From positions 1 to 64,000 of the forward strand of contig PBGP02000009.1 of the NCBI GenBank assembly GCA_002720095.2: DNA of 64,000 bases, given 5' to 3'. A program made the position numbers and the translations under genes. Every line of letters starts with the position of its first letter. Positions within the stretch are counted from its first letter, which is position 1. Under the pieces are notes generated by a model. The model had not been told where the DNA came from and searched no databases. It saw only the letters and a program-made list of their open reading frames with translations. Shown here piece by piece: positions 1-64,000 of the stretch. The stretch is from Methanobacteriota archaeon. Lineage in GTDB: Archaea > Thermoplasmatota > Poseidoniia > Poseidoniales > Poseidoniaceae.

Positions 1-299
1 AAGCCTTAGCAGAGATTATTCATGATGATTGTGTATTCAATCCACACGTAGGCGGCATCACAATGAGTAAGTCAGACATTCTAGGTTTCGCAGGCGGTGA
101 AGGTACACCTAGATCAGAAAACGAAAGAATCTTATTCGAGAATGAAGAAGTAGGGGTGGCTCATTCGATTGTACACTTCGCAAACGGATCTACTTCGGAG
201 GCAGTTATGTCATTCATGAGATTCAAAGATGGAAAAATCATATTGATGGAAACAGGAGCAACTCCTCTTTCTGATGATTATCAATTGATTGGAAATTAA
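1..299 (+). CDS. SnoaL-like (NTF2-fold) protein, 5' truncated
   Basis: The frame is open from the window edge (first whole codon at base 3) to a TAA at 297-299, so only the last 98 residues are seen and the internal ATG at 63 is probably not the real start. The visible part has the pattern of SnoaL-like/NTF2-fold domains: a D-D-C-V-F-N-P segment, G-G-I-T, a GFAGG helix start, then alternating strands ending in MRFKDGKIILMETGATPL. Such domains serve as small enzymes or ligand binders, and the substrate cannot be told from this fragment. The next gene is convergent with a 1-base gap. Family call from pattern, function unknown. Confidence 0.65.
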   Translation, partial: ALAEIIHDDCVFNPHVGGITMSKSDILGFAGGEGTPRSENERILFENEEVGVAHSIVHFANGSTSEAVMSFMRFKDGKIILMETGATPLSDDYQLIGN

Positions 300-300
300 A

Positions 301-720
301 TTAGCCAATTATTTCAATGAATTGAGTTTTTTCTTCACTTCCATATCTCATTGCTGCTATTTCCTCAACGGTACTCATCGTTAATTCTAGTGCATTTTCT
401 CCCGAAACTTTCCATTTACTTCCATCCATTGCAATCAATTGATTTCGATCTTGATTTAGATGGATATTGGTATGAAAATGAACTGTAAGAACTTCTTTAC
501 AACTCAAATTTGTTCCAGGATAAAGCACATCAAATGATGATGGATCCTCTATCGTTGTTACAAGATCTCTAACTCCTCTAGGCATTGGAATTTCTGTTCT
601 CTCCTCGGCAATTAAAGTCACTCCATCTTCACTTGGTATCCAAGGTTGCTGACTTGGTACTGAAAGACCAATGAGTAAAGAAATGAGAAATATTAGCACA
701 GAAAGTGCGGACCCACTCAT
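301..720 (-). CDS. Hypothetical secreted or anchored protein
   Basis: This 139-residue protein begins with a hydrophobic stretch (about residues 5-23, LSVLIFLISLLIGLSV) that looks like an uncleaved anchor or signal peptide. The rest is a soluble mixed alpha/beta domain with one cysteine and a His-rich strand (LTVHFHTNIHL). No family was recognised. No clear Shine-Dalgarno lies before the ATG. It is convergent with the SnoaL-like gene and lies downstream of the SLOG gene on the same strand, 43 bases away, so the two could be co-transcribed. It is probably exported and folds outside the membrane, but nothing more can be claimed. Confidence 0.6.
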   Translation of the reverse strand: MSGSALSVLIFLISLLIGLSVPSQQPWIPSEDGVTLIAEERTEIPMPRGVRDLVTTIEDPSSFDVLYPGTNLSCKEVLTVHFHTNIHLNQDRNQLIAMDGSKWKVSGENALELTMSTVEEIAAMRYGSEEKTQFIEIIG

Positions 721-763
721 GTAAAAAACTGAATGCTTGAGGATATGATATTTTGTTCGATGC

Positions 764-1213
764 TTATTCTACTTCTCTAATTACAAGCGGAATACCACGT
801 TCTTCAGCTAAAGAGATGACAGTTCTTGTCCATTTACTAGTAGGACTAGGGAAAGCAAGAATGTGTGTTGCAGCATCTAAAAGATTGTCAGTAAGGGATG
901 TTGGAGCTTCTCCTCTTCCAGAATCATGTAAGCCAGGACGAGGATTATTCCATTGTTCTGAAAACACGATAAAAGGAATCGCGTGGTTATCTGCCCATCT
1001 TTCTGCTAGATAATCTACTCCACTGGCTCCACCAACAATTACAACATCTGGATATGCTTCAGTTTCAATCCAGTCTTCTATTGATTCTTCGATAACAGAG
1101 TAATCATAAAATCGGCTGGACCCCACAATTACGAGATTAATTACTCGTCCATCTTGATTTAGATCTTTTCCTCCGAGTCGTTCAAGGTCTCTGGCTCCAC
1201 TCTGGTTGCTCAT
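764..1213 (-). CDS. SLOG-family (YspA/DUF2493-like) nucleotide-binding protein
   Basis: This 149-residue cytosolic protein has a Rossmann-like SLOG fold. It shows the N-terminal strand and glycine turn VIVGSSRFYDYS, the diagnostic VIVGGASGVDYLAERWA (GGAxGxD) at about residues 58-75, and a later strand THILAFP followed by TKWT-like residues, the layout of the YspA/DUF2493 and DprA/LOG superfamily. Members bind nucleotides or nucleotide-derived ligands, and roles in NAD or ADP-ribose metabolism and in conflict systems have been proposed. No partner gene of a known conflict system is adjacent. The ATG follows a GGCCCCC stretch rather than a Shine-Dalgarno. The family is fairly certain and the ligand unknown. 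Confidence 0.75.
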   Translation of the reverse strand: MSNQSGARDLERLGGKDLNQDGRVINLVIVGSSRFYDYSVIEESIEDWIETEAYPDVVIVGGASGVDYLAERWADNHAIPFIVFSEQWNNPRPGLHDSGRGEAPTSLTDNLLDAATHILAFPSPTSKWTRTVISLAEERGIPLVIREVE

Positions 1214-1268
1214 AGGGGGCCATCACTGTATAATCGAATAAATCCTTTGAAAAAATAAAAAAGAGATT

Positions 1269-2306
1269 TTATTCCGATTCAGTAGAGCCTCGAGTCCTCT
1301 CAGAAACAAAATGGAGATAGAAACACCATGTTGCGAATGCGCAAAGAATATGCCACAAACCGTGTATCTGGAATATTGAATCAGGTACACAAAATTCGGA
1401 GTCGGCTTTCCCAAATGGCCAAATTAACATCCCTATGATGAATGAACTCGTCCCCATTACAAACCACTTTTGCGTCGGCCGGTAAATCGAAGGAGGCGTG
1501 ACCTCATTCACTAAAATTGAGAAAATTACGAATGTAGCACACAAGGCGACAAGTGTCCAAGGAAAAGAGCTGGAAAATGTCAATAATGCTAGAGTGATCG
1601 GTGCTGCACTAAGGATGAATACACGTTCTCCTGACCCATAAGATGTCCGTTCAAGATATATTCTTAATTCAAAAATCATCCATAATCCAATACATTCTGC
1701 CCAAACAAAATCTGTAAAGAACCCGAATCGTCGAAGTCCTTCTCCTATTCCAATAATATCGTCGCTATTTCTATAGAATTCTATTGCCAAAATCATAATT
1801 GAAAGGAGTATATGATTACGAACAAAGATTTCATCAGACCAACCAATGTACTCTCTCAGCCGATATAATACCGGAAAGAGAATGAAAATCAACATACCTC
1901 CCCAATCTAGGAATGAGCCGAGATATGTTCTGGTACCATGCATTGCAAAACTTCCAAGACCAATTGCAATTACTGCAGATGCATAAACAACTGGGATTAC
2001 ACCTCCTTTTGTGAATCCATTCAAATCACTATTTTTTTGTTGGTCCGTTCGATCAAGAATAGCCAATCCAACGACCACGAATGCTAAATTAGTCAACGTA
2101 TTTACTGGTTCAAGAATCAACCCAGATGAAAAACTCTCACACCATCCATAAACGCCTTCCTCATAGGTTACTCCTGAAGGCCAAGCATCCAATAACCCAA
2201 TAATAGTGTAGACGAGAAGAAATGACATCGACACAATTAATCCGGTAGTAAACCTTCTACCAAATCTGTTTAGAAATAATTTTTCTTCCAAATCAATACC
2301 TCTCAT
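1269..2306 (-). CDS. Alkaline-ceramidase-like membrane hydrolase (CREST superfamily)
   Basis: This 345-residue integral membrane protein has about eight hydrophobic helices. It carries the ceramidase signatures in order: YGWCESF and a P-V-N-T-L-T-N segment after the first helix, GSFAMHGTRTYLGSFLDWGGM (the S...H...D metal-site region) near residue 120, and HGLWHILCA near the C-terminus giving the second histidine pair. These match alkaline ceramidases and related CREST-type zinc hydrolases of the inner membrane. An archaeon would not be expected to make typical ceramides, so the substrate may be another amide-linked lipid. Its ATG overlaps the stop of the ABC-F gene (ATGA, 2303-2306), so the two are translationally coupled. 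Confidence 0.8.
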   Translation of the reverse strand: MRGIDLEEKLFLNRFGRRFTTGLIVSMSFLLVYTIIGLLDAWPSGVTYEEGVYGWCESFSSGLILEPVNTLTNLAFVVVGLAILDRTDQQKNSDLNGFTKGGVIPVVYASAVIAIGLGSFAMHGTRTYLGSFLDWGGMLIFILFPVLYRLREYIGWSDEIFVRNHILLSIMILAIEFYRNSDDIIGIGEGLRRFGFFTDFVWAECIGLWMIFELRIYLERTSYGSGERVFILSAAPITLALLTFSSSFPWTLVALCATFVIFSILVNEVTPPSIYRPTQKWFVMGTSSFIIGMLIWPFGKADSEFCVPDSIFQIHGLWHILCAFATWCFYLHFVSERTRGSTESE

Positions 2307-3946
2307 TTCGATAGGCGCTGCATAAATGCAGAATAGTTGCCAGGATACACTTTCAATGAACCGTCACTAGGAAGGTGCCAGATAGTATTGCAGACCTGGT
2401 CTAAAAAGTAACGATCGTGGCTTACTATCACCAATGTACCATCATATTCTGTAAGAGCATCTTCTAAGGCTTCTTTAGCTTGAATATCTAAGTGATTAGT
2501 TGGTTCATCTAATAGTAGTACATTGTTCTCTTCGAGTAGTAGTTTAAGCATAGCAATCCTTGCTCGTTCACCACCGCTCAAATCTGCTAATTTAGTGGAC
2601 ACTTGTTCAGATGTAAACTGAAATCTGCCCAATAACGCACGAATATCTCCATACTCCATTCGAGGCTTCAATTTCTGAATTTGTTCAACAGGGGTTGCTT
2701 GAAAATTAAGAGTACGATGATCCTGATGGAAATATCCAATTTGAACACCAGGTGGGACATCGATCTTTCCAGAATCCAAAGGAATCTCGCCAATCAATAC
2801 TCGAAGAAGTGTGGTCTTGCCTGCGCCATTTCCACCAACAATTCCGATTCTCTGACCTTTGGAAATTCCAACTCTTACATTGTCAAGAAGAGGGCGTTCG
2901 AGTCCTTCAAAAGTCAATGTTGCTTCATCTAAATCAGCAATTTCCATACTTGCTTTATCAGTTGCAGTTAACTGGAAATGCAAATTTTTTCTCTGTCTAG
3001 GTTTTATTGATTTTAACCATCGTAGTTCGCCTTGAGCTCGATTCAACATGAAGCGTTTCTGAGAAATTGATTTGTCATATTTGTTTGCTCGTTTCATCGA
3101 CTGAAGAGCTCCTGTCAATCGTTTGATCTCTTTCTCTGCTTTCTCGATTCTATCATCTAATGTCTGGAGAAAAAGTTCCTTCTGCTGTATGAACCTAGAA
3201 TAATTTCCATTGAATCCTTTGATTTTCGCATCGGCAACCTCAACAATATTATTTGCAACTTTGTCGAGGAAATATCGGTCGTGACTTACGATTAGTAACG
3301 CACCTTGGAAATCAAGAAGGAATTCTTCAAGCCATTCAAGGGTCTCAATATCCAGATGATTCGTTGGCTCATCGAGGAATAGAACATCGATGTTATCCAA
3401 ACCAACTAGTTGACGTGCAAGAGCAACTTTTGCACGTTCTCCTCCAGAGAGACTCGAAAGAGGCATGTCCGATGGATGATGACCTAATCCCAGACTTTCC
3501 ATGATATTTTGTGCATGCCCCGCTGCATCCATTCCTCCAGATTTAGCCATCATAGATTGTAACTCAGAATAGCGATCCATGATTGGTTGCCAATCTGAAT
3601 CATAGAATGATGGATCGGCCATTTGTGCCTCAATTGATGCGATCTCATTTTCTAAATCTTCAAATTGCCTTCCTCTACGACCAAGTTCCTGTTCAATCGT
3701 GGCATCTTCATCTAAATCTCGTATCTGAGTAAGATATGCGATTCTTAACCCCGGAGAGAATTTTATATCGCCCATATCAACTTCTTGATCTGAAATTAGA
3801 TTGAGTAATGTAGTCTTACCTGAACCATTATGTCCAACGATTCCTATTCTATCCCCCTCTTCTATTCTAAGAGAAATTCCCTCAAAAACAACCTTAGGTC
3901 CAAAGGCTTTGTAGATATCATCGATGAGAATCAGTTCTCTCGTCAA
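2303..3946 (-). CDS. ABC-F family ATPase (duplicated ABC, translation factor type)
   Basis: This 547-residue soluble protein has two ABC domains and no membrane helices. Domain 1 has Walker A GHNGSGKT (38-45), signature LSGGE (166-170) and Walker B FLDEPTNHLD (190-199). The charged linker spans about 235-330 (the P-site tRNA interaction motif region of ABC-F proteins). Domain 2 has Walker A GGNGAGKT (371-378), LSGGE (456-460) and LLDEPTNHLD. ABC-F proteins act on the ribosome rather than in transport. The start is a TTG at 3944-3946 with no in-frame ATG nearby upstream, so the start is less certain than the family. It is the first gene of a coupled pair with the ceramidase-like gene. Confidence 0.93.
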   Translation of the reverse strand: MTRELILIDDIYKAFGPKVVFEGISLRIEEGDRIGIVGHNGSGKTTLLNLISDQEVDMGDIKFSPGLRIAYLTQIRDLDEDATIEQELGRRGRQFEDLENEIASIEAQMADPSFYDSDWQPIMDRYSELQSMMAKSGGMDAAGHAQNIMESLGLGHHPSDMPLSSLSGGERAKVALARQLVGLDNIDVLFLDEPTNHLDIETLEWLEEFLLDFQGALLIVSHDRYFLDKVANNIVEVADAKIKGFNGNYSRFIQQKELFLQTLDDRIEKAEKEIKRLTGALQSMKRANKYDKSISQKRFMLNRAQGELRWLKSIKPRQRKNLHFQLTATDKASMEIADLDEATLTFEGLERPLLDNVRVGISKGQRIGIVGGNGAGKTTLLRVLIGEIPLDSGKIDVPPGVQIGYFHQDHRTLNFQATPVEQIQKLKPRMEYGDIRALLGRFQFTSEQVSTKLADLSGGERARIAMLKLLLEENNVLLLDEPTNHLDIQAKEALEDALTEYDGTLVIVSHDRYFLDQVCNTIWHLPSDGSLKVYPGNYSAFMQRLSK

Positions 3947-3997
3947 TAGACCACAACCAAATGGAACGGTATCATCCGCCCCTCATGACACTTCGGG

Positions 3998-5665
3998 CTA
4001 TTTCTTCTTATATTTGGAGGACAATTCATCAATACGGCGAAGATGGGAATCAGATACTTTCAATTTTGATTTGAATTGTGCCAACATGTCAATTTCTGGC
4101 GAAGAACTCGAAGAGGTTTTTGAAGATTCTAATGTTGTGAGAGGGACCAAATAAACTGCAGGCCCTTTCCAATCCTCTCCGACATCGTTCCATACCGCAC
4201 CGAATTTGCCCAGATGTTGTACTCGATTTTCGCCAGCATCCCAGTTATTCGGCTCGCCAGGACCCCAGTTCGTGTATGACCAGGGTCGGCCATCCGACCA
4301 GTACCAGTCTTCAGCACCTGGGCCCACTTTGCCAGGGTCACCGGGTTTACGGTCTGCGATTGCGAGAGGTTTTCCACGGTATCGATCTCCTTTCCTGATT
4401 CCACCCAGCCATACCGGCGCCCCGCCGGAGATTCGAGTGATATCTTCGTTCTCCTCCGCGCTGGTGACTGAAGCGATGTGTCCTCCCATTGCCAGAGCAC
4501 GTTCGTTGTGCCAATGCCATCCCTTGTGCTCATCAGCAAATACGTATTTATCGTCAGAATTCAAGATAGGTTCACCCCAGATAGGTTCACGTGTCTTGCG
4601 AAACTGTTCAATCTGGATTTCTTGAGCATCCGCCTCTTGGCGCATGGTCCAATCCCACCATTCTGGACCGTCCATTTGTGCACTCAAGTACTTCCCATGA
4701 CAGGACTTCAAATAGACTACATCGTTACTGCGGTATTCGACTGTGAATTCCTCCCATCCGCCAGGTGGTGCTTCCCTACGATTGATTTCCACACTGCCGT
4801 CAGGCTGTGCTGACAGGTACATGTCGAAAGCACTCATGAGTGCGATCTTGCTGTTCTGCCGTTGTTCCATACGGAAATATTCCCCCACATGAGCGACGTC
4901 GGAATTCCATAACACCCTTCCCTCGGGTGTTGCACTCAGATACTTCCCGTGTACGCCTTTAAGGGATATTTCTCCTCGAAGCATGTCTCTGGACAAGGGC
5001 TTAGTAGAGGGTTGGTGGGTTCGATTCATTCTGTCTTCTAATCTGATTAGTTTTTGTCGAATATCTTCTGGTATTTTGGGGTCATCGCGATTCCATGGAC
5101 GGTATTTTTGATTTGATTCGCCAGGTTTGGTGGGATCGTATGTGTGTTTCAGACGATCGCTTTCGCTCCCTCCTGTACCGAAATATGCTTGGCCCTTGTA
5201 TTTGCCAGAACGGTACGCATAGAGCCCTTTGACCTGCCAATCGCCAACAAATGGATGGTGGCCACCAACCATTAGTCCCAAAGCGCGAGCAAATTCAGCT
5301 GCTTTCTCAGGGTCGTGAATGTGCTGGCCAGGCATGGTTCTGGGCATGTTTGGATTGTGGGCGGGGACGATTTCAATATCGACCTGCTCTGAAGTTGTTG
5401 CCATTTTTCCAAACCCCAGTCTTATCTTGGTGGTAACAATTACCACGAATACGCCAATGCAAAACATTAACGCACCCGGAATTAACATTGCGAGTCTATC
5501 CTCGGCCGTGGATATGGATCCTATGATGAGAAGCGGTAAACCCATAATGAGCAAGGTTATGCCAACCACAAATGATGCGGTAATCGCTGGTCGCTTATTT
5601 GACTCTACATCCGCCTGATCTGTAATTACACTATTCTGATTGATTGCCGAAATACCAGAGGACAT
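3998..5665 (-). CDS. Membrane protein with fascin-like and C-type-lectin domains
   Basis: This 555-residue protein has two N-terminal helices (about 29-51 and 57-80) and a largely hydrophilic remainder. Residues 100-200 are rich in His, Gly and Asp and were not recognised. Residues 229-355 hold three beta-trefoil-like turns with GKYLSA, DMYLSA and GKYLSA cores (about 240, 281, 324), as in fascin/actin-crosslinking folds. Residues 368-506 form a C-type-lectin domain with a WLGG core, a WYWSDG..W turn, EPNNW (471-475) and VWND (491-494), the mannose-type calcium-site pair EPN/WND. The tail is a charged helix ending KYKKK. Its GC content is visibly above its neighbours, which hints at transfer or different codon selection. 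Role in glycan binding is inference. Confidence 0.75.
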   Translation of the reverse strand: MSSGISAINQNSVITDQADVESNKRPAITASFVVGITLLIMGLPLLIIGSISTAEDRLAMLIPGALMFCIGVFVVIVTTKIRLGFGKMATTSEQVDIEIVPAHNPNMPRTMPGQHIHDPEKAAEFARALGLMVGGHHPFVGDWQVKGLYAYRSGKYKGQAYFGTGGSESDRLKHTYDPTKPGESNQKYRPWNRDDPKIPEDIRQKLIRLEDRMNRTHQPSTKPLSRDMLRGEISLKGVHGKYLSATPEGRVLWNSDVAHVGEYFRMEQRQNSKIALMSAFDMYLSAQPDGSVEINRREAPPGGWEEFTVEYRSNDVVYLKSCHGKYLSAQMDGPEWWDWTMRQEADAQEIQIEQFRKTREPIWGEPILNSDDKYVFADEHKGWHWHNERALAMGGHIASVTSAEENEDITRISGGAPVWLGGIRKGDRYRGKPLAIADRKPGDPGKVGPGAEDWYWSDGRPWSYTNWGPGEPNNWDAGENRVQHLGKFGAVWNDVGEDWKGPAVYLVPLTTLESSKTSSSSSPEIDMLAQFKSKLKVSDSHLRRIDELSSKYKKK

Positions 5666-5763
5666 AGTGATTCTAAGTATAGATAAATCATTAACTTAAC
5701 TAATCTGATTAAATTTATTACGAACTCAAGCATTTTTCTGATTGAATTGAAACTAGACAATGT

Positions 5764-5802
5764 TGCTGGATGCTCTATTTTTTGGCCCTTTCTCATCCAG
5801 CA
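5764..5802 (-). terminator. Strong 9-bp hairpin between two minus-strand genes
   Basis: TGCTGGATG (5764-5772) and CATCCAGCA (5794-5802) are perfect inverted repeats around a 21-base loop containing a T6 run on the plus strand. It lies about 60 bases beyond the stop of the M32 peptidase gene and about 100 bases upstream of the lectin-protein start, in a 197-base gap that otherwise holds only AT-rich sequence. A terminator or mRNA-end structure for the M32 transcript is the simplest reading. It could also be part of the lectin-gene control region. Confidence 0.4.
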
Positions 5803-5862
5803 GCAAATTCATTAGTAATTTCAAAACATTAATTAAACGGAATGAGCAATAGTACTAATCAT

Positions 5863-7353
5863 TCAAAAATTATAAATTTTACTATATTTTTCATTGATAT
5901 AATTCAAAAAAGGTTTAGACGATGGAGTATTTCCAGTTGCCTTCTCAATTAAATCTGAAGGGTTGTATAACCTTCCTTTTTCATGAATATTTTCTCTTAA
6001 CCATTCTAAAATTGGAAGCCAATTTCCTTTTTCAATCATTTCATTAACATTTCCAAATTCACTTTTCATTTTGTCAAACAACTGTGCCGCATATAAATTC
6101 CCTAGAGTATAAGTTGGGAAATAACCGAATGCACCCATAGACCAATGAATGTCTTGTAGCACGCCAGTTGAATCATTTTCAACTTCTAATCCAAACCACT
6201 CTTTAAACATACTATTCCATATTTTCGGTAAATCACTTACTTCTAAATCTCCGTTAAATAATTGTTTTTCAATTTCATATCTTAATATTATATGTAAATT
6301 ATATGTCACTTCATCTGCTTCAACCCTGATGAATGATGGCTCGACTTGATTAGCAATCAAATTCATTTGGGACGCATCAATATCTTTTGGGAAATCTGGA
6401 AACTCTTCTTTAAAAATTGGCAATGTAAATTTCCAAAATTCCTCGGTTCGTCCAATTTGATTTTCCCATAAACGAGATTGAGATTCATGAACGCCTAATG
6501 AAATTGCAGTCCCCCTCGGTGTTAATGCAAATTCATCTGGTAAACCTTGTTCATAAAGGCCATGGCCCGTTTCATGCATTACTGCATAAAGACATGAGAA
6601 AGGATCTTTTTCGTCATATCTTGTTGTTATTCTTGTATCTCCCGTAGATATAGAGATAGAAAATGGATGAGCTGAAATATCCATTCTTCCAGAATTGAAG
6701 TCAAAGCCCATCTGTTCTGAAACTTTCAAACAAAAAGCTTCCTGTTTTGGTATAGGAAAAGTCATATCTAAATCAGCAATTTCTTGTTTTTCAGACATCA
6801 ATATTTTGTTTAGAACCTCGATTAATCCAGATTTTAATTCAGCAAAAAGAGGATCTAAATAATCAACGTTTAGTCCTATTTCATAATCATCTAATAATGT
6901 GTCATATGGACTATTTTCATTACCAAGATAACGGACTTTTTCTTTAGCAAGTTCTACTAATTCAGTTAATATTGGTGCATACATATTAAAATCATTATTT
7001 TCTCGTGCTTTGGCCCAAATCCCCATCGCTTTTGACCGAGTTTTAGTTAATCTTTCAACAAATTCAACGGGTAGTTTGGTTGCCTTATCATACATCCTTC
7101 TGACCTCTATTACATTCGTTTTTTGATCTTCATTCAAAATCTCAAAATCCATTTCTAAATTTGTAATAAGATCTCCCAATTTTGGACTAGTAATAGTTTC
7201 ATGTGCACGTCCAGATAACCAAGCTAATGTTTCTGCTCGAGCTTTAGCACCATTTGGTGGCATCATTACTGATTGATCCCAATTCAATTGACTTTGAATA
7301 GCTTGAATCCTTGAATATGTGTGTACTTCTTCAATAAATTGTTCGTAACTCAT
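5863..7353 (-). CDS. M32 family metallocarboxypeptidase (carboxypeptidase Taq type)
   Basis: This zinc carboxypeptidase removes C-terminal residues from peptides in the cytoplasm. The protein is about 496 residues, the usual length for M32. It has the zinc motif HETGH (260-264), the M32-specific HPF (229-231) and DTRITTRY (239-246) segments, and the GVHESQSRLWEN helix that supplies the third zinc ligand. The start is set at the ATG giving MSYEQF because it matches family N-termini. A longer reading adds 28 residues that overlap the divergent gene's upstream region. It is divergent from an M29-like peptidase, suggesting joint peptide use. Confidence 0.95.
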   Translation of the reverse strand: MSYEQFIEEVHTYSRIQAIQSQLNWDQSVMMPPNGAKARAETLAWLSGRAHETITSPKLGDLITNLEMDFEILNEDQKTNVIEVRRMYDKATKLPVEFVERLTKTRSKAMGIWAKARENNDFNMYAPILTELVELAKEKVRYLGNENSPYDTLLDDYEIGLNVDYLDPLFAELKSGLIEVLNKILMSEKQEIADLDMTFPIPKQEAFCLKVSEQMGFDFNSGRMDISAHPFSISISTGDTRITTRYDEKDPFSCLYAVMHETGHGLYEQGLPDEFALTPRGTAISLGVHESQSRLWENQIGRTEEFWKFTLPIFKEEFPDFPKDIDASQMNLIANQVEPSFIRVEADEVTYNLHIILRYEIEKQLFNGDLEVSDLPKIWNSMFKEWFGLEVENDSTGVLQDIHWSMGAFGYFPTYTLGNLYAAQLFDKMKSEFGNVNEMIEKGNWLPILEWLRENIHEKGRLYNPSDLIEKATGNTPSSKPFLNYINEKYSKIYNF

Positions 7354-7455
7354 CTTTCCGCCAATGTGTCCCAGAACAAACTGAATATTGAGTATTTGCA
7401 TTTTTCTTATACAATTAATACAATAATTCAAACACATGATTTATGTGCGTGGTGT

Positions 7456-8502
7456 GTGTCTGAGGATATAAATGCAGATTTTAGTTCCGTGAAAGACATA
7501 AATTTGCAATCTGAACTTTTTAAAGATAAATTGTATGAAGCTGCTAAGACTGTGGTCGAAACCTGCATGGAAGTTAGAAGACACGAATCTGTCTTGGTAA
7601 TTGCTGATCCATCCACTAGCGAAATAGGCCAAGAACTGTATAAAGTGTCTTCAGAAATCTCTGAAAATGTATTATTAGTTATAATGCCATTTACCCGCCA
7701 TCATGGCGATGAACCACCAGCCTCAGTTGCAGAATTGATGAGGAATCAAAATGTTATTTTAGCACCAACCAAATTTAGTATTACTCACACCAAAGCTAGA
7801 ATTCAAGCTTGTAAGGATGGAGCTAGAATTGCTACAATGCCAGGAATTAATTCGAAATTATTTGCGAGCGGGGGAATGTTAGCAGACTTTAATTCAATTA
7901 GAGAATCTATCAATAGATTCGGCGTCCATTTGAGAAGACGTAAGAAGGTAAGGGTAACATCACCTGAAGGAACAGACATAAGATTTGATGTGAATCCTAA
8001 AACTTGGAACAAAGAGGATAGTGGAATTTGCAATCGTCCAGGAATGGTAACTAATTTACCAGCAGGAAAAATTTTCAATAATTTAATCGAAGGCTCAGCT
8101 AAAGGAGATCTCTATATTGACGGAAGTTTTGATTCAACAATTCTTAGTGAACCTTTGCGGTTTAAAGTTAATGAAGGCGTAGCTACAGATATCAAAGGAG
8201 GTCCTGAAGCTCAAAGAATTAGACACCTTTATGCTGAAGCAGCAAATTTAATGCCTTCAAAAGATCAAGGTTCCGTTTGGACAATTTCTCAATTTGGAAT
8301 AGGTCTTAACCCAAATTCTAGATTGATTGGGAACGCACTTGAGGATGAGAAAGTGCTTGGAAGTTGTTATTTTAGTATCGGATTAGATGGATCAAGAATT
8401 GAAGGAAATCACTCAGGGATATTAACTAATGGCATTATTAAGGAACCTTCTATTTTTATTGATGGAGAGCCGTTAGTTATCTCAGGAGAATTACAAATTT
8501 GA
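7456..8502 (+). CDS. M29-like aminopeptidase (AmpS/COG2309 type)
   Basis: The protein of about 348 residues resembles leucyl aminopeptidases of the M29-like group. The C-terminal half carries the family block SQFGIGLNPNSRLIGN, then EDEKVLGSCYFSIGLDGS and a terminal INGEPLV-like strand, with the R-H-L-Y-A-E-A-A-N-L helix before it. Members bind divalent metals and include dioxygenase-like relatives such as NicX, so aminopeptidase activity is likely but not certain. No in-frame ATG precedes the conserved region. GTG at 7456 is the best start, with GTG 7489 as an alternative, since an earlier start would overlap the divergent M32 coding sequence. Confidence 0.8.
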   Translation: MSEDINADFSSVKDINLQSELFKDKLYEAAKTVVETCMEVRRHESVLVIADPSTSEIGQELYKVSSEISENVLLVIMPFTRHHGDEPPASVAELMRNQNVILAPTKFSITHTKARIQACKDGARIATMPGINSKLFASGGMLADFNSIRESINRFGVHLRRRKKVRVTSPEGTDIRFDVNPKTWNKEDSGICNRPGMVTNLPAGKIFNNLIEGSAKGDLYIDGSFDSTILSEPLRFKVNEGVATDIKGGPEAQRIRHLYAEAANLMPSKDQGSVWTISQFGIGLNPNSRLIGNALEDEKVLGSCYFSIGLDGSRIEGNHSGILTNGIIKEPSIFIDGEPLVISGELQI

Positions 8503-9681
8503 ATATGTGTTAAAACCACAAATTGGACAGAACCTCCACGAGTTATTCAGACTAACTTTACATTTCTTACAAATTTGTCCATTTGGAAATGTCCTAATTA
8601 TTCTATCTACGGTAGTATGTTTTTCATTAAAATTTATTTTTTGAATAGGTTTTGGCAAATTTCCATTGGAACTGAATCTTAATTTTTCTGGCTTGTTAAA
8701 ACTTTCTTTATTGGAGGGAAAGCTAACCGGTGTGTTTATGGTGGTTTTAGTAGTTCTAGATATTGGCTTTGATTTGGGAACAATTTTTTGTTTAGAGGCA
8801 TTATTTTCGATATTTGACTCGGTATTATCATTCTTTATCCAGTTTCTTGTGTTGATACTTTCTTTTTCCAAGTCAACCAAATCAGTGTTTTTATCAGAAT
8901 TTCTTGCAGAATTAATTTTTGGTTTTGGTAGAGGAGTAGCTTCCACAAAAATGTTACCTAATTTTTTTGGTTTTTCTAAGATTTCAGGTTTTTGTAATTG
9001 ATTAGTAGTTACTAGATTTTTATTTACATCTATTTTTTCACTTTTTCCGATTAATTTTTTATTTTGAGGATTGACGACTCTTGGCGGTGTAATTCTTTCA
9101 GAAGATTTTAGAACTGATATTGGGTTAGGCATTTTCATATCTTTAGTCTCTGTCAATGTTTGAGTCATTTCTCTTTCAATTTGAACTAGCTTTTTCCAAT
9201 TTTCATCAGGTTTTTTAATCATTTCATCAAAAGAAAACACATATTTGGCCAGCTCTTCATTCCCACCTGTTACGTCTCCTATTGCATAGATTCTTAGGAT
9301 ATTAATGGGATCTAATAATGTTTCAAGTGCTGAAAATTCAGATATAGAAATATTTGGTTTTTGACTATTTTTTTCGGGATTTAGCCCTAGAAAAGTTTGT
9401 AAATTTTCAGTTAATTCAATTAGTTGTAAAGGTCCAGTAAGGATATAATATATTTCACCTGATTCTACTTTCAAACGATTGCTTCCTGAATCTAAATCAA
9501 ATGTGTCTGTTAGCAATAAATCAGATATTTTATTCAAGACAATTGCTAAAGAAGATAACCTATCAGATTCCTCTAAATCCAATAAAATTTGACTTGATTC
9601 AGTTATTCCAAAATATGCTGCAGTCTCATCTACTTCAATTCCTTTAGGCATTAATGCACCTTCAGGGACGTAATCAGACAT
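8491..9681 (-). CDS. Hypothetical protein with C-terminal zinc ribbon
   Basis: This 396-residue protein has three parts: an N-terminal globular region (about 1-190) of unknown family, a long Ser/Lys/Asn-rich low-complexity linker (about 195-365), and a C-terminal zinc ribbon with CKKC followed 13 residues later by CPICG. No signal peptide or membrane helix is seen, so it is probably cytosolic. The ATG at 9681 is chosen over a GTG two codons upstream because GAGTGA precedes it at short spacing. The last 12 bases overlap the tail of the convergent M29-like gene. Terminal zinc ribbons on a flexible linker are common in adaptor proteins, but no partner is evident. Confidence 0.65.
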   Translation of the reverse strand: MSDYVPEGALMPKGIEVDETAAYFGITESSQILLDLEESDRLSSLAIVLNKISDLLLTDTFDLDSGSNRLKVESGEIYYILTGPLQLIELTENLQTFLGLNPEKNSQKPNISISEFSALETLLDPINILRIYAIGDVTGGNEELAKYVFSFDEMIKKPDENWKKLVQIEREMTQTLTETKDMKMPNPISVLKSSERITPPRVVNPQNKKLIGKSEKIDVNKNLVTTNQLQKPEILEKPKKLGNIFVEATPLPKPKINSARNSDKNTDLVDLEKESINTRNWIKNDNTESNIENNASKQKIVPKSKPISRTTKTTINTPVSFPSNKESFNKPEKLRFSSNGNLPKPIQKINFNEKHTTVDRIIRTFPNGQICKKCKVSLNNSWRFCPICGFNTYSNL

Positions 9682-9781
9682 AATCACTCTTTACCACCGA
9701 ACATAGTCTCCTTTTTGAGGCTTAGCCTGATATTATTTTGTTTAAAGATGGTTCATTAATAACCGCTGAAGTGGGTATAAC

Positions 9782-10423
9782 ATGGGAGTAAGAGAAGGTA
9801 GCGCATTATTAGTAGCTGCTGGGGAAATATCAGTGGATATTTTTAGAAATTTATTATCCGAGAAAAAAATTATTGTCGCGATAGATGGAGGGTATAATCA
9901 CTGTTTAACTCATAATGTAAATCCAGACATTATTATCGGAGATTTTGACTCGATTAATTCCAGTTCATTTCCAGAAAAAACACATTTAATTTTTACCCAA
10001 AGTCAAAATGAGACAGATTTATCTAAAGCTATAAAATGGTGTATTTCATCAGATATTAACAACTTAGATATTATTGGAGTAGAGTCTGGAAGAAGCGATC
10101 ATATTTTAGGAACTTTTGCAGCTTTTGCTGAAATAAACCAGGACTTTTCTAAACATTTGGACATTAAACTACATCTAAATGATTTCATCGTGAAATATGT
10201 ACCTAAAAAGAAAAAAACAAAATTAATTTTAGACAAAGAGACGCATTTATCTTTATTCTGTTTATCAAAGAGTATTGTAAATTTCCAAGGGGTTAAATGG
10301 CCTTTAAATAATGAAGAAATGAATTTTTCAACACGCGGGATTCATAATTATTCTATTAATAACGAAATCGAACTTTTTGTTAGTAAAGGAGGTCCTGTTT
10401 TATTATTCATCATGAGAAATTAG
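9782..10423 (+). CDS. Thiamine pyrophosphokinase
   Basis: The enzyme transfers pyrophosphate from ATP to thiamine to give thiamine diphosphate, a salvage reaction. The 213-residue protein has the catalytic DGG (near residue 36), P-D-I-I-I-G-D-F-D-S (near 49-58), the QNETDLSKAI helix, GRSDHILG, and the C-terminal S-T-R-G-I-H-N-Y-S thiamine-pocket strand with a final SKGGPVLLF. This full motif set separates it from the MptE-like pterin diphosphokinases. A TATA-like TTTAAAGA lies about 35 bases before the ATG. It is convergent with the next gene, overlapping by 4 bases. No thiamine-uptake gene is adjacent. Confidence 0.88.
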   Translation: MGVREGSALLVAAGEISVDIFRNLLSEKKIIVAIDGGYNHCLTHNVNPDIIIGDFDSINSSSFPEKTHLIFTQSQNETDLSKAIKWCISSDINNLDIIGVESGRSDHILGTFAAFAEINQDFSKHLDIKLHLNDFIVKYVPKKKKTKLILDKETHLSLFCLSKSIVNFQGVKWPLNNEEMNFSTRGIHNYSINNEIELFVSKGGPVLLFIMRN

Positions 10424-11745
10424 TACTGTTGAAATGGAATCCACATTTTTACAGTTTCATCCCACCAATCTATTTGCCCGTCAGGATGCTGTCTCCATAA
10501 ATGTCCATCTTCGTCCGTATGTGTCGGAAGTCCTTCAGAATCAATACTAATTTTTGATTCTTTAAACTCATCTCCGATATTATCATCAAATTTTCTTAAG
10601 ATGATAACAGAGATTAACAGTAGCAATGTCATTCCGATTCCAGTTGCGATATAACCTGTAAATTCTGTTTTTATTTCTCCACCACTTCTTAGCGGCCAAG
10701 AAGATACTACACTTTCATTACCCCAATCTGTCATATTATCTTCTAGGGGAGGCATTCTTACAAGATTAATTCCATTAGTGGCACTTATCCCTTCTGAATT
10801 AGTCACATTAACTATTATCCTGTGAATTCCTGGCATCCACATTTTGCAATCAACCTCTAGTTCGTCACTGATATTGTGATCTGGAATTGTAGTCCACTTT
10901 ATTTCATTTTCACTGAAGTCAGTTCCATCAGTAGGTTCAACAGTAATAAAACATAGACTACCAATTTCCATATTTTGTCCAGTTAAATTCAAATTAAATG
11001 CAGGAGCAGGTTGATTTAAAATTGAAAAATTAATCCATTTTTCTAAAGAATAACCTAGCGAATTATGATAAATTAATTTCAGTGAATATTTACCAGCTGG
11101 CCAATCACTACAGTCAATTTGATCGCTGTTTGGTTCATCATTTCCTGGGCTAATAGTCGGAGAAATCCATGGGGCACCTATAAACTGAACTTCACCAGTT
11201 TTATCATATCTATGTCCTATTTTATCTAATACACTTCTTGTGATTTTACAATTTGAACCAGTATTGAAATTATCAGATACAGAATTACCATTTGTATCAG
11301 CCATTACGCTAATATCAATAAATGGTTTTTCTAGACCTACCATTAGATTAAAATTACCTAATAGGAATTCAGATAAAACTTGATTTGTGTTAGGGTCTTT
11401 AAACGCCAGAGTAACTGTATATTTTCCTTCTTTCCATGCATCTACAAAAATAGATCTTGATAGTGACTTTTCATTTGTAAGAGTAAAATTATCCCACTGA
11501 AAAATTTCATATTGGTTAGGATAATCATCAAAACTCGTCACTAGCATCGCATTTACGGGCGTCTGAGTTTTAGTAGTGTTGACACTAAAAACAACTCTTA
11601 ACTGGTCTATTAAACCATCGTTATCGATATCTTGTTCTCTTGCTTCATAGTAAACTACGGTAAAATCATCATTATTTTCTGATTTTGCGAATTCTGCATC
11701 TGGAAAAACGGATATTAGAATTAGAATTATTAAGATATTAATCAT
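10420..11745 (-). CDS. Membrane-anchored surface protein with WW-like cytoplasmic tail
   Basis: The protein of about 441 residues begins with a signal peptide (MINILIILILISVFPDAEFA). It has a D-x-D-N-D-G-L-I-D calcium-type loop near the N-terminus, several beta-rich Ig/PKD-like segments, one transmembrane helix (YIATGIGMTLLLLISVIIL) near the C-terminus, and a cytoplasmic tail with tryptophan-aromatic spacing (HLWRQHP, IDWWDE, MWIPF). The shorter start at 11745 is chosen because the signal peptide begins there and it follows the previous stop by 4 bases. It is downstream of the TSP3 protein and probably in one operon. Binding partner and function unknown. The tail is discussed in findings. Confidence 0.7.
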   Translation of the reverse strand: MINILIILILISVFPDAEFAKSENNDDFTVVYYEAREQDIDNDGLIDQLRVVFSVNTTKTQTPVNAMLVTSFDDYPNQYEIFQWDNFTLTNEKSLSRSIFVDAWKEGKYTVTLAFKDPNTNQVLSEFLLGNFNLMVGLEKPFIDISVMADTNGNSVSDNFNTGSNCKITRSVLDKIGHRYDKTGEVQFIGAPWISPTISPGNDEPNSDQIDCSDWPAGKYSLKLIYHNSLGYSLEKWINFSILNQPAPAFNLNLTGQNMEIGSLCFITVEPTDGTDFSENEIKWTTIPDHNISDELEVDCKMWMPGIHRIIVNVTNSEGISATNGINLVRMPPLEDNMTDWGNESVVSSWPLRSGGEIKTEFTGYIATGIGMTLLLLISVIILRKFDDNIGDEFKESKISIDSEGLPTHTDEDGHLWRQHPDGQIDWWDETVKMWIPFQQY

Positions 11746-11749
11746 TCTT

Positions 11750-14182
11750 TTACTCAAGGAAATCAACCTCCTTAGAATATTCCTCCTCGTCACTATTTCC
11801 TTGTAGAATTCTATTAAACACAACAGCGATTAGAAAAACAAAGCCTGCAAAAGCATATGTTGCCCATGATGAGAGAGGGTTACTTCCCATAATTGTCATT
11901 GCTGCCCTAAACTCTCCAAAAGAATTAGAATATCCGTCCCCATTATTGTCGGGACATCCTTGAAAGTCAATCGTTGAAGAACCAGAGTTAGCTGGACAAT
12001 CATCTCTTAAGTTTCCAACAGGATTATCTCCGTAACCATCTCCATCAGTATCCTTCCATTGCCAAGGATCAGTATCAAATGCATCAGCTTTACCTTCAGG
12101 ACTAGCTAACCATAAATCATCAGGGTTAGAGTAACCATCCTCATCTAAATCCGGGCATCCTCTTCGATCTAGTATACTTGTACCAAAAACATTTGGACAA
12201 GCATCAGGTTCGTGTCCAGAAATATTATCTCCGTATCCGTCTCCATCAGAGTCTAGCATTTGAGATGGAATGTGTGGAAATTTATCACTTAAATCTGACC
12301 ATCCGTCACCATCTGTATCAATACACCCGAATCTATCTTCAGTACTAGTTCCAGGAGTCATTACACAATTGTCTGGAGAAACACCAACGGGGTTGTCTCC
12401 ATAACTATCTCCGTCACTATCCATCCACTGGCTCGGCTCAAGAGGAAATGTATCAGCCATACCTAGAGGATGAGCGATCCATTCGTTGTCGGGATCAGAG
12501 GCGCCATCAGAATCAGAATCAGGACACCCCCACCTGTCTCTGAAACTATCTCCAAACGTTAGTAAGCAGCTATCTGGTTGCCATGCGCTAGAGCTTTGAT
12601 TATCACCGAATCCATCGCCATCAGTATCGTGCCATTGACTTGCTTTAGAAGGGAATGCGTCGGCAATTCCTTCGGGATGTGAGACCCAACTTTCATCAGG
12701 GTCTGAGAATCCATCAGAATCAGAATCAGGACATCCATATCTATCTTTTTCTGAAAAACCTCGGACTTCAATACATGAGTCACCTTTGAAACCTGAAAAA
12801 TTATCTCCATATCCGTCTTTATCGGAGTCACGAAATTGTGATGTCTCATATGGGAAATCATCAATTTGTGTGTCACCATTATTTTGATTATCTCCCCATC
12901 CATCACCATCCGTATCTCTCCATTGTGTGGGATTCTCTATAAATGCATCACCGGATTCAATCCTAAAACCTGTTACAGAATCAATATAAAAACTATAATT
13001 ATCTCCATATCCATCATTATCGGTGTCTTTCCATTGCGTGAAATCATTAGGAAAGGGGTCAGCACCATTTTCTATTGTCCAATTTGAATCACTATCTGAC
13101 CATCCATCATTATCCGAATCGGGACATCCAGGTCTATCCTCGGAAGAGTAACCCAGGATGTGTGGACACGCATCTTCTAAAATAGCACCTTCAAAATATT
13201 CTCCTATACCAGTTTCTAAGTGAATGCTTTCCCATCTAGAGTCGTCCCAGTTATCACCTAGCCCATCACCATCGTAATCGCTCCATTGAGTGTGGCAATA
13301 TTGCCCACATACATTTTGAATTGAAGGGTCTTGAGGAGACCACCAGAACGCATCCGCACCGTCTTCCACGGACCAGGGTTCTATCGAATAAAGAGTACTC
13401 GGATCAGAATACCCATCACTATCAGAATCAGGGCATCCAAAACGGTCTTGAAAAGATTGCCCAAAAAAACCAGGGCATGAATCGGGATTATTTCCGTTAG
13501 GATTATCTCCGTAATTATCAAAATCAGAATCTACCCATTGTGTACTATCAACTGGATAATCATCACCTTCATCAGACCATCCATCTTTATCTGTATCAAT
13601 ACAACCTTTTTTGTCTTCAATACTTTCTCCATAATCATTTGGACAGTCATCATCTAGATCTCTAAATCCATCCGCATCAGAGTCTCGAAATGTTGTATCA
13701 ATTATCGCTGTAATATCGTAATTGAATTCGTCTTGGTCACAAGTATTTTGCGACCGAACCTCTGTAAAATAAGTAGTTGGTCCTGTGATGCTACCCCATT
13801 CAGTGGCAGAAGGAACTATTGAAATTGAGACAGATCTCGACCCATCACTTCCAATATCTGCAGTGTAAAGATTCGAAACCGCATTAGAATCCCAAATCTT
13901 TACTTTTCCTTCCCAATGATCAGTTGCGAAGCAGCCCCAATCCCAACCATGGTCTCCAGTTGATGATGAGACGTCAATTGTTAGTGTATCTCCTCCAAGA
14001 ATATCAATTCTCCACCAATCAACAGCGTCTCCTTCTTCATCCACTTCATTAGAACTTGTACTTCCACTAGTCAGAATATTCGCATTTGCAGCATCATCAT
14101 CTGCAGAAACAGTGGGGATAAATGGTAATAAAAAAATCAGAACAAGTAAACAAGTAATAGTACGCTTAGCGTTACTCGCCAT
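11750..14182 (-). CDS. Surface protein with thrombospondin type-3 repeat array
   Basis: The protein of about 810 residues has a signal peptide (CLLVLIFLLPFIPTVSA), an N-terminal PPC/beta-sandwich-like domain (about 30-165, with a VDWWRID core), then a long array of calcium-binding TSP3-type units such as DSDGDGYGDN and D-A-C-P-cysteine loops to about residue 740, and a C-terminal membrane helix (WATYAFAGFVFLIAVVF) with a short charged tail. It should sit outside the membrane, rigidified by calcium. The ATG at 14182 is preferred over the ATG eight codons upstream because GAGGTCATCAACC gives a Shine-Dalgarno, and a TATA-like box at 14224-14233 predicts a start near 14203. It leads the following surface-protein gene. 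Confidence 0.85.
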   Translation of the reverse strand: MASNAKRTITCLLVLIFLLPFIPTVSADDDAANANILTSGSTSSNEVDEEGDAVDWWRIDILGGDTLTIDVSSSTGDHGWDWGCFATDHWEGKVKIWDSNAVSNLYTADIGSDGSRSVSISIVPSATEWGSITGPTTYFTEVRSQNTCDQDEFNYDITAIIDTTFRDSDADGFRDLDDDCPNDYGESIEDKKGCIDTDKDGWSDEGDDYPVDSTQWVDSDFDNYGDNPNGNNPDSCPGFFGQSFQDRFGCPDSDSDGYSDPSTLYSIEPWSVEDGADAFWWSPQDPSIQNVCGQYCHTQWSDYDGDGLGDNWDDSRWESIHLETGIGEYFEGAILEDACPHILGYSSEDRPGCPDSDNDGWSDSDSNWTIENGADPFPNDFTQWKDTDNDGYGDNYSFYIDSVTGFRIESGDAFIENPTQWRDTDGDGWGDNQNNGDTQIDDFPYETSQFRDSDKDGYGDNFSGFKGDSCIEVRGFSEKDRYGCPDSDSDGFSDPDESWVSHPEGIADAFPSKASQWHDTDGDGFGDNQSSSAWQPDSCLLTFGDSFRDRWGCPDSDSDGASDPDNEWIAHPLGMADTFPLEPSQWMDSDGDSYGDNPVGVSPDNCVMTPGTSTEDRFGCIDTDGDGWSDLSDKFPHIPSQMLDSDGDGYGDNISGHEPDACPNVFGTSILDRRGCPDLDEDGYSNPDDLWLASPEGKADAFDTDPWQWKDTDGDGYGDNPVGNLRDDCPANSGSSTIDFQGCPDNNGDGYSNSFGEFRAAMTIMGSNPLSSWATYAFAGFVFLIAVVFNRILQGNSDEEEYSKEVDFLE

Positions 14183-14223
14183 GGTTGATGACCTCGGTAA
14201 CTTCATTATTAACCAATTGATGT

Positions 14224-14233
14224 TGTTATAAAT
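14224..14233 (-). promoter_or_regulatory. TATA-like box for the TSP3 surface-protein gene
   Basis: On the minus strand the sequence reads TATTTATAAC. Its centre is about 26 bases upstream of 14203, leaving a roughly 20-base leader that includes the GAGGT ribosome site before the ATG at 14182. No transcript data are visible, so this is a motif-and-spacing inference. Confidence 0.4.
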
Positions 14234-14255
14234 AGTTAAAAATTACTTCATTGAA

Positions 14256-16151
14256 TTATTCGCATACATCATGTGTACAAATTGGCGGGTTCCAGTATAG
14301 TTTATTATCGTGATTGAATGTATCCAGTCGTAATGTGCTACCTTCTCCTTCAATAATTGTAACTATTGATGAAGTTGACGCAGGCAAATAATCTTCACCG
14401 GTTGATAACAGTGTTAAACGAAGAGTATGGCCAGCAGTGATTTCAGCATCTAAAGCAAAAAATTCCATTTTTGCCGTAATTATTTCTAAATTAGGTAACC
14501 ATGCAGTAGATAAATCATCTCCGCCCTGGTGGTAACGTAAGTCCATTATGGAATGGCCAATATGAATACATTCATCACCATCACAATCTTCTAACAACGC
14601 ATACAGTTGGCCGCCAATCCAAGAGGTGGTAACTTGAACATGAAGTCTAGGCATTCCTTGGACATAAATATCCTTAGTTAATGGAGACGTTTCGAATACG
14701 GGACCTGTAGATGCATCAGGTAAAACAGTAAGACCTCCAGAACTTGTCATATCAGTTCCTAAAGTAAAAACTAATTCTTCGGTATCAGATGCAGGATATC
14801 TTTCTTCTATTCTCCAAGCACCTTGATTAGACTGAATTTCAACGTGTAATAATGGCTGTTCGCCTTCTCCTTTAAGATACCAATCAAACCATTCTAGTAA
14901 ATCTTGCATCCAATCAAATCTAATCATTTCAGGAAATGCTTCACCCCCTCTACCGCCTAAATCAGAACGTTCGTCTAATTGTACAGCTCTATCAGGATAG
15001 TCATGATCCCACTGGCCGAACAGGCCTTTGGCTTCAATACCTGCATCTTTAATTCTGTTGATGGTTGGAATTGCCATGTGAGGATCTACGTTCCAATCGT
15101 GCATTCCTTGTATCAAATAGACTGAACCTTTGTAATTCTCAATCACACGATCCAAGAAATATCTCTCTGCCCAATAATCACCAGCAACTTCTGAACCCCA
15201 CATCCATGTTGAAACACCAGTTCCTGGACCAATAATATAGTCCGGACACATATTTCCATAGTCTTCTTCATCTCCATCAAAGCCATACGAACCATATACA
15301 CCATTATGCATTATTGGCGCTCTAGCTTCAGATGAACCATTTTTCCACATTAGTTCTTTAACTCCAATCAGCCCAGAAATAGGTACAATTGTTTTCAAAT
15401 GTTCGTTACCAAACATTGCTGCTTGCCAAGGAGTTGAACCATCGTAAGATTTTCCAATCATTGATACGTTTCCATTAGACCATTCTTGGGTCCCAAGCCA
15501 AGTTACAGCTGCGTCGTTACCCAATTGCTCAGCATTACCCATCAGATCCATACAGTGATTTGACTTGCCAGTTCCTGTAACACTAACTTGTGCGAATGCG
15601 TATCCATGGGGCAATATTTGATCAATTATCATTTCTCCTAGCCAAGATCCAGGGGCCTCAACTACGTCTGTCTGTACAGATGGTTCGTAGAAGTAAGGTC
15701 CAAACTCAGCTATTACTGGAACTTTAACACCTGGCTCAACTTTTGGTAACCAATACGCAAGGGAGATTATCCCATCGGGTGCCGCCCCTCCCTCTGATGC
15801 AGGCAAGTCATATTCAACAAAAACATGTGTTGAATTCCATTCATTTGATGTTTCCAAAATTTCATAATCTCCGAACTCAACGACAGAACTGAAATTTTCA
15901 TTTGTGATATAATCGTTAATACCATCACCGTCCAAATCTAAATTACCTCTTTCCCAAACAGGCACTCTTACATCTTTAATTTGGTTTTCTAAAATTACTT
16001 TTTTACTTATTAGATTACCATTTACTGCGGCAAAAACAATGAAGATAACAACGATAACTGATGTAGCCCCGAGAGTTCTATTGAGAATAGATAATATGTC
16101 CTCGTCATCCTTTGAATCAACGGTACTGGAGGAATTTAAGTCATCGTTCAC
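14256..16151 (-). CDS. Membrane-anchored S15 (CocE/NonD-type) alpha/beta hydrolase
   Basis: The 631-residue protein is an X-Pro dipeptidyl-peptidase/CocE-like hydrolase tethered by one N-terminal helix (about 27-45) preceded by an acidic cytoplasmic tail. The catalytic core should lie outside. The nucleophile is Ser235 in GKSYDG, the acid is in QGMHDWNVDPH, and the histidine is in GQWDHDYPD. The C-terminal third is the jelly-roll domain of the family (YVQGMPRLHVQVT, HIGHSIMDLRY). The start is a GTG at 16149-16151, and no in-frame ATG is nearby. It is paralogous to the hydrolase at 35436-37289. It may cleave peptides or esters at the surface, and the substrate is unknown. Confidence 0.88.
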   Translation of the reverse strand: MNDDLNSSSTVDSKDDEDILSILNRTLGATSVIVVIFIVFAAVNGNLISKKVILENQIKDVRVPVWERGNLDLDGDGINDYITNENFSSVVEFGDYEILETSNEWNSTHVFVEYDLPASEGGAAPDGIISLAYWLPKVEPGVKVPVIAEFGPYFYEPSVQTDVVEAPGSWLGEMIIDQILPHGYAFAQVSVTGTGKSNHCMDLMGNAEQLGNDAAVTWLGTQEWSNGNVSMIGKSYDGSTPWQAAMFGNEHLKTIVPISGLIGVKELMWKNGSSEARAPIMHNGVYGSYGFDGDEEDYGNMCPDYIIGPGTGVSTWMWGSEVAGDYWAERYFLDRVIENYKGSVYLIQGMHDWNVDPHMAIPTINRIKDAGIEAKGLFGQWDHDYPDRAVQLDERSDLGGRGGEAFPEMIRFDWMQDLLEWFDWYLKGEGEQPLLHVEIQSNQGAWRIEERYPASDTEELVFTLGTDMTSSGGLTVLPDASTGPVFETSPLTKDIYVQGMPRLHVQVTTSWIGGQLYALLEDCDGDECIHIGHSIMDLRYHQGGDDLSTAWLPNLEIITAKMEFFALDAEITAGHTLRLTLLSTGEDYLPASTSSIVTIIEGEGSTLRLDTFNHDNKLYWNPPICTHDVCE

Positions 16152-16202
16152 AAATGTGCGACAAGGATTAGCAATATGAATAAAGCGCTTAAATGTTAAT
16201 TT

Positions 16203-17477
16203 TTAATTTAATATTTTCTCATATAATCGATTAAAGCTTTCTGCGGTTTTTTTGTGTGTAAATGTTCCCATGGTTAAAATCCGTTTCCTACCATTTTTTG
16301 CTTTTAATTTTCTATTTTCTGGATTATCTAACTCTTCAAGAATTTTTAACCCAAGATGGTTATAATCCCCAACATTATACAGGGAGCCTACTGTCTTGTC
16401 GACCATTTCGGGTAGAGGCCCATCATTTACTGTAACCACGGGAGTTCCAGAGGCCATCGCCTCAAGAGGAATCAAACCTTGCCCTTCATAAAACGAGGGA
16501 TAGATGACTAAATCTGCAGATTTATAGCAATCTGCGAGGTCTCTAAAGTCCATACCACTCTCGATCGTGACAGAATCAGAAATTCCTAATTTTTTAGCTT
16601 GCTTGTTTAGGATTTTATGCATTTTACCTCTCCCTATGATAACTAACTTGGCTTGTGGAAACTTTCTTAACACAGTTGGCATTGATTTTAATAAAAATCT
16701 GAATCCTTTTCTTGCTGCTAGTCTTCCGACAGCTAACAAAAGCGGTGTGTTAGTAGTATATTTTCCACTTAATGCATTGTTATCCGCAGCATTATATCTT
16801 CTTCTTATCTTTTTGAATCTGGTTTGATCGTCTAATGAATCATGATCGAGTGGTGAAAATAATTTTTCGTCTACCCCCCAATGTATTACTTCACAATCCC
16901 ATGTCTTTCCGAGTAGATATCTTTCGATAAAATCATTTTTTGTTGAAACAGAATTTGCTACACAAATATCACTGGCTCTAGCTGCCGCTCTTTCAAATTT
17001 TGAAAAATATTTTGCTGTCAATAGTATGGCTAAATCATTTGGGTTTCTCCAGACTGCTGATTCATTATGTTTTTGAGCAGCTAATATACCATCTCTTTCA
17101 CCTAACCAGCTACCGTGTAAACTTGTCAGTACAGGAGCTATATTTTTTTTCAGATGAATAATTTCTTTTTCATTTAGTGAAATTAGAGGGCAGTGAAGAT
17201 GAATAACATCAATATTTTTTTCAGAATTAATTTTCACAATTTCTTTCAAAGCGTTTTTGCCATAACTTCTAGTAAAGAACATCGGTGCATAAAGCCATTT
17301 AACTTCAAAAATTTCAACATTTTTAATTTTAGGACGAACTGTTTTTTTGTTCATTTTTCTGGTAATTAATGAAATTTCATGACCCATTTCTGTCAAAAAT
17401 TTACAGAGATTATATGCCGCTGAACCCAAACCACCCCATAAAGGAGGATACTCTCCTGCAACCATTGCTATGTGCAT
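16203..17477 (-). CDS. GT4-family glycosyltransferase
   Basis: The 424-residue cytosolic or membrane-associated enzyme has the two-domain GT-B fold of GT4 transferases. The N-terminal domain opens with MHIAMVAGEYPPLWGGLGSA, the C-terminal domain has LLAVGRLAARKGFR, and the donor-sugar motif is YEGQGLIPLEAMASGTP with the E-x7-E pair. The ATG at 17477 is chosen because AGGAGAAA precedes it at 4 bases, better than the start six codons upstream. It is divergent from a GT2 enzyme, and both may act in surface or glycolipid glycosylation. Acceptor and sugar cannot be predicted. Confidence 0.9.
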   Translation of the reverse strand: MHIAMVAGEYPPLWGGLGSAAYNLCKFLTEMGHEISLITRKMNKKTVRPKIKNVEIFEVKWLYAPMFFTRSYGKNALKEIVKINSEKNIDVIHLHCPLISLNEKEIIHLKKNIAPVLTSLHGSWLGERDGILAAQKHNESAVWRNPNDLAILLTAKYFSKFERAAARASDICVANSVSTKNDFIERYLLGKTWDCEVIHWGVDEKLFSPLDHDSLDDQTRFKKIRRRYNAADNNALSGKYTTNTPLLLAVGRLAARKGFRFLLKSMPTVLRKFPQAKLVIIGRGKMHKILNKQAKKLGISDSVTIESGMDFRDLADCYKSADLVIYPSFYEGQGLIPLEAMASGTPVVTVNDGPLPEMVDKTVGSLYNVGDYNHLGLKILEELDNPENRKLKAKNGRKRILTMGTFTHKKTAESFNRLYEKILN

Positions 17478-17551
17478 TATTTCTCCTAAACACAACTTGT
17501 TTTTGAACAGTCCTACTTGAAGTCAACTATAAATCGATTTAAATTTGTAAT

Positions 17552-18310
17552 ATGAATCGAATGTACATGACAGATACACTTGATGTGAGTGTTACGGTTA
17601 TTCTTCCAACCTTAAATGAAGAAGAGGGTGTAGGAGATACTATTGATGCAATTCCCAAAAATTTTTGCAAAAAGTTAGAAATTTTAATTATTGACGGCAA
17701 TTCTACTGACAAAACAAGAGAGATTTCTGAAAAAAAAGGTGCTAAAGTACACATTGAGCCTCGGAAAGGTTATGGTAGAGCTTACAGAACAGGATTTTCT
17801 ATCGCCGAGGGGGAAATTATCGTCACCATGGATGCAGATTGTACCTACCCAGCTGAGGTAATACCTGAATTGGTGAAAACACTTCTAACTAAAGATTTGA
17901 ATTTTATAACTTGTGATAGACTTACGCTGGCAGAAAAAGGAGCAATGTCTGGTTTGCACGGTTTTGGAAATTGGGCTTTGTCCATTACAGGAAGGATGTT
18001 ATTTTGGAATGGTATTAAAGACTCACAATCAGGAATGTGGGTTTTTCGCAAGTCAATATTTGATAATATCAAATTAAGACCAACTAATGATGGAATGCCG
18101 TTATCAGAAGAAATTAAGATTATTACGAAAATGTATCTGCCAAAAGATAAGTTTGCTGAAATTTCGGTTCCATACAGAAAAAGAGTTGGAGATGCAGAGA
18201 TTAATACTTGGGGAGACGGATGGAAAAATTTTAAATTTTTCTTCGCTAGGAGATTTGGAATTAATAAAACCTTAACACCATGGGGCCCTATTAATGATGA
18301 ATCTGATTAA
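17552..18310 (+). CDS. GT2-family glycosyltransferase (dolichyl-phosphate mannosyltransferase-like)
   Basis: The 252-residue GT-A enzyme has the N-terminal ILPTLNEEEGVGDTIDAI, IIDGNSTDKTREI, the DxD-type MDADCTYP metal site near residue 93, and a QSGMWVFRK motif of polyprenyl-phosphate sugar transferases. No transmembrane helices follow, so it resembles soluble Dpm1-type enzymes that load mannose or glucose on lipid carrier. Three in-frame ATGs (17552, 17561, 17567) are possible. Two TATA-like boxes (about 17528 and 17538) suggest a leaderless message but do not decide between them. It is divergent from the GT4 gene. Confidence 0.88.
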   Translation: MNRMYMTDTLDVSVTVILPTLNEEEGVGDTIDAIPKNFCKKLEILIIDGNSTDKTREISEKKGAKVHIEPRKGYGRAYRTGFSIAEGEIIVTMDADCTYPAEVIPELVKTLLTKDLNFITCDRLTLAEKGAMSGLHGFGNWALSITGRMLFWNGIKDSQSGMWVFRKSIFDNIKLRPTNDGMPLSEEIKIITKMYLPKDKFAEISVPYRKRVGDAEINTWGDGWKNFKFFFARRFGINKTLTPWGPINDESD

Positions 18311-18327
18311 AGTGTATTTTCTACACT
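18311..18327 (+). terminator. Perfect 6-bp hairpin directly after the GT2 stop codon
   Basis: AGTGTA (18311-18316), loop TTTTC, TACACT (18322-18327) begins at the base after the TAA. The position suggests an mRNA 3' end or terminator. The loop rather than the tail is T-rich, so classical intrinsic termination is not assured. Confidence 0.4.
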
Positions 18328-18338
18328 AAATAGGTATA

Positions 18339-18347
18339 ATCATATAC
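18339..18347 (+). promoter_or_regulatory. TATA-like box for the LDL-A-like surface protein
   Basis: An AT-only segment around ATCATATAC lies about 26 bases upstream of the ATG at 18371, which fits transcription starting at or next to the start codon (leaderless mRNA). Motif and spacing only. Confidence 0.35.
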
Positions 18348-18370
18348 TAGTATGAACGGGATATTATTCA

Positions 18371-20941
18371 ATGAATAAATTATCTTTGAAGAAGAGTAGC
18401 GTTTTGTTTATGACGCTTTTGTTAGTAATGACTGTTTTTGTTTCGGTGCCAGCATCATCTGAAACAGCTCTACCATCTGATCGTTCTTGGGGTGTTTCCT
18501 ATGATTGGTCAGAATCAGGAGAAGATGTGTTTACATTGACTGGATTGAATATTGATGAGATTTTGGCTAAATTCTCAGAAGCAGCGGAAGTGGCAGGTTT
18601 TGAAATGTTAGTTGCCCAGGTTTCGACTGGAGAATCAATGTTTTTTATTGACCAAACAGTACTCGCAGATGAGAAAACGGTAGATGATTTAAGTGGAACA
18701 GCCCACCAAGTTAACCAACATGTTACAGATCTAAAAGTAGTGAATGGAATGCTATTTGACATGATAATGTTAATGGAGTGGGAAGATGAAAATGCAGGTA
18801 GTGATGATGAAAAACTTACGCAACAAGGAGCCTCAATAGACTTTTCAGTCCAGATGAGTCTTGATGTATTACTGTCATTAGATTCAAGATACGTGGAGTA
18901 TCGAACTGTTGCAGGCAATGAAATTGTTGGAGCAGATATGGTTACTACAATGGATTCTGAGTTAACATTCAATATGAATCACGATAGTACTTGGATGGGT
19001 GGAGATGATTCCATTGACATCTCAATGGCAATGTCTAACAGTATCGGAGCAGGAATTATCGATTCTAATGTTGAGTGGCGTTTAGACCAGCCTTATGACG
19101 TGCATGATTCAATAGATACTTCAGTTACAGACAGCTTCAATTGGATTTGTAATGATGATTTTGAGGAACTAAAAATACAAGATGAAAAAGAGCAAATATA
19201 TCTTGGAAATGGTGAATTCGAAGATGGAGAAGTTTTCGAAAGAAATATTTTCACATCCTGTGGTGAGATGACAGGAAATTATGCATCAGAGCTCAACTAT
19301 GGCTTTTCACTTTCAGGAGTACCCGCTGAATTAATGGGGTTAGATGTAGATACATTCAATGTAGACATTAGCGATCAACCACAATATACTGGTGATTTCA
19401 CGTTTTCTCTTAGTGACTTAGATAATTCAGACTCTGATGACCCAGATGTAGTAATTATTGATGAAAGCAATGAAGATGATGATCAAATGACTGATGAAGA
19501 AGAATATTATGATAAACATGATGGAACAGATCTTGGAGTTTGGGAGTTTAACCCAGATAAAACTTACAATGTAGCTATTGATGACTCGGGCACAAAAGTA
19601 GAAGCAATGAGTTTCTTAGGTTCTCCAGTACCAGTACCTCATTTAGGAATGAATGTTGCATTATTAATGAATGCATTTGAGGGAAGTGAGGATGATCCAG
19701 GAATCTTCGAAGTAGTCGGAGAAGAAATTGCAGAAATAATGGAAGAACTAGGCCCTGAAATGGTAGGTACTTGTGACGACGGATATACGGAGTTATCATT
19801 AAACATGTACAACGATGGATATGAAGACTGTATGGATGGATCAGATGAGGTATTTGAACATAAATTCGATTGTAGATACACTTGGGGAGTATCAGTCCCA
19901 CATGAATTGGTAAATGACGGAACTCAAGATTGTGAATACGGATCAGATGAATCTGATGTATTTCCAGAACATGAATTTGAATGTGATAACGGTCAAAGTA
20001 TTATGCTTTATCAAGTAAATGATGGCATTACTGATTGTACTGATGAATCCGATGAAATAGGTTTCACTAAAGATAACAGGTTCACATGTGTTGACATGTC
20101 TGCAAGTATTCCAGTTCAGTACGTGAATGACGGAACTGCTCAATGCGCTGATGAATCAGATGAGGGAGAAGAATTCGAACCATCTTCAGAGCTAATGAAT
20201 GTATTTGAGCACATTGGTGATTCAAACATAGAAACGACTTTGGAAACATTTTCAGAGGATTTAGAGGCAAGAATGACTGATGGTTCACTTGAACCAATAG
20301 ATTTCCCATTCACTGGTGCAGATGGAGACTTGTTATGGTATGATGGAGCACCAGCAGGTTTCTTGACCTTTGTCGAGGAAAAGAATTCTGACGGAGTTGC
20401 ACAAGAATATGTATTCATAGGTCCAGAAACAGAAGGATATGAGAGAGCTCCTAGTTCATTAGGATTTGAGTATTTAGTTGGCGCGGCCGTATCTGATGCT
20501 ATTGAAGATGTTGGAGACGTTGATGAATTGTCAGATATTGTCACAGACCAATACGACTTAGATGGAGACGGAGTACCTGATCAGTTAGAAGGTATTGCTG
20601 ATGGAAGCATAGATGATGCACAAGCATTAGCATCTGCAGACAGTGATGGAGACGGTGTTTCTGACTTAAATGATCAATGCCCAACAACTCCTGAAGGTAG
20701 TGATGTTTCTAATGATGGATGCGCTGTTGTTCAAGAGGATTCTAATGCAGATAATAATGCAGACAATAATGCTGATAATAATGCTGATAATAACCTCGAT
20801 GCTGGCGATAGTTCAGATACAACAGAAACTAACGTAGATGAAGCAGCATCCGAAGACGGTGGAATGATTCCTTCAGTTTCATTCATTGCTACAATATGTG
20901 TACTCGCACTAGCTGGAATAATTTCGACTAGAAGAGATTAG
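18371..20941 (+). CDS. Surface protein with LDL-receptor-A-like repeats and TSP3 unit
   Basis: The 856-residue protein has a signal peptide (about 1-31), a large unrecognised beta-rich N-terminal region, four cysteine repeats at about 465-602 with the core VNDGxxDCxDGSDE (variants YNDGYEDCMDGSDE, VNDGTQDCEYGSDE, VNDGITDCTDESDE, VNDGTAQCADESDE), a TSP3-like calcium loop (DLDGDGVPDQ, DSDGDGVSDLNDQCP) at about 735-780, an NADN tetrapeptide repeat, and a C-terminal hydrophobic helix followed by STRRD. The acidic DC.DGSDE signature is that of LDL-receptor class A modules, which bind calcium. The C-terminal helix plus arginines could be an anchor or sorting signal, but no PGF motif is present. Confidence 0.75.
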   Translation: MNKLSLKKSSVLFMTLLLVMTVFVSVPASSETALPSDRSWGVSYDWSESGEDVFTLTGLNIDEILAKFSEAAEVAGFEMLVAQVSTGESMFFIDQTVLADEKTVDDLSGTAHQVNQHVTDLKVVNGMLFDMIMLMEWEDENAGSDDEKLTQQGASIDFSVQMSLDVLLSLDSRYVEYRTVAGNEIVGADMVTTMDSELTFNMNHDSTWMGGDDSIDISMAMSNSIGAGIIDSNVEWRLDQPYDVHDSIDTSVTDSFNWICNDDFEELKIQDEKEQIYLGNGEFEDGEVFERNIFTSCGEMTGNYASELNYGFSLSGVPAELMGLDVDTFNVDISDQPQYTGDFTFSLSDLDNSDSDDPDVVIIDESNEDDDQMTDEEEYYDKHDGTDLGVWEFNPDKTYNVAIDDSGTKVEAMSFLGSPVPVPHLGMNVALLMNAFEGSEDDPGIFEVVGEEIAEIMEELGPEMVGTCDDGYTELSLNMYNDGYEDCMDGSDEVFEHKFDCRYTWGVSVPHELVNDGTQDCEYGSDESDVFPEHEFECDNGQSIMLYQVNDGITDCTDESDEIGFTKDNRFTCVDMSASIPVQYVNDGTAQCADESDEGEEFEPSSELMNVFEHIGDSNIETTLETFSEDLEARMTDGSLEPIDFPFTGADGDLLWYDGAPAGFLTFVEEKNSDGVAQEYVFIGPETEGYERAPSSLGFEYLVGAAVSDAIEDVGDVDELSDIVTDQYDLDGDGVPDQLEGIADGSIDDAQALASADSDGDGVSDLNDQCPTTPEGSDVSNDGCAVVQEDSNADNNADNNADNNADNNLDAGDSSDTTETNVDEAASEDGGMIPSVSFIATICVLALAGIISTRRD
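20744..20791 (+). repeat. Four tandem 12-base units encoding NADN
   Basis: Four near-identical 12-mers (AATGCAGATAAT and variants) encode Asn-Ala-Asp-Asn four times in the stalk between the TSP3 unit and the membrane helix of the LDL-A-like protein. Third-position variants (GCA/GCT, GAT/GAC) show the array is not brand new. Copy number may vary between strains. Confidence 0.8.
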
Positions 20942-20958
20942 AGAAATGGCTTTAATGG

Positions 20959-20971
20959 ATGGCTGGGCCAT
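20959..20971 (+). other. Small hairpin between two surface-protein genes
   Basis: ATGGC (20959-20963) and GCCAT (20967-20971) form a 5-bp inverted repeat with a 3-base loop in the 39-base gap between the LDL-A-like gene and the next gene. It could mark an mRNA end or be chance. Confidence 0.25.
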
Positions 20972-20980
20972 TGACTACAA

Positions 20981-21844
20981 ATGAGTAGTCACAAGTGGCC
21001 TAGAACTTTAGCAAGGCTGATATCTTTATTCGGAGTAATCGTTCTAGTATCATTGTCCAGCACGTCTGATTGGTTTGTTATCAATGGAGAAGGGAAATAT
21101 GTTGAGGGTATACCTAGGGAGCCTGCAATTTTGATTAATTACACTGTAAATAGTACCGAAGAACAGGTAGATTTAGAATTTAAAAACTATACACCACTAA
21201 GAACTTATTGGAGGAATAGGGAACCTCCAGTATCACAAATTCAACCTACGATTAAGGAGTATTCTTCAGAAGACTTAGAAAATATGGATTTTAAAGAAGA
21301 AGAAGAAGAAACTATACTTGATCTAGAAATGTCAAGGGAAATCATGTCTTATCTTTTCGTCACAATGATTATTATTCATTTATTGATGTTACTAGCCCCA
21401 AATTTAAATTTGCTAATACCATTATTAGTTTGGTTTTTAGGATTTATAGGATTCATTATAATTGTTCCTATGGGGGTGTTAAATTCTTTTGGATTTGAAG
21501 GGCCAACTGGAGGTTTCTCCGATGAAACAGAAGAATCAGAGTTTGCACATCTGAACGTTGATACTAGTTTTGATATTGATACGGAAGGTATAATATTTAC
21601 CATTGAAACTTTAGGATTTGATTTGGGTCTAGTTCCATCGGATGAACAGGATAATGTGTCTCAAAATAAACCAGCAGAAGGAGAAGAAAATTATGATTCA
21701 TTGATTGGATTCGATGCTTATCTACAATTAGAATTCTCAGACGCTCTAAGTTATTGGTGCTATATTCCAATAATTATTACCTTAGTTTATTTCGTGGATA
21801 GAATAGATAAGAAAATTTACTCTAAAAATAATGAAGAGGAATAA
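20981..21844 (+). CDS. Hypothetical four-helix membrane protein
   Basis: The 287-residue protein has an N-terminal helix (about 10-27), a 90-residue extracytoplasmic segment with a conserved-looking SDWFVINGEGKYVEG start, two helices in the middle (EIMSYLFVTMIIIHLLMLLA and NLLIPLLVWFLGFIGFIIIV), an acidic loop of about 85 residues, and a final helix (CYIPIIITLVYFV) with a charged tail. No family was recognised. It follows the LDL-A-like protein by 39 bases and may be its operon partner. It is convergent with the giant beta-helix gene with no spare base between stops. Confidence 0.6.
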   Translation: MSSHKWPRTLARLISLFGVIVLVSLSSTSDWFVINGEGKYVEGIPREPAILINYTVNSTEEQVDLEFKNYTPLRTYWRNREPPVSQIQPTIKEYSSEDLENMDFKEEEEETILDLEMSREIMSYLFVTMIIIHLLMLLAPNLNLLIPLLVWFLGFIGFIIIVPMGVLNSFGFEGPTGGFSDETEESEFAHLNVDTSFDIDTEGIIFTIETLGFDLGLVPSDEQDNVSQNKPAEGEENYDSLIGFDAYLQLEFSDALSYWCYIPIIITLVYFVDRIDKKIYSKNNEEE

Positions 21845-24800
21845 TCAAATATCTAATTCATCTTCTAAAATAAAATCATTCGGAGATTTTTCATCTTTAA
21901 TTGTCAATGAATCCCAAGTCTCAACATAATCTTCAATTTCAATCAATCTTAACGATCTTTTTCTGATAAAAATCGCTAAAAAGAATGAGATAAATAATGC
22001 ACTGATAAAACCCCCAATAAGGACATTCTCTCCTCCACCTAACATTTGAATAATTGTTCTTTCTGCTTGATTAACTTTAATGTCAATAACTTTTTCATCA
22101 GATGTTAAATCTACGTCTATAGCTGTAACTCTGATTGAAGCGAAACCTTCTGTATTTGGAGTCAACGTCAACACTGTACTCCAAATTCCGTCATTAGCTA
22201 TCAAGTCTCCATTGGTTCCGTTATCATTTAGTTTTATGAACCAGTTTTGAGAACCTAATATTATTGTTGCCGTTAAATTTTGTGTTGTATTATCACTATC
22301 AATTAATTTAATTGTTATTTTTAATTCTGATTTTTCACCCACTGTAACTATTTGAGGGTGAACATTAAAATCTTCTAAAACAGGTCTGCTTGATTCTACA
22401 AAAATATTGACAATTTTTTCAGCGGATCCTCCTAGTTCATCAAATATTATTAGTTTAAGTTTATATTTACCGGGATTTAAATTATATTCGAGATTAGTAC
22501 TATCAATTCCATCTAAAACTATTTCCCACGAGTTTAACTCTGATTTAATTTCCCACCTGAAATTTAAGATATCATTGTCGGGATCGAAAGATTCTTCTGC
22601 AGATAAATTGATTTTTTGTCCTGCTTCAAATGTAAATGTATTAGAGCTCCATTCAAAATGTGCTGTTGGTGAAGTAATCGAAGGTACAGGATTAGAAGAT
22701 AAAACGTTTAGGATTAGATAATATACTGATTGCATATCATTTGAATCCGTAAGGATAAGTGATAAATTATGTATTCCTCTTGGTAATTTGATAGAGAATA
22801 TTTCATTTGAATTTATTTGTGATAATTTTATACCAGAATTTGAAACCAAAATAGTAGAGTTCTCTGCTAATGTCCAAGTGAATGAATCTCCATCGTAATC
22901 AATACTATTCCTTAAATCAAATAAAATACTTTGATTTGATCTAAAATCATTTTCTAAATTGGGGCTATCTAACATCAGGACTGGTGAAGAGGGGAGTACT
23001 TCGATAGAAATTGAGGAAAATACCGAGCTATGATACCCGTCATTAATTTCAAGTGTTACAGTATGATTACCAGCAGATAATCTTCCTGTCCAACCAAGAG
23101 AATTTTCATTATTTTCTAACAGAATTAATCCATCTAAATCACTACTCCATGTTACAGTTAGCAAATCACTTTTAATCGTTGACAGATTAGAATTGCAATA
23201 CAAGTAATTATCAATTTTCCACTGATTTCTTAAATTTTCACAACTAGAATCCCAATCACCACTTCCATTAGTGATAAATGTAATTAAATCAGAACTTCGA
23301 TAATTCTCGGCCACGTTATTTAATATTGAGCTAATAGATGCAATTGGCGGTGAATTCTCTACATTAACCATTATTGTTTTCGTGCTCGACTCCCAATTAG
23401 GATTTGAATCAGCTACAGACAATGTTATTTCATGTAATCCAGAACTTAACCATCCATCCCATATTAAAGCTTCAGAATCACTACCATTCTTGAGTATACC
23501 GTCTAAATTAGAGACCCATTGAACGAATATTTCATCATTTTCTGGATCATATGATGAGCTTCCATTCAAGATTATTTTTGAGGATGAAAACTCATTAACC
23601 CTTTCAACTTCAAAATTAGCTATTGGCCTTTCGTTAAATAATATTATTTTTATATTTTTCGAAATTAAATTTCCTGCGACCCCATCATTAAATGTGATTG
23701 TAACATCAATCTCATCATTTGGAGAATCAATAAATGATAAAAACCATCTTTTCTCACTATTTGGTGGAATTGTTTGTTGGTTGTAAGAGTTTGTTAGAAA
23801 TATTTCCATTGTTTCACCCTCAGGATCAAATGTACCATTTACATTGAATTCAACGATAGTAGACCGAGGAATTCTAAGTACTCCATCACCATCAGCCGTA
23901 GGATAAGTTTCTAAATTTACAACAATAGGCAGATTTGTCAAGGTAATAGTTTTATTTTCAAATGAGCATGAATATTTGTCGTCACAAACCTTAAGCGTTA
24001 TTTTGTGCGTTCCATCAGAGAGGCAATTGATTGAGTTTCCGCTATTGGCTAAGAAAAGTGATTTATTTAAATTAATTTCAGGATGATTACACTCAGGTTT
24101 ATCCAAAAGCTCGCCGTCTAAATCACTAGTCCATACAAAATTTAATTCATCATTTTCTAAATCCCAAGATTCTGTTGAATTAAATTCTACAACACCTTTA
24201 CTAGGGAAAATTTGATTTTCATCTGGATTTGACCATATTATTATCGGCGCTTGATTAGATAGATTTAAGTTACAATACAACACAATATCATTTTCAAATT
24301 TTTCTATTCCCGTATTATTGACAACATTATCGTATGAACATGAAATATCTAACTCCTCGCTTTGACTAGAAACAGTAATTTCAGATACTGAACTCCATTC
24401 TCTAACAATATAGTTCTGCATTTTTGCGTATCCAAAATAATCAGTATTCATCGACATATCGTCATTAAAATAAGAAAAATTAATATTTAATTCAGCGAAA
24501 GGTAATCTATTTTGAAATTGATTTTTTACCCAAATTTCAATATCATAAGCCTCTTCAATAATTGATCCCGTTTCAATAACTGAGAAATTTAAGTCAATAT
24601 TTTTTGGTTTGTGTAAATGTAGGATGCTATTCTGATCTTTAATTTTTATTACAACATTTTGACTATTAATGGCTTCCAGTTGTGAAATGTTAATATTTGA
24701 ATTTGAAATACTAATTTCACCATCACAAATTACTGACTCCCCTCCTTTGTTCAAATTAACAAGATTCATACATTTTTCACTTTTTATTGAGCTATTGCTG

Positions 24801-26626
24801 AGGTATGAATCAGTTCTAGCATTACTCCCATTCCAGAATAATCCAAATCCATTATTTTGATTCCCATGAATGTTAAGATTGTTTATTTTTGCAGCACCAT
24901 TTATTTCTGCAATTGGGCCAGTACGATTCATCTTAATCGATACGTTGTCGAGATTAATATGGCCGATTTGGGTTAAACCCTCATTATTTGCATAAATTCC
25001 GTATCCATCATTTTTTGGTTCGTAAATTAAGATATTTTTAAGATATAAATCTATACTATCTTCGATATAAATTCCTCCAAATGCATCATTTGTAGACGTG
25101 CAATTAATACATGTCACATTTCTATTGTTCGATTCAACATTGTTAGATAGATGAAATACTATTCCTGATCCTTCTATGTTATCTGCAGATTGATATCCAT
25201 TTGAATTCGAGGTGAGATTCTGTAAAATTACATTACTTGAATCAAAGATATATGCTCCAGACTTATGATTATCTGAAACATTAACCCAATTAGTCCTAAC
25301 TGTTGCGTGATCAATAAATAAACCGAATTTAGAATTATTATGTAAATTCCAGTTTTTCCCATTAGTGGCCCCCCTTTCAATATGAATCCCTGATCCAGTT
25401 GAATTTGAGACATGAATATTTTGTAATTCGGGAGGCCCGTTATCAAAAGCAGCAAAGATATAGATTCCAGAATCATGTCCATAAGTATTGTCTTTACCAC
25501 AATTTTTCACCTGAACATCTTTCATAAACAGCGAATCATCAACCAAATATCCAATTATCCCTGGAACAGGGTTGTCATGAATATTGATATTTTCGAAAAT
25601 AGCTCCGCTAGTGTTCACCTCAATCGCTGCAACACCCTCTTGAAATTCATATCCGTTGGAATTAATACCTCCTGTGCCCGAGACTTCTAAATTTTCAAAT
25701 GTAGCCATAACATAATTTGTATAATTTGTGTGGTCATTTTTATCTATAATGACTCCATAAAACCTGCTATTTTTGATTATTGTATCTTTAATCACTGCAT
25801 TTGTTCGGATGTTATCATCAAATTGTCTAACCCAAACCCCATTATCACATCTGTTGAGTTCTACATCTTGGAAAAAAGGTATTGAATCCATTATCCATAA
25901 ACATGTAGCGGCGGCTAAAGTTGAACCTGTTACGTTATTTATATCAATATTTGAATAGAGACCTCCAGAATTCCCCCAGAAATTAAATCCTCTAGTTAAT
26001 GTTCCATTAATGTATACTCCATCAAAAATAGGTGTAGACATGTTTCCAACTGAAATTGCAATTCCATATCTCCAGTTATTGTTGTTTCCACCATGTTCAT
26101 CTATCCCACCCTGTTCAATGTGTACATTGAAAAAGTATGGATTTGCGGCGTCGTAAATATCTATTCCGACCTTATCAGCATTTTCGATAATTAGATTATT
26201 AAATGTCGGATCACTGGAAAATATTGTTACACCAAAATCACTGTTCTTAATTGTAAGATTATCGATTTTATGTGCTTTATTCTTTGATTGTGATTCAAAT
26301 GAAATACCTCTATGATCGCCTGTACCTTGGTTATTCATCACAACTGGACATGAATTTGTACCTTCAATAATTAAGCGACCTTGAATAATTAATCTTACTC
26401 CTTGATCTAAATTTACTTGAGTACAGGTTTCAATAATTAAGATTTCATTTGGTTGTAGAACGTAGTCTGTATTAAGATTAACTACTCCATTCCAATTTAT
26501 GGTGTTTTTAGTGATAGATTTAATATTTTTTTTAGGTTTTAGTTCTGTTAATTCATATGTAAATGGCTGATACATCATTGAAATTATAAAAAATACAACT
26601 AAAAATACGCATTTACTCTTGTGCAC
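21845..26626 (-). CDS. Giant beta-helix/PKD surface protein
   Basis: The 1593-residue protein starts with a signal peptide (KCVFLVVFFIISMMYQPFTY). Residues from about 50 to 650 form a right-handed parallel beta-helix as in NosD or pectate-lyase-like folds, with repeated motifs such as G-I-x-I and N-x-S-x-x-G-I. From about 770 to 1430 there are several PKD/cadherin-like units (SSYDPENDEIFVQW, LNGSSSYDPEND, SFDPDNDILNFRWE), then a further beta domain with DNGTNGDLIANDGIWS, a membrane helix (about 1533-1553) and an acidic 40-residue tail. The start is GTG. It is likely a carbohydrate-binding or adhesive cell-surface protein, without visible catalytic residues I can assign. Confidence 0.8.
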   Translation of the reverse strand: MHKSKCVFLVVFFIISMMYQPFTYELTELKPKKNIKSITKNTINWNGVVNLNTDYVLQPNEILIIETCTQVNLDQGVRLIIQGRLIIEGTNSCPVVMNNQGTGDHRGISFESQSKNKAHKIDNLTIKNSDFGVTIFSSDPTFNNLIIENADKVGIDIYDAANPYFFNVHIEQGGIDEHGGNNNNWRYGIAISVGNMSTPIFDGVYINGTLTRGFNFWGNSGGLYSNIDINNVTGSTLAAATCLWIMDSIPFFQDVELNRCDNGVWVRQFDDNIRTNAVIKDTIIKNSRFYGVIIDKNDHTNYTNYVMATFENLEVSGTGGINSNGYEFQEGVAAIEVNTSGAIFENINIHDNPVPGIIGYLVDDSLFMKDVQVKNCGKDNTYGHDSGIYIFAAFDNGPPELQNIHVSNSTGSGIHIERGATNGKNWNLHNNSKFGLFIDHATVRTNWVNVSDNHKSGAYIFDSSNVILQNLTSNSNGYQSADNIEGSGIVFHLSNNVESNNRNVTCINCTSTNDAFGGIYIEDSIDLYLKNILIYEPKNDGYGIYANNEGLTQIGHINLDNVSIKMNRTGPIAEINGAAKINNLNIHGNQNNGFGLFWNGSNARTDSYLSNSSIKSEKCMNLVNLNKGGESVICDGEISISNSNINISQLEAINSQNVVIKIKDQNSILHLHKPKNIDLNFSVIETGSIIEEAYDIEIWVKNQFQNRLPFAELNINFSYFNDDMSMNTDYFGYAKMQNYIVREWSSVSEITVSSQSEELDISCSYDNVVNNTGIEKFENDIVLYCNLNLSNQAPIIIWSNPDENQIFPSKGVVEFNSTESWDLENDELNFVWTSDLDGELLDKPECNHPEINLNKSLFLANSGNSINCLSDGTHKITLKVCDDKYSCSFENKTITLTNLPIVVNLETYPTADGDGVLRIPRSTIVEFNVNGTFDPEGETMEIFLTNSYNQQTIPPNSEKRWFLSFIDSPNDEIDVTITFNDGVAGNLISKNIKIILFNERPIANFEVERVNEFSSSKIILNGSSSYDPENDEIFVQWVSNLDGILKNGSDSEALIWDGWLSSGLHEITLSVADSNPNWESSTKTIMVNVENSPPIASISSILNNVAENYRSSDLITFITNGSGDWDSSCENLRNQWKIDNYLYCNSNLSTIKSDLLTVTWSSDLDGLILLENNENSLGWTGRLSAGNHTVTLEINDGYHSSVFSSISIEVLPSSPVLMLDSPNLENDFRSNQSILFDLRNSIDYDGDSFTWTLAENSTILVSNSGIKLSQINSNEIFSIKLPRGIHNLSLILTDSNDMQSVYYLILNVLSSNPVPSITSPTAHFEWSSNTFTFEAGQKINLSAEESFDPDNDILNFRWEIKSELNSWEIVLDGIDSTNLEYNLNPGKYKLKLIIFDELGGSAEKIVNIFVESSRPVLEDFNVHPQIVTVGEKSELKITIKLIDSDNTTQNLTATIILGSQNWFIKLNDNGTNGDLIANDGIWSTVLTLTPNTEGFASIRVTAIDVDLTSDEKVIDIKVNQAERTIIQMLGGGENVLIGGFISALFISFFLAIFIRKRSLRLIEIEDYVETWDSLTIKDEKSPNDFILEDELDI

Positions 26627-26689
26627 GTATGGTCGAGATTTTTAATCCTTTCAAGACTTTGGGGTAAAATGCTCAATGAACTAGTAAAT

Positions 26690-28846
26690 TTACGCTCGTC
26701 CAGTCTCCTTTAGCCAAGCCTGTAGTTTTTTTTGAAGGCTTTTTGAAGCATTATAGCATTCAGAAGATGCCCATCTACCGATTGCTTGTGCCCACGCTAA
26801 TGCTCTCTTTGATTCATTTAAAATTCCAGTCCAAGTCCAGAAAAGTGCAAGAGCTCTTCTTCCCGCTTGACGCTCACTCAACTCAGGATTATTTTCGATA
26901 ATTAATTTAAATTTTGATAATAATTCTAATTTATTTGTGGTTCCAAATTCTAACATCCAACATATTAGACCTATATTCCTAAGATTACTTTCTGTAGTAA
27001 TATCTACATTTTTACCATTGATGATTGCATTTTTCAATTCCATTTCTTTTAGTATATCAGAATCCTTTGAGGTTAATTTCGACATTTCTCTTCTGATTTC
27101 GTTGGCATCATTAAGTTCATTATTATAGAGATAAAATGTATGCTTAATTACAGCAATTGCAATTAAGCAACTTCTCTTTTCATCAATGGTTAGAGAATTT
27201 AAGTTTAATTCTTCTAATAATTTGATGGAATTAATTTTGGGTTTTTGATTTGGAATTCTATCGTCAATTTTTCTGCTAACTTCTCCAATTAAGAATTTAA
27301 TTCTGTCTAATTCACAACTGAAAGGCATATTGATTAAGGTTTTTTCAGATTTTTCTATGTTTCCATTTAATCTTAGGATTCTACAATCAAGTTTTGAAGA
27401 CATCAGAACTTTATCTTCAGATATTCCAAGATTTCTTGCTTGGCTGAATAGATTTCTTGCATTGGCTCCGTTACCCAGCTCGCATTCAGAAATTGATGCG
27501 AACCAAAAGAAGTCTCCGCTTGTGTTATTCTCGTTAATTTTCTCATGAAATAACGCGCTAGATTTTGAAGGGAATTCCATGCATATATCCACTGCATTAG
27601 TATTTATCCAATCTTGATTACATTTAATTCCAGACTTAACTTCGTGGAATAACCTTAGAAATCTCGAATCATCGGATTTAAATTTCGATAAATAGATTGT
27701 AAATTTATTGTGTAATTTCTCTTTATCATTAATTTTTAATTTTGATATTACAATATTTTTAATCAGATTCTGTAATAGAATTTTATCTTCATGATATGTA
27801 ATTAATGACAAATTGTCTAAATCAGCTAAATGATCTTTATGAGATAAAAACTCGACTCCTATTGGTTCTGGCTGAATTGCTAATTCATGAACAGTAGATA
27901 GAATATTTTCATCAAGAGTCTGTAAAACCTCTTTATCAAAGTAGTTTTCAATGTCTTTTTTGATTTTTTCAAATGGAATATCCTTTTTTGTCATGGTTAA
28001 ACCCAGAGGGTGACCGTCAAAATATTCAATCATGGATTTAATTTCAGGTCTACTAAACCCCTCTAACAATTCTTCAGAGGATTTGTTATCCAAACCACCG
28101 ATATCTAGATAACTCCTAAAATTTTTAGGATACGGAGGTCTGCTTATTATTACTATTTTTATTTTTGGAGATGCCAATTTTTCTAGTAACTCTAATACTT
28201 CATTTCTGAAACGGGGTGTTATTGTATCATAATTATCAATCACAAGAATTTGGTTATTATTTTCTAGTTTGATTACTGAGAATAAATCTTCAATATTTGA
28301 GGATAATTTTTTGATTCCTAACCATGTTTCAACCATGGTTTTAGGACTAGATAAGGAATTTGCAGAATACCATTTCGCACTCACCCCTTTTTCAGATTCA
28401 TTTTCGATCAATGTTCTTACAATTGCAGTTTTTCCAATACCCGCTATCCCTGAAATTAAAATTAAATTGTTTTTATTCAATTTCTCTATAATAATTTTCA
28501 GTTCCTTATCCCTTCCGATTAATTTAATTAGGTTCGGAGGATTACCAAATATTTCAGAGGAATTAGAAATTTTATTGATATTTTTACAATATTCTCTCCC
28601 TTTTTTAGTTATGAAGTGAACAGTTCGTTTTCTAGATCCACCATTGATAACATGAGCTTGTTTTGACAACAATAAATTACTTTTTTGTAAATCTTTAATC
28701 GGATTATGTAGCGCCGATCTAACTACTCCGATAGCATCAGCAATTCCTGGAATTGAACACTCTCTAGGGACATCCCAGGCATTTTGAAGGGAATCATCAA
28801 ACTGATGAAGCCATTCCAAAATTCGTTGATTAGTAGGTTTGGCCAT
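26690..28846 (-). CDS. STAND-type ATPase with N-terminal winged helix
   Basis: The 718-residue protein has a winged-helix DNA-binding domain (about 5-90, ending HFITKKGREYC), a linker, then a P-loop NTPase core with Walker A GIAGIGKT (133-140), Walker B ILVIDNYD (about 200) and a sensor-like IVIISRPPYP, and an all-helical C-terminal half of about 380 residues that may be a degenerate tetratricopeptide-like solenoid. This is the layout of signal-transduction ATPases with numerous domains (STAND), known in MalT-like regulators and in defence. There is no effector domain, so a transcription switch is the better guess. It is divergent from uvrC with a shared 57-base gap. Confidence 0.8.
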   Translation of the reverse strand: MAKPTNQRILEWLHQFDDSLQNAWDVPRECSIPGIADAIGVVRSALHNPIKDLQKSNLLLSKQAHVINGGSRKRTVHFITKKGREYCKNINKISNSSEIFGNPPNLIKLIGRDKELKIIIEKLNKNNLILISGIAGIGKTAIVRTLIENESEKGVSAKWYSANSLSSPKTMVETWLGIKKLSSNIEDLFSVIKLENNNQILVIDNYDTITPRFRNEVLELLEKLASPKIKIVIISRPPYPKNFRSYLDIGGLDNKSSEELLEGFSRPEIKSMIEYFDGHPLGLTMTKKDIPFEKIKKDIENYFDKEVLQTLDENILSTVHELAIQPEPIGVEFLSHKDHLADLDNLSLITYHEDKILLQNLIKNIVISKLKINDKEKLHNKFTIYLSKFKSDDSRFLRLFHEVKSGIKCNQDWINTNAVDICMEFPSKSSALFHEKINENNTSGDFFWFASISECELGNGANARNLFSQARNLGISEDKVLMSSKLDCRILRLNGNIEKSEKTLINMPFSCELDRIKFLIGEVSRKIDDRIPNQKPKINSIKLLEELNLNSLTIDEKRSCLIAIAVIKHTFYLYNNELNDANEIRREMSKLTSKDSDILKEMELKNAIINGKNVDITTESNLRNIGLICWMLEFGTTNKLELLSKFKLIIENNPELSERQAGRRALALFWTWTGILNESKRALAWAQAIGRWASSECYNASKSLQKKLQAWLKETGRA

Positions 28847-28881
28847 ACATGTCGTAAAGATATTTGATTCAAGAACTTTTG

Positions 28882-28889
28882 ATAAATTA
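28882..28889. promoter_or_regulatory. Shared TATA-like element between STAND ATPase and uvrC
   Basis: ATAAATTA lies about midway in the 57-base divergent gap. Read in either direction it is AT-only and TATA-like, at about 18-36 bases from the two genes' starts. Whether it serves one or both promoters cannot be told. Confidence 0.3.
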
Positions 28890-28903
28890 CTTCATGAACC
28901 CCA

Positions 28904-30655
28904 ATGACTACAGCTGTATTAATGGCAATCAATTTGGAAAACCTACTACTTCCAAGAGAACCAGGAATTTATTTATTCAAGAATAAAACTAAAAAAGTTC
29001 TTTATGTTGGTAAAGCTACAAATATTCACGATAGAGTAAGGTCATATTTTTCCTCTAACCCAGATCGATTAATGATACCAAAATTAATTGAAAAAGCAAA
29101 TACCGTTGACTATATTATTACTTCAAATCCTAATGAAGCATTGATTTTAGAAAGAGAGCTAATTAGGAAATTTAAACCCAGATTCAATTCTAGGCTTAAA
29201 GATGACAGTAGTTATCCATTATTAATTTTAACAGACGAGAAATATCCCAGAATAATGTATACGAGAAACCCTCCCAAAAATAGTCGTGTTTGGGGGCCAT
29301 TTCCAAACGCAGGCGCCGCCAAGAAAGTTTTAAAATTATTAAGAAAACAATTTGGAATTAGAGATAAAGATTGTGGAGGAGAAGATGGATGTTTGTCAAT
29401 GCAAATTGGGTTATGTAGGGGGCCGTGTCTCGATCCGAATGGCTATCCAGAAATAGTAAAAATTGTGACAAACATTCTTGATGGAAAAGCGGGAGATTTA
29501 ATTGAAGAATTAACCAGAGAAATGGATGTTTTTTCGCAAAAAATGGAATTTGAAAACGCAGCTAAACAAAGAGATATTATTCGGGCAATCCAAACAACAA
29601 TATCTCAAAGAATCATAACTAGCAGGTTTTACAGAGATTGTGACGCCCTTGGGTTCGCTAGCAGAGGTGACCTTGGTGTAGTTACTATTATTCATGCTAA
29701 AGATGGTTCTGTTCAAGGTCAACAAACCTGGCCTTTAATACATCGAGGAGATATTGAAGATTCAATTTCTCGTTTTATTTCAGAATTCTATGTCTTAAAT
29801 AGACCACCATCATTAATTTTACTTCCTTGTAACATTTCTATTTTCTTATCTAGTTGGTTAAATGAAATTAGAGGGTCTAAGGTGGAATTAAGAGTACCTA
29901 AAAGAGGGAAATTAAGTGAATTAAAATCATTGGCCGACAAAAATGCTGAATTTCAAGTAGAAAAAGAAAGAAAGAATTCATCAGGATCATTGGAAAAAAA
30001 ATCAGTAATTGAGTGTTCAGAATATCTAAAAATGGATTCATTAGATCATATAGTTTGTTTTGACATGGCACAACTGCAGGGAAATCATAGAGTTGGGGCT
30101 AGTATTTCTCTAAGATCAGGACGTCCGCTAAAATCAGAATATAGAAAGTACAAAGTCAAAGGAGATCAATTAGATGACATTCAAATGATGTTAGAGGTAA
30201 TTAATAGGTGGACAAAACACCAAAAAGATTGGCCAGACTTATTATTGATTGATGGAGGAGAGACACATCTTAATTTTGTAAATAATCTATTGTCTCAAAA
30301 AGGATTAAATGAAAAAATAATGATCGCAGCATTGGCCAAAAAAGAAGAGATATTATTTAGATTAGACAAGAAACCAATAATTTTAGATAAAAGAGGTAGA
30401 TTGTTAATTTTCGCTAGAGATGAAGCCCATAGATTTGTTAATCAGTATCATAGAAAAATTAGAAGTAAAAAAATATTAACAGATCCTTTAGAATCAATTG
30501 AGGGATTGGGTGCTAAAAAAATTCAGACATTGGTTAGATATTTTGGAGGTAGGCAGGGATTACTGCATGCCTCGATTGAAGATCTTTGTAAAGTCCCAGG
30601 AATTGGTAAATCTTTGGCAGGTAGAATTTATTATAGTAATTCTAAGAAAAACTAA
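28904..30655 (+). CDS. uvrC: Excinuclease ABC subunit C
   Basis: UvrC makes both incisions in nucleotide excision repair, in the UvrA-UvrB-damaged-DNA complex. The 583-residue protein has the N-terminal GIY-YIG nuclease (PGIYLF...LYVGKATN, about 19-42), a UVR motif (MEFENAAKQRDIIRAIQ) near 210, an RNase H-like endonuclease domain in the second half (CFDMAQLQGNHRVGASISL, LLIDGGETHL), and two helix-hairpin-helix motifs at the end (SIEGLGAKKIQ, KVPGIGKSLAG). The start could also be the ATG six codons later. The UvrABC system in this lineage is of bacterial origin. uvrA and uvrB are not in the window. Confidence 0.96.
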   Translation: MTTAVLMAINLENLLLPREPGIYLFKNKTKKVLYVGKATNIHDRVRSYFSSNPDRLMIPKLIEKANTVDYIITSNPNEALILERELIRKFKPRFNSRLKDDSSYPLLILTDEKYPRIMYTRNPPKNSRVWGPFPNAGAAKKVLKLLRKQFGIRDKDCGGEDGCLSMQIGLCRGPCLDPNGYPEIVKIVTNILDGKAGDLIEELTREMDVFSQKMEFENAAKQRDIIRAIQTTISQRIITSRFYRDCDALGFASRGDLGVVTIIHAKDGSVQGQQTWPLIHRGDIEDSISRFISEFYVLNRPPSLILLPCNISIFLSSWLNEIRGSKVELRVPKRGKLSELKSLADKNAEFQVEKERKNSSGSLEKKSVIECSEYLKMDSLDHIVCFDMAQLQGNHRVGASISLRSGRPLKSEYRKYKVKGDQLDDIQMMLEVINRWTKHQKDWPDLLLIDGGETHLNFVNNLLSQKGLNEKIMIAALAKKEEILFRLDKKPIILDKRGRLLIFARDEAHRFVNQYHRKIRSKKILTDPLESIEGLGAKKIQTLVRYFGGRQGLLHASIEDLCKVPGIGKSLAGRIYYSNSKKN

Positions 30656-33600
30656 TACATGAATTGAGCTAAATCATCATCCATATTACTTTGTTGTTGA
30701 TTTCCATATGCATCCATTCCACTAACGGCCATAGATCCTGCAGCAGTCATTCCATGGGAATTTCTGTTCAATGCTTTCCTAGCAGCAAATTCGAATTCAT
30801 TTTCTAAGCGTTTTGATTTTTTACTTACTCTATGCCTCCTCCAAACAAATAATAAAGCCATTGCCAATACAATTCCCGCAAGGTATACCCCTACTTGTTT
30901 AAGAATCCAATTCCATCCAATAACGATGGAAAAACTAAGAGTATCTACAGATCCTTTGGATGGGACAGAATATGAAATATGTTGCCTTCCATCAGTTTTT
31001 GAAGCGTTTCCTTTGTTAGTTGATGAACTAAAGTCACCAAGTTCTAACCCTGGAGGAAGTGTGATATCAATTACAACTTGTGGAATACTTCCTAGAGGAC
31101 CTAATTCCATATCAGGACCCTCAATATTAGTTGTGAATGCATTTCCATTATTATTTATCAGAATACCATCCCCGTTAGTGGTTACTCCTGGAGCCATCGT
31201 ATTAGCAAAAGTGCTACTAAATGCATGAGCTATCTGAAAAATTGGACTAGTAAATATGGCAGTAGGTTCACTTGTGATAACGGATATCCCACTCTCAGAA
31301 TAAGAAGCCTGTACGGTAGTGGAATCTAGAGTTAACATTAGTCTTAAAGGTGTATAATCATTAACATCTCCTGGTTGAGGAGCAAATAATTCCTTTACCT
31401 CAGCTTTAATATTAATCGCAGACAAATCTATTTTTACATTATCGTCTTCAATAGAGTTTGATCTAATCTCAGAGGAGAGTCCTTCACTTAAATCCTTAGC
31501 AAATTTATGAATCCCGTCATTGGTCAATTCGAATTGAATTGAGTTTCCAAATAAATCTATTTCTTCACTAAATATGGGTTCTTGAGTATCAAAAAATACT
31601 ACTTGTCTAAGTAAATCTGATGGAATTGCATCTATAGTAATACTATTGCCATTTTCATCTTGTGGAATAATACTTCCATCTACACCAATTCTGTATATGT
31701 CAATATATACATGCCCTCCTAACGTTAGTGTAATTGCTTTAGACCATTCATCGATGTCTAATTCTTCAAAATTTAAATAAATTCCAGCTTTCATACATGT
31801 TTTTTGTGTTGCTTTACAAATTTGTTCATCTGTATAGTAATCATTAATTGCATGATCCCATGTCCAAGGATTATTTCCCTGGAGATTTATCGCTGTATTA
31901 CCAGTTCCATCTAATCTTGATTCTAAACTAATTACTCCCGATCCATCTTCTGTATCAAGCCATGACGGCAGAACGATATTGAATGAAACTTCTGTAGGTG
32001 GCAGATTTTCTGGAATCATCTGCTGAATGTAATCTTCACCTAAATCAACTCCTAATTCTAGACCTGAATTTAGAACTGTTTCCAAATCATCATTACTTAA
32101 TTCACTTAAGTTTACAGGCAGTGCTTCTGTGTCCATTTGTTTTGTAATTAAATCCAATAATCTAAATTCAAATGTACTTTGAGTTTTACTTGTCATTAAT
32201 ACGGGAAATGTATCATCCATAGCATAATTTCCTTGTAAACAGTAGTGGTTATGAGGAGAAGTACCAACATTTGCACAAGTGCTTGAATCATGAATTAAAT
32301 TAATACCAGCTGTATTATCGGCATTTGTCCTCCATTCAAGAGGCCCTGTATCAATTGCAGTGCCAATTATACCTTCAAATGCATCAGTGATACCCTCAAT
32401 AGGGAATTGCGATGCTAGATTGGATAAATCCGCAATTTCATTGTGTTGGACTAATCTAATACCTTCACTAGTTATCCATGGTGTTTCTGCAAAGTCAGCA
32501 TCACCCATAAATTGGAAATCCCAATCATTCATTGTTTGATTACTGATGTAATGTACGTATAGATCAATTTGCATTTCAGCTTTACTTTCATCTAATAAGT
32601 TCAAAGTGACATCTATACTTAGTGATTTATCTTTTTCAATATCTATCTCTACAGGGTCGTCTGAAACGAGTTTATACCAGATATCTCTGGTTAATTCCGA
32701 GTCCCCATCGGAAGCACCAGTATTATTTATTTCCCAAACACCTTTATGATAAGTACTTGAATCTACATTCACATGTATTTCTCTTTCACCGTTGCACGCC
32801 AAATCATTTTCATCTACACATCCATACGAACCAACTTCTATGATATCTCCATAACTTGGTGGATGTATGGTAAATTGAGAATTATGTCCACCTTGAGAAA
32901 AAATTGAAAAAGGCATCTTAATAGAAGTCCCCATCTTAAGTAATCCTCTTAGTGTATTTTCTTGATTAGTATTTTCTCCACCAATGAAATTTAATTTGTC
33001 TTGATTTAGATCAATAGTTACATTAGACCTTATACATAATGGAGGATAGTAAGCATTCTCGAAACCAGCTCCCTCATTTACTGCATCTTGATTTGAATAT
33101 TGTGTACATGATAAGATGCCACCTGAATTACTAGTCCAATCATCGACAGTCACAACATAATTTGTTGTGGCTCCGTTGGAGTTGCCGAAGTTAGAGGCTA
33201 AAGTTTCAACATTTTGTCTGGCACTGTCTAGAACCATATCTGCTACTGTTTCATCTCCAGCTAACGGTCCATTTGCGTCAATATCAAAATAGTTCCTTAC
33301 ATAATCAACTGGAATCCCCATAGTTTCTCCAACGTCCCCATCACCTTGACCGTCTATATCAAATTCAATACCATCAAAAGTTGAACGAGTAAATTCATGG
33401 ATTCTCCATTCCATAATCAATTCAATTGTTTGGGAATTTTGAAATTTAATGTTATAATTTCCTATTACCCAGTCTTGATGATTCGGGGTTTCATCATCTC
33501 TAGGATCCCAATCATCACAATTAGCATTGTCAGAATTAATTGGAATTGTACCAAACGAAGGGTCTTCAACAGTAATTAGACATGAATTATTCGAGATAGA

Positions 33601-33693
33601 ATTATCGGAAGAATCCCCAGCATTTACTGCAGGAAGAATAAATCCAGAAATCATAATTAACAAAACACACATTGCTATTCGACGTGTTCCCAT
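30652..33693 (-). CDS. Large secreted hypothetical protein with C-terminal anchor
   Basis: The protein of about 1013 residues has a signal peptide (MGTRRIAMCVLLIMISGF to about residue 25), a long beta-rich extracellular region with few cysteines, a membrane helix near the end (GVYLAGIVLAMALLFVW), then an Arg/Lys-rich stop-transfer and a Gln/Asn/Met-rich tail. No known domain could be named. The ATG at 33693 is favoured because GGGGTG lies 5 bases upstream and the signal peptide starts there. An earlier start would add eight residues with a cysteine. The stop overlaps the uvrC tail by 4 bases (convergent). Repeated F-N/L-P-I patterns suggest stacked beta-sandwich domains. Confidence 0.7.
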   Translation of the reverse strand: MGTRRIAMCVLLIMISGFILPAVNAGDSSDNSISNNSCLITVEDPSFGTIPINSDNANCDDWDPRDDETPNHQDWVIGNYNIKFQNSQTIELIMEWRIHEFTRSTFDGIEFDIDGQGDGDVGETMGIPVDYVRNYFDIDANGPLAGDETVADMVLDSARQNVETLASNFGNSNGATTNYVVTVDDWTSNSGGILSCTQYSNQDAVNEGAGFENAYYPPLCIRSNVTIDLNQDKLNFIGGENTNQENTLRGLLKMGTSIKMPFSIFSQGGHNSQFTIHPPSYGDIIEVGSYGCVDENDLACNGEREIHVNVDSSTYHKGVWEINNTGASDGDSELTRDIWYKLVSDDPVEIDIEKDKSLSIDVTLNLLDESKAEMQIDLYVHYISNQTMNDWDFQFMGDADFAETPWITSEGIRLVQHNEIADLSNLASQFPIEGITDAFEGIIGTAIDTGPLEWRTNADNTAGINLIHDSSTCANVGTSPHNHYCLQGNYAMDDTFPVLMTSKTQSTFEFRLLDLITKQMDTEALPVNLSELSNDDLETVLNSGLELGVDLGEDYIQQMIPENLPPTEVSFNIVLPSWLDTEDGSGVISLESRLDGTGNTAINLQGNNPWTWDHAINDYYTDEQICKATQKTCMKAGIYLNFEELDIDEWSKAITLTLGGHVYIDIYRIGVDGSIIPQDENGNSITIDAIPSDLLRQVVFFDTQEPIFSEEIDLFGNSIQFELTNDGIHKFAKDLSEGLSSEIRSNSIEDDNVKIDLSAINIKAEVKELFAPQPGDVNDYTPLRLMLTLDSTTVQASYSESGISVITSEPTAIFTSPIFQIAHAFSSTFANTMAPGVTTNGDGILINNNGNAFTTNIEGPDMELGPLGSIPQVVIDITLPPGLELGDFSSSTNKGNASKTDGRQHISYSVPSKGSVDTLSFSIVIGWNWILKQVGVYLAGIVLAMALLFVWRRHRVSKKSKRLENEFEFAARKALNRNSHGMTAAGSMAVSGMDAYGNQQQSNMDDDLAQFMY

Positions 33694-33772
33694 GTAGCAC
33701 CCCTTATCTCCGCTCATTTAACAGCGTTTGCCGTATTGGCCCATAATATCCCGTTGTAATATAGGTGAAAAA

Positions 33773-34702
33773 ATGGCAAAGGAAAATAATCTTAACCCGT
33801 ATTCAAAAATGAAAATACTCATTGAAAAAGAACTAAATGATATTGGTTTAGATTGTGATACTCGTTCTAAATTATTAAAAGAGATTCCATCACGATGGGA
33901 GAAACTTGGCGATATGGTTTTAGTTCCTGAACTATCATTTTATTCAATAATTTGGGATGAAATTAATCTGAAATTTGAGAACAGAATTTGGAAAATAATA
34001 TGTGGGGTTCTGAACGTATCAAAAGTAGGAAAGCAAATGAAAATTAGTAAAGGGCGACTGAGAAAAAGTCAAGTTAGATTATTATTTGGGGAAGATGGAA
34101 TAGTATTACATAAGGAAAATGGCGTATTTTTTGAATTTGACACCACAAAAGTAATGTTTTCTTCTGGAAACGTTTCAGAAAGAATTAGAGTCTCAAAATT
34201 CAATTGTAATGGTGAAATAATTCTAGATTTATACTCTGGAATAGGCTATTATTCTATACCGATACTTGTTTATTCAAATCCGAAGTCGTTACATGCTTGC
34301 GAAATAAATCCTGATTCAATAATTGAATTTAAAAAGAATTTAAAGCATAACAATGTACATGAAAAATGTACTTTACATGAAGGAGATAATAACCTAACAG
34401 TACCCAAAGCAAATATTTTTGGAAAAGTTAACAGAGTCATATTAGGTCTGTTACCATCTTCTGAAAAAGGGTGGCATTTGGCTATTAAGTCCTTGACTCC
34501 TAATGGTGGTATGTTGCATTTACATGGAAATGCAGAGGCCAAGAAAGAAGATCTATGGGCAGAAGAAGTAATTTTTAAATTAGAGAAAATTTCCAGAGAT
34601 TTGAGTTGTAATTATCAATTCAAGCTAATTCATATCGAGAAGGTCAAGTCATATGCACCTAGAGTAAACCATATTGTCTTAGATATTTTAGTTATTAATT
34701 GA
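33773..34702 (+). CDS. taw2: tRNA-Phe wyosine aminocarboxypropyltransferase (Taw2/TYW2-like)
   Basis: Taw2 transfers the aminocarboxypropyl group of S-adenosylmethionine to C7 of 4-demethylwyosine at position 37 of tRNA-Phe. The 309-residue protein has the Rossmann core ILDLYSGIGYYSIPI, HACEINPDS, an EGDN turn, and LGLLPSSEKGW, which matches the TYW2 L-G-L-I-P-S-S form rather than the N-L-P loop of the Trm5 methyltransferase. The N-terminal domain is D2-like. The ATG at 33773 follows AGGTGA at 5 bases and replaces a TTG further up. Taw1, the enzyme acting just before it, is encoded at 43320-44321. Overlaps the next gene's tail by 15 bases. Confidence 0.85.
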   Translation: MAKENNLNPYSKMKILIEKELNDIGLDCDTRSKLLKEIPSRWEKLGDMVLVPELSFYSIIWDEINLKFENRIWKIICGVLNVSKVGKQMKISKGRLRKSQVRLLFGEDGIVLHKENGVFFEFDTTKVMFSSGNVSERIRVSKFNCNGEIILDLYSGIGYYSIPILVYSNPKSLHACEINPDSIIEFKKNLKHNNVHEKCTLHEGDNNLTVPKANIFGKVNRVILGLLPSSEKGWHLAIKSLTPNGGMLHLHGNAEAKKEDLWAEEVIFKLEKISRDLSCNYQFKLIHIEKVKSYAPRVNHIVLDILVIN

Positions 34703-35362
34703 TTCTGAATAATTATTTTCTAGTATTAGTGCAGCTTCGTAAGAATGTTTAATTTCACTAACATTTGATCTTTTACCTAATGAGTAATCGATAACTACAC
34801 CATGAATATCAATAAAGAATGCCATCGGAATTCCAGTAACGCCTAGCTCAGTAGCAAGATTCGGTGCTTGAATAAACGGTCGATTTATTTCTCTTCCGAT
34901 ACGCTCAGATGTATTTTGTTTCCATTCAGTCATATTGCTATATTTTGGATTTGAATCCTTGTTAAAAATTAGCATTCTATTTTCTGGAATGGCTTCGTCG
35001 TATGCATTTAATGTAGTTTCACAATGCGTGCACCATGGCGTTGAAAAATATGCAATCCATACTTCTTCGACAGAGTATTCATTAATTTTCAGACTACAGA
35101 CTTCTGTTTTTGCGATTGTTTCGTTCATCGAACAAACGAATTTATTTTGGAATCCCGAATCGTCGTAAAAATCAAAAAGTGGGATAATCTGACATTCGTA
35201 TAAACTTAGATTTGAGATGTTTACAATTCCTCTAGAACCACAATTTTTTGTTTCTAAAAATTGATGGGTAATTACACTGTCTAAGTTATCACTTTCTAAA
35301 CATCCTGAGAGAGAAAAAGTTGTAAAAATCAACATTAGAAAAACCGCTTTGTTTTTACACAT
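34688..35362 (-). CDS. Thioredoxin-like (TlpA-type) lipoprotein
   Basis: The 224-residue protein has a lipoprotein signal with lipobox L-S-G-C (Cys21), so it is probably attached to the outer face of the membrane. The thioredoxin fold carries the active site STPWCTHCETTL near residue 112, and the cis-proline side is G-V-T-G-I-P-M-A-F-F near 176. It should act as an extracytoplasmic thiol-disulfide reductase or isomerase, for example on the cysteine-rich surface proteins of this window (inference). Three further cysteines (near 42, 56 and 78) precede the active site and may form a disulfide. GAGG lies about 9 bases before the ATG. Confidence 0.85.
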   Translation of the reverse strand: MCKNKAVFLMLIFTTFSLSGCLESDNLDSVITHQFLETKNCGSRGIVNISNLSLYECQIIPLFDFYDDSGFQNKFVCSMNETIAKTEVCSLKINEYSVEEVWIAYFSTPWCTHCETTLNAYDEAIPENRMLIFNKDSNPKYSNMTEWKQNTSERIGREINRPFIQAPNLATELGVTGIPMAFFIDIHGVVIDYSLGKRSNVSEIKHSYEAALILENNYSESINN

Positions 35363-35435
35363 TTAGGTATGCCTCAATGTATTCAATTGTAAACTTAGCC
35401 GTAAATTGAATGAAAGATGTAGTGGTCCGGGGTTC

Positions 35436-37289
35436 ATGGTCGAAGCGCCAAAACCAAATTTAGTTGATGAATTAGAGGTCGGTTTTAACCAACATAATGA
35501 TGTTAAAGAAGGAAATTACGTGATTTTGGCTACGAGTATAATGATTACTATTTTTATCATATTGAGTTTTGTTTTAGAGCCAAAATTTATCATTGATGAT
35601 TCAGATTCAAATGACAACTATCAGTGGAGAGAAGTACCTCTCAAGGAGAGATATAATATGGACCTTAACTTGACTTCCTGGCGCTCTCAACTTCCTGAGT
35701 CAGGTCCATATGAAATTCTCCCAATGACTGAACACTTTATTGAAGTAGATTTGCCTGCAAGTGAGCAAGATGCAGGATATCCAGAAGATGCCTTAATGCA
35801 TGTAGCTTTATGGTTACCCAATGTTACAGAAGAAAAAGTTCCAGTTATTGCTACTATACACCCATATTATGATTTTGGAACAGAAGTTGATGATTCCAAT
35901 CCAAATACTATTCCCGATTTAGGTGTTGGACAATGGATTTTTGAGGAGTTCATTTCCCATGGATATGCATTAGCCCAGATTTCCACATTCGGTAGTGGAC
36001 AATCTACTCATTGTCAAGATGTAAAGGGTCTTGGCGAACAAATTGGAATACAAGCGGCTGTAGAGTGGTTAGGAACTCAGAATTGGAGTAATGGCAATGT
36101 AGGTTTAATGGGTAAATCTTACGCTGGAACAACCAACTGGGAAGCAGCTCAGAATCCTTCAGAACATCTTAAGACAATAGTACCAATTAGCGGTTCGATA
36201 GGAGTTCAGCAAATGTTTTATCGCAACGGATCAGCAGAAGCTAGAGCTATGGGCTATGATTTAGCTTATGAGTTGGCTACTGCAGATCCCACTACAGACG
36301 ATTTACGAATTTGCCAAGATGATTTATGGGGTCCTGCGATGCCAGTTACGACTTCCTTAGCCGCAGAATTTGGAGGTGATGACATATCCGATTACTGGGA
36401 AGAGAGATATCACTTGGGAGATGTCATTGATAATTACAATGGTAGCGTATATATCGTGTGGGGAATGCAGGATTGGAACGTAGATCCTTATCATGCATTT
36501 CCTACATATCAGATGTTGAGAGATAAAGGTCTAACAGTGAGAGGTATTATGGGACAGTGGGGACATAATTATCCTGATCAGGGAGAAGTACATTCTCAAT
36601 TAGGCACGGGATATGGAAAAGAGGCATACGAAAATATGAGTCGTATGGATTGGGCAATAGAACTATTTAATTGGTTTGAATATTGGTTAAAAGGAATTGG
36701 AGATGAAACAGAATCGTACGTACAAATGCAAACTCACGATGGTCGTTGGCATCTCGAAGAAACTTGGCCACCAGAGGACATGAGTTGGGAAACTCATGAG
36801 TTAACTGATTGGTCATTTCCAAGTTCATCTTTAGTTAGAGCCGATAGTGGAATTAAAATAATCAGCCCTCAATTTGAAGAAGAAATTCATCTTTCAGGAT
36901 TACCTACATTACATCTTGATGTTACGACACAAGGATGTAATGGAGGACAAATTTTTGCTACATTATGGGATGAAACCTTAGGTTTAAGATTGGGTCATGC
37001 AGTCATGGATATTCGATATAGAGATGGGGGCTATGTTGCTAAACCAGTGTCTCCATTATTTGCCTCATATACAATGCTAATGGAATTTAATCCATTAGAT
37101 GTAATTCTTCCAGCTGGTAATTCGTTGTCGATAGAATTAACAGATTCTGGTGAAGATTATCTTCCAAGTACATGTGCTGTAACAGGCCTTTCAGTTAACG
37201 GGGGAACTTTCGGAATGCCTTTAATTGATAGACCGCCTAATCATGAAAATTGGTTTGAAGTTGCACATTATAATTCATCCGCGGTTTGA
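35436..37289 (+). CDS. Membrane-anchored S15 (CocE/NonD-type) alpha/beta hydrolase, second copy
   Basis: The 617-residue protein is a paralogue of the one at 14256-16151: an N-terminal helix (about 27-47) anchors an external alpha/beta hydrolase. The nucleophile is in GKSYAGTTNWEAA (about Ser228), the acid in WGMQDWNVDPYHAF, the histidine in GQWGHNYPDQGE, and the C-terminal jelly roll has GHAVMDIRYRDGG. The ATG at 35436 follows GGGGTTC and is preferred to a TTG ten codons upstream. The nucleotide-level similarity to the paralogue is moderate, so duplication is not recent. The receiver-domain gene starts 4 bases beyond the stop, suggesting one operon. Confidence 0.88.
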   Translation: MVEAPKPNLVDELEVGFNQHNDVKEGNYVILATSIMITIFIILSFVLEPKFIIDDSDSNDNYQWREVPLKERYNMDLNLTSWRSQLPESGPYEILPMTEHFIEVDLPASEQDAGYPEDALMHVALWLPNVTEEKVPVIATIHPYYDFGTEVDDSNPNTIPDLGVGQWIFEEFISHGYALAQISTFGSGQSTHCQDVKGLGEQIGIQAAVEWLGTQNWSNGNVGLMGKSYAGTTNWEAAQNPSEHLKTIVPISGSIGVQQMFYRNGSAEARAMGYDLAYELATADPTTDDLRICQDDLWGPAMPVTTSLAAEFGGDDISDYWEERYHLGDVIDNYNGSVYIVWGMQDWNVDPYHAFPTYQMLRDKGLTVRGIMGQWGHNYPDQGEVHSQLGTGYGKEAYENMSRMDWAIELFNWFEYWLKGIGDETESYVQMQTHDGRWHLEETWPPEDMSWETHELTDWSFPSSSLVRADSGIKIISPQFEEEIHLSGLPTLHLDVTTQGCNGGQIFATLWDETLGLRLGHAVMDIRYRDGGYVAKPVSPLFASYTMLMEFNPLDVILPAGNSLSIELTDSGEDYLPSTCAVTGLSVNGGTFGMPLIDRPPNHENWFEVAHYNSSAV

Positions 37290-37293
37290 TACA

Positions 37294-37656
37294 ATGCGAA
37301 TTTTAATTTTTGAAGATACATATGATATTATAGAACTAGTCAAAAATACTGGAATTAATTTAGAGGGAATTGAAATTAAACAGTTTTGGGACACTGAAAA
37401 CTCCACGGCTAGAATTAAAAAATTTAGTCCAGATATTCTTTTATTAGATTATTATATCGAACCAATTAGTGGCTTACAGGTCATTAAAAAGTTGAACATT
37501 GCATTAGAGAACAACCAAATAGTTCGCCCTAAGAAGATAATTGGAATTAGTTCATCATCTTCCGCAAATTCAAGATTTGTCCAAGCGGGGGCAGATGACT
37601 CAATAATTAAATTTGAATTAGCAAACCTAGACTTATGGAATAGAGATAATGTTTGA
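37294..37656 (+). CDS. Stand-alone response regulator receiver domain
   Basis: The 120-residue protein is a CheY-like receiver with the acidic pair in ILIFEDTYD, the phosphoacceptor aspartate in ILLLDYYIEP (about residue 51), the T/S switch in IIGISSSS and the conserved lysine in DSIIKFEL. There is no output domain, so it must act through a partner protein. The start at 37294 fits the domain boundary. A longer reading would add 23 residues of no homology. No histidine kinase is nearby. It begins 4 bases after the S15 hydrolase gene. Confidence 0.85.
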   Translation: MRILIFEDTYDIIELVKNTGINLEGIEIKQFWDTENSTARIKKFSPDILLLDYYIEPISGLQVIKKLNIALENNQIVRPKKIIGISSSSSANSRFVQAGADDSIIKFELANLDLWNRDNV

Positions 37657-37712
37657 TTTTCCTGAACTATATTAAACAAATAGTTATTTACTAATTTATC
37701 AGAGACTTATTT

Positions 37713-38402
37713 ATGGGAGAATACCCTAAGTTGATGATGCTTCAGACCTGTCCTTTTTGTTGGAAGGTGAGGAGCTTGTTAGAGAATTTGAAAATAGATT
37801 TTCATGAAGATCAATTAAACCCCCTTAGAAGAAAAAAATCTTTAAAATTTGCAGGTGATTGGGGAAAAGTTCCAATATGGCGAGAGTCCGAAACAGATTT
37901 TATTATTGATTCAACTCCAATAATGATTTTTTTAGATGAGAAATATAATTCATCAAAATTATACGATACAAATTCTGATAGACAGGCTGAATGGTTGAAA
38001 TGGGTTGATGAAAAATTAGCTAAGGCAACAATTCCAATTCTTTACGGTTCACTTGGTTCTGCATTGAGTAGTACTAGAACAGTATCTAAGTTAGAAAAAT
38101 TTGGATTTTTTTCTAGGCATCTTTACGCATGGACAGGGTTCCCAATTATGTGGGGAATTATCGCTAAAACTAGAGTAAAAAAAGATGGTCGCAAACCAAA
38201 AAAATTATGGCATGATTTATTAGATGAATTCTTACTTCAGTTTGATGGAAAACCTTATTTTGGTGGAGACAAACCCGATATTGTAGATTTTGCAGCATTT
38301 GGTATTGTTCGTTCGATTAGTCCTTTCAGACAATTTAGGGAAATTGAATCGCATGATTCAGGGATTAAATGGTATAATTCTATACTCTCTACGTTAAACT
38401 AA
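37713..38402 (+). CDS. GST/glutaredoxin-like protein (mPGES-2 type)
   Basis: The 229-residue protein has an N-terminal thioredoxin-like domain with the dithiol CPFCWKVRSLLE (Cys13 and Cys16), a V-P-I/D-S-T-P glutathione-pocket segment, and an all-helical GST C-terminal domain (DLLDEFLLQFDGKPYFGGDKPDIVDFAAFG). This is the layout of membrane-associated prostaglandin E synthase-2-like GSTs. The archaeal role is probably redox or thiol-disulfide chemistry. Archaea of this group do not all have glutathione, so the thiol partner is unknown. It is convergent with the WW-tail gene with no gap. Confidence 0.85.
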   Translation: MGEYPKLMMLQTCPFCWKVRSLLENLKIDFHEDQLNPLRRKKSLKFAGDWGKVPIWRESETDFIIDSTPIMIFLDEKYNSSKLYDTNSDRQAEWLKWVDEKLAKATIPILYGSLGSALSSTRTVSKLEKFGFFSRHLYAWTGFPIMWGIIAKTRVKKDGRKPKKLWHDLLDEFLLQFDGKPYFGGDKPDIVDFAAFGIVRSISPFRQFREIESHDSGIKWYNSILSTLN

Positions 38403-39104
38403 TTATTCCTCAGCAGGATACCAATCGTTCTCATCAGGTTCTCTATACCACCACTGACCATTTTCATCTTCATACCACTCCACACCATCTTCATCAACAG
38501 TATATTCTTCTTCAAGATTTTCAGTCTCATTAATTAATCCAGATTCTATCGCAATTCTACGTTTAGTTTCAAGAGCGTCTTCTTCATCATCTCTGAATAC
38601 TCTTCCAGTTGGGTCAATATTGTTGTCAGATTTATTTGAGTATCCTTCTTCTAAAGCGTTTCTCGACTCTTCAGCAAATTCTAGAGCCATTTGCTCCCTG
38701 TATGATTCAAATTCTTCTCTTCCGAACGAACCAGTAAATTGATTTGATTTTTTGCGCATTAATGAGTCTAAATCAATATTTTTACCAGTTTTAACTGAAG
38801 GTGCATCTGGGACACCTTCGGTGGAATAGTATTCATCATCTTCATCATTAATTTTATCGAATGTTCTTCCTTCAGGATCGATATCTTCTAATTCTTCAAT
38901 TAATAAATCATGTTCGTCATCATCAATTTTCCCTTCTTTGTTAGCTTTAACAATTATTTTCATAAATTTTCTAATTTCTCTAGCTAATTGCCTATCATCT
39001 TCAAGTACATCTGGTAGATTTTCTATTTGTTTTAACAACTTATCATAAGGAGTTCCTGTCAATGCCCCAATAAATTTACTAAACCGACTTTTACGTTTTA
39101 CCAT
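38403..39104 (-). CDS. Acidic protein with WW-like C-terminal tail
   Basis: The 233-residue cytosolic protein is very acidic after a basic N-terminus (MVKRKSRFSKFIGALTG). It has an internal duplication (IDPEGRTF and IDPTGRVF, each followed by an acidic run) and ends in a tryptophan/tyrosine-rich element with VEWYEDENGQWWYREP and DWYPAEE. The same aromatic spacing is in the cytoplasmic tail of the surface protein at 10420-11745. The ATG at 39104 follows GAGGTCA at 8 bases. A longer reading upstream would add 41 residues and is not supported. Function unknown. Confidence 0.7.
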   Translation of the reverse strand: MVKRKSRFSKFIGALTGTPYDKLLKQIENLPDVLEDDRQLAREIRKFMKIIVKANKEGKIDDDEHDLLIEELEDIDPEGRTFDKINDEDDEYYSTEGVPDAPSVKTGKNIDLDSLMRKKSNQFTGSFGREEFESYREQMALEFAEESRNALEEGYSNKSDNNIDPTGRVFRDDEEDALETKRRIAIESGLINETENLEEEYTVDEDGVEWYEDENGQWWYREPDENDWYPAEE

Positions 39105-39163
39105 GGGAAATGACCTCTTTGTAAGCAATACTGCTTCAAACTTATCATAAAAAAACATTAGGG

Positions 39164-39877
39164 ATGTTAAGAGCGAAGATGGTATCCCGATGGCTTGAAG
39201 ATGCAATGCAAAATTATAATTCAACATCCTTGGAGAAAAAACACCTATATTCGTCTTTACTTCAAATTCCTGGAAATATATTCGAACGGATTATTCAGTG
39301 GACGTTAGAAAATCTTCCAGACGAAATTTTAGTTGGATTTGACCCTGATTGGAATAAACCCCATTTAAGAGAAGTCGAGGATATTTTTTCCATAAAACAA
39401 AGTAAAAAACAACTTTTTTCAGGTGAGGGTTATTCCTTGGGGGAACCAACTTTGGTTAACCGTGGTGACTCATTTTCAGTACATCATTTACCTGAGGAAT
39501 GGACCGATGACTTTTTTAGTTTAGATAGGGGGAAAAGAAGAAGTAGATTTACTCATTGGTTACATACACATCCTAATTCTGTGGCAATTCCAAGCTCAGC
39601 AGACGCTGAAGCAGCGCAATTTACTGAAGGTATAGACATGATCTTAGGTATTAATTTTTTACAGGAAGGAGTCTCTACATGGTTTGATGATGTAGAAGGA
39701 TATAGAAGATTACTTACTAATACTAACGAAAATATAATTGGAGCAACATCAACTGGACACTTGATTCTTGGACTAGAGGTAATTGCATACCATAGAAGTG
39801 GGATTGGAATCAACGTAATTTTTGTTGACGAAAAAGGAGTTCCATACGGTCTAGAAAATATCATTTTTGAAAAATAA
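39164..39877 (+). CDS. JAMM (Mov34/MPN+) metalloprotease-like domain protein
   Basis: The 237-residue protein has a complete JAMM zinc signature: H134-T-H136 followed after exactly ten residues by D147 (HTHPNSVAIPSSAD), with Glu54 in EILVGF a plausible fourth ligand or base. JAMM proteases cleave ubiquitin-like or other isopeptide bonds and also occur in siderophore and sulfur-carrier systems. Here there is no ubiquitin-like protein gene adjacent. The divergent neighbour is the acidic WW-tail protein, 59 bases away, which may be a partner (inference). The second ATG at 39179 is an alternative start. Confidence 0.85.
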   Translation: MLRAKMVSRWLEDAMQNYNSTSLEKKHLYSSLLQIPGNIFERIIQWTLENLPDEILVGFDPDWNKPHLREVEDIFSIKQSKKQLFSGEGYSLGEPTLVNRGDSFSVHHLPEEWTDDFFSLDRGKRRSRFTHWLHTHPNSVAIPSSADAEAAQFTEGIDMILGINFLQEGVSTWFDDVEGYRRLLTNTNENIIGATSTGHLILGLEVIAYHRSGIGINVIFVDEKGVPYGLENIIFEK

Positions 39878-40469
39878 AACTATTATTTTCAAAAGAATAA
39901 GAAATTGGTTTTCCAGTAGGGATTTCCAGTTTTACAATATCTTCTTTACTAATATCTTCTATCTTCATTACGATACTACGTAAAGAATTTCCGTGAGCAA
40001 CAACGAGTATATTTTTGCCTGTTGTTAGTTCAGGAATAATTTCTTCTTCTAAACACGGGATAGTTCTTTCAGACGTCATTTTCAAGCTTTCACCATTTGG
40101 TGGAGGAATATCAAAAGATCTCCTCCAAATTTGGATTTGTTCAGCACCGAATTTTTCTCGTGCGACATCGTGATTAACTCCTTGGAGATCACCATAATGT
40201 CTTTCATTTAACCTATAATCTTTGATAATTTTAACATTTTTAGATTTAGAATTACACTGAATAATTATTTCTGCTGTCTTTTGAGCACGCTTTAATTTGC
40301 TGGTATAAATAAAATCAAAATCAATGTCACATAATAGTTTTCCAGCATTCACAGCCTCGATAACTCCTTGATCTGTCAATTCAACATCAGTCCATCCAGT
40401 AAATAATTTCTTAGCATTCCAAGTGGATTGGCCATGACGGACTAGGATTAGTAATGACACGGCTTTCAT
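39861..40469 (-). CDS. gpmA: 2,3-bisphosphoglycerate-dependent phosphoglycerate mutase
   Basis: The enzyme interconverts 3- and 2-phosphoglycerate. The 202-residue protein has the phosphohistidine motif VRHGQSTWN (His12), FTGWTDVELTDQG, the ERHYGDLQG loop and IWRRSFDIPPPNG, and the second histidine in VAHGNSLRS. This full set marks the dPGM branch rather than a general histidine phosphatase. It is shorter than the usual 230-250 residues, mainly at the C-terminus. Many archaea use the cofactor-independent enzyme, so a bacterial-type dPGM may be a transfer. It overlaps the tail of the JAMM gene by 17 bases. Confidence 0.9.
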   Translation of the reverse strand: MKAVSLLILVRHGQSTWNAKKLFTGWTDVELTDQGVIEAVNAGKLLCDIDFDFIYTSKLKRAQKTAEIIIQCNSKSKNVKIIKDYRLNERHYGDLQGVNHDVAREKFGAEQIQIWRRSFDIPPPNGESLKMTSERTIPCLEEEIIPELTTGKNILVVAHGNSLRSIVMKIEDISKEDIVKLEIPTGKPISYSFENNSFIFQK

Positions 40470-40500
40470 GCACGCTAATATATTCCGTCTTTCAATATTT

Positions 40501-41307
40501 TCAAGGGAATGCTAAATGGACTACCCACAGTATTACCAGTGGAGAGATTCCCATTACAATATCTCTGATGAACAATATAATTATAGTACTCGATTGAGCA
40601 GCAGAAAATTTTTCAAATTCTGTCTGCATTTTTTCGTCAATCATGTCTGAAACTTTTCCTGCACCTTTACGAGCAACTTCAATTGCTGCACCTGTAGCAA
40701 CAGAAGTTAGTAATCCTGCTGGAGTGATTTTTCTTGCTTTAAGTGCTATTAACCCCCATGTCTTAAATGATGTTTTTGCTATTGATGAGCCTAAATCACC
40801 ATTATTCACTTCATTAACCTGTTCTTTCTTAGAGAATTTCCTCAAAAATCCGCGGACACCTAAACCTGCATCAGCAATTTTTCTTAGCCTGTCAATATTT
40901 CTTTTTTTTATTGCATTCAACATATTCCTGACTCTAATAATTCTTGATAAATCTAAAAATATCCAAATTAAAGTGAATAATACCACTACCACCATGCCAA
41001 AATAATTAGTTTGCTCCCAATTAGGCCATCCTAATGGATCACTACTGATTCTAAATACAAAAACTATCAATAAGGGTATAAAAAATGCCAATAATTCATT
41101 AAAAGCTAACAAACCATAACCTTTGATCGGTAATTGTTTAATTTTTTTGAATGCCCATTCCCCGTGTGGGATTAACTGTTTAGTAACTATCAAAAAAGGC
41201 TTAACTAATAAAATAATTCGTAAAATCATCGGTATAAATAGAAATAGAATATATGATTCCCAGATATTTTGTGGGGGTAGTGAAATGAGAGCGAGAGGCT
41301 CGACCAT
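40501..41307 (-). CDS. Hypothetical multi-pass membrane protein
   Basis: The 268-residue protein has about four hydrophobic helices: IWESYILFLFIPMILRIILL, GYGLLAFNELLAFFIPLLIVFVF, GMVVVVLFTLIWIFL and the final IIILFIRDIVMGISPLVIL. Between helices 3 and 4 is a basic, helical, cytoplasmic region of about 120 residues (AIKKRNIDRLRKI, GAAIEVARKGAGKV). No family was recognised. It is divergent from the cupin gene and followed on the same strand by gpmA. It resembles small scaffold-like membrane proteins more than a transporter, which is impression only. Confidence 0.6.
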   Translation of the reverse strand: MVEPLALISLPPQNIWESYILFLFIPMILRIILLVKPFLIVTKQLIPHGEWAFKKIKQLPIKGYGLLAFNELLAFFIPLLIVFVFRISSDPLGWPNWEQTNYFGMVVVVLFTLIWIFLDLSRIIRVRNMLNAIKKRNIDRLRKIADAGLGVRGFLRKFSKKEQVNEVNNGDLGSSIAKTSFKTWGLIALKARKITPAGLLTSVATGAAIEVARKGAGKVSDMIDEKMQTEFEKFSAAQSSTIIILFIRDIVMGISPLVILWVVHLAFP

Positions 41308-41379
41308 ATACCCCTTACAACTTATTCTTTTTCAATTAATGGCCGCAGGCTTCATGTTGTAGTTCATATTCGGAATGTC

Positions 41380-41742
41380 ATGTCATTTTCATATGATTCG
41401 TCTGATTGGTTAAATTTTACAGTTGATTTAGATTGGATTAATGAAAATATTAAGTGGAAAGATTTTGGTACAGGTGTGAGAATAGGTAAGTTAGCTAGAG
41501 AAGGAAAAACAAGTTTAGTATTATATGATTGTAAACCAGAGGTTGAGATTAATGCATTTTTCCCGCATTCACATCCTGGAGGAGAGGTTTACTTTGTTTT
41601 AGATGGAGAGGTTATTGATGAAATGGGCCAATACCCAAAAGGATCAATAGTTTGGATGAACCCAGGATCAGATCATAATCCAAAAACTGTCGGCAAGACT
41701 ATTATTCTAGTACTATGGCCAGATGGTGTAAAATCGATTTAA
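41380..41742 (+). CDS. Cupin-domain protein (ChrR-like)
   Basis: The 120-residue single-domain cupin has the metal motif FFPHSHPGGEVYFVLDGEV with two histidines and a glutamate, and a second motif DHNPKT with one more histidine, giving the usual four-ligand site. This small size and the sequence order resemble ChrR-type anti-sigma cupins and related sugar or oxygen sensors. No sigma factor is expected in archaea, so a catalytic or ligand-binding role is more likely. Convergent with the AlkB-like gene, overlapping its stop by 4 bases. Confidence 0.85.
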   Translation: MSFSYDSSDWLNFTVDLDWINENIKWKDFGTGVRIGKLAREGKTSLVLYDCKPEVEINAFFPHSHPGGEVYFVLDGEVIDEMGQYPKGSIVWMNPGSDHNPKTVGKTIILVLWPDGVKSI

Positions 41743-42770
41743 TTCTTGGGAATCCTATGATCCATTAATTTTCTCCAAATAGGAGGAATTAAACTCGGCC
41801 AGAATAAACCAAAATAGCCAGTAGGTAAGTCTGGTGCTCCATCATAAGGTCTGAGTTTCCAAAATGGCTCATTCGCCTTTAGATGATGTGCGGGGTGTCT
41901 GGTTAATTCTAGTAAAGCCCATCTAGACAATCTTTTTTCAGATTGCCATGAGTGCATCATTGTTTGTTTTTCTCCAATTTCTCTGTTTAATCCATAGTGT
42001 CTAATATAATTAACATACTCAAGCAAGAAAATAGCAAAAAAAGCTTGTGCTATGAAAGCAAATGTAGCGGTGATACCAAAAATGTAGTAAATAGAATAAA
42101 TCAATAGTGATTGGATTATAACTCCTATGAATACAGGATTACTGAAGAAATACATTTTCTTGTTTCTCTTTTCAGCTCTTTTTTGTTCAGTTTTCCACGC
42201 ACCAATAAATTGATTTGGAATTGTTTGCATTATGTGATACCAGAGCCCCCTTCCTTTTGGGGCACTTGCTGGATCTTTTCTTGTTGAAACATATTTATGA
42301 TGATTTACGTTATGCTCGGTAGTAAAATGTGCATAAAGTGACATTACTAAATTTGCTCTTCCCATCCACCATGAAATTGATTTGGTTTTTTTGTGTCCTA
42401 ACTCATGTGCGACTATTATTCCACAAATCCCAGTAACAAGTCCAGAACTAATAGCAGCAGTCCAAGACGTCCAAATATTTCCATCAATCATTACTCTCCA
42501 ACATAGAGTAATGATTACTACTGGATGAATAATTGAATGGATGTGCAGAATTATTTCATAAGGTGTTCCAGATTTTGCTATCATTTTTGTTGGTATATCC
42601 TCACCTAATAAACTATCTAAAATAGGATAAATTCCCAGAATTAAAATTATTCCACTGATAGTTGACAGACCTCCAATAATATTGCCTGTGATAACGACAA
42701 TTGGGGCAATAAAACCAATTAGGTGAAAGTACCATTTTTCTTGAGAATCAGAAATAGTTTTGTTTAAAAT
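41739..42770 (-). CDS. AlkB-like membrane diiron monooxygenase with probable ATT start
   Basis: The 343-residue integral membrane protein (about six helices) matches alkane 1-monooxygenase/xylene monooxygenase. It has all histidine boxes: HELGHK, EHNVNHH, HYGL and LTRHPAHH, plus ATRKDPASA-like STRKDPASA and a YPILDSLLGED N-terminal segment typical of AlkB. The signature NYxEHYGL reads NYIRHYGL, with Glu replaced by Arg. From the in-frame stop to the first ATG (42584) there are no ATG, GTG or TTG codons, yet conserved AlkB sequence precedes it. A perfect Shine-Dalgarno GGAGGTGA sits 6 bases before ATT at 42768-42770, taken as the start. Substrate, chain length and partner rubredoxin unknown. 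Confidence 0.8.
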   Translation of the reverse strand: MLNKTISDSQEKWYFHLIGFIAPIVVITGNIIGGLSTISGIILILGIYPILDSLLGEDIPTKMIAKSGTPYEIILHIHSIIHPVVIITLCWRVMIDGNIWTSWTAAISSGLVTGICGIIVAHELGHKKTKSISWWMGRANLVMSLYAHFTTEHNVNHHKYVSTRKDPASAPKGRGLWYHIMQTIPNQFIGAWKTEQKRAEKRNKKMYFFSNPVFIGVIIQSLLIYSIYYIFGITATFAFIAQAFFAIFLLEYVNYIRHYGLNREIGEKQTMMHSWQSEKRLSRWALLELTRHPAHHLKANEPFWKLRPYDGAPDLPTGYFGLFWPSLIPPIWRKLMDHRIPKN

Positions 42771-42774
42771 ATTG

Positions 42775-42782
42775 TCACCTCC
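42775..42782 (-). promoter_or_regulatory. Strong Shine-Dalgarno before an ATT start (AlkB-like gene)
   Basis: The minus strand reads GGAGGTGA right after the HAD-gene stop codon (42787). It is an uninterrupted match to the anti-Shine-Dalgarno and is 6 bases (from GGAGGT) before the ATT at 42768-42770. It decides the start of the AlkB-like gene and implies coupling with the upstream HAD-like gene. Confidence 0.7.
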
Positions 42783-42786
42783 TTAA

Positions 42787-43206
42787 TTAATGAATAAATA
42801 TTTGCAATTGTCTATTTTTTCTAATTAAATCTGTAAATTTTCCGTTGAATTTAGTGGCCCGTACAATATAGTCAACAATCCAGTGATAGTTTCTACCTCT
42901 TGTCTTACCAAAAATAATTCCATGATACTTAAATTTATGATTTTTTAACCAACTTTTAATAATTTCTCTATGTTCTTCAGTTCTATTTGATAAAAAATAT
43001 CTGATGTGCTCTGAATCAAACCATTTGTTGATTGTTTTGAGTTCATTAGAGTAAGCATTTGTATTTTTTATTCTCCAAGATTCTTCATTTAGAATATTAC
43101 CGCAAATTGTTCCATCAATGTCTATTGAGTAATTTTTAATTTCAGGAGAAAGAATCGGACTTTCTAAAATCTTATGAGAATCCGTGACTTCGTTTAGTTC
43201 GTTCAC
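42787..43206 (-). CDS. HAD-superfamily phosphatase-like protein
   Basis: The 139-residue protein resembles small HAD phosphatases of capsule or sugar-phosphate loci. It has the nucleophile motif IDIDGTICGN (motif I), a second Asp-free FLSNRTEEHREIIKSWL helix with the motif-II Ser/Thr, and a C-terminal HWIVDYIVRATKF in place of the usual D-D motif III. The catalytic motif III is therefore weak. The start is a GTG at 43204-43206, with no better ATG in frame. It is upstream of and likely co-transcribed with the AlkB-like gene (16-base gap), though no functional link is obvious. Confidence 0.65.
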   Translation of the reverse strand: MNELNEVTDSHKILESPILSPEIKNYSIDIDGTICGNILNEESWRIKNTNAYSNELKTINKWFDSEHIRYFLSNRTEEHREIIKSWLKNHKFKYHGIIFGKTRGRNYHWIVDYIVRATKFNGKFTDLIRKNRQLQIFIH

Positions 43207-43241
43207 ATATACCCGTTTCTAACGTAGTTCTTGAATACTAG

Positions 43242-43310
43242 CCTTGTAAGCGGAATAATATCCGAGCCAACTCCGATTGCAAATTGCGACAGTGAGCTAC
43301 AGGCTCAAGG
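43242..43310 (+). promoter_or_regulatory. Possible structured mRNA leader of taw1 (three-way junction)
   Basis: The sequence can form P1 CCTTG (43242-43246) with CAAGG (43306-43310), P2 CGGA (43251-43254) with TCCG (43261-43264), and an extended P3 with AGCC/GGCT (43265-43268/43302-43305), CTC/GAG (43271-43273/43294-43296) and TTGC/GCGA (43277-43280/43286-43289). Stems are contiguous without gaps at two junction sides. The 3' strand of P1 contains AAGGA, eight bases before the TTG at 43320, so folding could hide the ribosome site. A TATA-like ACATATAC at 43205-43212 would start transcription near 43236. No known riboswitch class is recognised. Confidence 0.3.
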
Positions 43311-43319
43311 ATAAGTGAT

Positions 43320-44321
43320 TTGGACATGGATCAAAGATTGAAAGCAAAGTTACAGCAGCAAAGATATCATTTAGTTGGTGAACATGGAGGAGTAAAAGTT
43401 TGCCATTGGACAAAAGAGTCATTACTCAGAGATCGATCCTGCTATAAAGGAAAATTTTACGGTGTAAAAAGTCACAATTGTTTACAAATGTCGCCTGTAG
43501 TTGATCAGTGTAATTTAGCTTGCACTTATTGTTGGAGAGAACCTCATATGGATACTTTAGGATTGAAAGATCAAGATCCTTTAGATATGCTTTATGAAAG
43601 TGTTAGAGCACAAAGAAGGTTATTGTCTGGATTTGGGGGGAATGATAAAGTTAACAAAGAAAAATTTCTAGACGCCCAAAACCCTAAGCATGTAGCCATT
43701 TCTCTAAATGGAGAGCCAACATTATACAGAAGATTGGGAGAATACATCGACGAATGTCATAAACATGGAATGACTACAATGTTGGTTACTAATGGTACAT
43801 TACCCAAAGTCTTGGAGAGGTTAGATCCTTTACCTACACAGTTATATGTAAGTATTGACGCCCCAAATAAGGAGGTTTTTGATAGGATTTGTAGACCAAA
43901 ATGGAATAATGGTGTTTGGGAAAAATTAGAGAAAACCATCGATTTATTACCAAGCCTAGATACAAGAATAGTTGCCAGACATACTTTGATAAAAGGAGAA
44001 AATATGTTCGGTTATGAAAAAGAATACGCGAGATTAGATGAAAGAGCGAATCCCGATTGGATTGAAGCAAAGGGGTATGTTCATGTTGGAAATTCTCAGA
44101 ACAACTTAGACATCACAAATATGCCCTATCATGACGAAATAATACAGTTTTCATCCAAGTTAGCTGAATTGACAGGACTTAAAATTTTAGATGACTCCAA
44201 ACCGAGTAGAGTTGCTTTAATTGGAAAGAAAAAAGTTCCATTACCAATTCCTGAAATAGTCAAAGAATTCCCAAAAGATTTAGGGATCGCTCCTCCGATA
44301 AAACATCTACCTCTTCTATAA
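43320..44321 (+). CDS. taw1: 4-demethylwyosine synthase (Taw1)
   Basis: Taw1 is a radical SAM enzyme that builds the imidazopurine ring of wyosine at G37 of tRNA-Phe, using pyruvate. The 333-residue protein has the N-terminal cluster cysteines at 28, 41 and 54 (CX12CX12C, the Taw1/TYW1 spacing) and the radical SAM CxxxCxxC at 64, 68 and 71 (CNLACTYCW). The remainder has the SLNGEPTLYRR and YVSIDAPN blocks of the family. The start may be TTG (43320, eight bases after AAGGA) or ATG (43326). Taw2 for the later step is at 33773. Tail-to-tail with the GT4 gene without a gap. Confidence 0.95.
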   Translation: MDMDQRLKAKLQQQRYHLVGEHGGVKVCHWTKESLLRDRSCYKGKFYGVKSHNCLQMSPVVDQCNLACTYCWREPHMDTLGLKDQDPLDMLYESVRAQRRLLSGFGGNDKVNKEKFLDAQNPKHVAISLNGEPTLYRRLGEYIDECHKHGMTTMLVTNGTLPKVLERLDPLPTQLYVSIDAPNKEVFDRICRPKWNNGVWEKLEKTIDLLPSLDTRIVARHTLIKGENMFGYEKEYARLDERANPDWIEAKGYVHVGNSQNNLDITNMPYHDEIIQFSSKLAELTGLKILDDSKPSRVALIGKKKVPLPIPEIVKEFPKDLGIAPPIKHLPLL

Positions 44322-45680
44322 TCACGCAGGATCTAATCCTGGAAGAATATTTATTGTGGGATCAATTTTAACATTCACTCCTAATTTCTTCATAGCTCTT
44401 GCAATGGACTCAGATTGAAATTTAGACGTCCACCTTTCTTCAATTCTTTTCCTTCCATTTTCAGACCATTTTTTCCTATTAGACTCTATCTTAGCTTGAA
44501 GAATTGCATTTCCCCATTTTTCTAAATTCTTATTTGAATTAGGCCATGGCAATCTTTTACCATTTAAATTGTCGGTAATTGTGTGGGTGAATCCAGCTTC
44601 ATCAACCACCAACGCAGGAGTTCCAACTAGAATAGCTTCCATCGGCGTAAGTCCAAAACCTTCACCATGAGCAATCCCAATTAATGCTGTAGCATTACGA
44701 ATTAATGCAGTAATTTCTACATTTGAAATTCTTGGCATAACAATTAGTTCAGCAGATATTCTCCGTGCCTCTTTTTTTAATTCAATGGTATTCCCTCCAC
44801 CAACGTGGACCAATGGTAATTTTGAATGGTTTGCAATTCTTAAAGCGTCCAAACTGGCTTTCATATAACTAGCTCTACCAACTGTAATAAGATATTCTCC
44901 AGTTGGTTTATGTTCAAACTGCTCCCATGCATTCAATTCAAGTGCTGATGGTTTTTCTGTCCATAAGTTCGTATTTACAGCAGGCCACAAAACACCAACA
45001 CCTCCTGATCTTTTATCTTCATCTCTTGAAGGATAATTCCCAGCTAATGAATCGTTTTCTATAACATTCCAACCGTGTGCTTTTGCCAAACGTTTAGCAC
45101 TTGTGGGTGTATTTGAAGAGATGGAAGTATTGGGACGATTCCATAATATTGTATGCCACTTCTTATCCCATTTTCTATGATAACTAAGCATAATTTTTGT
45201 TAGCCACATGGGTCTAATTGGTTTGGCATTTAATTTTCTGTGTAATACATCATCATGTAATCCTCTATGCATTTCAATAAGATAAGCATGTAGTGGAATG
45301 TGATCAGGAATAATTGATAACATTTCTAATGAACCAGATGCAGAAATAAGAATTGCATCAGCACTATCAATAGTATTTTTTAAATTGTTATTTTCTATAT
45401 CTTCAACGAGTATTTTCCATTCTTTTAGCTGAGATTTACCCGTTTTTGCAGTAATCTCATTAAATCCTCCAGTCGGGTTTATCCATGGTTTTTTAGGAGT
45501 AATTAATGGAACATTATTCTCATCCAAGAAATCACAAACTTCTTGTGGTGCATTAAGAGTTACAAATGTGATATTCCATTTCTCTTTATGTGCTGGAATT
45601 GCAGTAAGAATTTCTCTTTGCGCCCCCCCTAGTGGAGACATATCATTATGAAACCAAACTAAAGACGGTAATTCTTCCAT
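44322..45680 (-). CDS. GT4-family glycosyltransferase
   Basis: The 452-residue protein has a GT-B fold. The N-terminal domain opens with SLVWFHNDMSPLGGAQREIL, a variant of the usual GG loop, and the C-terminal domain has YLITVGRASYMKASLDAL and AHGEGFGLTPMEAILVGTPALV with the E-x7-E donor motif. The tail is basic and helical. A near-perfect GAGGAGATATC lies before the ATG. It sits 10 bases after the next GT4 gene on the same strand, so the two form an operon, likely for one glycan. Acceptor and sugar unknown. Confidence 0.9.
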   Translation of the reverse strand: MEELPSLVWFHNDMSPLGGAQREILTAIPAHKEKWNITFVTLNAPQEVCDFLDENNVPLITPKKPWINPTGGFNEITAKTGKSQLKEWKILVEDIENNNLKNTIDSADAILISASGSLEMLSIIPDHIPLHAYLIEMHRGLHDDVLHRKLNAKPIRPMWLTKIMLSYHRKWDKKWHTILWNRPNTSISSNTPTSAKRLAKAHGWNVIENDSLAGNYPSRDEDKRSGGVGVLWPAVNTNLWTEKPSALELNAWEQFEHKPTGEYLITVGRASYMKASLDALRIANHSKLPLVHVGGGNTIELKKEARRISAELIVMPRISNVEITALIRNATALIGIAHGEGFGLTPMEAILVGTPALVVDEAGFTHTITDNLNGKRLPWPNSNKNLEKWGNAILQAKIESNRKKWSENGRKRIEERWTSKFQSESIARAMKKLGVNVKIDPTINILPGLDPA

Positions 45681-45690
45681 GATATCTCCT

Positions 45691-46851
45691 CTATTTTATT
45701 AATATTTTATTATATAATTCAAGAATTTTTTTGGTGACATTTTTCCAAAGGTATTTTTCCGCTGCAATATTTCCTGCCTGTCCCCATTCTTTGAGTTGTT
45801 TTTTTGATGTTAAAACTAATTCATTCATTACTTTTGATAGCTGAATATCAGATTCAGAATTAAATGACAATCCACATTTTGAATTATCCACTAATTCACC
45901 CAGTCCATTAACATCAGACATGATTACAGGCAATTTGTTATGCATTGCTTCTAGTAGAACGGTTGGCAAGCCTTCAAATCTAGAAGGGATTACAATACCC
46001 GTAGAATTTTCAAACAACCATTGTTTTTCTTGTTCAGAAACAACACCAAGAACATGAATTTGATTTGAAAATTTGATTTCATTTACCCTATTATCTAACC
46101 ATTCCTTTAATTCACCTTTCCCAGCGATTATTAAGTCAAAATCAGGCTTTGAATTTAGACTTGAGATTTCCCAAGCCTTCAGAAGAACATCCAATCCTTT
46201 TTGTTCTGACAACCGTCCAATAAAAGTTAATGTTGGGCGCTCCTCAACATTATTTGATAAATTCGAAGGCCTAATTGCAGAATCTGTGATTGGTACAAAT
46301 CCGTTTGGAATAATATCAATATCTCCCTTTACACCTTTTTTTCTTAATAGATTTTCAAAAAATGATGTTAGAACAATTTTTCCATTTGAAGAATGCAAAG
46401 TTTTTCTTCCTTGCATAGCCCATCTTATTTTTTTAATTAGATTTGCAATAAATCCATGTTTAATATAATCATTATGATATGTAGTAACAATTGGTTTGTT
46501 TTGTTTTTTTGCTCTTTTCAAAACTTGACGAATTAATGTGGGTAATGTATCATGTAAATGAATTAAATCAAATTCATCAATACTTAGATGATTTGTTGAT
46601 ACAACAGGATCTACTCCCCCAAGGATTCTTTTTGGAATTAATCTAATAACATTAATTCCCCCTCTTTGGAATTTCTTTTCATCATGTTCAGGCACATCAG
46701 CACACCATACAGTGACTTCATGTCCCATTTTTACCAATTCTCTACCTATGTGTTCTACATGTTGATTTCCGCCACCAATATGTGGCCAAAACCATACGTG
46801 AACAAGCAAGATATTTAATTTGGAATCGGCATCATAAATGGTCTTGCTCAT
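45691..46851 (-). CDS. GT4-family glycosyltransferase
   Basis: The 386-residue protein has GT-B signatures: ILLVHVWFWPHIGGGNQHVEHIG, LTFIGRLSEQKGLDVLL and SRFEGLPTVLLEAMHNKLPVI with the E-x7-E motif. It is the first gene of the two-GT operon. The start codon lies inside an 18-base inverted repeat (46847-46864), which could hide the ribosome site. Donor, acceptor and pathway unknown. The neighbouring small charged protein is upstream by 38 bases on the same strand. Confidence 0.9.
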   Translation of the reverse strand: MSKTIYDADSKLNILLVHVWFWPHIGGGNQHVEHIGRELVKMGHEVTVWCADVPEHDEKKFQRGGINVIRLIPKRILGGVDPVVSTNHLSIDEFDLIHLHDTLPTLIRQVLKRAKKQNKPIVTTYHNDYIKHGFIANLIKKIRWAMQGRKTLHSSNGKIVLTSFFENLLRKKGVKGDIDIIPNGFVPITDSAIRPSNLSNNVEERPTLTFIGRLSEQKGLDVLLKAWEISSLNSKPDFDLIIAGKGELKEWLDNRVNEIKFSNQIHVLGVVSEQEKQWLFENSTGIVIPSRFEGLPTVLLEAMHNKLPVIMSDVNGLGELVDNSKCGLSFNSESDIQLSKVMNELVLTSKKQLKEWGQAGNIAAEKYLWKNVTKKILELYNKILIK

Positions 46852-46864
46852 GCCTCGGCATGAG
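46847..46864 (-). promoter_or_regulatory. Inverted repeat enclosing a glycosyltransferase start codon
   Basis: The plus strand reads CTCATGCC, TC, GGCATGAG, a perfect 8-bp inverted repeat. On the minus-strand mRNA the 3' arm contains the start codon of the GT4 gene, with the preceding GAGGC in the loop. A stem of 7 bp with a CGAG tetraloop could reduce translation, or the palindrome could be an operator. Confidence 0.35.
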
Positions 46865-46889
46865 AATCATTTACTAATCTATTGTTCTA

Positions 46890-47087
46890 TTATTTTTCCT
46901 TTTTTCCTAAGAATTTACTTTTCATTTCATCAATTTTCTTCTCGGCATTTTTCCTTGTTTGATTGACAACATACTCAGTAGCTTTTGCCTTAGCTTGATT
47001 CTTTGCATTGTTTATAGCTCCACCCGCTGCTTTGGAAGCGTTATCTGCAGCTTTTTTCAAAAACCCTTTCTTTTTTTCTTCTGTCAT
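46890..47087 (-). CDS. Small Lys/Ala-rich helical protein
   Basis: This 65-residue protein is Lys, Ala, Asn and Glu rich (GFLKKAADNASKAAGG, INNAKNQAKAKATEYV, MKSKFLGKKEK) and is predicted wholly helical, amphipathic and basic. It has no cysteines and no membrane helix. It resembles late-embryogenesis or chaperone-like hydrophilic helices, and similar small Lys/Ala-rich proteins are common in this lineage. Reading frame and codon use look genuine, but a role cannot be assigned. Confidence 0.55.
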   Translation of the reverse strand: MTEEKKKGFLKKAADNASKAAGGAINNAKNQAKAKATEYVVNQTRKNAEKKIDEMKSKFLGKKEK

Positions 47088-47178
47088 GATTCCGTGAATA
47101 TTATCAGACTAATTATTCTATTGATTATTTAAACTTTCAAGCGTTTAGTTCATCTAACACCTATTTCTCGGCCAGCAT

Positions 47179-49239
47179 ATGGAGCCAATTGAATCGGTTG
47201 CTTTAGTCGGAGCGGGGACAATGGGAAGTGGAGTAGCTCAAAAGGCAGCTCAAGAAGGATTTCGAGTACAATTAATTGATAGAGATATACAATCAACAGA
47301 GCGAGGAATTCAAATGATTAGCTCTACACTTGGAGAAGCAGTAGAACGCAGAATAATGACCCAAGAAAAAGTAGAGGAAGTTCTGAGTAATGTGATTCCA
47401 GTTGTGAACACGGAGAATGTTGATGTAGCCACAGATATTGTAATTGAGGCCGTATTTGAGGATTTCGAAGTTAAATCATCAGTTTTTGAGGCTATTGATA
47501 AAAGTTGTGCAGAACATACAGTTATTGCTACAAACACTTCGTCCCTTTCGGTAAATAAATTATCTAAATCTACCAATAGACCAGATAAATTCATAGGTTT
47601 ACATTTTTTCTATCATCCTGCTAAAAATAGGTTGGTTGAGATTATCCCAGGTGATGAAACTAGTTCAGAGACTCTAGAACGTGTTGAGCAATTCTGTAAA
47701 AGAATCGGCAAAGTACCGATAATCTGCAAGGATAAACCAGGTTTTGTTGTGAATAGGTTTTTTGTACCTTGGTTAAATGAGGCTGTATTAATTCTTGAAG
47801 ATGGGTTGGGTACCCCAGAACAAATCGATTTAATAGCAAAAGAAGTTTTTGAAATTGGGATGGGTCCGTTTGCATTAATGAATGCTACGGGATTACCTAT
47901 CGCATTACACTCCTCAGATTATCTATCTGAGCAATTGAATACCCCGCGTTTTAAAGGTGCTTCACTATTGAGGAAAACAGTAAACTCAGGTAATAAATGG
48001 GTTATTGAAGAAACAGGCGAATCTACTGATAACTATGAGGCCATTAAAAATAGATTATTAGGAGTTACATTTTTGGTCGCAGCTCAAATTGTGCAGGAAA
48101 ATATTTGTAAATTAGAAGATGTAGATTGTGGAGCTAAAGTAGGACTAAGGTGGCAGAAAGGGCCGTTTGAATTAATGAACAATTTGGGAATTAAAGAAAG
48201 TTGTCAAATTGTTAGAGAGTATTCAGCTATTGCTGGAAAAGGTTTACAGATTCCAGTTCTCTTGGAAAATAGGACCGAAGAATTTGCTTTTGAGCTCGTA
48301 GAAGTAAAGATGCAGGGTAGTATAGCCAGAGTTAAAATCAACCGTCCAGATGTAATGAATGCGCTTAATGTAACAGTTGTTAAACAGTTGACCAAAATTA
48401 TGGAAGATTTAAACCACAATAAAGACGTAACTACGATAGTTTTTGAAGGTGCAGGCAAAGCTTTCATTGCGGGAGCGGACGTGAAATTCTTTGTAGAAAA
48501 ATTAAGAGAAGACAATTTCAAAAGGATTTATGATTTTACAGAATCAGGACATGAATTATTAAATCTTATAGAAAAATCACAGAAGACAACAATTGCATTA
48601 ACTACTGGAATTACCTATGGAGGGGGATTAGAATTCGCTTTATCGTGTGATTACAGAATCGGGTCCAAAAAGACAGAATTTAGATTTCCAGAAACAGGGA
48701 TTGGTATATATCCTGGTTTAGGAGGTACTCAAAGAATGTCTCGTATAGTAGGTGTTGAGATTGCCAGATGGGCAATTTTAGCAGGTAACAAAATTAATGG
48801 AGAGTTTTCAAAACAATTAGGAATAATTGATGAATTCTCCAGTGAAACTGAGGTTGAAAATTGTGTTCTGAAGTTAGCTGGGTTTGAAAAATCCGAAAAT
48901 AAGTTTAGAGGTAAACCATTTCATATAACCACAGAAATTGAAACTATAATGAGATTTTATGGTGACAATGCTTTGTCAGAAGTACTTTCTGGTAGAACCC
49001 CAGTCGGATTCGACGCGGAAGATCCATTTGTTGTTAGCCAATTAAAGAGCCTTTCACGGAAAGCACCTATTGCTATTAAAATGGCCAGTCAGTTGATAAA
49101 TGAGAGTACTAAAACTAATCTAGACGCTGGTTTACAACTAGAATTAGACCGATTAGAAACAATATTTTCAACAAAGGACGCTTTAGAAGGATTAAGTGCA
49201 TTGGTTGAATCGAGAAGACCGAGCTATCAGAACCAATAA
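47179..49239 (+). CDS. 3-hydroxyacyl-CoA dehydrogenase/enoyl-CoA hydratase fusion
   Basis: The enzyme carries out two steps of fatty acid beta-oxidation: hydration of the enoyl-CoA and oxidation of the 3-hydroxyacyl-CoA. The 686-residue protein has the dehydrogenase first (NAD site VGAGTMGSGVAQKAA, about 9-23, and GLHFFYHPAKNRLVEII, KDKPGFVVNRFF, about 135-200), then a crotonase domain from about 375 with the oxyanion-hole segments GAGKAFIAGADVKFF and GGGLEFALSCDYRIG and the ETGIGIYPGLGGTQR loop. This order is opposite to bacterial FadB/FadJ and typical of archaeal fusions. A TATA-like TATTTAAAC near 47125 precedes it. Cytosolic. Confidence 0.95.
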   Translation: MEPIESVALVGAGTMGSGVAQKAAQEGFRVQLIDRDIQSTERGIQMISSTLGEAVERRIMTQEKVEEVLSNVIPVVNTENVDVATDIVIEAVFEDFEVKSSVFEAIDKSCAEHTVIATNTSSLSVNKLSKSTNRPDKFIGLHFFYHPAKNRLVEIIPGDETSSETLERVEQFCKRIGKVPIICKDKPGFVVNRFFVPWLNEAVLILEDGLGTPEQIDLIAKEVFEIGMGPFALMNATGLPIALHSSDYLSEQLNTPRFKGASLLRKTVNSGNKWVIEETGESTDNYEAIKNRLLGVTFLVAAQIVQENICKLEDVDCGAKVGLRWQKGPFELMNNLGIKESCQIVREYSAIAGKGLQIPVLLENRTEEFAFELVEVKMQGSIARVKINRPDVMNALNVTVVKQLTKIMEDLNHNKDVTTIVFEGAGKAFIAGADVKFFVEKLREDNFKRIYDFTESGHELLNLIEKSQKTTIALTTGITYGGGLEFALSCDYRIGSKKTEFRFPETGIGIYPGLGGTQRMSRIVGVEIARWAILAGNKINGEFSKQLGIIDEFSSETEVENCVLKLAGFEKSENKFRGKPFHITTEIETIMRFYGDNALSEVLSGRTPVGFDAEDPFVVSQLKSLSRKAPIAIKMASQLINESTKTNLDAGLQLELDRLETIFSTKDALEGLSALVESRRPSYQNQ

Positions 49240-49299
49240 ATTGATTGAATAAGGTTTATATTTTACACCAAATGTTGCATAGACAATTAGGTGAATTTA

Positions 49300-49755
49300 A
49301 TGGAACAACCTTCACTTCCTTTGCCCACAATAACTGTCGCAGATGTTGAAAAAAAAATTGAAGAGGTAATTAAAATCGGAACAGAAATTCGTTCAAAATT
49401 AGGTAGTAGGAATAACGAACCAGAATGGGGAGAAAAATGGGAGGTTAATGCTGCTGTTAATTCCTTGAATATTCTTTCAGGAAAGTGGACAATTGAAATT
49501 ATGTCTGCTCTCTATATCACGGGCGAGAAAAGATTTAATGATTTAAAACATCTTTTACAAGGCATTTCGAGCAGAACTTTGTCAGATAAACTAAAACTTC
49601 TGATTGCTAACGATTATGTTAAACGTGAAGTTTCTTCAGGACCTCCCGTAAAGGTAAGATATGTATTAACTGAATATGGAATGAATATCGGTAAACTGTT
49701 TAGTCCTATCGTTGGATATATTAAGATAAACAGCGGAATGATAAAAAAAGTTTAA
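49300..49755 (+). CDS. HxlR-family winged-helix regulator
   Basis: The 151-residue protein has a HxlR domain: ILSGKWTIEIMSALYITGEKRFNDLKHLL, then GISSRTLSDKLKLLIANDYVKREV and the wing YVLTEYG. The N-terminal extension is about 45 residues, longer than usual. The start at 49300 follows AGGTGA at 6 bases, which beats the in-frame GTG at 49291. HxlR regulators often sense thiols, aldehydes or redox state, but no cysteine is present here, so redox sensing is unlikely. It follows the beta-oxidation fusion by 60 bases and may regulate it (inference). Confidence 0.9.
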   Translation: MEQPSLPLPTITVADVEKKIEEVIKIGTEIRSKLGSRNNEPEWGEKWEVNAAVNSLNILSGKWTIEIMSALYITGEKRFNDLKHLLQGISSRTLSDKLKLLIANDYVKREVSSGPPVKVRYVLTEYGMNIGKLFSPIVGYIKINSGMIKKV

Positions 49756-49808
49756 TCACTAATCATATAGCCAACAGATTAAAGTCCTAAGTGGTTTAAA
49801 ACAGCACA

Positions 49809-50510
49809 ATGGCGTTAATTGAGCAGGCTGTGAGAAATCATCCATATTCCTTGGGTTTGTTAGCTTCTGTTTGTGGTTTTTTTACTGGTTTTGGTGTATT
49901 AATTGTTTCCTTAATACCATTTTCTAGTACAAAAGGGATATTTTTTACAGGTATTGTTTCCAATAATAAAAAATATAATATTGAGCATCCGTTAAGAAAT
50001 AAAATCCTAGAAATTCTCTCAGAAAAGCCTGGCCTATGTTACCGTGAATTGCAAAAAGAATTAAATGCTGCTAATGGTACATTAAGACATCATATTTCTG
50101 TTTTGAAAACTCAGCGTAGTCTGACTATTGTTAGGGTAAATGGCAGAACTTGTCACTATGCAGGTGCTCCAAGTCAAATTAAAATACTCCGTTCAATGGG
50201 TGTTGAAGATGATTCAAGAGCCGCATCGCTAATGCCAGTAGGCTTATCTGAGGCTCAAAAATTAATCATAAACGAATTAAGATCATTGAATCTTCCTCAA
50301 TCACAAGCAGAATTAGGAAGAAGAATTGGAAGAACCAGAGCAACGGTTCATTCTGCAATTAAGGTTTTAAAAAATAGGGGTTTAATCTTAGAAGATAGGT
50401 TGGAATTAGCCCCTCATTTAGAAGACTTGTTTCAAGAAAGTTTAATTAGAAAAATTAGAAAAATCGACTATGAATGGAATGACGAACGTCATGAAACCTT
50501 GACAGTCTGA
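49809..50510 (+). CDS. Membrane-anchored protein with two winged-helix domains
   Basis: The 233-residue protein has an N-terminal hydrophobic hairpin or single helix (SLGLLASVCGFFTGFGVLIVSLI, about 14-37), then a winged helix (about 58-112, RNKILEILSEKPGLCYRELQKELNAANGTLRHHI) and a second winged helix (about 148-205, SQAELGRRIGRTRATVHSAIKVLKNRGLI). This looks like a membrane-bound transcription regulator, as known in archaea of this group. The role of the membrane part is unknown. It is one of three consecutive regulators. Confidence 0.8.
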   Translation: MALIEQAVRNHPYSLGLLASVCGFFTGFGVLIVSLIPFSSTKGIFFTGIVSNNKKYNIEHPLRNKILEILSEKPGLCYRELQKELNAANGTLRHHISVLKTQRSLTIVRVNGRTCHYAGAPSQIKILRSMGVEDDSRAASLMPVGLSEAQKLIINELRSLNLPQSQAELGRRIGRTRATVHSAIKVLKNRGLILEDRLELAPHLEDLFQESLIRKIRKIDYEWNDERHETLTV

Positions 50511-50584
50511 AAAATCATTGAAAGTCGAATAATTTATCATTTTTTAAGAAAATTTCTAAGTGCTAACTGTTAAAGGGTTATCTA

Positions 50585-51688
50585 ATGTTCAGTTTAAGGA
50601 TTGATGAAGTACCTTTGCCAGGTGCTGAAAGAGACAAGGAACAATTAATAGAATGGTTGGCAGAGAGTTTGAATTTAATTCGCAGAAAAAATGAAGAATC
50701 AAAAGGTAATCTAACAGGTCCTCCATTGTTTAGGATGTTAAATGACTATTTTTTATCTGAACCAAAAACAGGGTTTGAATCAATATTTTTAGCAGAATCA
50801 CTAGCAATTTCTCCTGCAACATTACATCATCATCTAGGTAGATTATTAGACTCTAGATTAGTTTCCAGTCATACACACAAGGGTGCAGGCTCAAGAATTT
50901 ATTTCTTAAGAACTGCTAGTATAACTGGGGCAATAGATTTAATGATTGATGAAGCCAAACAAATTTTGAACATTAGACTAAATCAAGCTGAGAAATGGAT
51001 GTCTCAGATTGATGCAGAAAATAGAATTGAATATCGAGATGAAACATTGAACCGAATTTGGATTCAGGAAATAGTTCCTCCTTCACAAAAGTTCGAATGT
51101 AGCGAACAGACTTTATGGATGGCAGATTTAGGATTATTAGGTGACAGACCAGGAAAATCATTACAACTGAATAATTTGCAATCAGAATTATGGACTTACA
51201 TGGCTAATGAATCGGGACCTAAATCTCTAGATGAGTTCGAAAAAACCTTTACTAATTATAATAAGTCAAAAATTCAGAGAGTATTAGAAATTTTTCGCCA
51301 TGCAGGCTTTTTTGAAAGAGTACCGCGATATGATCGTTTGGGCCATTCAATTTGGAATATGGTACAAACTCAAAATTTACGAAGAGGTGCCGATTGGTTA
51401 TTACATAAAGGTGGTTTAATCCGTCAGTTAGGAGAAAAAAAAGCGAATAAAATTATTGAGAAACTAGAAAAAAATAATTTGAAGATAATTGATATTGAAA
51501 ATTGTTTGAACACGATATCTAATGATGAATCAATGTTGTTGTTAAACTTGTTAGGTGGAAGACTCTCATTTGGTTATCAATGGACTGGAAAGAATTATTC
51601 TGAGATAGCTCAAGTAATTAAAGACAGAACTGATAGATCTTTAAGAAGAATTAGAAGAGTAGCCGAGTTGCTCCAAAAACAAATATGA
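50585..51688 (+). CDS. Multi-domain winged-helix regulator-like protein
   Basis: The 367-residue cytosolic protein has a winged helix near residues 55-115 (LAESLAISPATLHHHLGRLLDSRLVSSHTHKGAGSRIYFL), a middle region of unknown fold, a second helix-turn-helix-like segment (SKIQRVLEIFRHAGFFERVPRYD) near 220-245, and a C-terminal basic helical stretch (KDRTDRSLRRIRRVAELLQKQ). No ligand-binding domain was recognised. It follows the membrane-bound regulator by 74 bases and is followed by the Dus gene at 15 bases. It is probably an accessory transcription factor. Confidence 0.7.
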   Translation: MFSLRIDEVPLPGAERDKEQLIEWLAESLNLIRRKNEESKGNLTGPPLFRMLNDYFLSEPKTGFESIFLAESLAISPATLHHHLGRLLDSRLVSSHTHKGAGSRIYFLRTASITGAIDLMIDEAKQILNIRLNQAEKWMSQIDAENRIEYRDETLNRIWIQEIVPPSQKFECSEQTLWMADLGLLGDRPGKSLQLNNLQSELWTYMANESGPKSLDEFEKTFTNYNKSKIQRVLEIFRHAGFFERVPRYDRLGHSIWNMVQTQNLRRGADWLLHKGGLIRQLGEKKANKIIEKLEKNNLKIIDIENCLNTISNDESMLLLNLLGGRLSFGYQWTGKNYSEIAQVIKDRTDRSLRRIRRVAELLQKQI

Positions 51689-51703
51689 TTCTTGAGTGAT
51701 AAT

Positions 51704-52708
51704 ATGAAATACAAGTATAGCCCAATATTTCTTGCACCAATGGAAGGGGTCAGTGATTTAGCATTTAGAATCTTAGCTAGAGAATGTGGTGCAGACTTTA
51801 CAATTAGTGAATTTACTTCTTCAACTGCTTTAACTAGGGGTTCAGTTAAATCATGGACAAAAGTATCGACTCATTCATTAGAAAAACCATTTATTCCACA
51901 AATATTTGGTGGTGATATTTCTGAAATGGTTAAGGCTACTGAATTACTATGTACTAATAAATCAGTAGATGTGATTGATATTAATTTTGGTTGCCCAGCT
52001 CCGAAGGTCTGTAAAAACGAAGCAGGTGCAGCGTTATTAGGAAACCCTGAGAAATTAATCAATATGGTATCAGCCTGTATTAATGTGAGTGAGGTGCCAA
52101 TTTCTGCAAAACTAAGGTTAGGTACAGGAGTAGGTGAAGATACTGCATTGGAAATTTCTAAAAAATTAGAAGATATTGGAGTTGTAAGAATTTGTATACA
52201 TGGCAGGACATTGAAACAAGGTTACAGAGGAGAAGCTAATTGGTCAAAAATTTCTAAAATTGTTGAAGCAGTCTCAATTCCAGTTATTGCAAATGGAGAT
52301 ATTATTGATTCAACATCTGCGTCTGCATGTTTAGAGGAAACTGGTGCAGCAGGAATAATGATCGGGAGAGGTGCTATCGGCAATCCACATATTTTTTACA
52401 AAATCAAACAAGATTTAGGAATTATTAATTCTAACCCTCCATGGGTCTATGATAATGACGATTGGGTTAATTATGGAAATATTAAGCAGGATTTTATTGC
52501 ACGAAGTTGGTGTTGGAATAGGTATGTAGAGTTGATGAAAATCACTAACTCAGAAAATAAACAATCATTAAAAAGACATGCAATTTCATTTACTAAGCAT
52601 TTACCTGGAGGTTCTAAATTTAGAGGTTCTTTACAATTTATTAAAGATATTGACGAACTAACAAAGAAGGTCTCTTTATGGTTAAAAGAAGGGTCAGTAA
52701 ATAGTTAA
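51704..52708 (+). CDS. tRNA-dihydrouridine synthase (Dus family)
   Basis: Dus enzymes reduce uridine to dihydrouridine in tRNA with FMN and NADPH. The 334-residue protein has the FMN-binding LAPMEGVSDLAFR, the catalytic cysteine block INFGCPAPKVCKNEAGAALL, LRLGTGVGEDT, HGRTLKQGYRGEANW, PVIANGDI and IMIGRGAIGNP, and a C-terminal helical domain. The ATG at 51704 follows GAGTGAT, preferred to the TTG four codons upstream. The modified position in tRNA cannot be set from sequence. Convergent with rps2. Confidence 0.93.
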   Translation: MKYKYSPIFLAPMEGVSDLAFRILARECGADFTISEFTSSTALTRGSVKSWTKVSTHSLEKPFIPQIFGGDISEMVKATELLCTNKSVDVIDINFGCPAPKVCKNEAGAALLGNPEKLINMVSACINVSEVPISAKLRLGTGVGEDTALEISKKLEDIGVVRICIHGRTLKQGYRGEANWSKISKIVEAVSIPVIANGDIIDSTSASACLEETGAAGIMIGRGAIGNPHIFYKIKQDLGIINSNPPWVYDNDDWVNYGNIKQDFIARSWCWNRYVELMKITNSENKQSLKRHAISFTKHLPGGSKFRGSLQFIKDIDELTKKVSLWLKEGSVNS

Positions 52709-52716
52709 TATTTCAA

Positions 52717-53325
52717 TTAGAAAGTAGACTCCCAATCATCAATATCATTGTCTTCAGCCCAGCTATCGTCATTAGTTATCCCTCTACCTTTCAGTACTTC
52801 TCTACTTAATAACCAGTACAATAGAGCTAGACTTCTTCGTCCTTTGTTATTTGCAGGTAGAGCAATATCTACATTTCTGAGGTTGTTGTTTGCATCACAT
52901 ATTGCAACAATTGGTATGCCAGAACCTACAGCTTCTCTCACTGCTTGCTGGTCTGCAGCTGGATCTGTAACAACTAATAACCCTGGCTCATAGAATGAGG
53001 GCAATTTTGGATTTGTGAAGGTTCCCGGTATAAACCTGCCAACTAAGGATTTTGCTCCAATTGATTCTGCAAATTTCCTTGCGGGTCTCTGTCCGTACTG
53101 ACGTGCGCTTGTAACTACAATTTGTTCAGGTTCATATTGATTTAAAAATTTTGTAATTATTCTTATTCGTTCATCGGTTTTATTTAAGTCAATCAGATAT
53201 AATCCATCATCTCTGACTTCCTGAATAAATTTCATCATATCGGCGCTTCTTTGTTGTGTTCCGATATTTACAGCATTTTCTTCATATGTTTCAAAATCAA
53301 CTAAAGGTGTCATAGTCTCATTCAT
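52717..53325 (-). CDS. rps2: 30S ribosomal protein S2 (uS2)
   Basis: The 202-residue small-subunit protein is of archaeal type: DDGLYLIDLNKTDERIRII, QYGQRPARKFAE, RFIPGTFTNPKLPSF.EPGLLVVTDP, IPIVAICDANNNLRNVDIALP and NNKGRRSLALLYWLLSREVL. The C-terminus is an acidic tail ending DIDDWESTF. GAGGA precedes the ATG at 7 bases, and a 12-base palindrome and a short upstream ORF lie in the leader. Here it stands alone, whereas in many archaea it follows enolase and RNA polymerase subunits. Confidence 0.97.
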   Translation of the reverse strand: MNETMTPLVDFETYEENAVNIGTQQRSADMMKFIQEVRDDGLYLIDLNKTDERIRIITKFLNQYEPEQIVVTSARQYGQRPARKFAESIGAKSLVGRFIPGTFTNPKLPSFYEPGLLVVTDPAADQQAVREAVGSGIPIVAICDANNNLRNVDIALPANNKGRRSLALLYWLLSREVLKGRGITNDDSWAEDNDIDDWESTF

Positions 53326-53378
53326 TATAGTTCCTCAGCAGCGCTGCTAAAGACCTCCCCTTCATAATGGCATCGCAT
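53325..53378 (-). other. Possible 17-codon leader ORF overlapping the rps2 start
   Basis: An ATG at 53376-53378 opens a frame of 17 codons (MRCHYEGEVFSSAAEEL) that ends in TAA overlapping the rps2 ATG as TAATG. Another short frame (from ATG at about 53366) ends at TGA just beyond the start. The overlap is suggestive of coupling but may be chance in a short leader. Confidence 0.25.
53337..53348 (-). promoter_or_regulatory. 12-base palindrome in the rps2 leader
   Basis: AGCAGCGCTGCT is a perfect palindrome 12-23 bases upstream of the rps2 ATG and ends just before the GAGGA ribosome site. It could be an operator for a dimeric regulator or a short hairpin for autoregulation of ribosomal protein synthesis. 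Only the symmetry is seen. Confidence 0.35.
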
Positions 53379-53419
53379 AGTTTTGAATCTATTTTTTCAA
53401 GCAATGATACGTTAGTTTG

Positions 53420-54901
53420 ATGTTGTATGGCTATGATAGCGTAGTAGCGGGTGTATGTATGTACGAAGCATCACAAGACGAAATTGGTATCTGGAAAGAT
53501 AGCAAAGGTGTTGCTATTTCAGTTTCGGCAAGTGATCTTGAAAGACATGCATATTGTCCATTATCTTGGAAATTATCAAAAGAGGGCTTTGATGGTAAAG
53601 GTGACGCAATTACTTCAGGAATCAAGAAGCATCAAAAAATTCATGAAAAAGTAGAAAATTTTCATAACAGCAGTATAGATTCGAGAAGAGAAATTGCTGT
53701 TTGGACTTGGACACTTTCTATAGTTGTAATATTTTTAATAGATTCAATTGCATTTATAGTTCTTGAGGATGATTATCTCGGAATTTCTGGCGATGGATTT
53801 GGTTCGGAAAAAATTGGAGATTTAGACTCTGGTTGGTATTATTTAGATATGTATGATACTAATTCAAATGGGTGGAATGGGACAGATTTGATAATTTTAG
53901 ACGGAAATTATAATCTTGTCTCAGGACCCTATGAGTTAATATCTGGTTCAGAAGAAAGAGTCACATTCAGATTAAGTTCTGATTGTGTAGATTGTATAGT
54001 AATAGTCAGAGGCGTCAGTGACGAATCTATTGAAATATCTTGGTCATTATCGACTACTGACATACTACCACCTAAAGAATTAGGTAAGTTCTTGGTAATG
54101 TTATCAGTGAGTGTGCTATTTTTTTCAATTTTAATGATTGCATTGCCATGGAGAAATCGATTGGGATGGAAAGAACCTGAATTAAAACCAAATGAGATAA
54201 TTTCTACATTTGAGCAAAAATTGTTCAAACCAGTTTGGCAAACTGTTGATTTTGTTGGCGGTTGGATTAGTGGCGGAAGAATTGAAGGTTTTGCCCTACT
54301 TTCTTCAATAGTAATTATGATTCATGGAGTGTCGTTATACGGTGCGGATAATCGTCAACAGGCAGCATTAATTTTGGTTTTTGTAGCATTTTTTTGGCTA
54401 ATAATATCGAGTTCTCAATTAAGAAAAGTTCTGTTATCTATAGCGGAAAGAGAGAAGTTAAGTGCAGAACTTGGAATAGATTATTCAACTAAGATTAATT
54501 ACAGTGATGATAGTAAGGAATCATCAATTCTATCTGATGAGAATATTGGATTAAGAGGTCGTCCAGATCAAATTGTTGTAATAGATGGTAACTTTATCCC
54601 AGTAGAACAAAAGACAGGTAAGATACCAACTAAACCGCACTTAAGCCATAAAATTCAGTTATTGGCATATATTCATCTCATTGAATCATCCACGGGTTCA
54701 ACACCTCCTTATGGAGTACTACGTTATGGAACAGATGTGGCTTTTCCAGTAGAATGGAATGAAAGTAGCAAAGAATTGTTATTCGATAATATTAGAGAAA
54801 TACAAAGATTAACTGTTCAAGGAGGGGCTAAAAGAAATCATAATCAAATTGGGAAATGTAGGAATTGTTCTAGAAAACATGCTTGTGGAGACGCTTTATA
54901 G
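53420..54901 (+). CDS. Membrane-embedded Cas4-like nuclease
   Basis: The 493-residue protein has the Cas4/RecB nuclease parts in order but split: N-terminal SASDLERHAYCPLSWKL (Cys46) and GIKKHQKIHEK (His71), then four membrane helices (about 93-115, 222-243, 289-308, 313-332) with an extracellular beta domain of about 105 residues (WYYLDMYDTNSNGWNG...), then the core GLRGRPD (Asp383), VEQKTGK (Glu396, Lys398), QLLAYIHLIE (Gln413, Tyr417) and the cysteines CRNCSRKHAC (480, 483, 489). All four iron-sulfur cysteines and the PD-(D/E)XK triad are present. Start could also be ATG 53459. No CRISPR or cas1/2 nearby, so not an adaptation gene. Function unknown. Confidence 0.82.
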   Translation: MLYGYDSVVAGVCMYEASQDEIGIWKDSKGVAISVSASDLERHAYCPLSWKLSKEGFDGKGDAITSGIKKHQKIHEKVENFHNSSIDSRREIAVWTWTLSIVVIFLIDSIAFIVLEDDYLGISGDGFGSEKIGDLDSGWYYLDMYDTNSNGWNGTDLIILDGNYNLVSGPYELISGSEERVTFRLSSDCVDCIVIVRGVSDESIEISWSLSTTDILPPKELGKFLVMLSVSVLFFSILMIALPWRNRLGWKEPELKPNEIISTFEQKLFKPVWQTVDFVGGWISGGRIEGFALLSSIVIMIHGVSLYGADNRQQAALILVFVAFFWLIISSSQLRKVLLSIAEREKLSAELGIDYSTKINYSDDSKESSILSDENIGLRGRPDQIVVIDGNFIPVEQKTGKIPTKPHLSHKIQLLAYIHLIESSTGSTPPYGVLRYGTDVAFPVEWNESSKELLFDNIREIQRLTVQGGAKRNHNQIGKCRNCSRKHACGDAL

Positions 54902-54905
54902 ATTA

Positions 54906-55508
54906 TTATTCTTCACTTTGGCAATCTTCTTCACTGAATTTTACACATTCAGACGTAACAGTAATTATTGCTGCAAAGTTGTCATTTGCTTCGACTACTT
55001 CAGCTAGATTAAATCCATATCCTCTAGCTTCAACTTCCAATGTCCAAGTACCGACAGGTAATGGAGGTCTGTGAACTTCTACAATTGGTTCAATTGACTC
55101 GCTTGCGAGTTTTTCATAAAATATTTCACCTTTTGAATTTAATATCTTAATATGCACATATCTAGCTTCTTGACTCAATGTAGAAATATTTAATCCCGTT
55201 AAATCCTCTATCAGATCTCGGGTTTCTTGAGCAATATCAAATGGATCAGGCATAGAAACACGAACATAGATAATTAATTCAGACACACTATCGGTAATTT
55301 CAAAGGTTGACGAATTATCATATGCTTCTGATGAAGGATTCTCAAATGTATAGGTAATATTTGTTTTCTGATCAATTTCAACAATTACTGGCTCTCCTCT
55401 CATGTATTCTAACGATTCTCTAATTGGAACTAATCCAAAACAGCCCATAGTTCCTGACAAAAATAATGAAACTAATATGAAAGTAGTCAATGAGTTGTTT
55501 CCTTTCAT
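54906..55508 (-). CDS. Hypothetical lipoprotein
   Basis: The 200-residue protein has a signal peptide with lipobox T-M-G-C (Cys23), so it should be lipid-anchored on the outer face. The rest is a beta-rich domain with VRVSMPDPFD, an ARYVHIKILNSKGE strand and a PLPVGTWTLEVEARGYG jelly-roll-like strand, and a C-terminal acidic segment with two cysteines. No family was recognised. It is convergent with the Cas4-like gene by 4 bases and may be related only by position. Confidence 0.75.
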   Translation of the reverse strand: MKGNNSLTTFILVSLFLSGTMGCFGLVPIRESLEYMRGEPVIVEIDQKTNITYTFENPSSEAYDNSSTFEITDSVSELIIYVRVSMPDPFDIAQETRDLIEDLTGLNISTLSQEARYVHIKILNSKGEIFYEKLASESIEPIVEVHRPPLPVGTWTLEVEARGYGFNLAEVVEANDNFAAIITVTSECVKFSEEDCQSEE

Positions 55509-55603
55509 TAATCAACGCGAAATCTTTCTTATGCTTGAAACCAACGCTTAAAATTTCCATATTTACACTACAATTCATGAATAATGAAAATTTAGGAGTT
55601 GAT

Positions 55604-55674
55604 GCTCGAGTGAAGCTAAGAGGGTCAGCCGAGCCTAATGGTGATGACGAACCCTATGAGTGCTGACGAGCACT
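55604..55674. other. Inverted-repeat-rich gap downstream of a surface-protein gene
   Basis: The 165-base gap between the lipoprotein and the cupredoxin protein holds several inverted repeats: GCTCG/CGAGC (55604-55608/55630-55634), GTCAGC/GCTGAC (55624-55629/55662-55667) and AGTGCT/AGCACT (55659-55664/55669-55674, loop GACG, touching the stop of the minus-strand gene). GTGATGA (55641-55647) and CTGA (55663-55666) resemble C and D boxes, spaced 15 bases. A terminator, a small RNA or chance are all possible. Confidence 0.3.
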
Positions 55675-58472
55675 TATTCGAATCTAGCGCCGCAGATTTG
55701 ACATGATGTGGCGTCAATCGGAATTTCAGTTCCGCAACCACCACATTCTGCAGTTTCAACATTCTTTTTCTCCTCAATATTAATTTCTTTTTCAGATTCT
55801 TCAAATGTGAAATCTGTTTCAATGTTAGGTAGTTCATTTCCAACAAAGTCAGCTTTACCTTCTAAATGGTCTTTATCAGACCCAAGTCCAATCTTTACCT
55901 CATCCCCGGGCATTACACCTTCTTCCCCAGTCAGAGCATATAATTCAGCACGCATACTTGCATCACTTGCAGTAAATTCAACATCTTCGTCTTTCAGAGA
56001 TTTTAGTTCACCTTTTGATGCTAGTATTTGATCCATGTTTTCTAGTACTTTTCCTCTTTGTGAAATCAACTCAGAATCCTCATCATCAATTTTCATTTTT
56101 ATATTTTCTTCTTCAGTGTCTAATTTGATTTCTTCTTCTTCAATCAATTCAGCTTCTTGTTTAGATCTAATTTGTTCAACCTCGGCTTCGGCAACTACTA
56201 TTTTTTCATCCCAATCTGTTTCTAATTCATCTTCGTTGAATCCCATATCAATTATTTCTGAAGCAAATTTAGTAGACCCTTTTATGATTTCATCACCATC
56301 ATCTTCTTCAAGACCGTACACGTTTATCTTCCCATAGTACTTTGAGTTATATTTACAACCATATTCATAAGAACCAATTGTTTTGAATTCGTGCAAGAAT
56401 TCATCATGATCTTGAAGATCTCCAGAGTGAAACAATAACTTTCCTTCTTCGTTAAGTGATTTTGCAGAAACAGTATGAATATTTTCTTCATCATAATTTG
56501 TCCACATTACTTTATCTCCCACAGTAATATTTAATTCTCTAGGATCATAACCGTTATTTTCAATTTCTACATAAATTACGTTTGATAAGTCGGTATCTTT
56601 TCTAGTTAAAATTATTGCAGCAATTAATGCAATAATCAAAAATATTGTGAATGGAATAAGTAAAATTAAGAAATCTGTGCTGTCTTCATTTTCTAATTTT
56701 AATAAAGACTCAGGGGGGTTAATTTGTAGTGTATGTGTATAATCGTTACCATTTTTTTGTACGAATATTAATTTTAATTCATATAGTCCAGTGTCTTCGG
56801 GTGTAAAAATACATTCAAACTTCTGTTGGGAATCTAAATCCTTGATCGTGACTTCTTTTGTGTTCAATAGTAAATTCTCTTTATCTCTACACTCTACAGT
56901 TTGATTTCCTGTATCAGTTGAATTGATATTAATTTGAAGAGTATGTTCAATTCCCATAACATATGGTTGACTTGGAGTAATGTTTAAACTATACAAATCA
57001 AAATTTAGAATAAATGGGATTTTAATTTCAACGATCTTTTTATCAGAATTATCTAAATTGTTCGCGTCCATCCAAGTAGAATCTGGAGTCCAAACAACCT
57101 CGAATTCAAAATCACCTTTGGATGTACCAGTTTCAATTTTAATTTCTTCAACTTTTTCCTCGTTTCCAGAAAGTTCAATGTCAAAATTTGCATAGGATTC
57201 ACCTTTCCAATTTACAGTCAGAATACCCGATGAATTTACAATACCAGTATTTTCAATACTTACCATCATAGATAAATTATTTTCTACAAATCCTGTTTCA
57301 ATAGAATCTACAATTTTAATAGCTATATTTGGATTTTCAGCTATTTCGAAGCCTTTTACTGCAACATCATTATCTTCAATAATATTGATTTCACTAGGTA
57401 TTAAACGTATAATTAATATGTTAACTCCAACTCGAAAATCCTCGAAATCGTCTGAATCAAAAGCAAATATCATCTCTTGCTTGTTAGAGTCAGCGTCCCA
57501 CTCAATATTTTCATTGATAATTACTGGTGAAGCAGTACCTCCCTCATCTAACAATGTTATTTCAATTGGTATATTTTTACCAATTAGATCCTCAACATTA
57601 GTACCAGTAGCTACAATTGTGGCAGATAATTCCCACGGGCCAAATACTGACGCTATTCCCCCATTTTCGGTAGTAAGTGAAATGGTAGAATCAAAATAAA
57701 GATCAGGAGCTTCAATCACAATTAAATCTCCAGTCCAATAATTGTTGTTATCATCTAATTCGTTTATTTCAAAATTTGAATCAACTGAGATTTGTATCGT
57801 CCATGTACCAGTTTGTGGAGCAATTGCATCAAATGAAACAATTTTTGATGAACTAGTATCTAAAACTGTTTCAATTTGTTCAGTTAAACTAATTGTACTG
57901 CCTTCAATATTTAGAGATACTGAGTTTAATCCTGCTAACAAAGAACCTTGGTTGTGAATAGTTACATTGACAAAAAATAATTCTCCTTGAATAATTTTAT
58001 TTTGTGGTGTAATTTCTACATTTTCAACGATTAAATCGGGTAAACCTTGAACTGTAAATGGTTTAAAAACAGGTGCAGTTTTTGAACCTGAATCTAAATC
58101 TAGGATTTCAACATATACTCCTTGATCATTTATATCAATATCTTGCCAAATTTGACTTACAGTAGTTTGAGAATCTAGAATACCATCACTGGCAGGAAGA
58201 TTAATATTTTTAATATAATCAAAACCTCCGACTTCAAATTGATTTTTGTAAAAATATACATCTACATTTTTTGATTCTAAATTGCTGTTATTTAGTATTA
58301 CGTCAATAGAAATAGGGGTTCCTGAAACTGGATTTTCAGGAGTGATAGTGATTGATTCACTCGTAAAAGTTATTCCTTCGACTTCAGCAGCCCGAACAAC
58401 TGAGATCAGAGAAAATAGTGAACAAAAAATCAAAATAATAACAACTAAAGAACTTAATTTAACCTGTCCCAT
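55674..58472 (-). CDS. Surface protein with CARDB-like domains, degenerate cupredoxin and zinc ribbon
   Basis: The protein of about 932 residues has a signal peptide (LSSLVVIILIFCSLFSLIS), several CARDB-like beta-sandwich units (e.g. NITVHNQGSLLAGLN, LDDNNNYW) to about 585, a membrane helix (about 598-625), then a cupredoxin-like domain (about 626-726: GYDPRELNITVGDKVMWTN, NIHTVSA, YGCKYN) inside, an acidic helical region and a C-terminal zinc ribbon (CGGCG...CQICG). The copper-site histidine and cysteine are kept but the second histidine is Asn and the axial Met is lost, so copper binding is doubtful. The start at 58472 follows GTGGT at 4 bases. Topology is inference. Confidence 0.78.
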   Translation of the reverse strand: MGQVKLSSLVVIILIFCSLFSLISVVRAAEVEGITFTSESITITPENPVSGTPISIDVILNNSNLESKNVDVYFYKNQFEVGGFDYIKNINLPASDGILDSQTTVSQIWQDIDINDQGVYVEILDLDSGSKTAPVFKPFTVQGLPDLIVENVEITPQNKIIQGELFFVNVTIHNQGSLLAGLNSVSLNIEGSTISLTEQIETVLDTSSSKIVSFDAIAPQTGTWTIQISVDSNFEINELDDNNNYWTGDLIVIEAPDLYFDSTISLTTENGGIASVFGPWELSATIVATGTNVEDLIGKNIPIEITLLDEGGTASPVIINENIEWDADSNKQEMIFAFDSDDFEDFRVGVNILIIRLIPSEINIIEDNDVAVKGFEIAENPNIAIKIVDSIETGFVENNLSMMVSIENTGIVNSSGILTVNWKGESYANFDIELSGNEEKVEEIKIETGTSKGDFEFEVVWTPDSTWMDANNLDNSDKKIVEIKIPFILNFDLYSLNITPSQPYVMGIEHTLQININSTDTGNQTVECRDKENLLLNTKEVTIKDLDSQQKFECIFTPEDTGLYELKLIFVQKNGNDYTHTLQINPPESLLKLENEDSTDFLILLIPFTIFLIIALIAAIILTRKDTDLSNVIYVEIENNGYDPRELNITVGDKVMWTNYDEENIHTVSAKSLNEEGKLLFHSGDLQDHDEFLHEFKTIGSYEYGCKYNSKYYGKINVYGLEEDDGDEIIKGSTKFASEIIDMGFNEDELETDWDEKIVVAEAEVEQIRSKQEAELIEEEEIKLDTEEENIKMKIDDEDSELISQRGKVLENMDQILASKGELKSLKDEDVEFTASDASMRAELYALTGEEGVMPGDEVKIGLGSDKDHLEGKADFVGNELPNIETDFTFEESEKEINIEEKKNVETAECGGCGTEIPIDATSCQICGARFE

Positions 58473-58529
58473 ATTACCACTAGGACAAATGTTACACATT
58501 AACCTTGGTAAACATGAACAAACATTTGT

Positions 58530-58537
58530 GTAAATAC
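58530..58537 (+). promoter_or_regulatory. TATA-like box upstream of a surface-protein gene
   Basis: GTAAATAC is centred 27 bases before the ATG at 58561, fitting a leaderless transcript. It is the main reason to keep the upstream start for that gene. Confidence 0.35.
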
Positions 58538-58560
58538 ATTAGGTAATTTTTTGTGGGAAA

Positions 58561-60201
58561 ATGGTATTTTTTAACACAAGTATTGAAGCCGTTAGGCTTT
58601 GTGGTGTATGTATTCCGATGTCAAGACGCGCGTGCAACATGGCCTATTTGCTCACATTAATTCTTTTTGCAAGCAGCCATTTAGTGTATTTTTCAGAATT
58701 CGAATACGGCTCATTGGAAACTGAATTTGAAATTAAGGAAACAGTTACTAGTCGATCAGTTCCAGTTATTTCTCAGTTTAATGTAGACAATTCTGAAATT
58801 GGCGACGGTCAGAGTCCTTCATCAAGAGCATGGTTCTCCTCAGGAGAAAGTGACACGATATCATTTAGTTGGGAAGCTACTGATGATAACTTAGATTTTG
58901 CTACATTATCTGATACTCCTGGTGCTGAACTGTCTCCTGATGAATCACCATTTAATTGGGGGTGGGAAATTATTGGCGGTTTATCTGAGGGCATTTTCAA
59001 TCCTATGTTAACGGTTCAAGACTCAGATTCTAATGTTGTTACTTCTACTATTTACATAGGAATTGATAGAACAGGTCCGACAATTGGAGAACCCAGATTA
59101 ACTTACAATTTGAATGGGGTTTCAACTGAAATAGCCGACGGAGACTGGGTTTCTGCGAATGAGTTAAATGTTTCAAACCTAAATGTTGGAGTCACAGATT
59201 CTGGAGGAGTTGGTGTTGATTCTTATGAATACCAGATTTTACCTTCGGGTAACGGATGGAATTCTATACTTTCATCTGGGAATGCCGTTATTCCAGTTTC
59301 CCCAGGAGAACAAATTTTACAATTTAGGGCAATTGATTTATTGGGTAACAAGGGAAACATAACTAACTTTTCAATTAATGTTGACCTTTCACTTCCCAAT
59401 TTTCATGGTTGGAATGTACCAGAAATAACTACAAGTACTCTCAATAACGTTTTAATTTCTTTTTCAGCTTCTGATATTGATTCAGGACTTGATGCATCAA
59501 ATACATACATTGAATTTGGATTTGATTCAGATGGTGAAGGAAATATTCCTGATGAAAGTCAGGGTTGGACAACACTCGAGACAACCTCAGATACAAACTT
59601 ATTATTCTTTTCAGCATCTATTAATGGAATTATTTGGGATCTTAAAGAAAATCAGTATTTGATGCTTAGAGCAATAATTTCAGATAATGCAACTAATCAA
59701 AAAATAACAGAACCAGTATTTGTAACTATTTTGCCTGGAGAAGATATCAGTTGGGATTCAACACAATTAGACAGATTAATTATCAGAACTGGTAGTGGTC
59801 AAGTATTTACATTAAATACAGTTGTAGTATCTAATGAACCAATTTCTGAATCATTTGAAGCTATTCTACAATTAGCACCAGCAAACAGAGATTCAAATGT
59901 TGAATGGACAACTATCAGCACTCAAGTGATCCCAATTGGATCGATGACAGATCTTATTCATGAGCTTGAATGGAAATTCTCCTTAACAAGTGGTGGACAA
60001 TGGGATGTCAGAGTAATTTTAGATTCTGAAGAAATGATAGATGAAAGAGATGAAAATAATAATGTTAGATACTTAATTGTTTCAGGAGCGGATGGAGAGC
60101 AGGTATCTGGAATTGTGTCAGGTTTTGGTCCATCTTTATTCTCAATTCTAATCATCGGACTAATTGTTTCAAGATTAATTAATCAAGACAGACGTAAGTA
60201 A
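58561..60201 (+). CDS. Secreted Ig-like surface protein with C-terminal anchor
   Basis: The 546-residue protein has a hydrophobic signal segment (MAYLLTLILFASSHLVYF, from about residue 27), several Ig/cadherin-like beta units (DRTGPTIGEPRL, DSYEYQILPSGNGW, ILQFRAIDLLGNKGN, SASDIDSGLDASNTY, LMLRAIISDNATNQ), a CARDB-like unit with RDENNNVRYL, and a C-terminal helix (GPSLFSILIIGLIVSRLI) ending in basic residues. The TATA-like box supports ATG 58561, while ATG 58618 would give a more standard signal peptide. The divergent neighbour is the cupredoxin-like surface protein. It has no catalytic residues that I can assign. Confidence 0.72.
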   Translation: MVFFNTSIEAVRLCGVCIPMSRRACNMAYLLTLILFASSHLVYFSEFEYGSLETEFEIKETVTSRSVPVISQFNVDNSEIGDGQSPSSRAWFSSGESDTISFSWEATDDNLDFATLSDTPGAELSPDESPFNWGWEIIGGLSEGIFNPMLTVQDSDSNVVTSTIYIGIDRTGPTIGEPRLTYNLNGVSTEIADGDWVSANELNVSNLNVGVTDSGGVGVDSYEYQILPSGNGWNSILSSGNAVIPVSPGEQILQFRAIDLLGNKGNITNFSINVDLSLPNFHGWNVPEITTSTLNNVLISFSASDIDSGLDASNTYIEFGFDSDGEGNIPDESQGWTTLETTSDTNLLFFSASINGIIWDLKENQYLMLRAIISDNATNQKITEPVFVTILPGEDISWDSTQLDRLIIRTGSGQVFTLNTVVVSNEPISESFEAILQLAPANRDSNVEWTTISTQVIPIGSMTDLIHELEWKFSLTSGGQWDVRVILDSEEMIDERDENNNVRYLIVSGADGEQVSGIVSGFGPSLFSILIIGLIVSRLINQDRRK

Positions 60202-60972
60202 TTATTCTTCACTCCAATCGATTTTTTCATCATCATTTAATTTCATTAATTCAGATAAGTCTTCATCATTATTCGGTTGAAAACTTTTTAATTTTCTATT
60301 CCTTCTTTGAGTAATATTACTCAGACCAGGAACCAGATGTTCAAAACCAAGTGATTTTTCTTTAATTTCGATTGACTCAAGAGACCTAGAGTCAATTCTT
60401 TGTTTTTTACGAATATTTTCCAACCTTTTCAATACAGGACCATGTTCAGCACCATTTAATATTTTTCTAATGGCATCACTTGCTACTGGTAAACCCAAAT
60501 CATCTCCAATTAATACTATAGTTCCACCATAAACAGTAATTTCGCAATTAGTTAGGTTTTCAATTCGTCTTCTTATTTTCCCTTCCGAACCAATGATTCT
60601 AGACCTAATTCTTCTTTGCTGGTTAGCTTTTTTACCAACAAATGATTTAAGTTCAATCAATTCAAATAACATATCATCATTCAATAAAGAAACAGCCCTA
60701 TTTGGATTCATACCTCTTCCAATCGCTTTTATCACGTCAGGTAATTTCATCATCATTAAAGGGTCATAACTTCCTATTTCACCCCAAGAAATGGATATAT
60801 CTCCAGTTTCAGAGTTAATATTTATAGATTTACACCCACTATTTTCAATTAACATTCGTTTAGTCTCTCCTCCTTTACCAATAATTATGGCAATTCTTTT
60901 TTTTGGAATCTTAAGACTGCTTTGCATGATGTGCCCGTGATATACATCAGTTTTGAATATCGCGTCGTTCAT
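60202..60972 (-). CDS. Two-KH-domain RNA-binding protein (Dim2/Pno1-like)
   Basis: The archaeal homologue of eukaryotic Dim2/Pno1 takes part in small-subunit rRNA processing. The 256-residue protein has KH1 with GKGG (IIIGKGGETKRMLIE) and KH2 with GSEG (RIIGSEGKIRRRIENLTNCEITV), then a basic helix and an acidic tail. The family usually starts near MQSSLKIP (ATG 60927), so the start may lie 15 codons further in. In many archaea this gene follows aIF1A and RIO1 directly. Here an oppositely oriented MFS gene separates them. It is divergent from that MFS gene by 42 bases. Confidence 0.9.
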   Translation of the reverse strand: MNDAIFKTDVYHGHIMQSSLKIPKKRIAIIIGKGGETKRMLIENSGCKSININSETGDISISWGEIGSYDPLMMMKLPDVIKAIGRGMNPNRAVSLLNDDMLFELIELKSFVGKKANQQRRIRSRIIGSEGKIRRRIENLTNCEITVYGGTIVLIGDDLGLPVASDAIRKILNGAEHGPVLKRLENIRKKQRIDSRSLESIEIKEKSLGFEHLVPGLSNITQRRNRKLKSFQPNNDEDLSELMKLNDDEKIDWSEE

Positions 60973-61014
60973 GTGTAGAAATTTGTTAAGGATAGTTGTT
61001 GACAGGGCATCATA

Positions 61015-62310
61015 ATGGCAGGGGCAATATCTCAACATTCCTCTAATAAGCATGAGTTTGAGGAACTTGAGGTGGGATTTTTAGAGCTCTTCAAAAATAA
61101 CCCAAAGTATACTAGGTTTTGGCTGTCATTCTTAATCTCAAATGGAGGAACTTGGTTTAATACAGTCGCAGTCTTTGTACTGATTATTCAAATCACCGGC
61201 TCTGAGTTAGCTCTAGGTGGTTTAATTGCGCTGAGGATGCTTGCATTCGCAGTTCCGCAGCCATTTACTGGAATGTTAGCAGATAAATATAATCGTAAAA
61301 GAATAATGATTATTGCCAATGTATTGAGTGCTTTTGTTGCGGTTAGTTTATTATTTATTGATGGTAAAGATGATCTATTTTTACTCTATTTTTTGGTATT
61401 CTTATTGATGGCTTTACATGCACTTGAAGTACCAGCCTCTAAAGCAGCTCTTCCAAATATAGTTAAAAAAAATGAACTATTAACTGCAAATGCAATTGAT
61501 ACAGCTACCTGGTCAGCCATGTTAGGTTTTGGATGTGCTTTAGGTGGGTTTGTAACTTCTAAATATGGAGTTGAAACAGCTTTCATAGTTGATTCAATAA
61601 CATTTCTAATTGCTGCTCTAATCATTTCAACTATCGAAATCCCTCAGAAGAAGAAAGAAAAATCAAAACAATCAATATTAAAAGAGGGACTTTCAGAGAT
61701 TTTTCAAGGTTGGAAATACATTATCAATAAAGGTGATGTTTTGAGATTAGTTTTTGCAAAATCAGTCTGGACTATTGGCGGAGGAGGGCTAATTTTCTTA
61801 ATAGTTTTAGTTGGGGATGAAATAGGTGTTGGTGATTTTGCAGTAGGAATTGGAATTATGTTTCTGGCCAGAGCTATAGGGGTTGGGATTGGACCATTAA
61901 TCTCCAAATTTATGTTCAAAGATCGTAAAAAATGGAAGTATTTAGTAGGTTTATTGATAAGTGTAAGTGGAATTTTTTATTTTATATTTGGTTTGGTGGA
62001 GTGGACATTTTTCTCAATATCTCTCATAGTTTTTTCTCATGCTGCAAGTGGTTCAAATTGGGTCTTATCCAATGTAATGTTACAAGAAAGAGTTCCAGAT
62101 GAATGGAGAGGTAGGGTTTTTGCCTCAGACTTGTTGTTGATGGCAATGTTCAATTCCGCTTCAGCTTTTTTTGCAGGAATTGTAATTGAAAATAATTTTT
62201 TAGATTTGAGAGAAGCAATATTAGTTTTTTCAATGTCACAAATAATTATAGGATTCTTATTCGCTTTTTGGATGAGAAGTGGTTTTGAAGATGACATTAA
62301 TTTAATTTAG
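61015..62310 (+). CDS. MFS transporter (MFS_3/EntS-like exporter)
   Basis: The 431-residue protein has twelve hydrophobic helices and MFS signatures such as GMLADKYNRKRIMI (loop 2-3) and a second loop GPLISKFMFKDRKKWK. The pattern RVPDEWRGRVFASDLL in the second half is typical of MFS_3-type exporters such as EntS. The cytoplasmic N-terminus is about 30 residues long. The substrate is unknown. It lies on the opposite strand inside the KH-RIO1-aIF1A translation group and overlaps the RIO1 tail by 9 bases, so it looks like an insertion into a conserved set. Confidence 0.9.
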   Translation: MAGAISQHSSNKHEFEELEVGFLELFKNNPKYTRFWLSFLISNGGTWFNTVAVFVLIIQITGSELALGGLIALRMLAFAVPQPFTGMLADKYNRKRIMIIANVLSAFVAVSLLFIDGKDDLFLLYFLVFLLMALHALEVPASKAALPNIVKKNELLTANAIDTATWSAMLGFGCALGGFVTSKYGVETAFIVDSITFLIAALIISTIEIPQKKKEKSKQSILKEGLSEIFQGWKYIINKGDVLRLVFAKSVWTIGGGGLIFLIVLVGDEIGVGDFAVGIGIMFLARAIGVGIGPLISKFMFKDRKKWKYLVGLLISVSGIFYFIFGLVEWTFFSISLIVFSHAASGSNWVLSNVMLQERVPDEWRGRVFASDLLLMAMFNSASAFFAGIVIENNFLDLREAILVFSMSQIIIGFLFAFWMRSGFEDDINLI

Positions 62311-63246
62311 AACATCATATAAAACCTCTGCTAATTCCATGTTTAATCCTTGTTTTTTCCCCCAATCAATCAATCTCTGGATGTCGCGAACCAAAAATTC
62401 TTTTGCATTAGGATGTTTATCTGAAACAGCTTGACCTACATCAATTACAACAGGTTCATTATTATGCCATAAAATATTGTAATCAGAAAAATCTGCATGA
62501 ACTAATTTTGCCTCATGCCAACACGTTCGTATGAAGTTTTTTAATTTATCAAAAACTTCTTCAGCATTATTGATTTTTACATCTCTAAGTCTTGGTGCTG
62601 GTTTTTTTTCATCACCAATGTAAGACATTACTAAGATGTTCTGATGGATTCCAAGTGGTTCTGGAACATTAAGTCCACATTTTTTCATTCTCAGTAGATT
62701 TCTATGTTCTTTCCTGACCCAGACTGTTACTAGATCTCGGTGTTTTCTTTTCAAACCTCCAAATCGGGGATCTCCTTCAATATATTTAATCAAATTTTTG
62801 AATACTGCATTTGATGTATGAAATATTTTAACAGCGATAACTCCACTATCACTTAAACCATGAAAAACATGAGCTTCTTTACCTCTTGCTATAGGCCAAT
62901 TTATTTGTCCAATGTCTCCTGAATGCATTAACTTGTATACACCGAGCAAAGTAATTCTGTCAAATACCTGATCAAAAACTCTGCGATCAACCCATTCAAA
63001 TTTTCCAATACCTATAGCTCCCTGAATTTTTTGTTCGATTTCATTGAACATTTGTTTGTATTTCGGTTCAACCATCCATTTCCATCTTTGTCCTGGATCT
63101 GTTAAATGATTGGAAGAGTCTCTTTTCTTGAAATTCTTCTTCTTCTTAGCTGGTTTTTTCAAATCCCCATATTCGTTAATTAACTCATCCCATGACTGTG
63201 GTAATGATTCATGATTTTTTTCAGAATCATACATTTTAATCATCAT
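62302..63246 (-). CDS. rio1: RIO1-type serine kinase
   Basis: RIO1 is an atypical kinase/ATPase needed for late steps of small-subunit maturation. The 314-residue protein has the N-terminal winged helix-like region, the P-loop-like segment PIARGKEAHVFHG, the lysine of AVKIFHTS, the catalytic loop VHADFSDYNILW with the HxDxSxxN arrangement, and the metal-binding VVIDVGQAV. The N-terminus is longer and basic (KKPAKKKKNFKKR). Its ATG overlaps the stop of aIF1A (ATGATG/TGA at 63243-63246), so the two are translationally coupled. Confidence 0.95.
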   Translation of the reverse strand: MMIKMYDSEKNHESLPQSWDELINEYGDLKKPAKKKKNFKKRDSSNHLTDPGQRWKWMVEPKYKQMFNEIEQKIQGAIGIGKFEWVDRRVFDQVFDRITLLGVYKLMHSGDIGQINWPIARGKEAHVFHGLSDSGVIAVKIFHTSNAVFKNLIKYIEGDPRFGGLKRKHRDLVTVWVRKEHRNLLRMKKCGLNVPEPLGIHQNILVMSYIGDEKKPAPRLRDVKINNAEEVFDKLKNFIRTCWHEAKLVHADFSDYNILWHNNEPVVIDVGQAVSDKHPNAKEFLVRDIQRLIDWGKKQGLNMELAEVLYDVLN

Positions 63247-63746
63247 CCGAATAAATCGTCAATATCGTCTGTATCAATCCTTTCATCAATTTCAACATCT
63301 TCAGTTTGATTTTCTTCGTTAGCAGTTTCTTTTAATGAATCACTCCAGATTCCACTTTCGTCAGAATCTTCTTGAATTTCTTCACCAGAGCCAAATAAAT
63401 CGACAATCTCTGGAAGAACTCCTTTTCTTGAAAGATAGATTGCTTGAGTTTTTGAATAACGATGTTTAACATCTGCTTTGCTGTCTTGAAAGTCCCAAGG
63501 CCAAACGATAATTAAATCACCTTCTCTAACCCATTGCCTCCTTCTCATTTTTCCCGGGATTCTAGCCATTCTAGTTTTGCCGTCTGCACAAATCACACTA
63601 ACTCTTCTTCCTCCAAGGATATTATCAGCGATTGCAAACATTTCATTAATTTTTATATTAGGCATTAGAACTCTAATTGGTCCAACATCTGATTCTAACC
63701 GAGCCAGTTCTTCATTATCGACTTTCTCTTGGAAACGCCTGCCCAT
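63243..63746 (-). CDS. eif1A: Translation initiation factor aIF1A with long acidic tail
   Basis: aIF1A binds the A site of the small subunit and helps scanning and start selection. The 167-residue protein has the OB-fold core at about 22-110 (RVLMPNIKINEMFAIADNILGG, RVSVICADGKTRMARIPGKMRRRQWVREGDLIIVWPWDFQDSKADV) and a roughly 48-residue acidic tail (119-167) with a final DDIDDLFG. Most archaeal homologues stop near 110-115. Eukaryotic eIF1A has a similar acid tail ending in DIDDI that contacts eIF5B. Coupled to RIO1. Confidence 0.95.
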   Translation of the reverse strand: MGRRFQEKVDNEELARLESDVGPIRVLMPNIKINEMFAIADNILGGRRVSVICADGKTRMARIPGKMRRRQWVREGDLIIVWPWDFQDSKADVKHRYSKTQAIYLSRKGVLPEIVDLFGSGEEIQEDSDESGIWSDSLKETANEENQTEDVEIDERIDTDDIDDLFG

Positions 63747-63782
63747 GATTTGCCTCTGGACTCATTTGATTTAAACAAGATG

Positions 63783-64000
63783 CTATGTATTATCAAATAA
63801 TGCTCCTGAAGCATTAGTGACAGACTCTACCAACCAATCTGAGCTAACTCCAAAAAATACTGAGGCAATCGCACACATATAAATTGTAATTCTAATTATA
63901 GATGCTTTTGGTAGTGGCAATCTTGATTTTGGTTCTTCAAAGAACATAATGACTCCGATTCTGAGGTAATAGTATAAACTCATTGCACTATTGAAAAATA
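63783..64000 (-). CDS. nuoN: NADH-quinone oxidoreductase subunit N, 3' end (partial)
   Basis: The frame enters from the right edge (FFNSAMSLYYYLR...) and ends at a stop at 63783-63785. The SLYYYLRIGVIMFFEEP segment matches the end of NuoN-type antiporter-like subunits, including the YYYLR and MFF/MYF signature, and the last helix (IIRITIYMCAIASVFFGV) is the usual C-terminal one. About 72 codons are seen, with the 5' part outside the window. It is part of a complex I-like proton pump in the membrane. Other nuo genes are expected just to the right. Confidence 0.7.
   Translation of the reverse strand, partial: FFNSAMSLYYYLRIGVIMFFEEPKSRLPLPKASIIRITIYMCAIASVFFGVSSDWLVESVTNASGALFDNT

Follow-up and report, generated by a model that had tools for sequence, protein, structure and literature searches.

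The window, by which we mean the whole 64,000-nucleotide stretch of DNA that was analysed, encodes a Cas4-type nuclease whose two half-domains lie on either side of a membrane module that itself carries an extracellular domain. A preliminary description had seen the protein as a Cas4-like nuclease interrupted in this manner, and the observation as a whole proved to be real. Comparison with relatives established the layout, its conservation, the duplication of the membrane hairpins, the restriction of the ectodomain to one genus and the absence of Cas1. On balance, we lean towards a membrane-anchored, non-CRISPR nuclease of the Cas4/Dna2 type, whose halves would close at the cytoplasmic face and which would act on DNA at the membrane.

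Gene and nuclease halves

An uninterrupted ORF extends from 53417/53420 to 54901 in the window. The ATG at 53420, previously taken as the start, is probably 13 codons too early, as the reading frames of congeners open at, or close to, the Met at position 53459, probably the true start. With this start, supported by ORF analysis and relatives' frames, the gene occupies 53459..54901 on the forward strand, and its coding part (53459-54898) yields a product of 480 aa, followed by the stop codon. Residues are numbered here on the 480-aa form, in which Cys46, His71, Asp383, Glu396 and Lys398 of the preliminary description become residues 33, 58, 370, 383 and 385, and its CxxC-x5-C motif corresponds to residues 467, 470 and 476.

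The N-terminal half of the Cas4 fold (residues 20-75; 53516..53683, forward strand) was recognized from invariant alignment columns and a profile match to Cas4. It bears the motifs SASDLERHAYCP, containing Cys33, and G...H, containing His58. The C-terminal half (residues 341-480; 54479..54898, forward strand), recognized from Pfam/NCBIfam and PDB profile matches and from Foldseek, contains RGRPD370, E383-Q-K385, SH..Q400..Y404 and the cysteines 467, 470 and 476 of the Fe-S site. All catalytic and cysteine residues of the window protein are at Cas4 positions. The C-half was retrieved with the Pfam profiles PDDEXK_1 (PF12705; 4e-8) and Cas_Cas4 (PF01930; 1.6e-7), both above cut-off, and with NCBIfam cas4 (TIGR00372) at 1.1e-13, below that model's own cut-off, which some members of the phylum exceed (e.g. 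L157). Its PDB profile matches were 4r5q, 8d3l, 4ic1 and 7mi4. Judging by its sequence, the N-half is too short and too diverged for stock family models, and Exonuclease V (PF09810) resembles it weakly, below cut-off. A profile built from the N-halves of 24 diverse relatives matched the N-terminus of type I-D CRISPR Cas4 (E 2.6e-6 against four sequences), with YaYCP and G..H lining up in the alignment. The Cas4 structure 4r5q aligns with the N-half and then the C-half in the same order, the N-half part being weak.

The D...E-x-K and Q..Y motifs are invariant in 28 of 28 Poseidoniales sequences and nearly invariant among 97. Likewise invariant is the ligand set of the predicted Fe-S cluster, made of one N-terminal (C33) and three C-terminal cysteines (C467, C470 and C476). 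Loss of catalytic residues in homologues was looked for; the catalytic and Fe-S residues, which the preliminary description had reported as kept, are almost invariant phylum-wide, with an active-site E to D or D to N change in the rare relatives L160 and L177. Both halves are under purifying selection (pN/pS 0.10 in the N-half and 0.14 in the C-half), in line with the earlier claim that selection maintains activity. Conservation and purifying selection support catalysis, and homology suggests degradation of DNA from its end.

A structural model of the window protein obtained with a 97-row alignment (mean pLDDT 85.3, pTM 0.74) was used instead of an earlier 28-sequence model, which had poor active-site confidence. 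In the model used, both nuclease halves are predicted at pLDDT 90-98 and only the loop 241-269 is disordered. The best solved structures in Foldseek were type I-C Cas4 (E 7e-5), Dna2, Cas4-Cas1 and MGME1, some of the alignments having a large rmsd. Whether the halves fail to assemble was judged from model confidence and Foldseek scores; the confidence of the nuclease parts and the Cas4/Dna2/MGME1 fold matches point to assembly, and contact between the N-half and the C-half in one fold is likely.

Membrane module and extracellular domain

In the window protein, 312 residues separate His58 from Asp370, and they hold four hydrophobic helices and a jelly-roll ectodomain of about 100 residues. The four hydrophobic segments between the halves bear out the earlier view of a Cas4-like nuclease interrupted by membrane helices. 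Helices and topology were predicted from hydropathy and the structural model. All on the forward strand, the transmembrane (TM) helices lie at approximately residues 84-102 (TM1; 53708..53764, with model helix 49-101), 211-229 (TM2; 54089..54145), 275-293 (TM3; 54281..54337) and 303-321 (TM4; 54365..54421). Between TM2 and TM3, the putative cytoplasmic inter-hairpin loop (residues 230-273; 54146..54280, forward strand) is poorly ordered in the model, with pLDDT below 50 at 241-269, and is the fastest-evolving part of the protein (pN/pS 0.24).

Across Thermoplasmatota relatives, the module is always inserted between the His and the Asp. The distance between these two residues is quantised in 32 diverse sequences, at about 115 aa in proteins with two helices, about 177 in those with four and about 310-340 in those with eight. 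In Poseidoniales, where there are four helices, it is about 215-224 aa, the 312 residues of the window's genus being due to the ectodomain. The basic unit is a helical hairpin of about 60 residues, present in one, two or four copies. Homology between the two hairpins of four-helix members was shown with HHalign (probability 97.3%, E 2e-11), the best of the reversed, rotated and hydropathy-preserving shuffled controls reaching 21%. From the quantised gaps and the hairpin homology, the membrane module therefore grows by whole hairpins. By hydropathy, the helix number is even (2, 4 or 8) in 30 of the 32 sequences; the odd counts, three in L192 and seven in L170, look like threshold or motif-parsing effects. 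An even number places both nuclease halves on one side of the membrane, which Cas4's Fe-S site and DNA substrate suggest to be the cytoplasm. L170 (genome G284) additionally carries a C-terminal extension that, judged by eye, resembles a TRAM nucleic-acid-binding domain.

The extracellular jelly-roll domain (residues 104-203; 53768..54067, forward strand) was delimited through genus comparison and Foldseek and bears a D-x-x-x-x-G-W-N-G loop. It had been described as a 105-residue extracellular domain; a domain of about this size is real, but it is confined to the window's genus. It is inserted exactly in the tiny TM1-TM2 loop of other genera, whose proteins have a few residues in its place. 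As relatives outside the genus keep only these few residues, sensing of something outside, proposed earlier, cannot be the general function. Foldseek retrieved jelly-roll modules, including the C-terminal domain of Tk-subtilisin (3afg) and the ColH collagen-binding domain, so that the previous PPC-like label is reasonable; from Pfam, the ectodomain obtained no significant match. The domain is similar to repeats in a 2493-aa surface protein from the same genome (G000:C8), and the other ectodomain-type copies are repeats in a surface protein of about 2500 aa of the same genomes, 28-43% identical. It evolves faster (pN/pS 0.21) than the nuclease (0.10-0.14). The ectodomain is an accessory and not the core of the system. 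In the 2493-aa protein itself (L219:4761-12239), several jelly-roll repeats of the D-x-x-GDGWNG type occur together with Lipoprotein_15 repeats, and a hydrophobic segment like that of archaeal pilins lies close to the C-terminus.

Distribution, genomic context and two-gene versions

A search with a Poseidoniales profile retrieved the gene in 149 of the 244 genomes of the order. According to counts compiled by hand from the search results, it is near-universal in the window's family, Poseidoniaceae (117/122 genomes, the five without it being 73-81% complete), and patchy in the sister family Thalassarchaeaceae, where the 32 genomes that carry it follow genus boundaries and several genera lack it. 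The species-representative collection yielded 191 loci, the best 80 of which are all Poseidoniales-type, and the gene is encoded on a complete MG-II chromosome (L086) and in the apparent single-cell records L070, L108 and L118. Four congeners share the layout, one of them as a fragment. Phylum-wide, relatives were found in many Thermoplasmatota families, including mcrA-bearing genomes of two families. Given this wide distribution, the gene is neither a chimera of a single assembly, a concern raised with the preliminary description, nor a local novelty.

Some genomes have more than one copy. Two full-length membrane Cas4 copies are present in each of G018 and G024 (genus g6), and genome G060 has, besides an intact copy on contig C7, a second copy decayed in several frames (C6:85816-86948). 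A Poseidoniales-type copy was also found in a record named Deltaproteobacteria AH-558-G13 (L127), which, given the type of the copy, is a probable case of mislabelling or contamination.

In Poseidoniales, the gene is flanked by a divergent rpsB, encoding ribosomal protein uS2 (52717..53325 in the window, reverse strand; NCBIfam and synteny), and by a convergent gene for a secreted/lipoprotein-like protein (54906..55508, reverse strand; cluster C1 in 87 loci), within a conserved block that includes dus and winged-helix regulators. Synteny is conserved in 87 loci, and the nuclease gene has no operon partner. Outside Poseidoniales, the neighbours are L15e, GlmS, Trm1 and similar genes. A defence-island context was rejected, since the neighbours clustered over 116 loci are housekeeping genes only; these neighbours and the missing operon partner do not sustain the earlier placement in phage defence. 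A virus origin was also rejected, as neither the archaeal version nor the bacterial versions tried had relatives in phage records or IMG/VR contigs.

Cas1 was absent from the 38 Poseidoniales genomes tested (0/38), and no CRISPR-like array was detected in the 46-62 kb part of the window nor any cas genes nearby, in agreement with the earlier statement that cas1/cas2 and CRISPR repeats are lacking here. Most of these 38 genomes have no clear Cas4-family match other than the membrane form. ComEC was likewise detected in none of the 38, so that the DNA-uptake reading of the preliminary description, in its competence-type form, loses support. Both a role in CRISPR adaptation and a coupling to competence were rejected on these counts; as Poseidoniales are without Cas1 and ComEC, CRISPR adaptation and canonical competence do not explain the gene. 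Searches for Rfam and tRNA matches gave none.

In the Thermoplasmatota family f16, 22 of the 23 loci examined (L183, L184, L185, L194 and L197-L215) contain two overlapping ORFs, the first encoding the Cys/His half followed by one TM helix, and the second one TM helix followed by the catalytic half. The ORFs overlap at a conserved GAGGTGAT-nnn-ATAG junction, a pattern kept in many genera. At 17 of the 23 loci the second ORF has ATA where its start codon is expected, at three it has ATG, and TTG, ATC and TTA occur once each. These codons hint at translation restart on AUA, or at a -1 frameshift. The ribosome-binding-like GAGGTGAT followed by ATAG, ATGA or TTGA would favour stop-restart over programmed -1 frameshifting.

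The same two-gene layout was found on plasmids of Bacillus subtilis (L243) and of the planctomycetes Singulisphaera and Paludisphaera (L224 and L233), the pairs consisting of N-half and TM, then TM and C-half. In a plasmid variant from Marinobacter, Microbulbifer, Vibrio, Aeromonas and Thioalkalivibrio (L223, L234-L238, L244 and L246), the N-half gene, often annotated as CFI-box-CTERM, ends without a clear TM. The two-chain genes are encoded near ssb, recT or conjugation genes, and mobilisable as well as conjugative plasmids carry them. Because neither chain alone holds the full Cas4 motif set, a working enzyme would require assembly of its two halves. The pairs thus support assembly of the halves in trans and, together with the confident model, assembly at the cytoplasmic face.

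On the Bacillus subtilis plasmid NRS6116_2 (L243:959-1923), a helicase gene, a small ORF, the N-half with its TM (1185-1430), the TM with the C-half (1435-1923) and a plasmid-borne hfq follow one another. On a Vibrio breoganii plasmid (L238:2766-5423), the two-chain nuclease is encoded directly behind MotA-like and OmpA-like genes, an arrangement reminiscent of a Zorya-type motor combined with another effector. This similarity to the Zorya ZorAB-nuclease system was seen on this one Vibrio plasmid, and at no other plasmid locus examined nor in archaea.

Relation to known nucleases and possible roles

The membrane form shares with solo-Cas4 and CRISPR Cas4 (PF01930, TIGR00372; Pcal_0546 4r5q and type I-C 8d3l) the Cys and His of the N-half, the D...E-x-K and Q..Y motifs and the three C-terminal cysteines. 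However, Cas4 has a short link between the His and the Asp, in place of which the membrane form has two, four or eight helices or is divided into two genes that encode TM helices. Its halves are 312 residues apart in the window and about 115-340 in relatives, whereas the Cas4 nuclease domain is contiguous; the protein is thus a member of the Cas4 family by sequence, yet a variant. Nor does it have the linkage to cas1/cas2 and arrays of CRISPR-associated Cas4. RecB-family nucleases of the Dna2/MGME1/AddAB type (PF12705) share the core fold, according to Foldseek. The Fe-S site of one plus three cysteines also occurs in Dna2 and AddB. Dna2 and AddAB are joined to helicases, unlike the window protein, and to our knowledge nucleases of this type have no membrane segments. 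Exonuclease V (PF09810) has in common the Fe-S PD-(D/E)XK design and the weak N-half similarity, but is soluble. ComEC is a works-like analogy only, in that a nuclease is coupled to membrane helices, and is unrelated in sequence.

As far as we know, Cas4 is regarded as soluble, and the solo form frequent in archaea has no known job. The membrane form is, like published solo-Cas4 (PMC5704561), mostly vertical and CRISPR-free, as judged here by synteny in 87 loci. A 2017 survey of the Cas4 family treats solo-Cas4 at length and does not mention TM segments in its main text (PMC5704561). We found no description of a membrane-inserted or split Cas4 in the open-access literature; the layout, for which the preliminary description knew of no described system, is thus apparently new. 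The phylum-wide threading, the duplication of whole hairpin units and the gene splits in a hairpin loop suggest that membrane location is essential for this branch of solo-Cas4. They also make it an oddity of protein evolution, one catalytic fold being held together across helices foreign to it. The two-chain version of the Bacillus subtilis plasmid would be a tractable system, whereas uncultured marine archaea do not allow experiments.

The topology, the assembled active enzyme, its polarity on DNA and its physiological role are what we infer beyond the comparison. Two half-domains would be linked via one or more TM hairpins (two in the window gene) placed between the His and Asp motifs of a PD-(D/E)XK fold. 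With an even helix count, both halves would face the cytoplasm and could close into a single Fe-S-stabilised nuclease at the inner face of the membrane. By homology, this nuclease may degrade single-stranded DNA from its end, and as a resident membrane enzyme it could trim or destroy DNA at the inner face, either incoming DNA or intermediates of repair at the membrane. In the window's genus, a jelly-roll domain exposed at the surface has been added to the loop of the first hairpin, where it presumably serves in local attachment or recognition. Of the interpretation offered earlier, the membrane-split Cas4-type nuclease stands; outside sensing as a general function, competence-type uptake and the phage-defence placement are not supported.

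Membrane position and plasmid carriage of the two-chain form favour a role at membrane DNA, and the vertical, housekeeping-like inheritance favours one in repair. We place a role on DNA that lies at the membrane or enters through it somewhat ahead of a repair role, although not securely. The broader proposal of a class of membrane-bisected nucleases, comprising single chains and two-gene pairs, that process or destroy DNA as it enters the cell is a tentative one. It also seems to us rather unlikely that the protein is a housekeeping repair or replication nuclease, processing ends in the manner of Dna2, MGME1 or AddAB, with an anchor that merely localises it and no involvement of incoming DNA. 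Such a role would suit the near-universal, syntenic gene of Poseidoniaceae, its rpsB and dus flanks and the L15e, GlmS and Trm1 neighbours elsewhere, the presence of Dna2 and MGME1 among the nearest folds and a published account in which solo-Cas4 is inherited mostly vertically and may function in repair (PMC5704561). However, several Thalassarchaeaceae genera do without the gene, and carriage of the two-chain version on mobilisable or conjugative plasmids is unexpected for a core repair enzyme.

The remaining explanations are less credible than membrane-anchored action on DNA. A folded ectodomain tied to a cytoplasmic nuclease via TM1/TM2, of a jelly-roll type akin to collagen- and sugar-binding modules, might be thought a receptor that activates the nuclease on sensing a ligand, in signalling or phage-entry defence, as was suggested earlier; yet the domain is found in one genus, relatives keep only a few loop residues, and the domain is a copy of a surface-protein repeat and evolves at about double the rate of the nuclease, which makes this improbable. 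A part in a DNA-uptake machine, in which the protein would degrade one strand of the imported DNA, would agree with the membrane location, the Cas4-type single-strand nuclease fold and the plasmid homologues near ssb, recT or conjugation genes, but we consider it decidedly improbable, ComEC being absent from the 38 Poseidoniales genomes tested and no transporter gene being adjacent. That the best-matching family names are cas4 lends little credit to a membrane-bound Cas4 of CRISPR adaptation, a very remote prospect with Cas1 in 0/38 genomes, no cas genes or arrays nearby and a housekeeping neighbourhood. Finally, the genome is a draft and the relative in G004 has an internal stop, but an assembly artefact or dead gene is a negligible prospect, given that the gene is under purifying selection and is present in hundreds of independent assemblies, on a complete chromosome and in apparent single-cell genomes.
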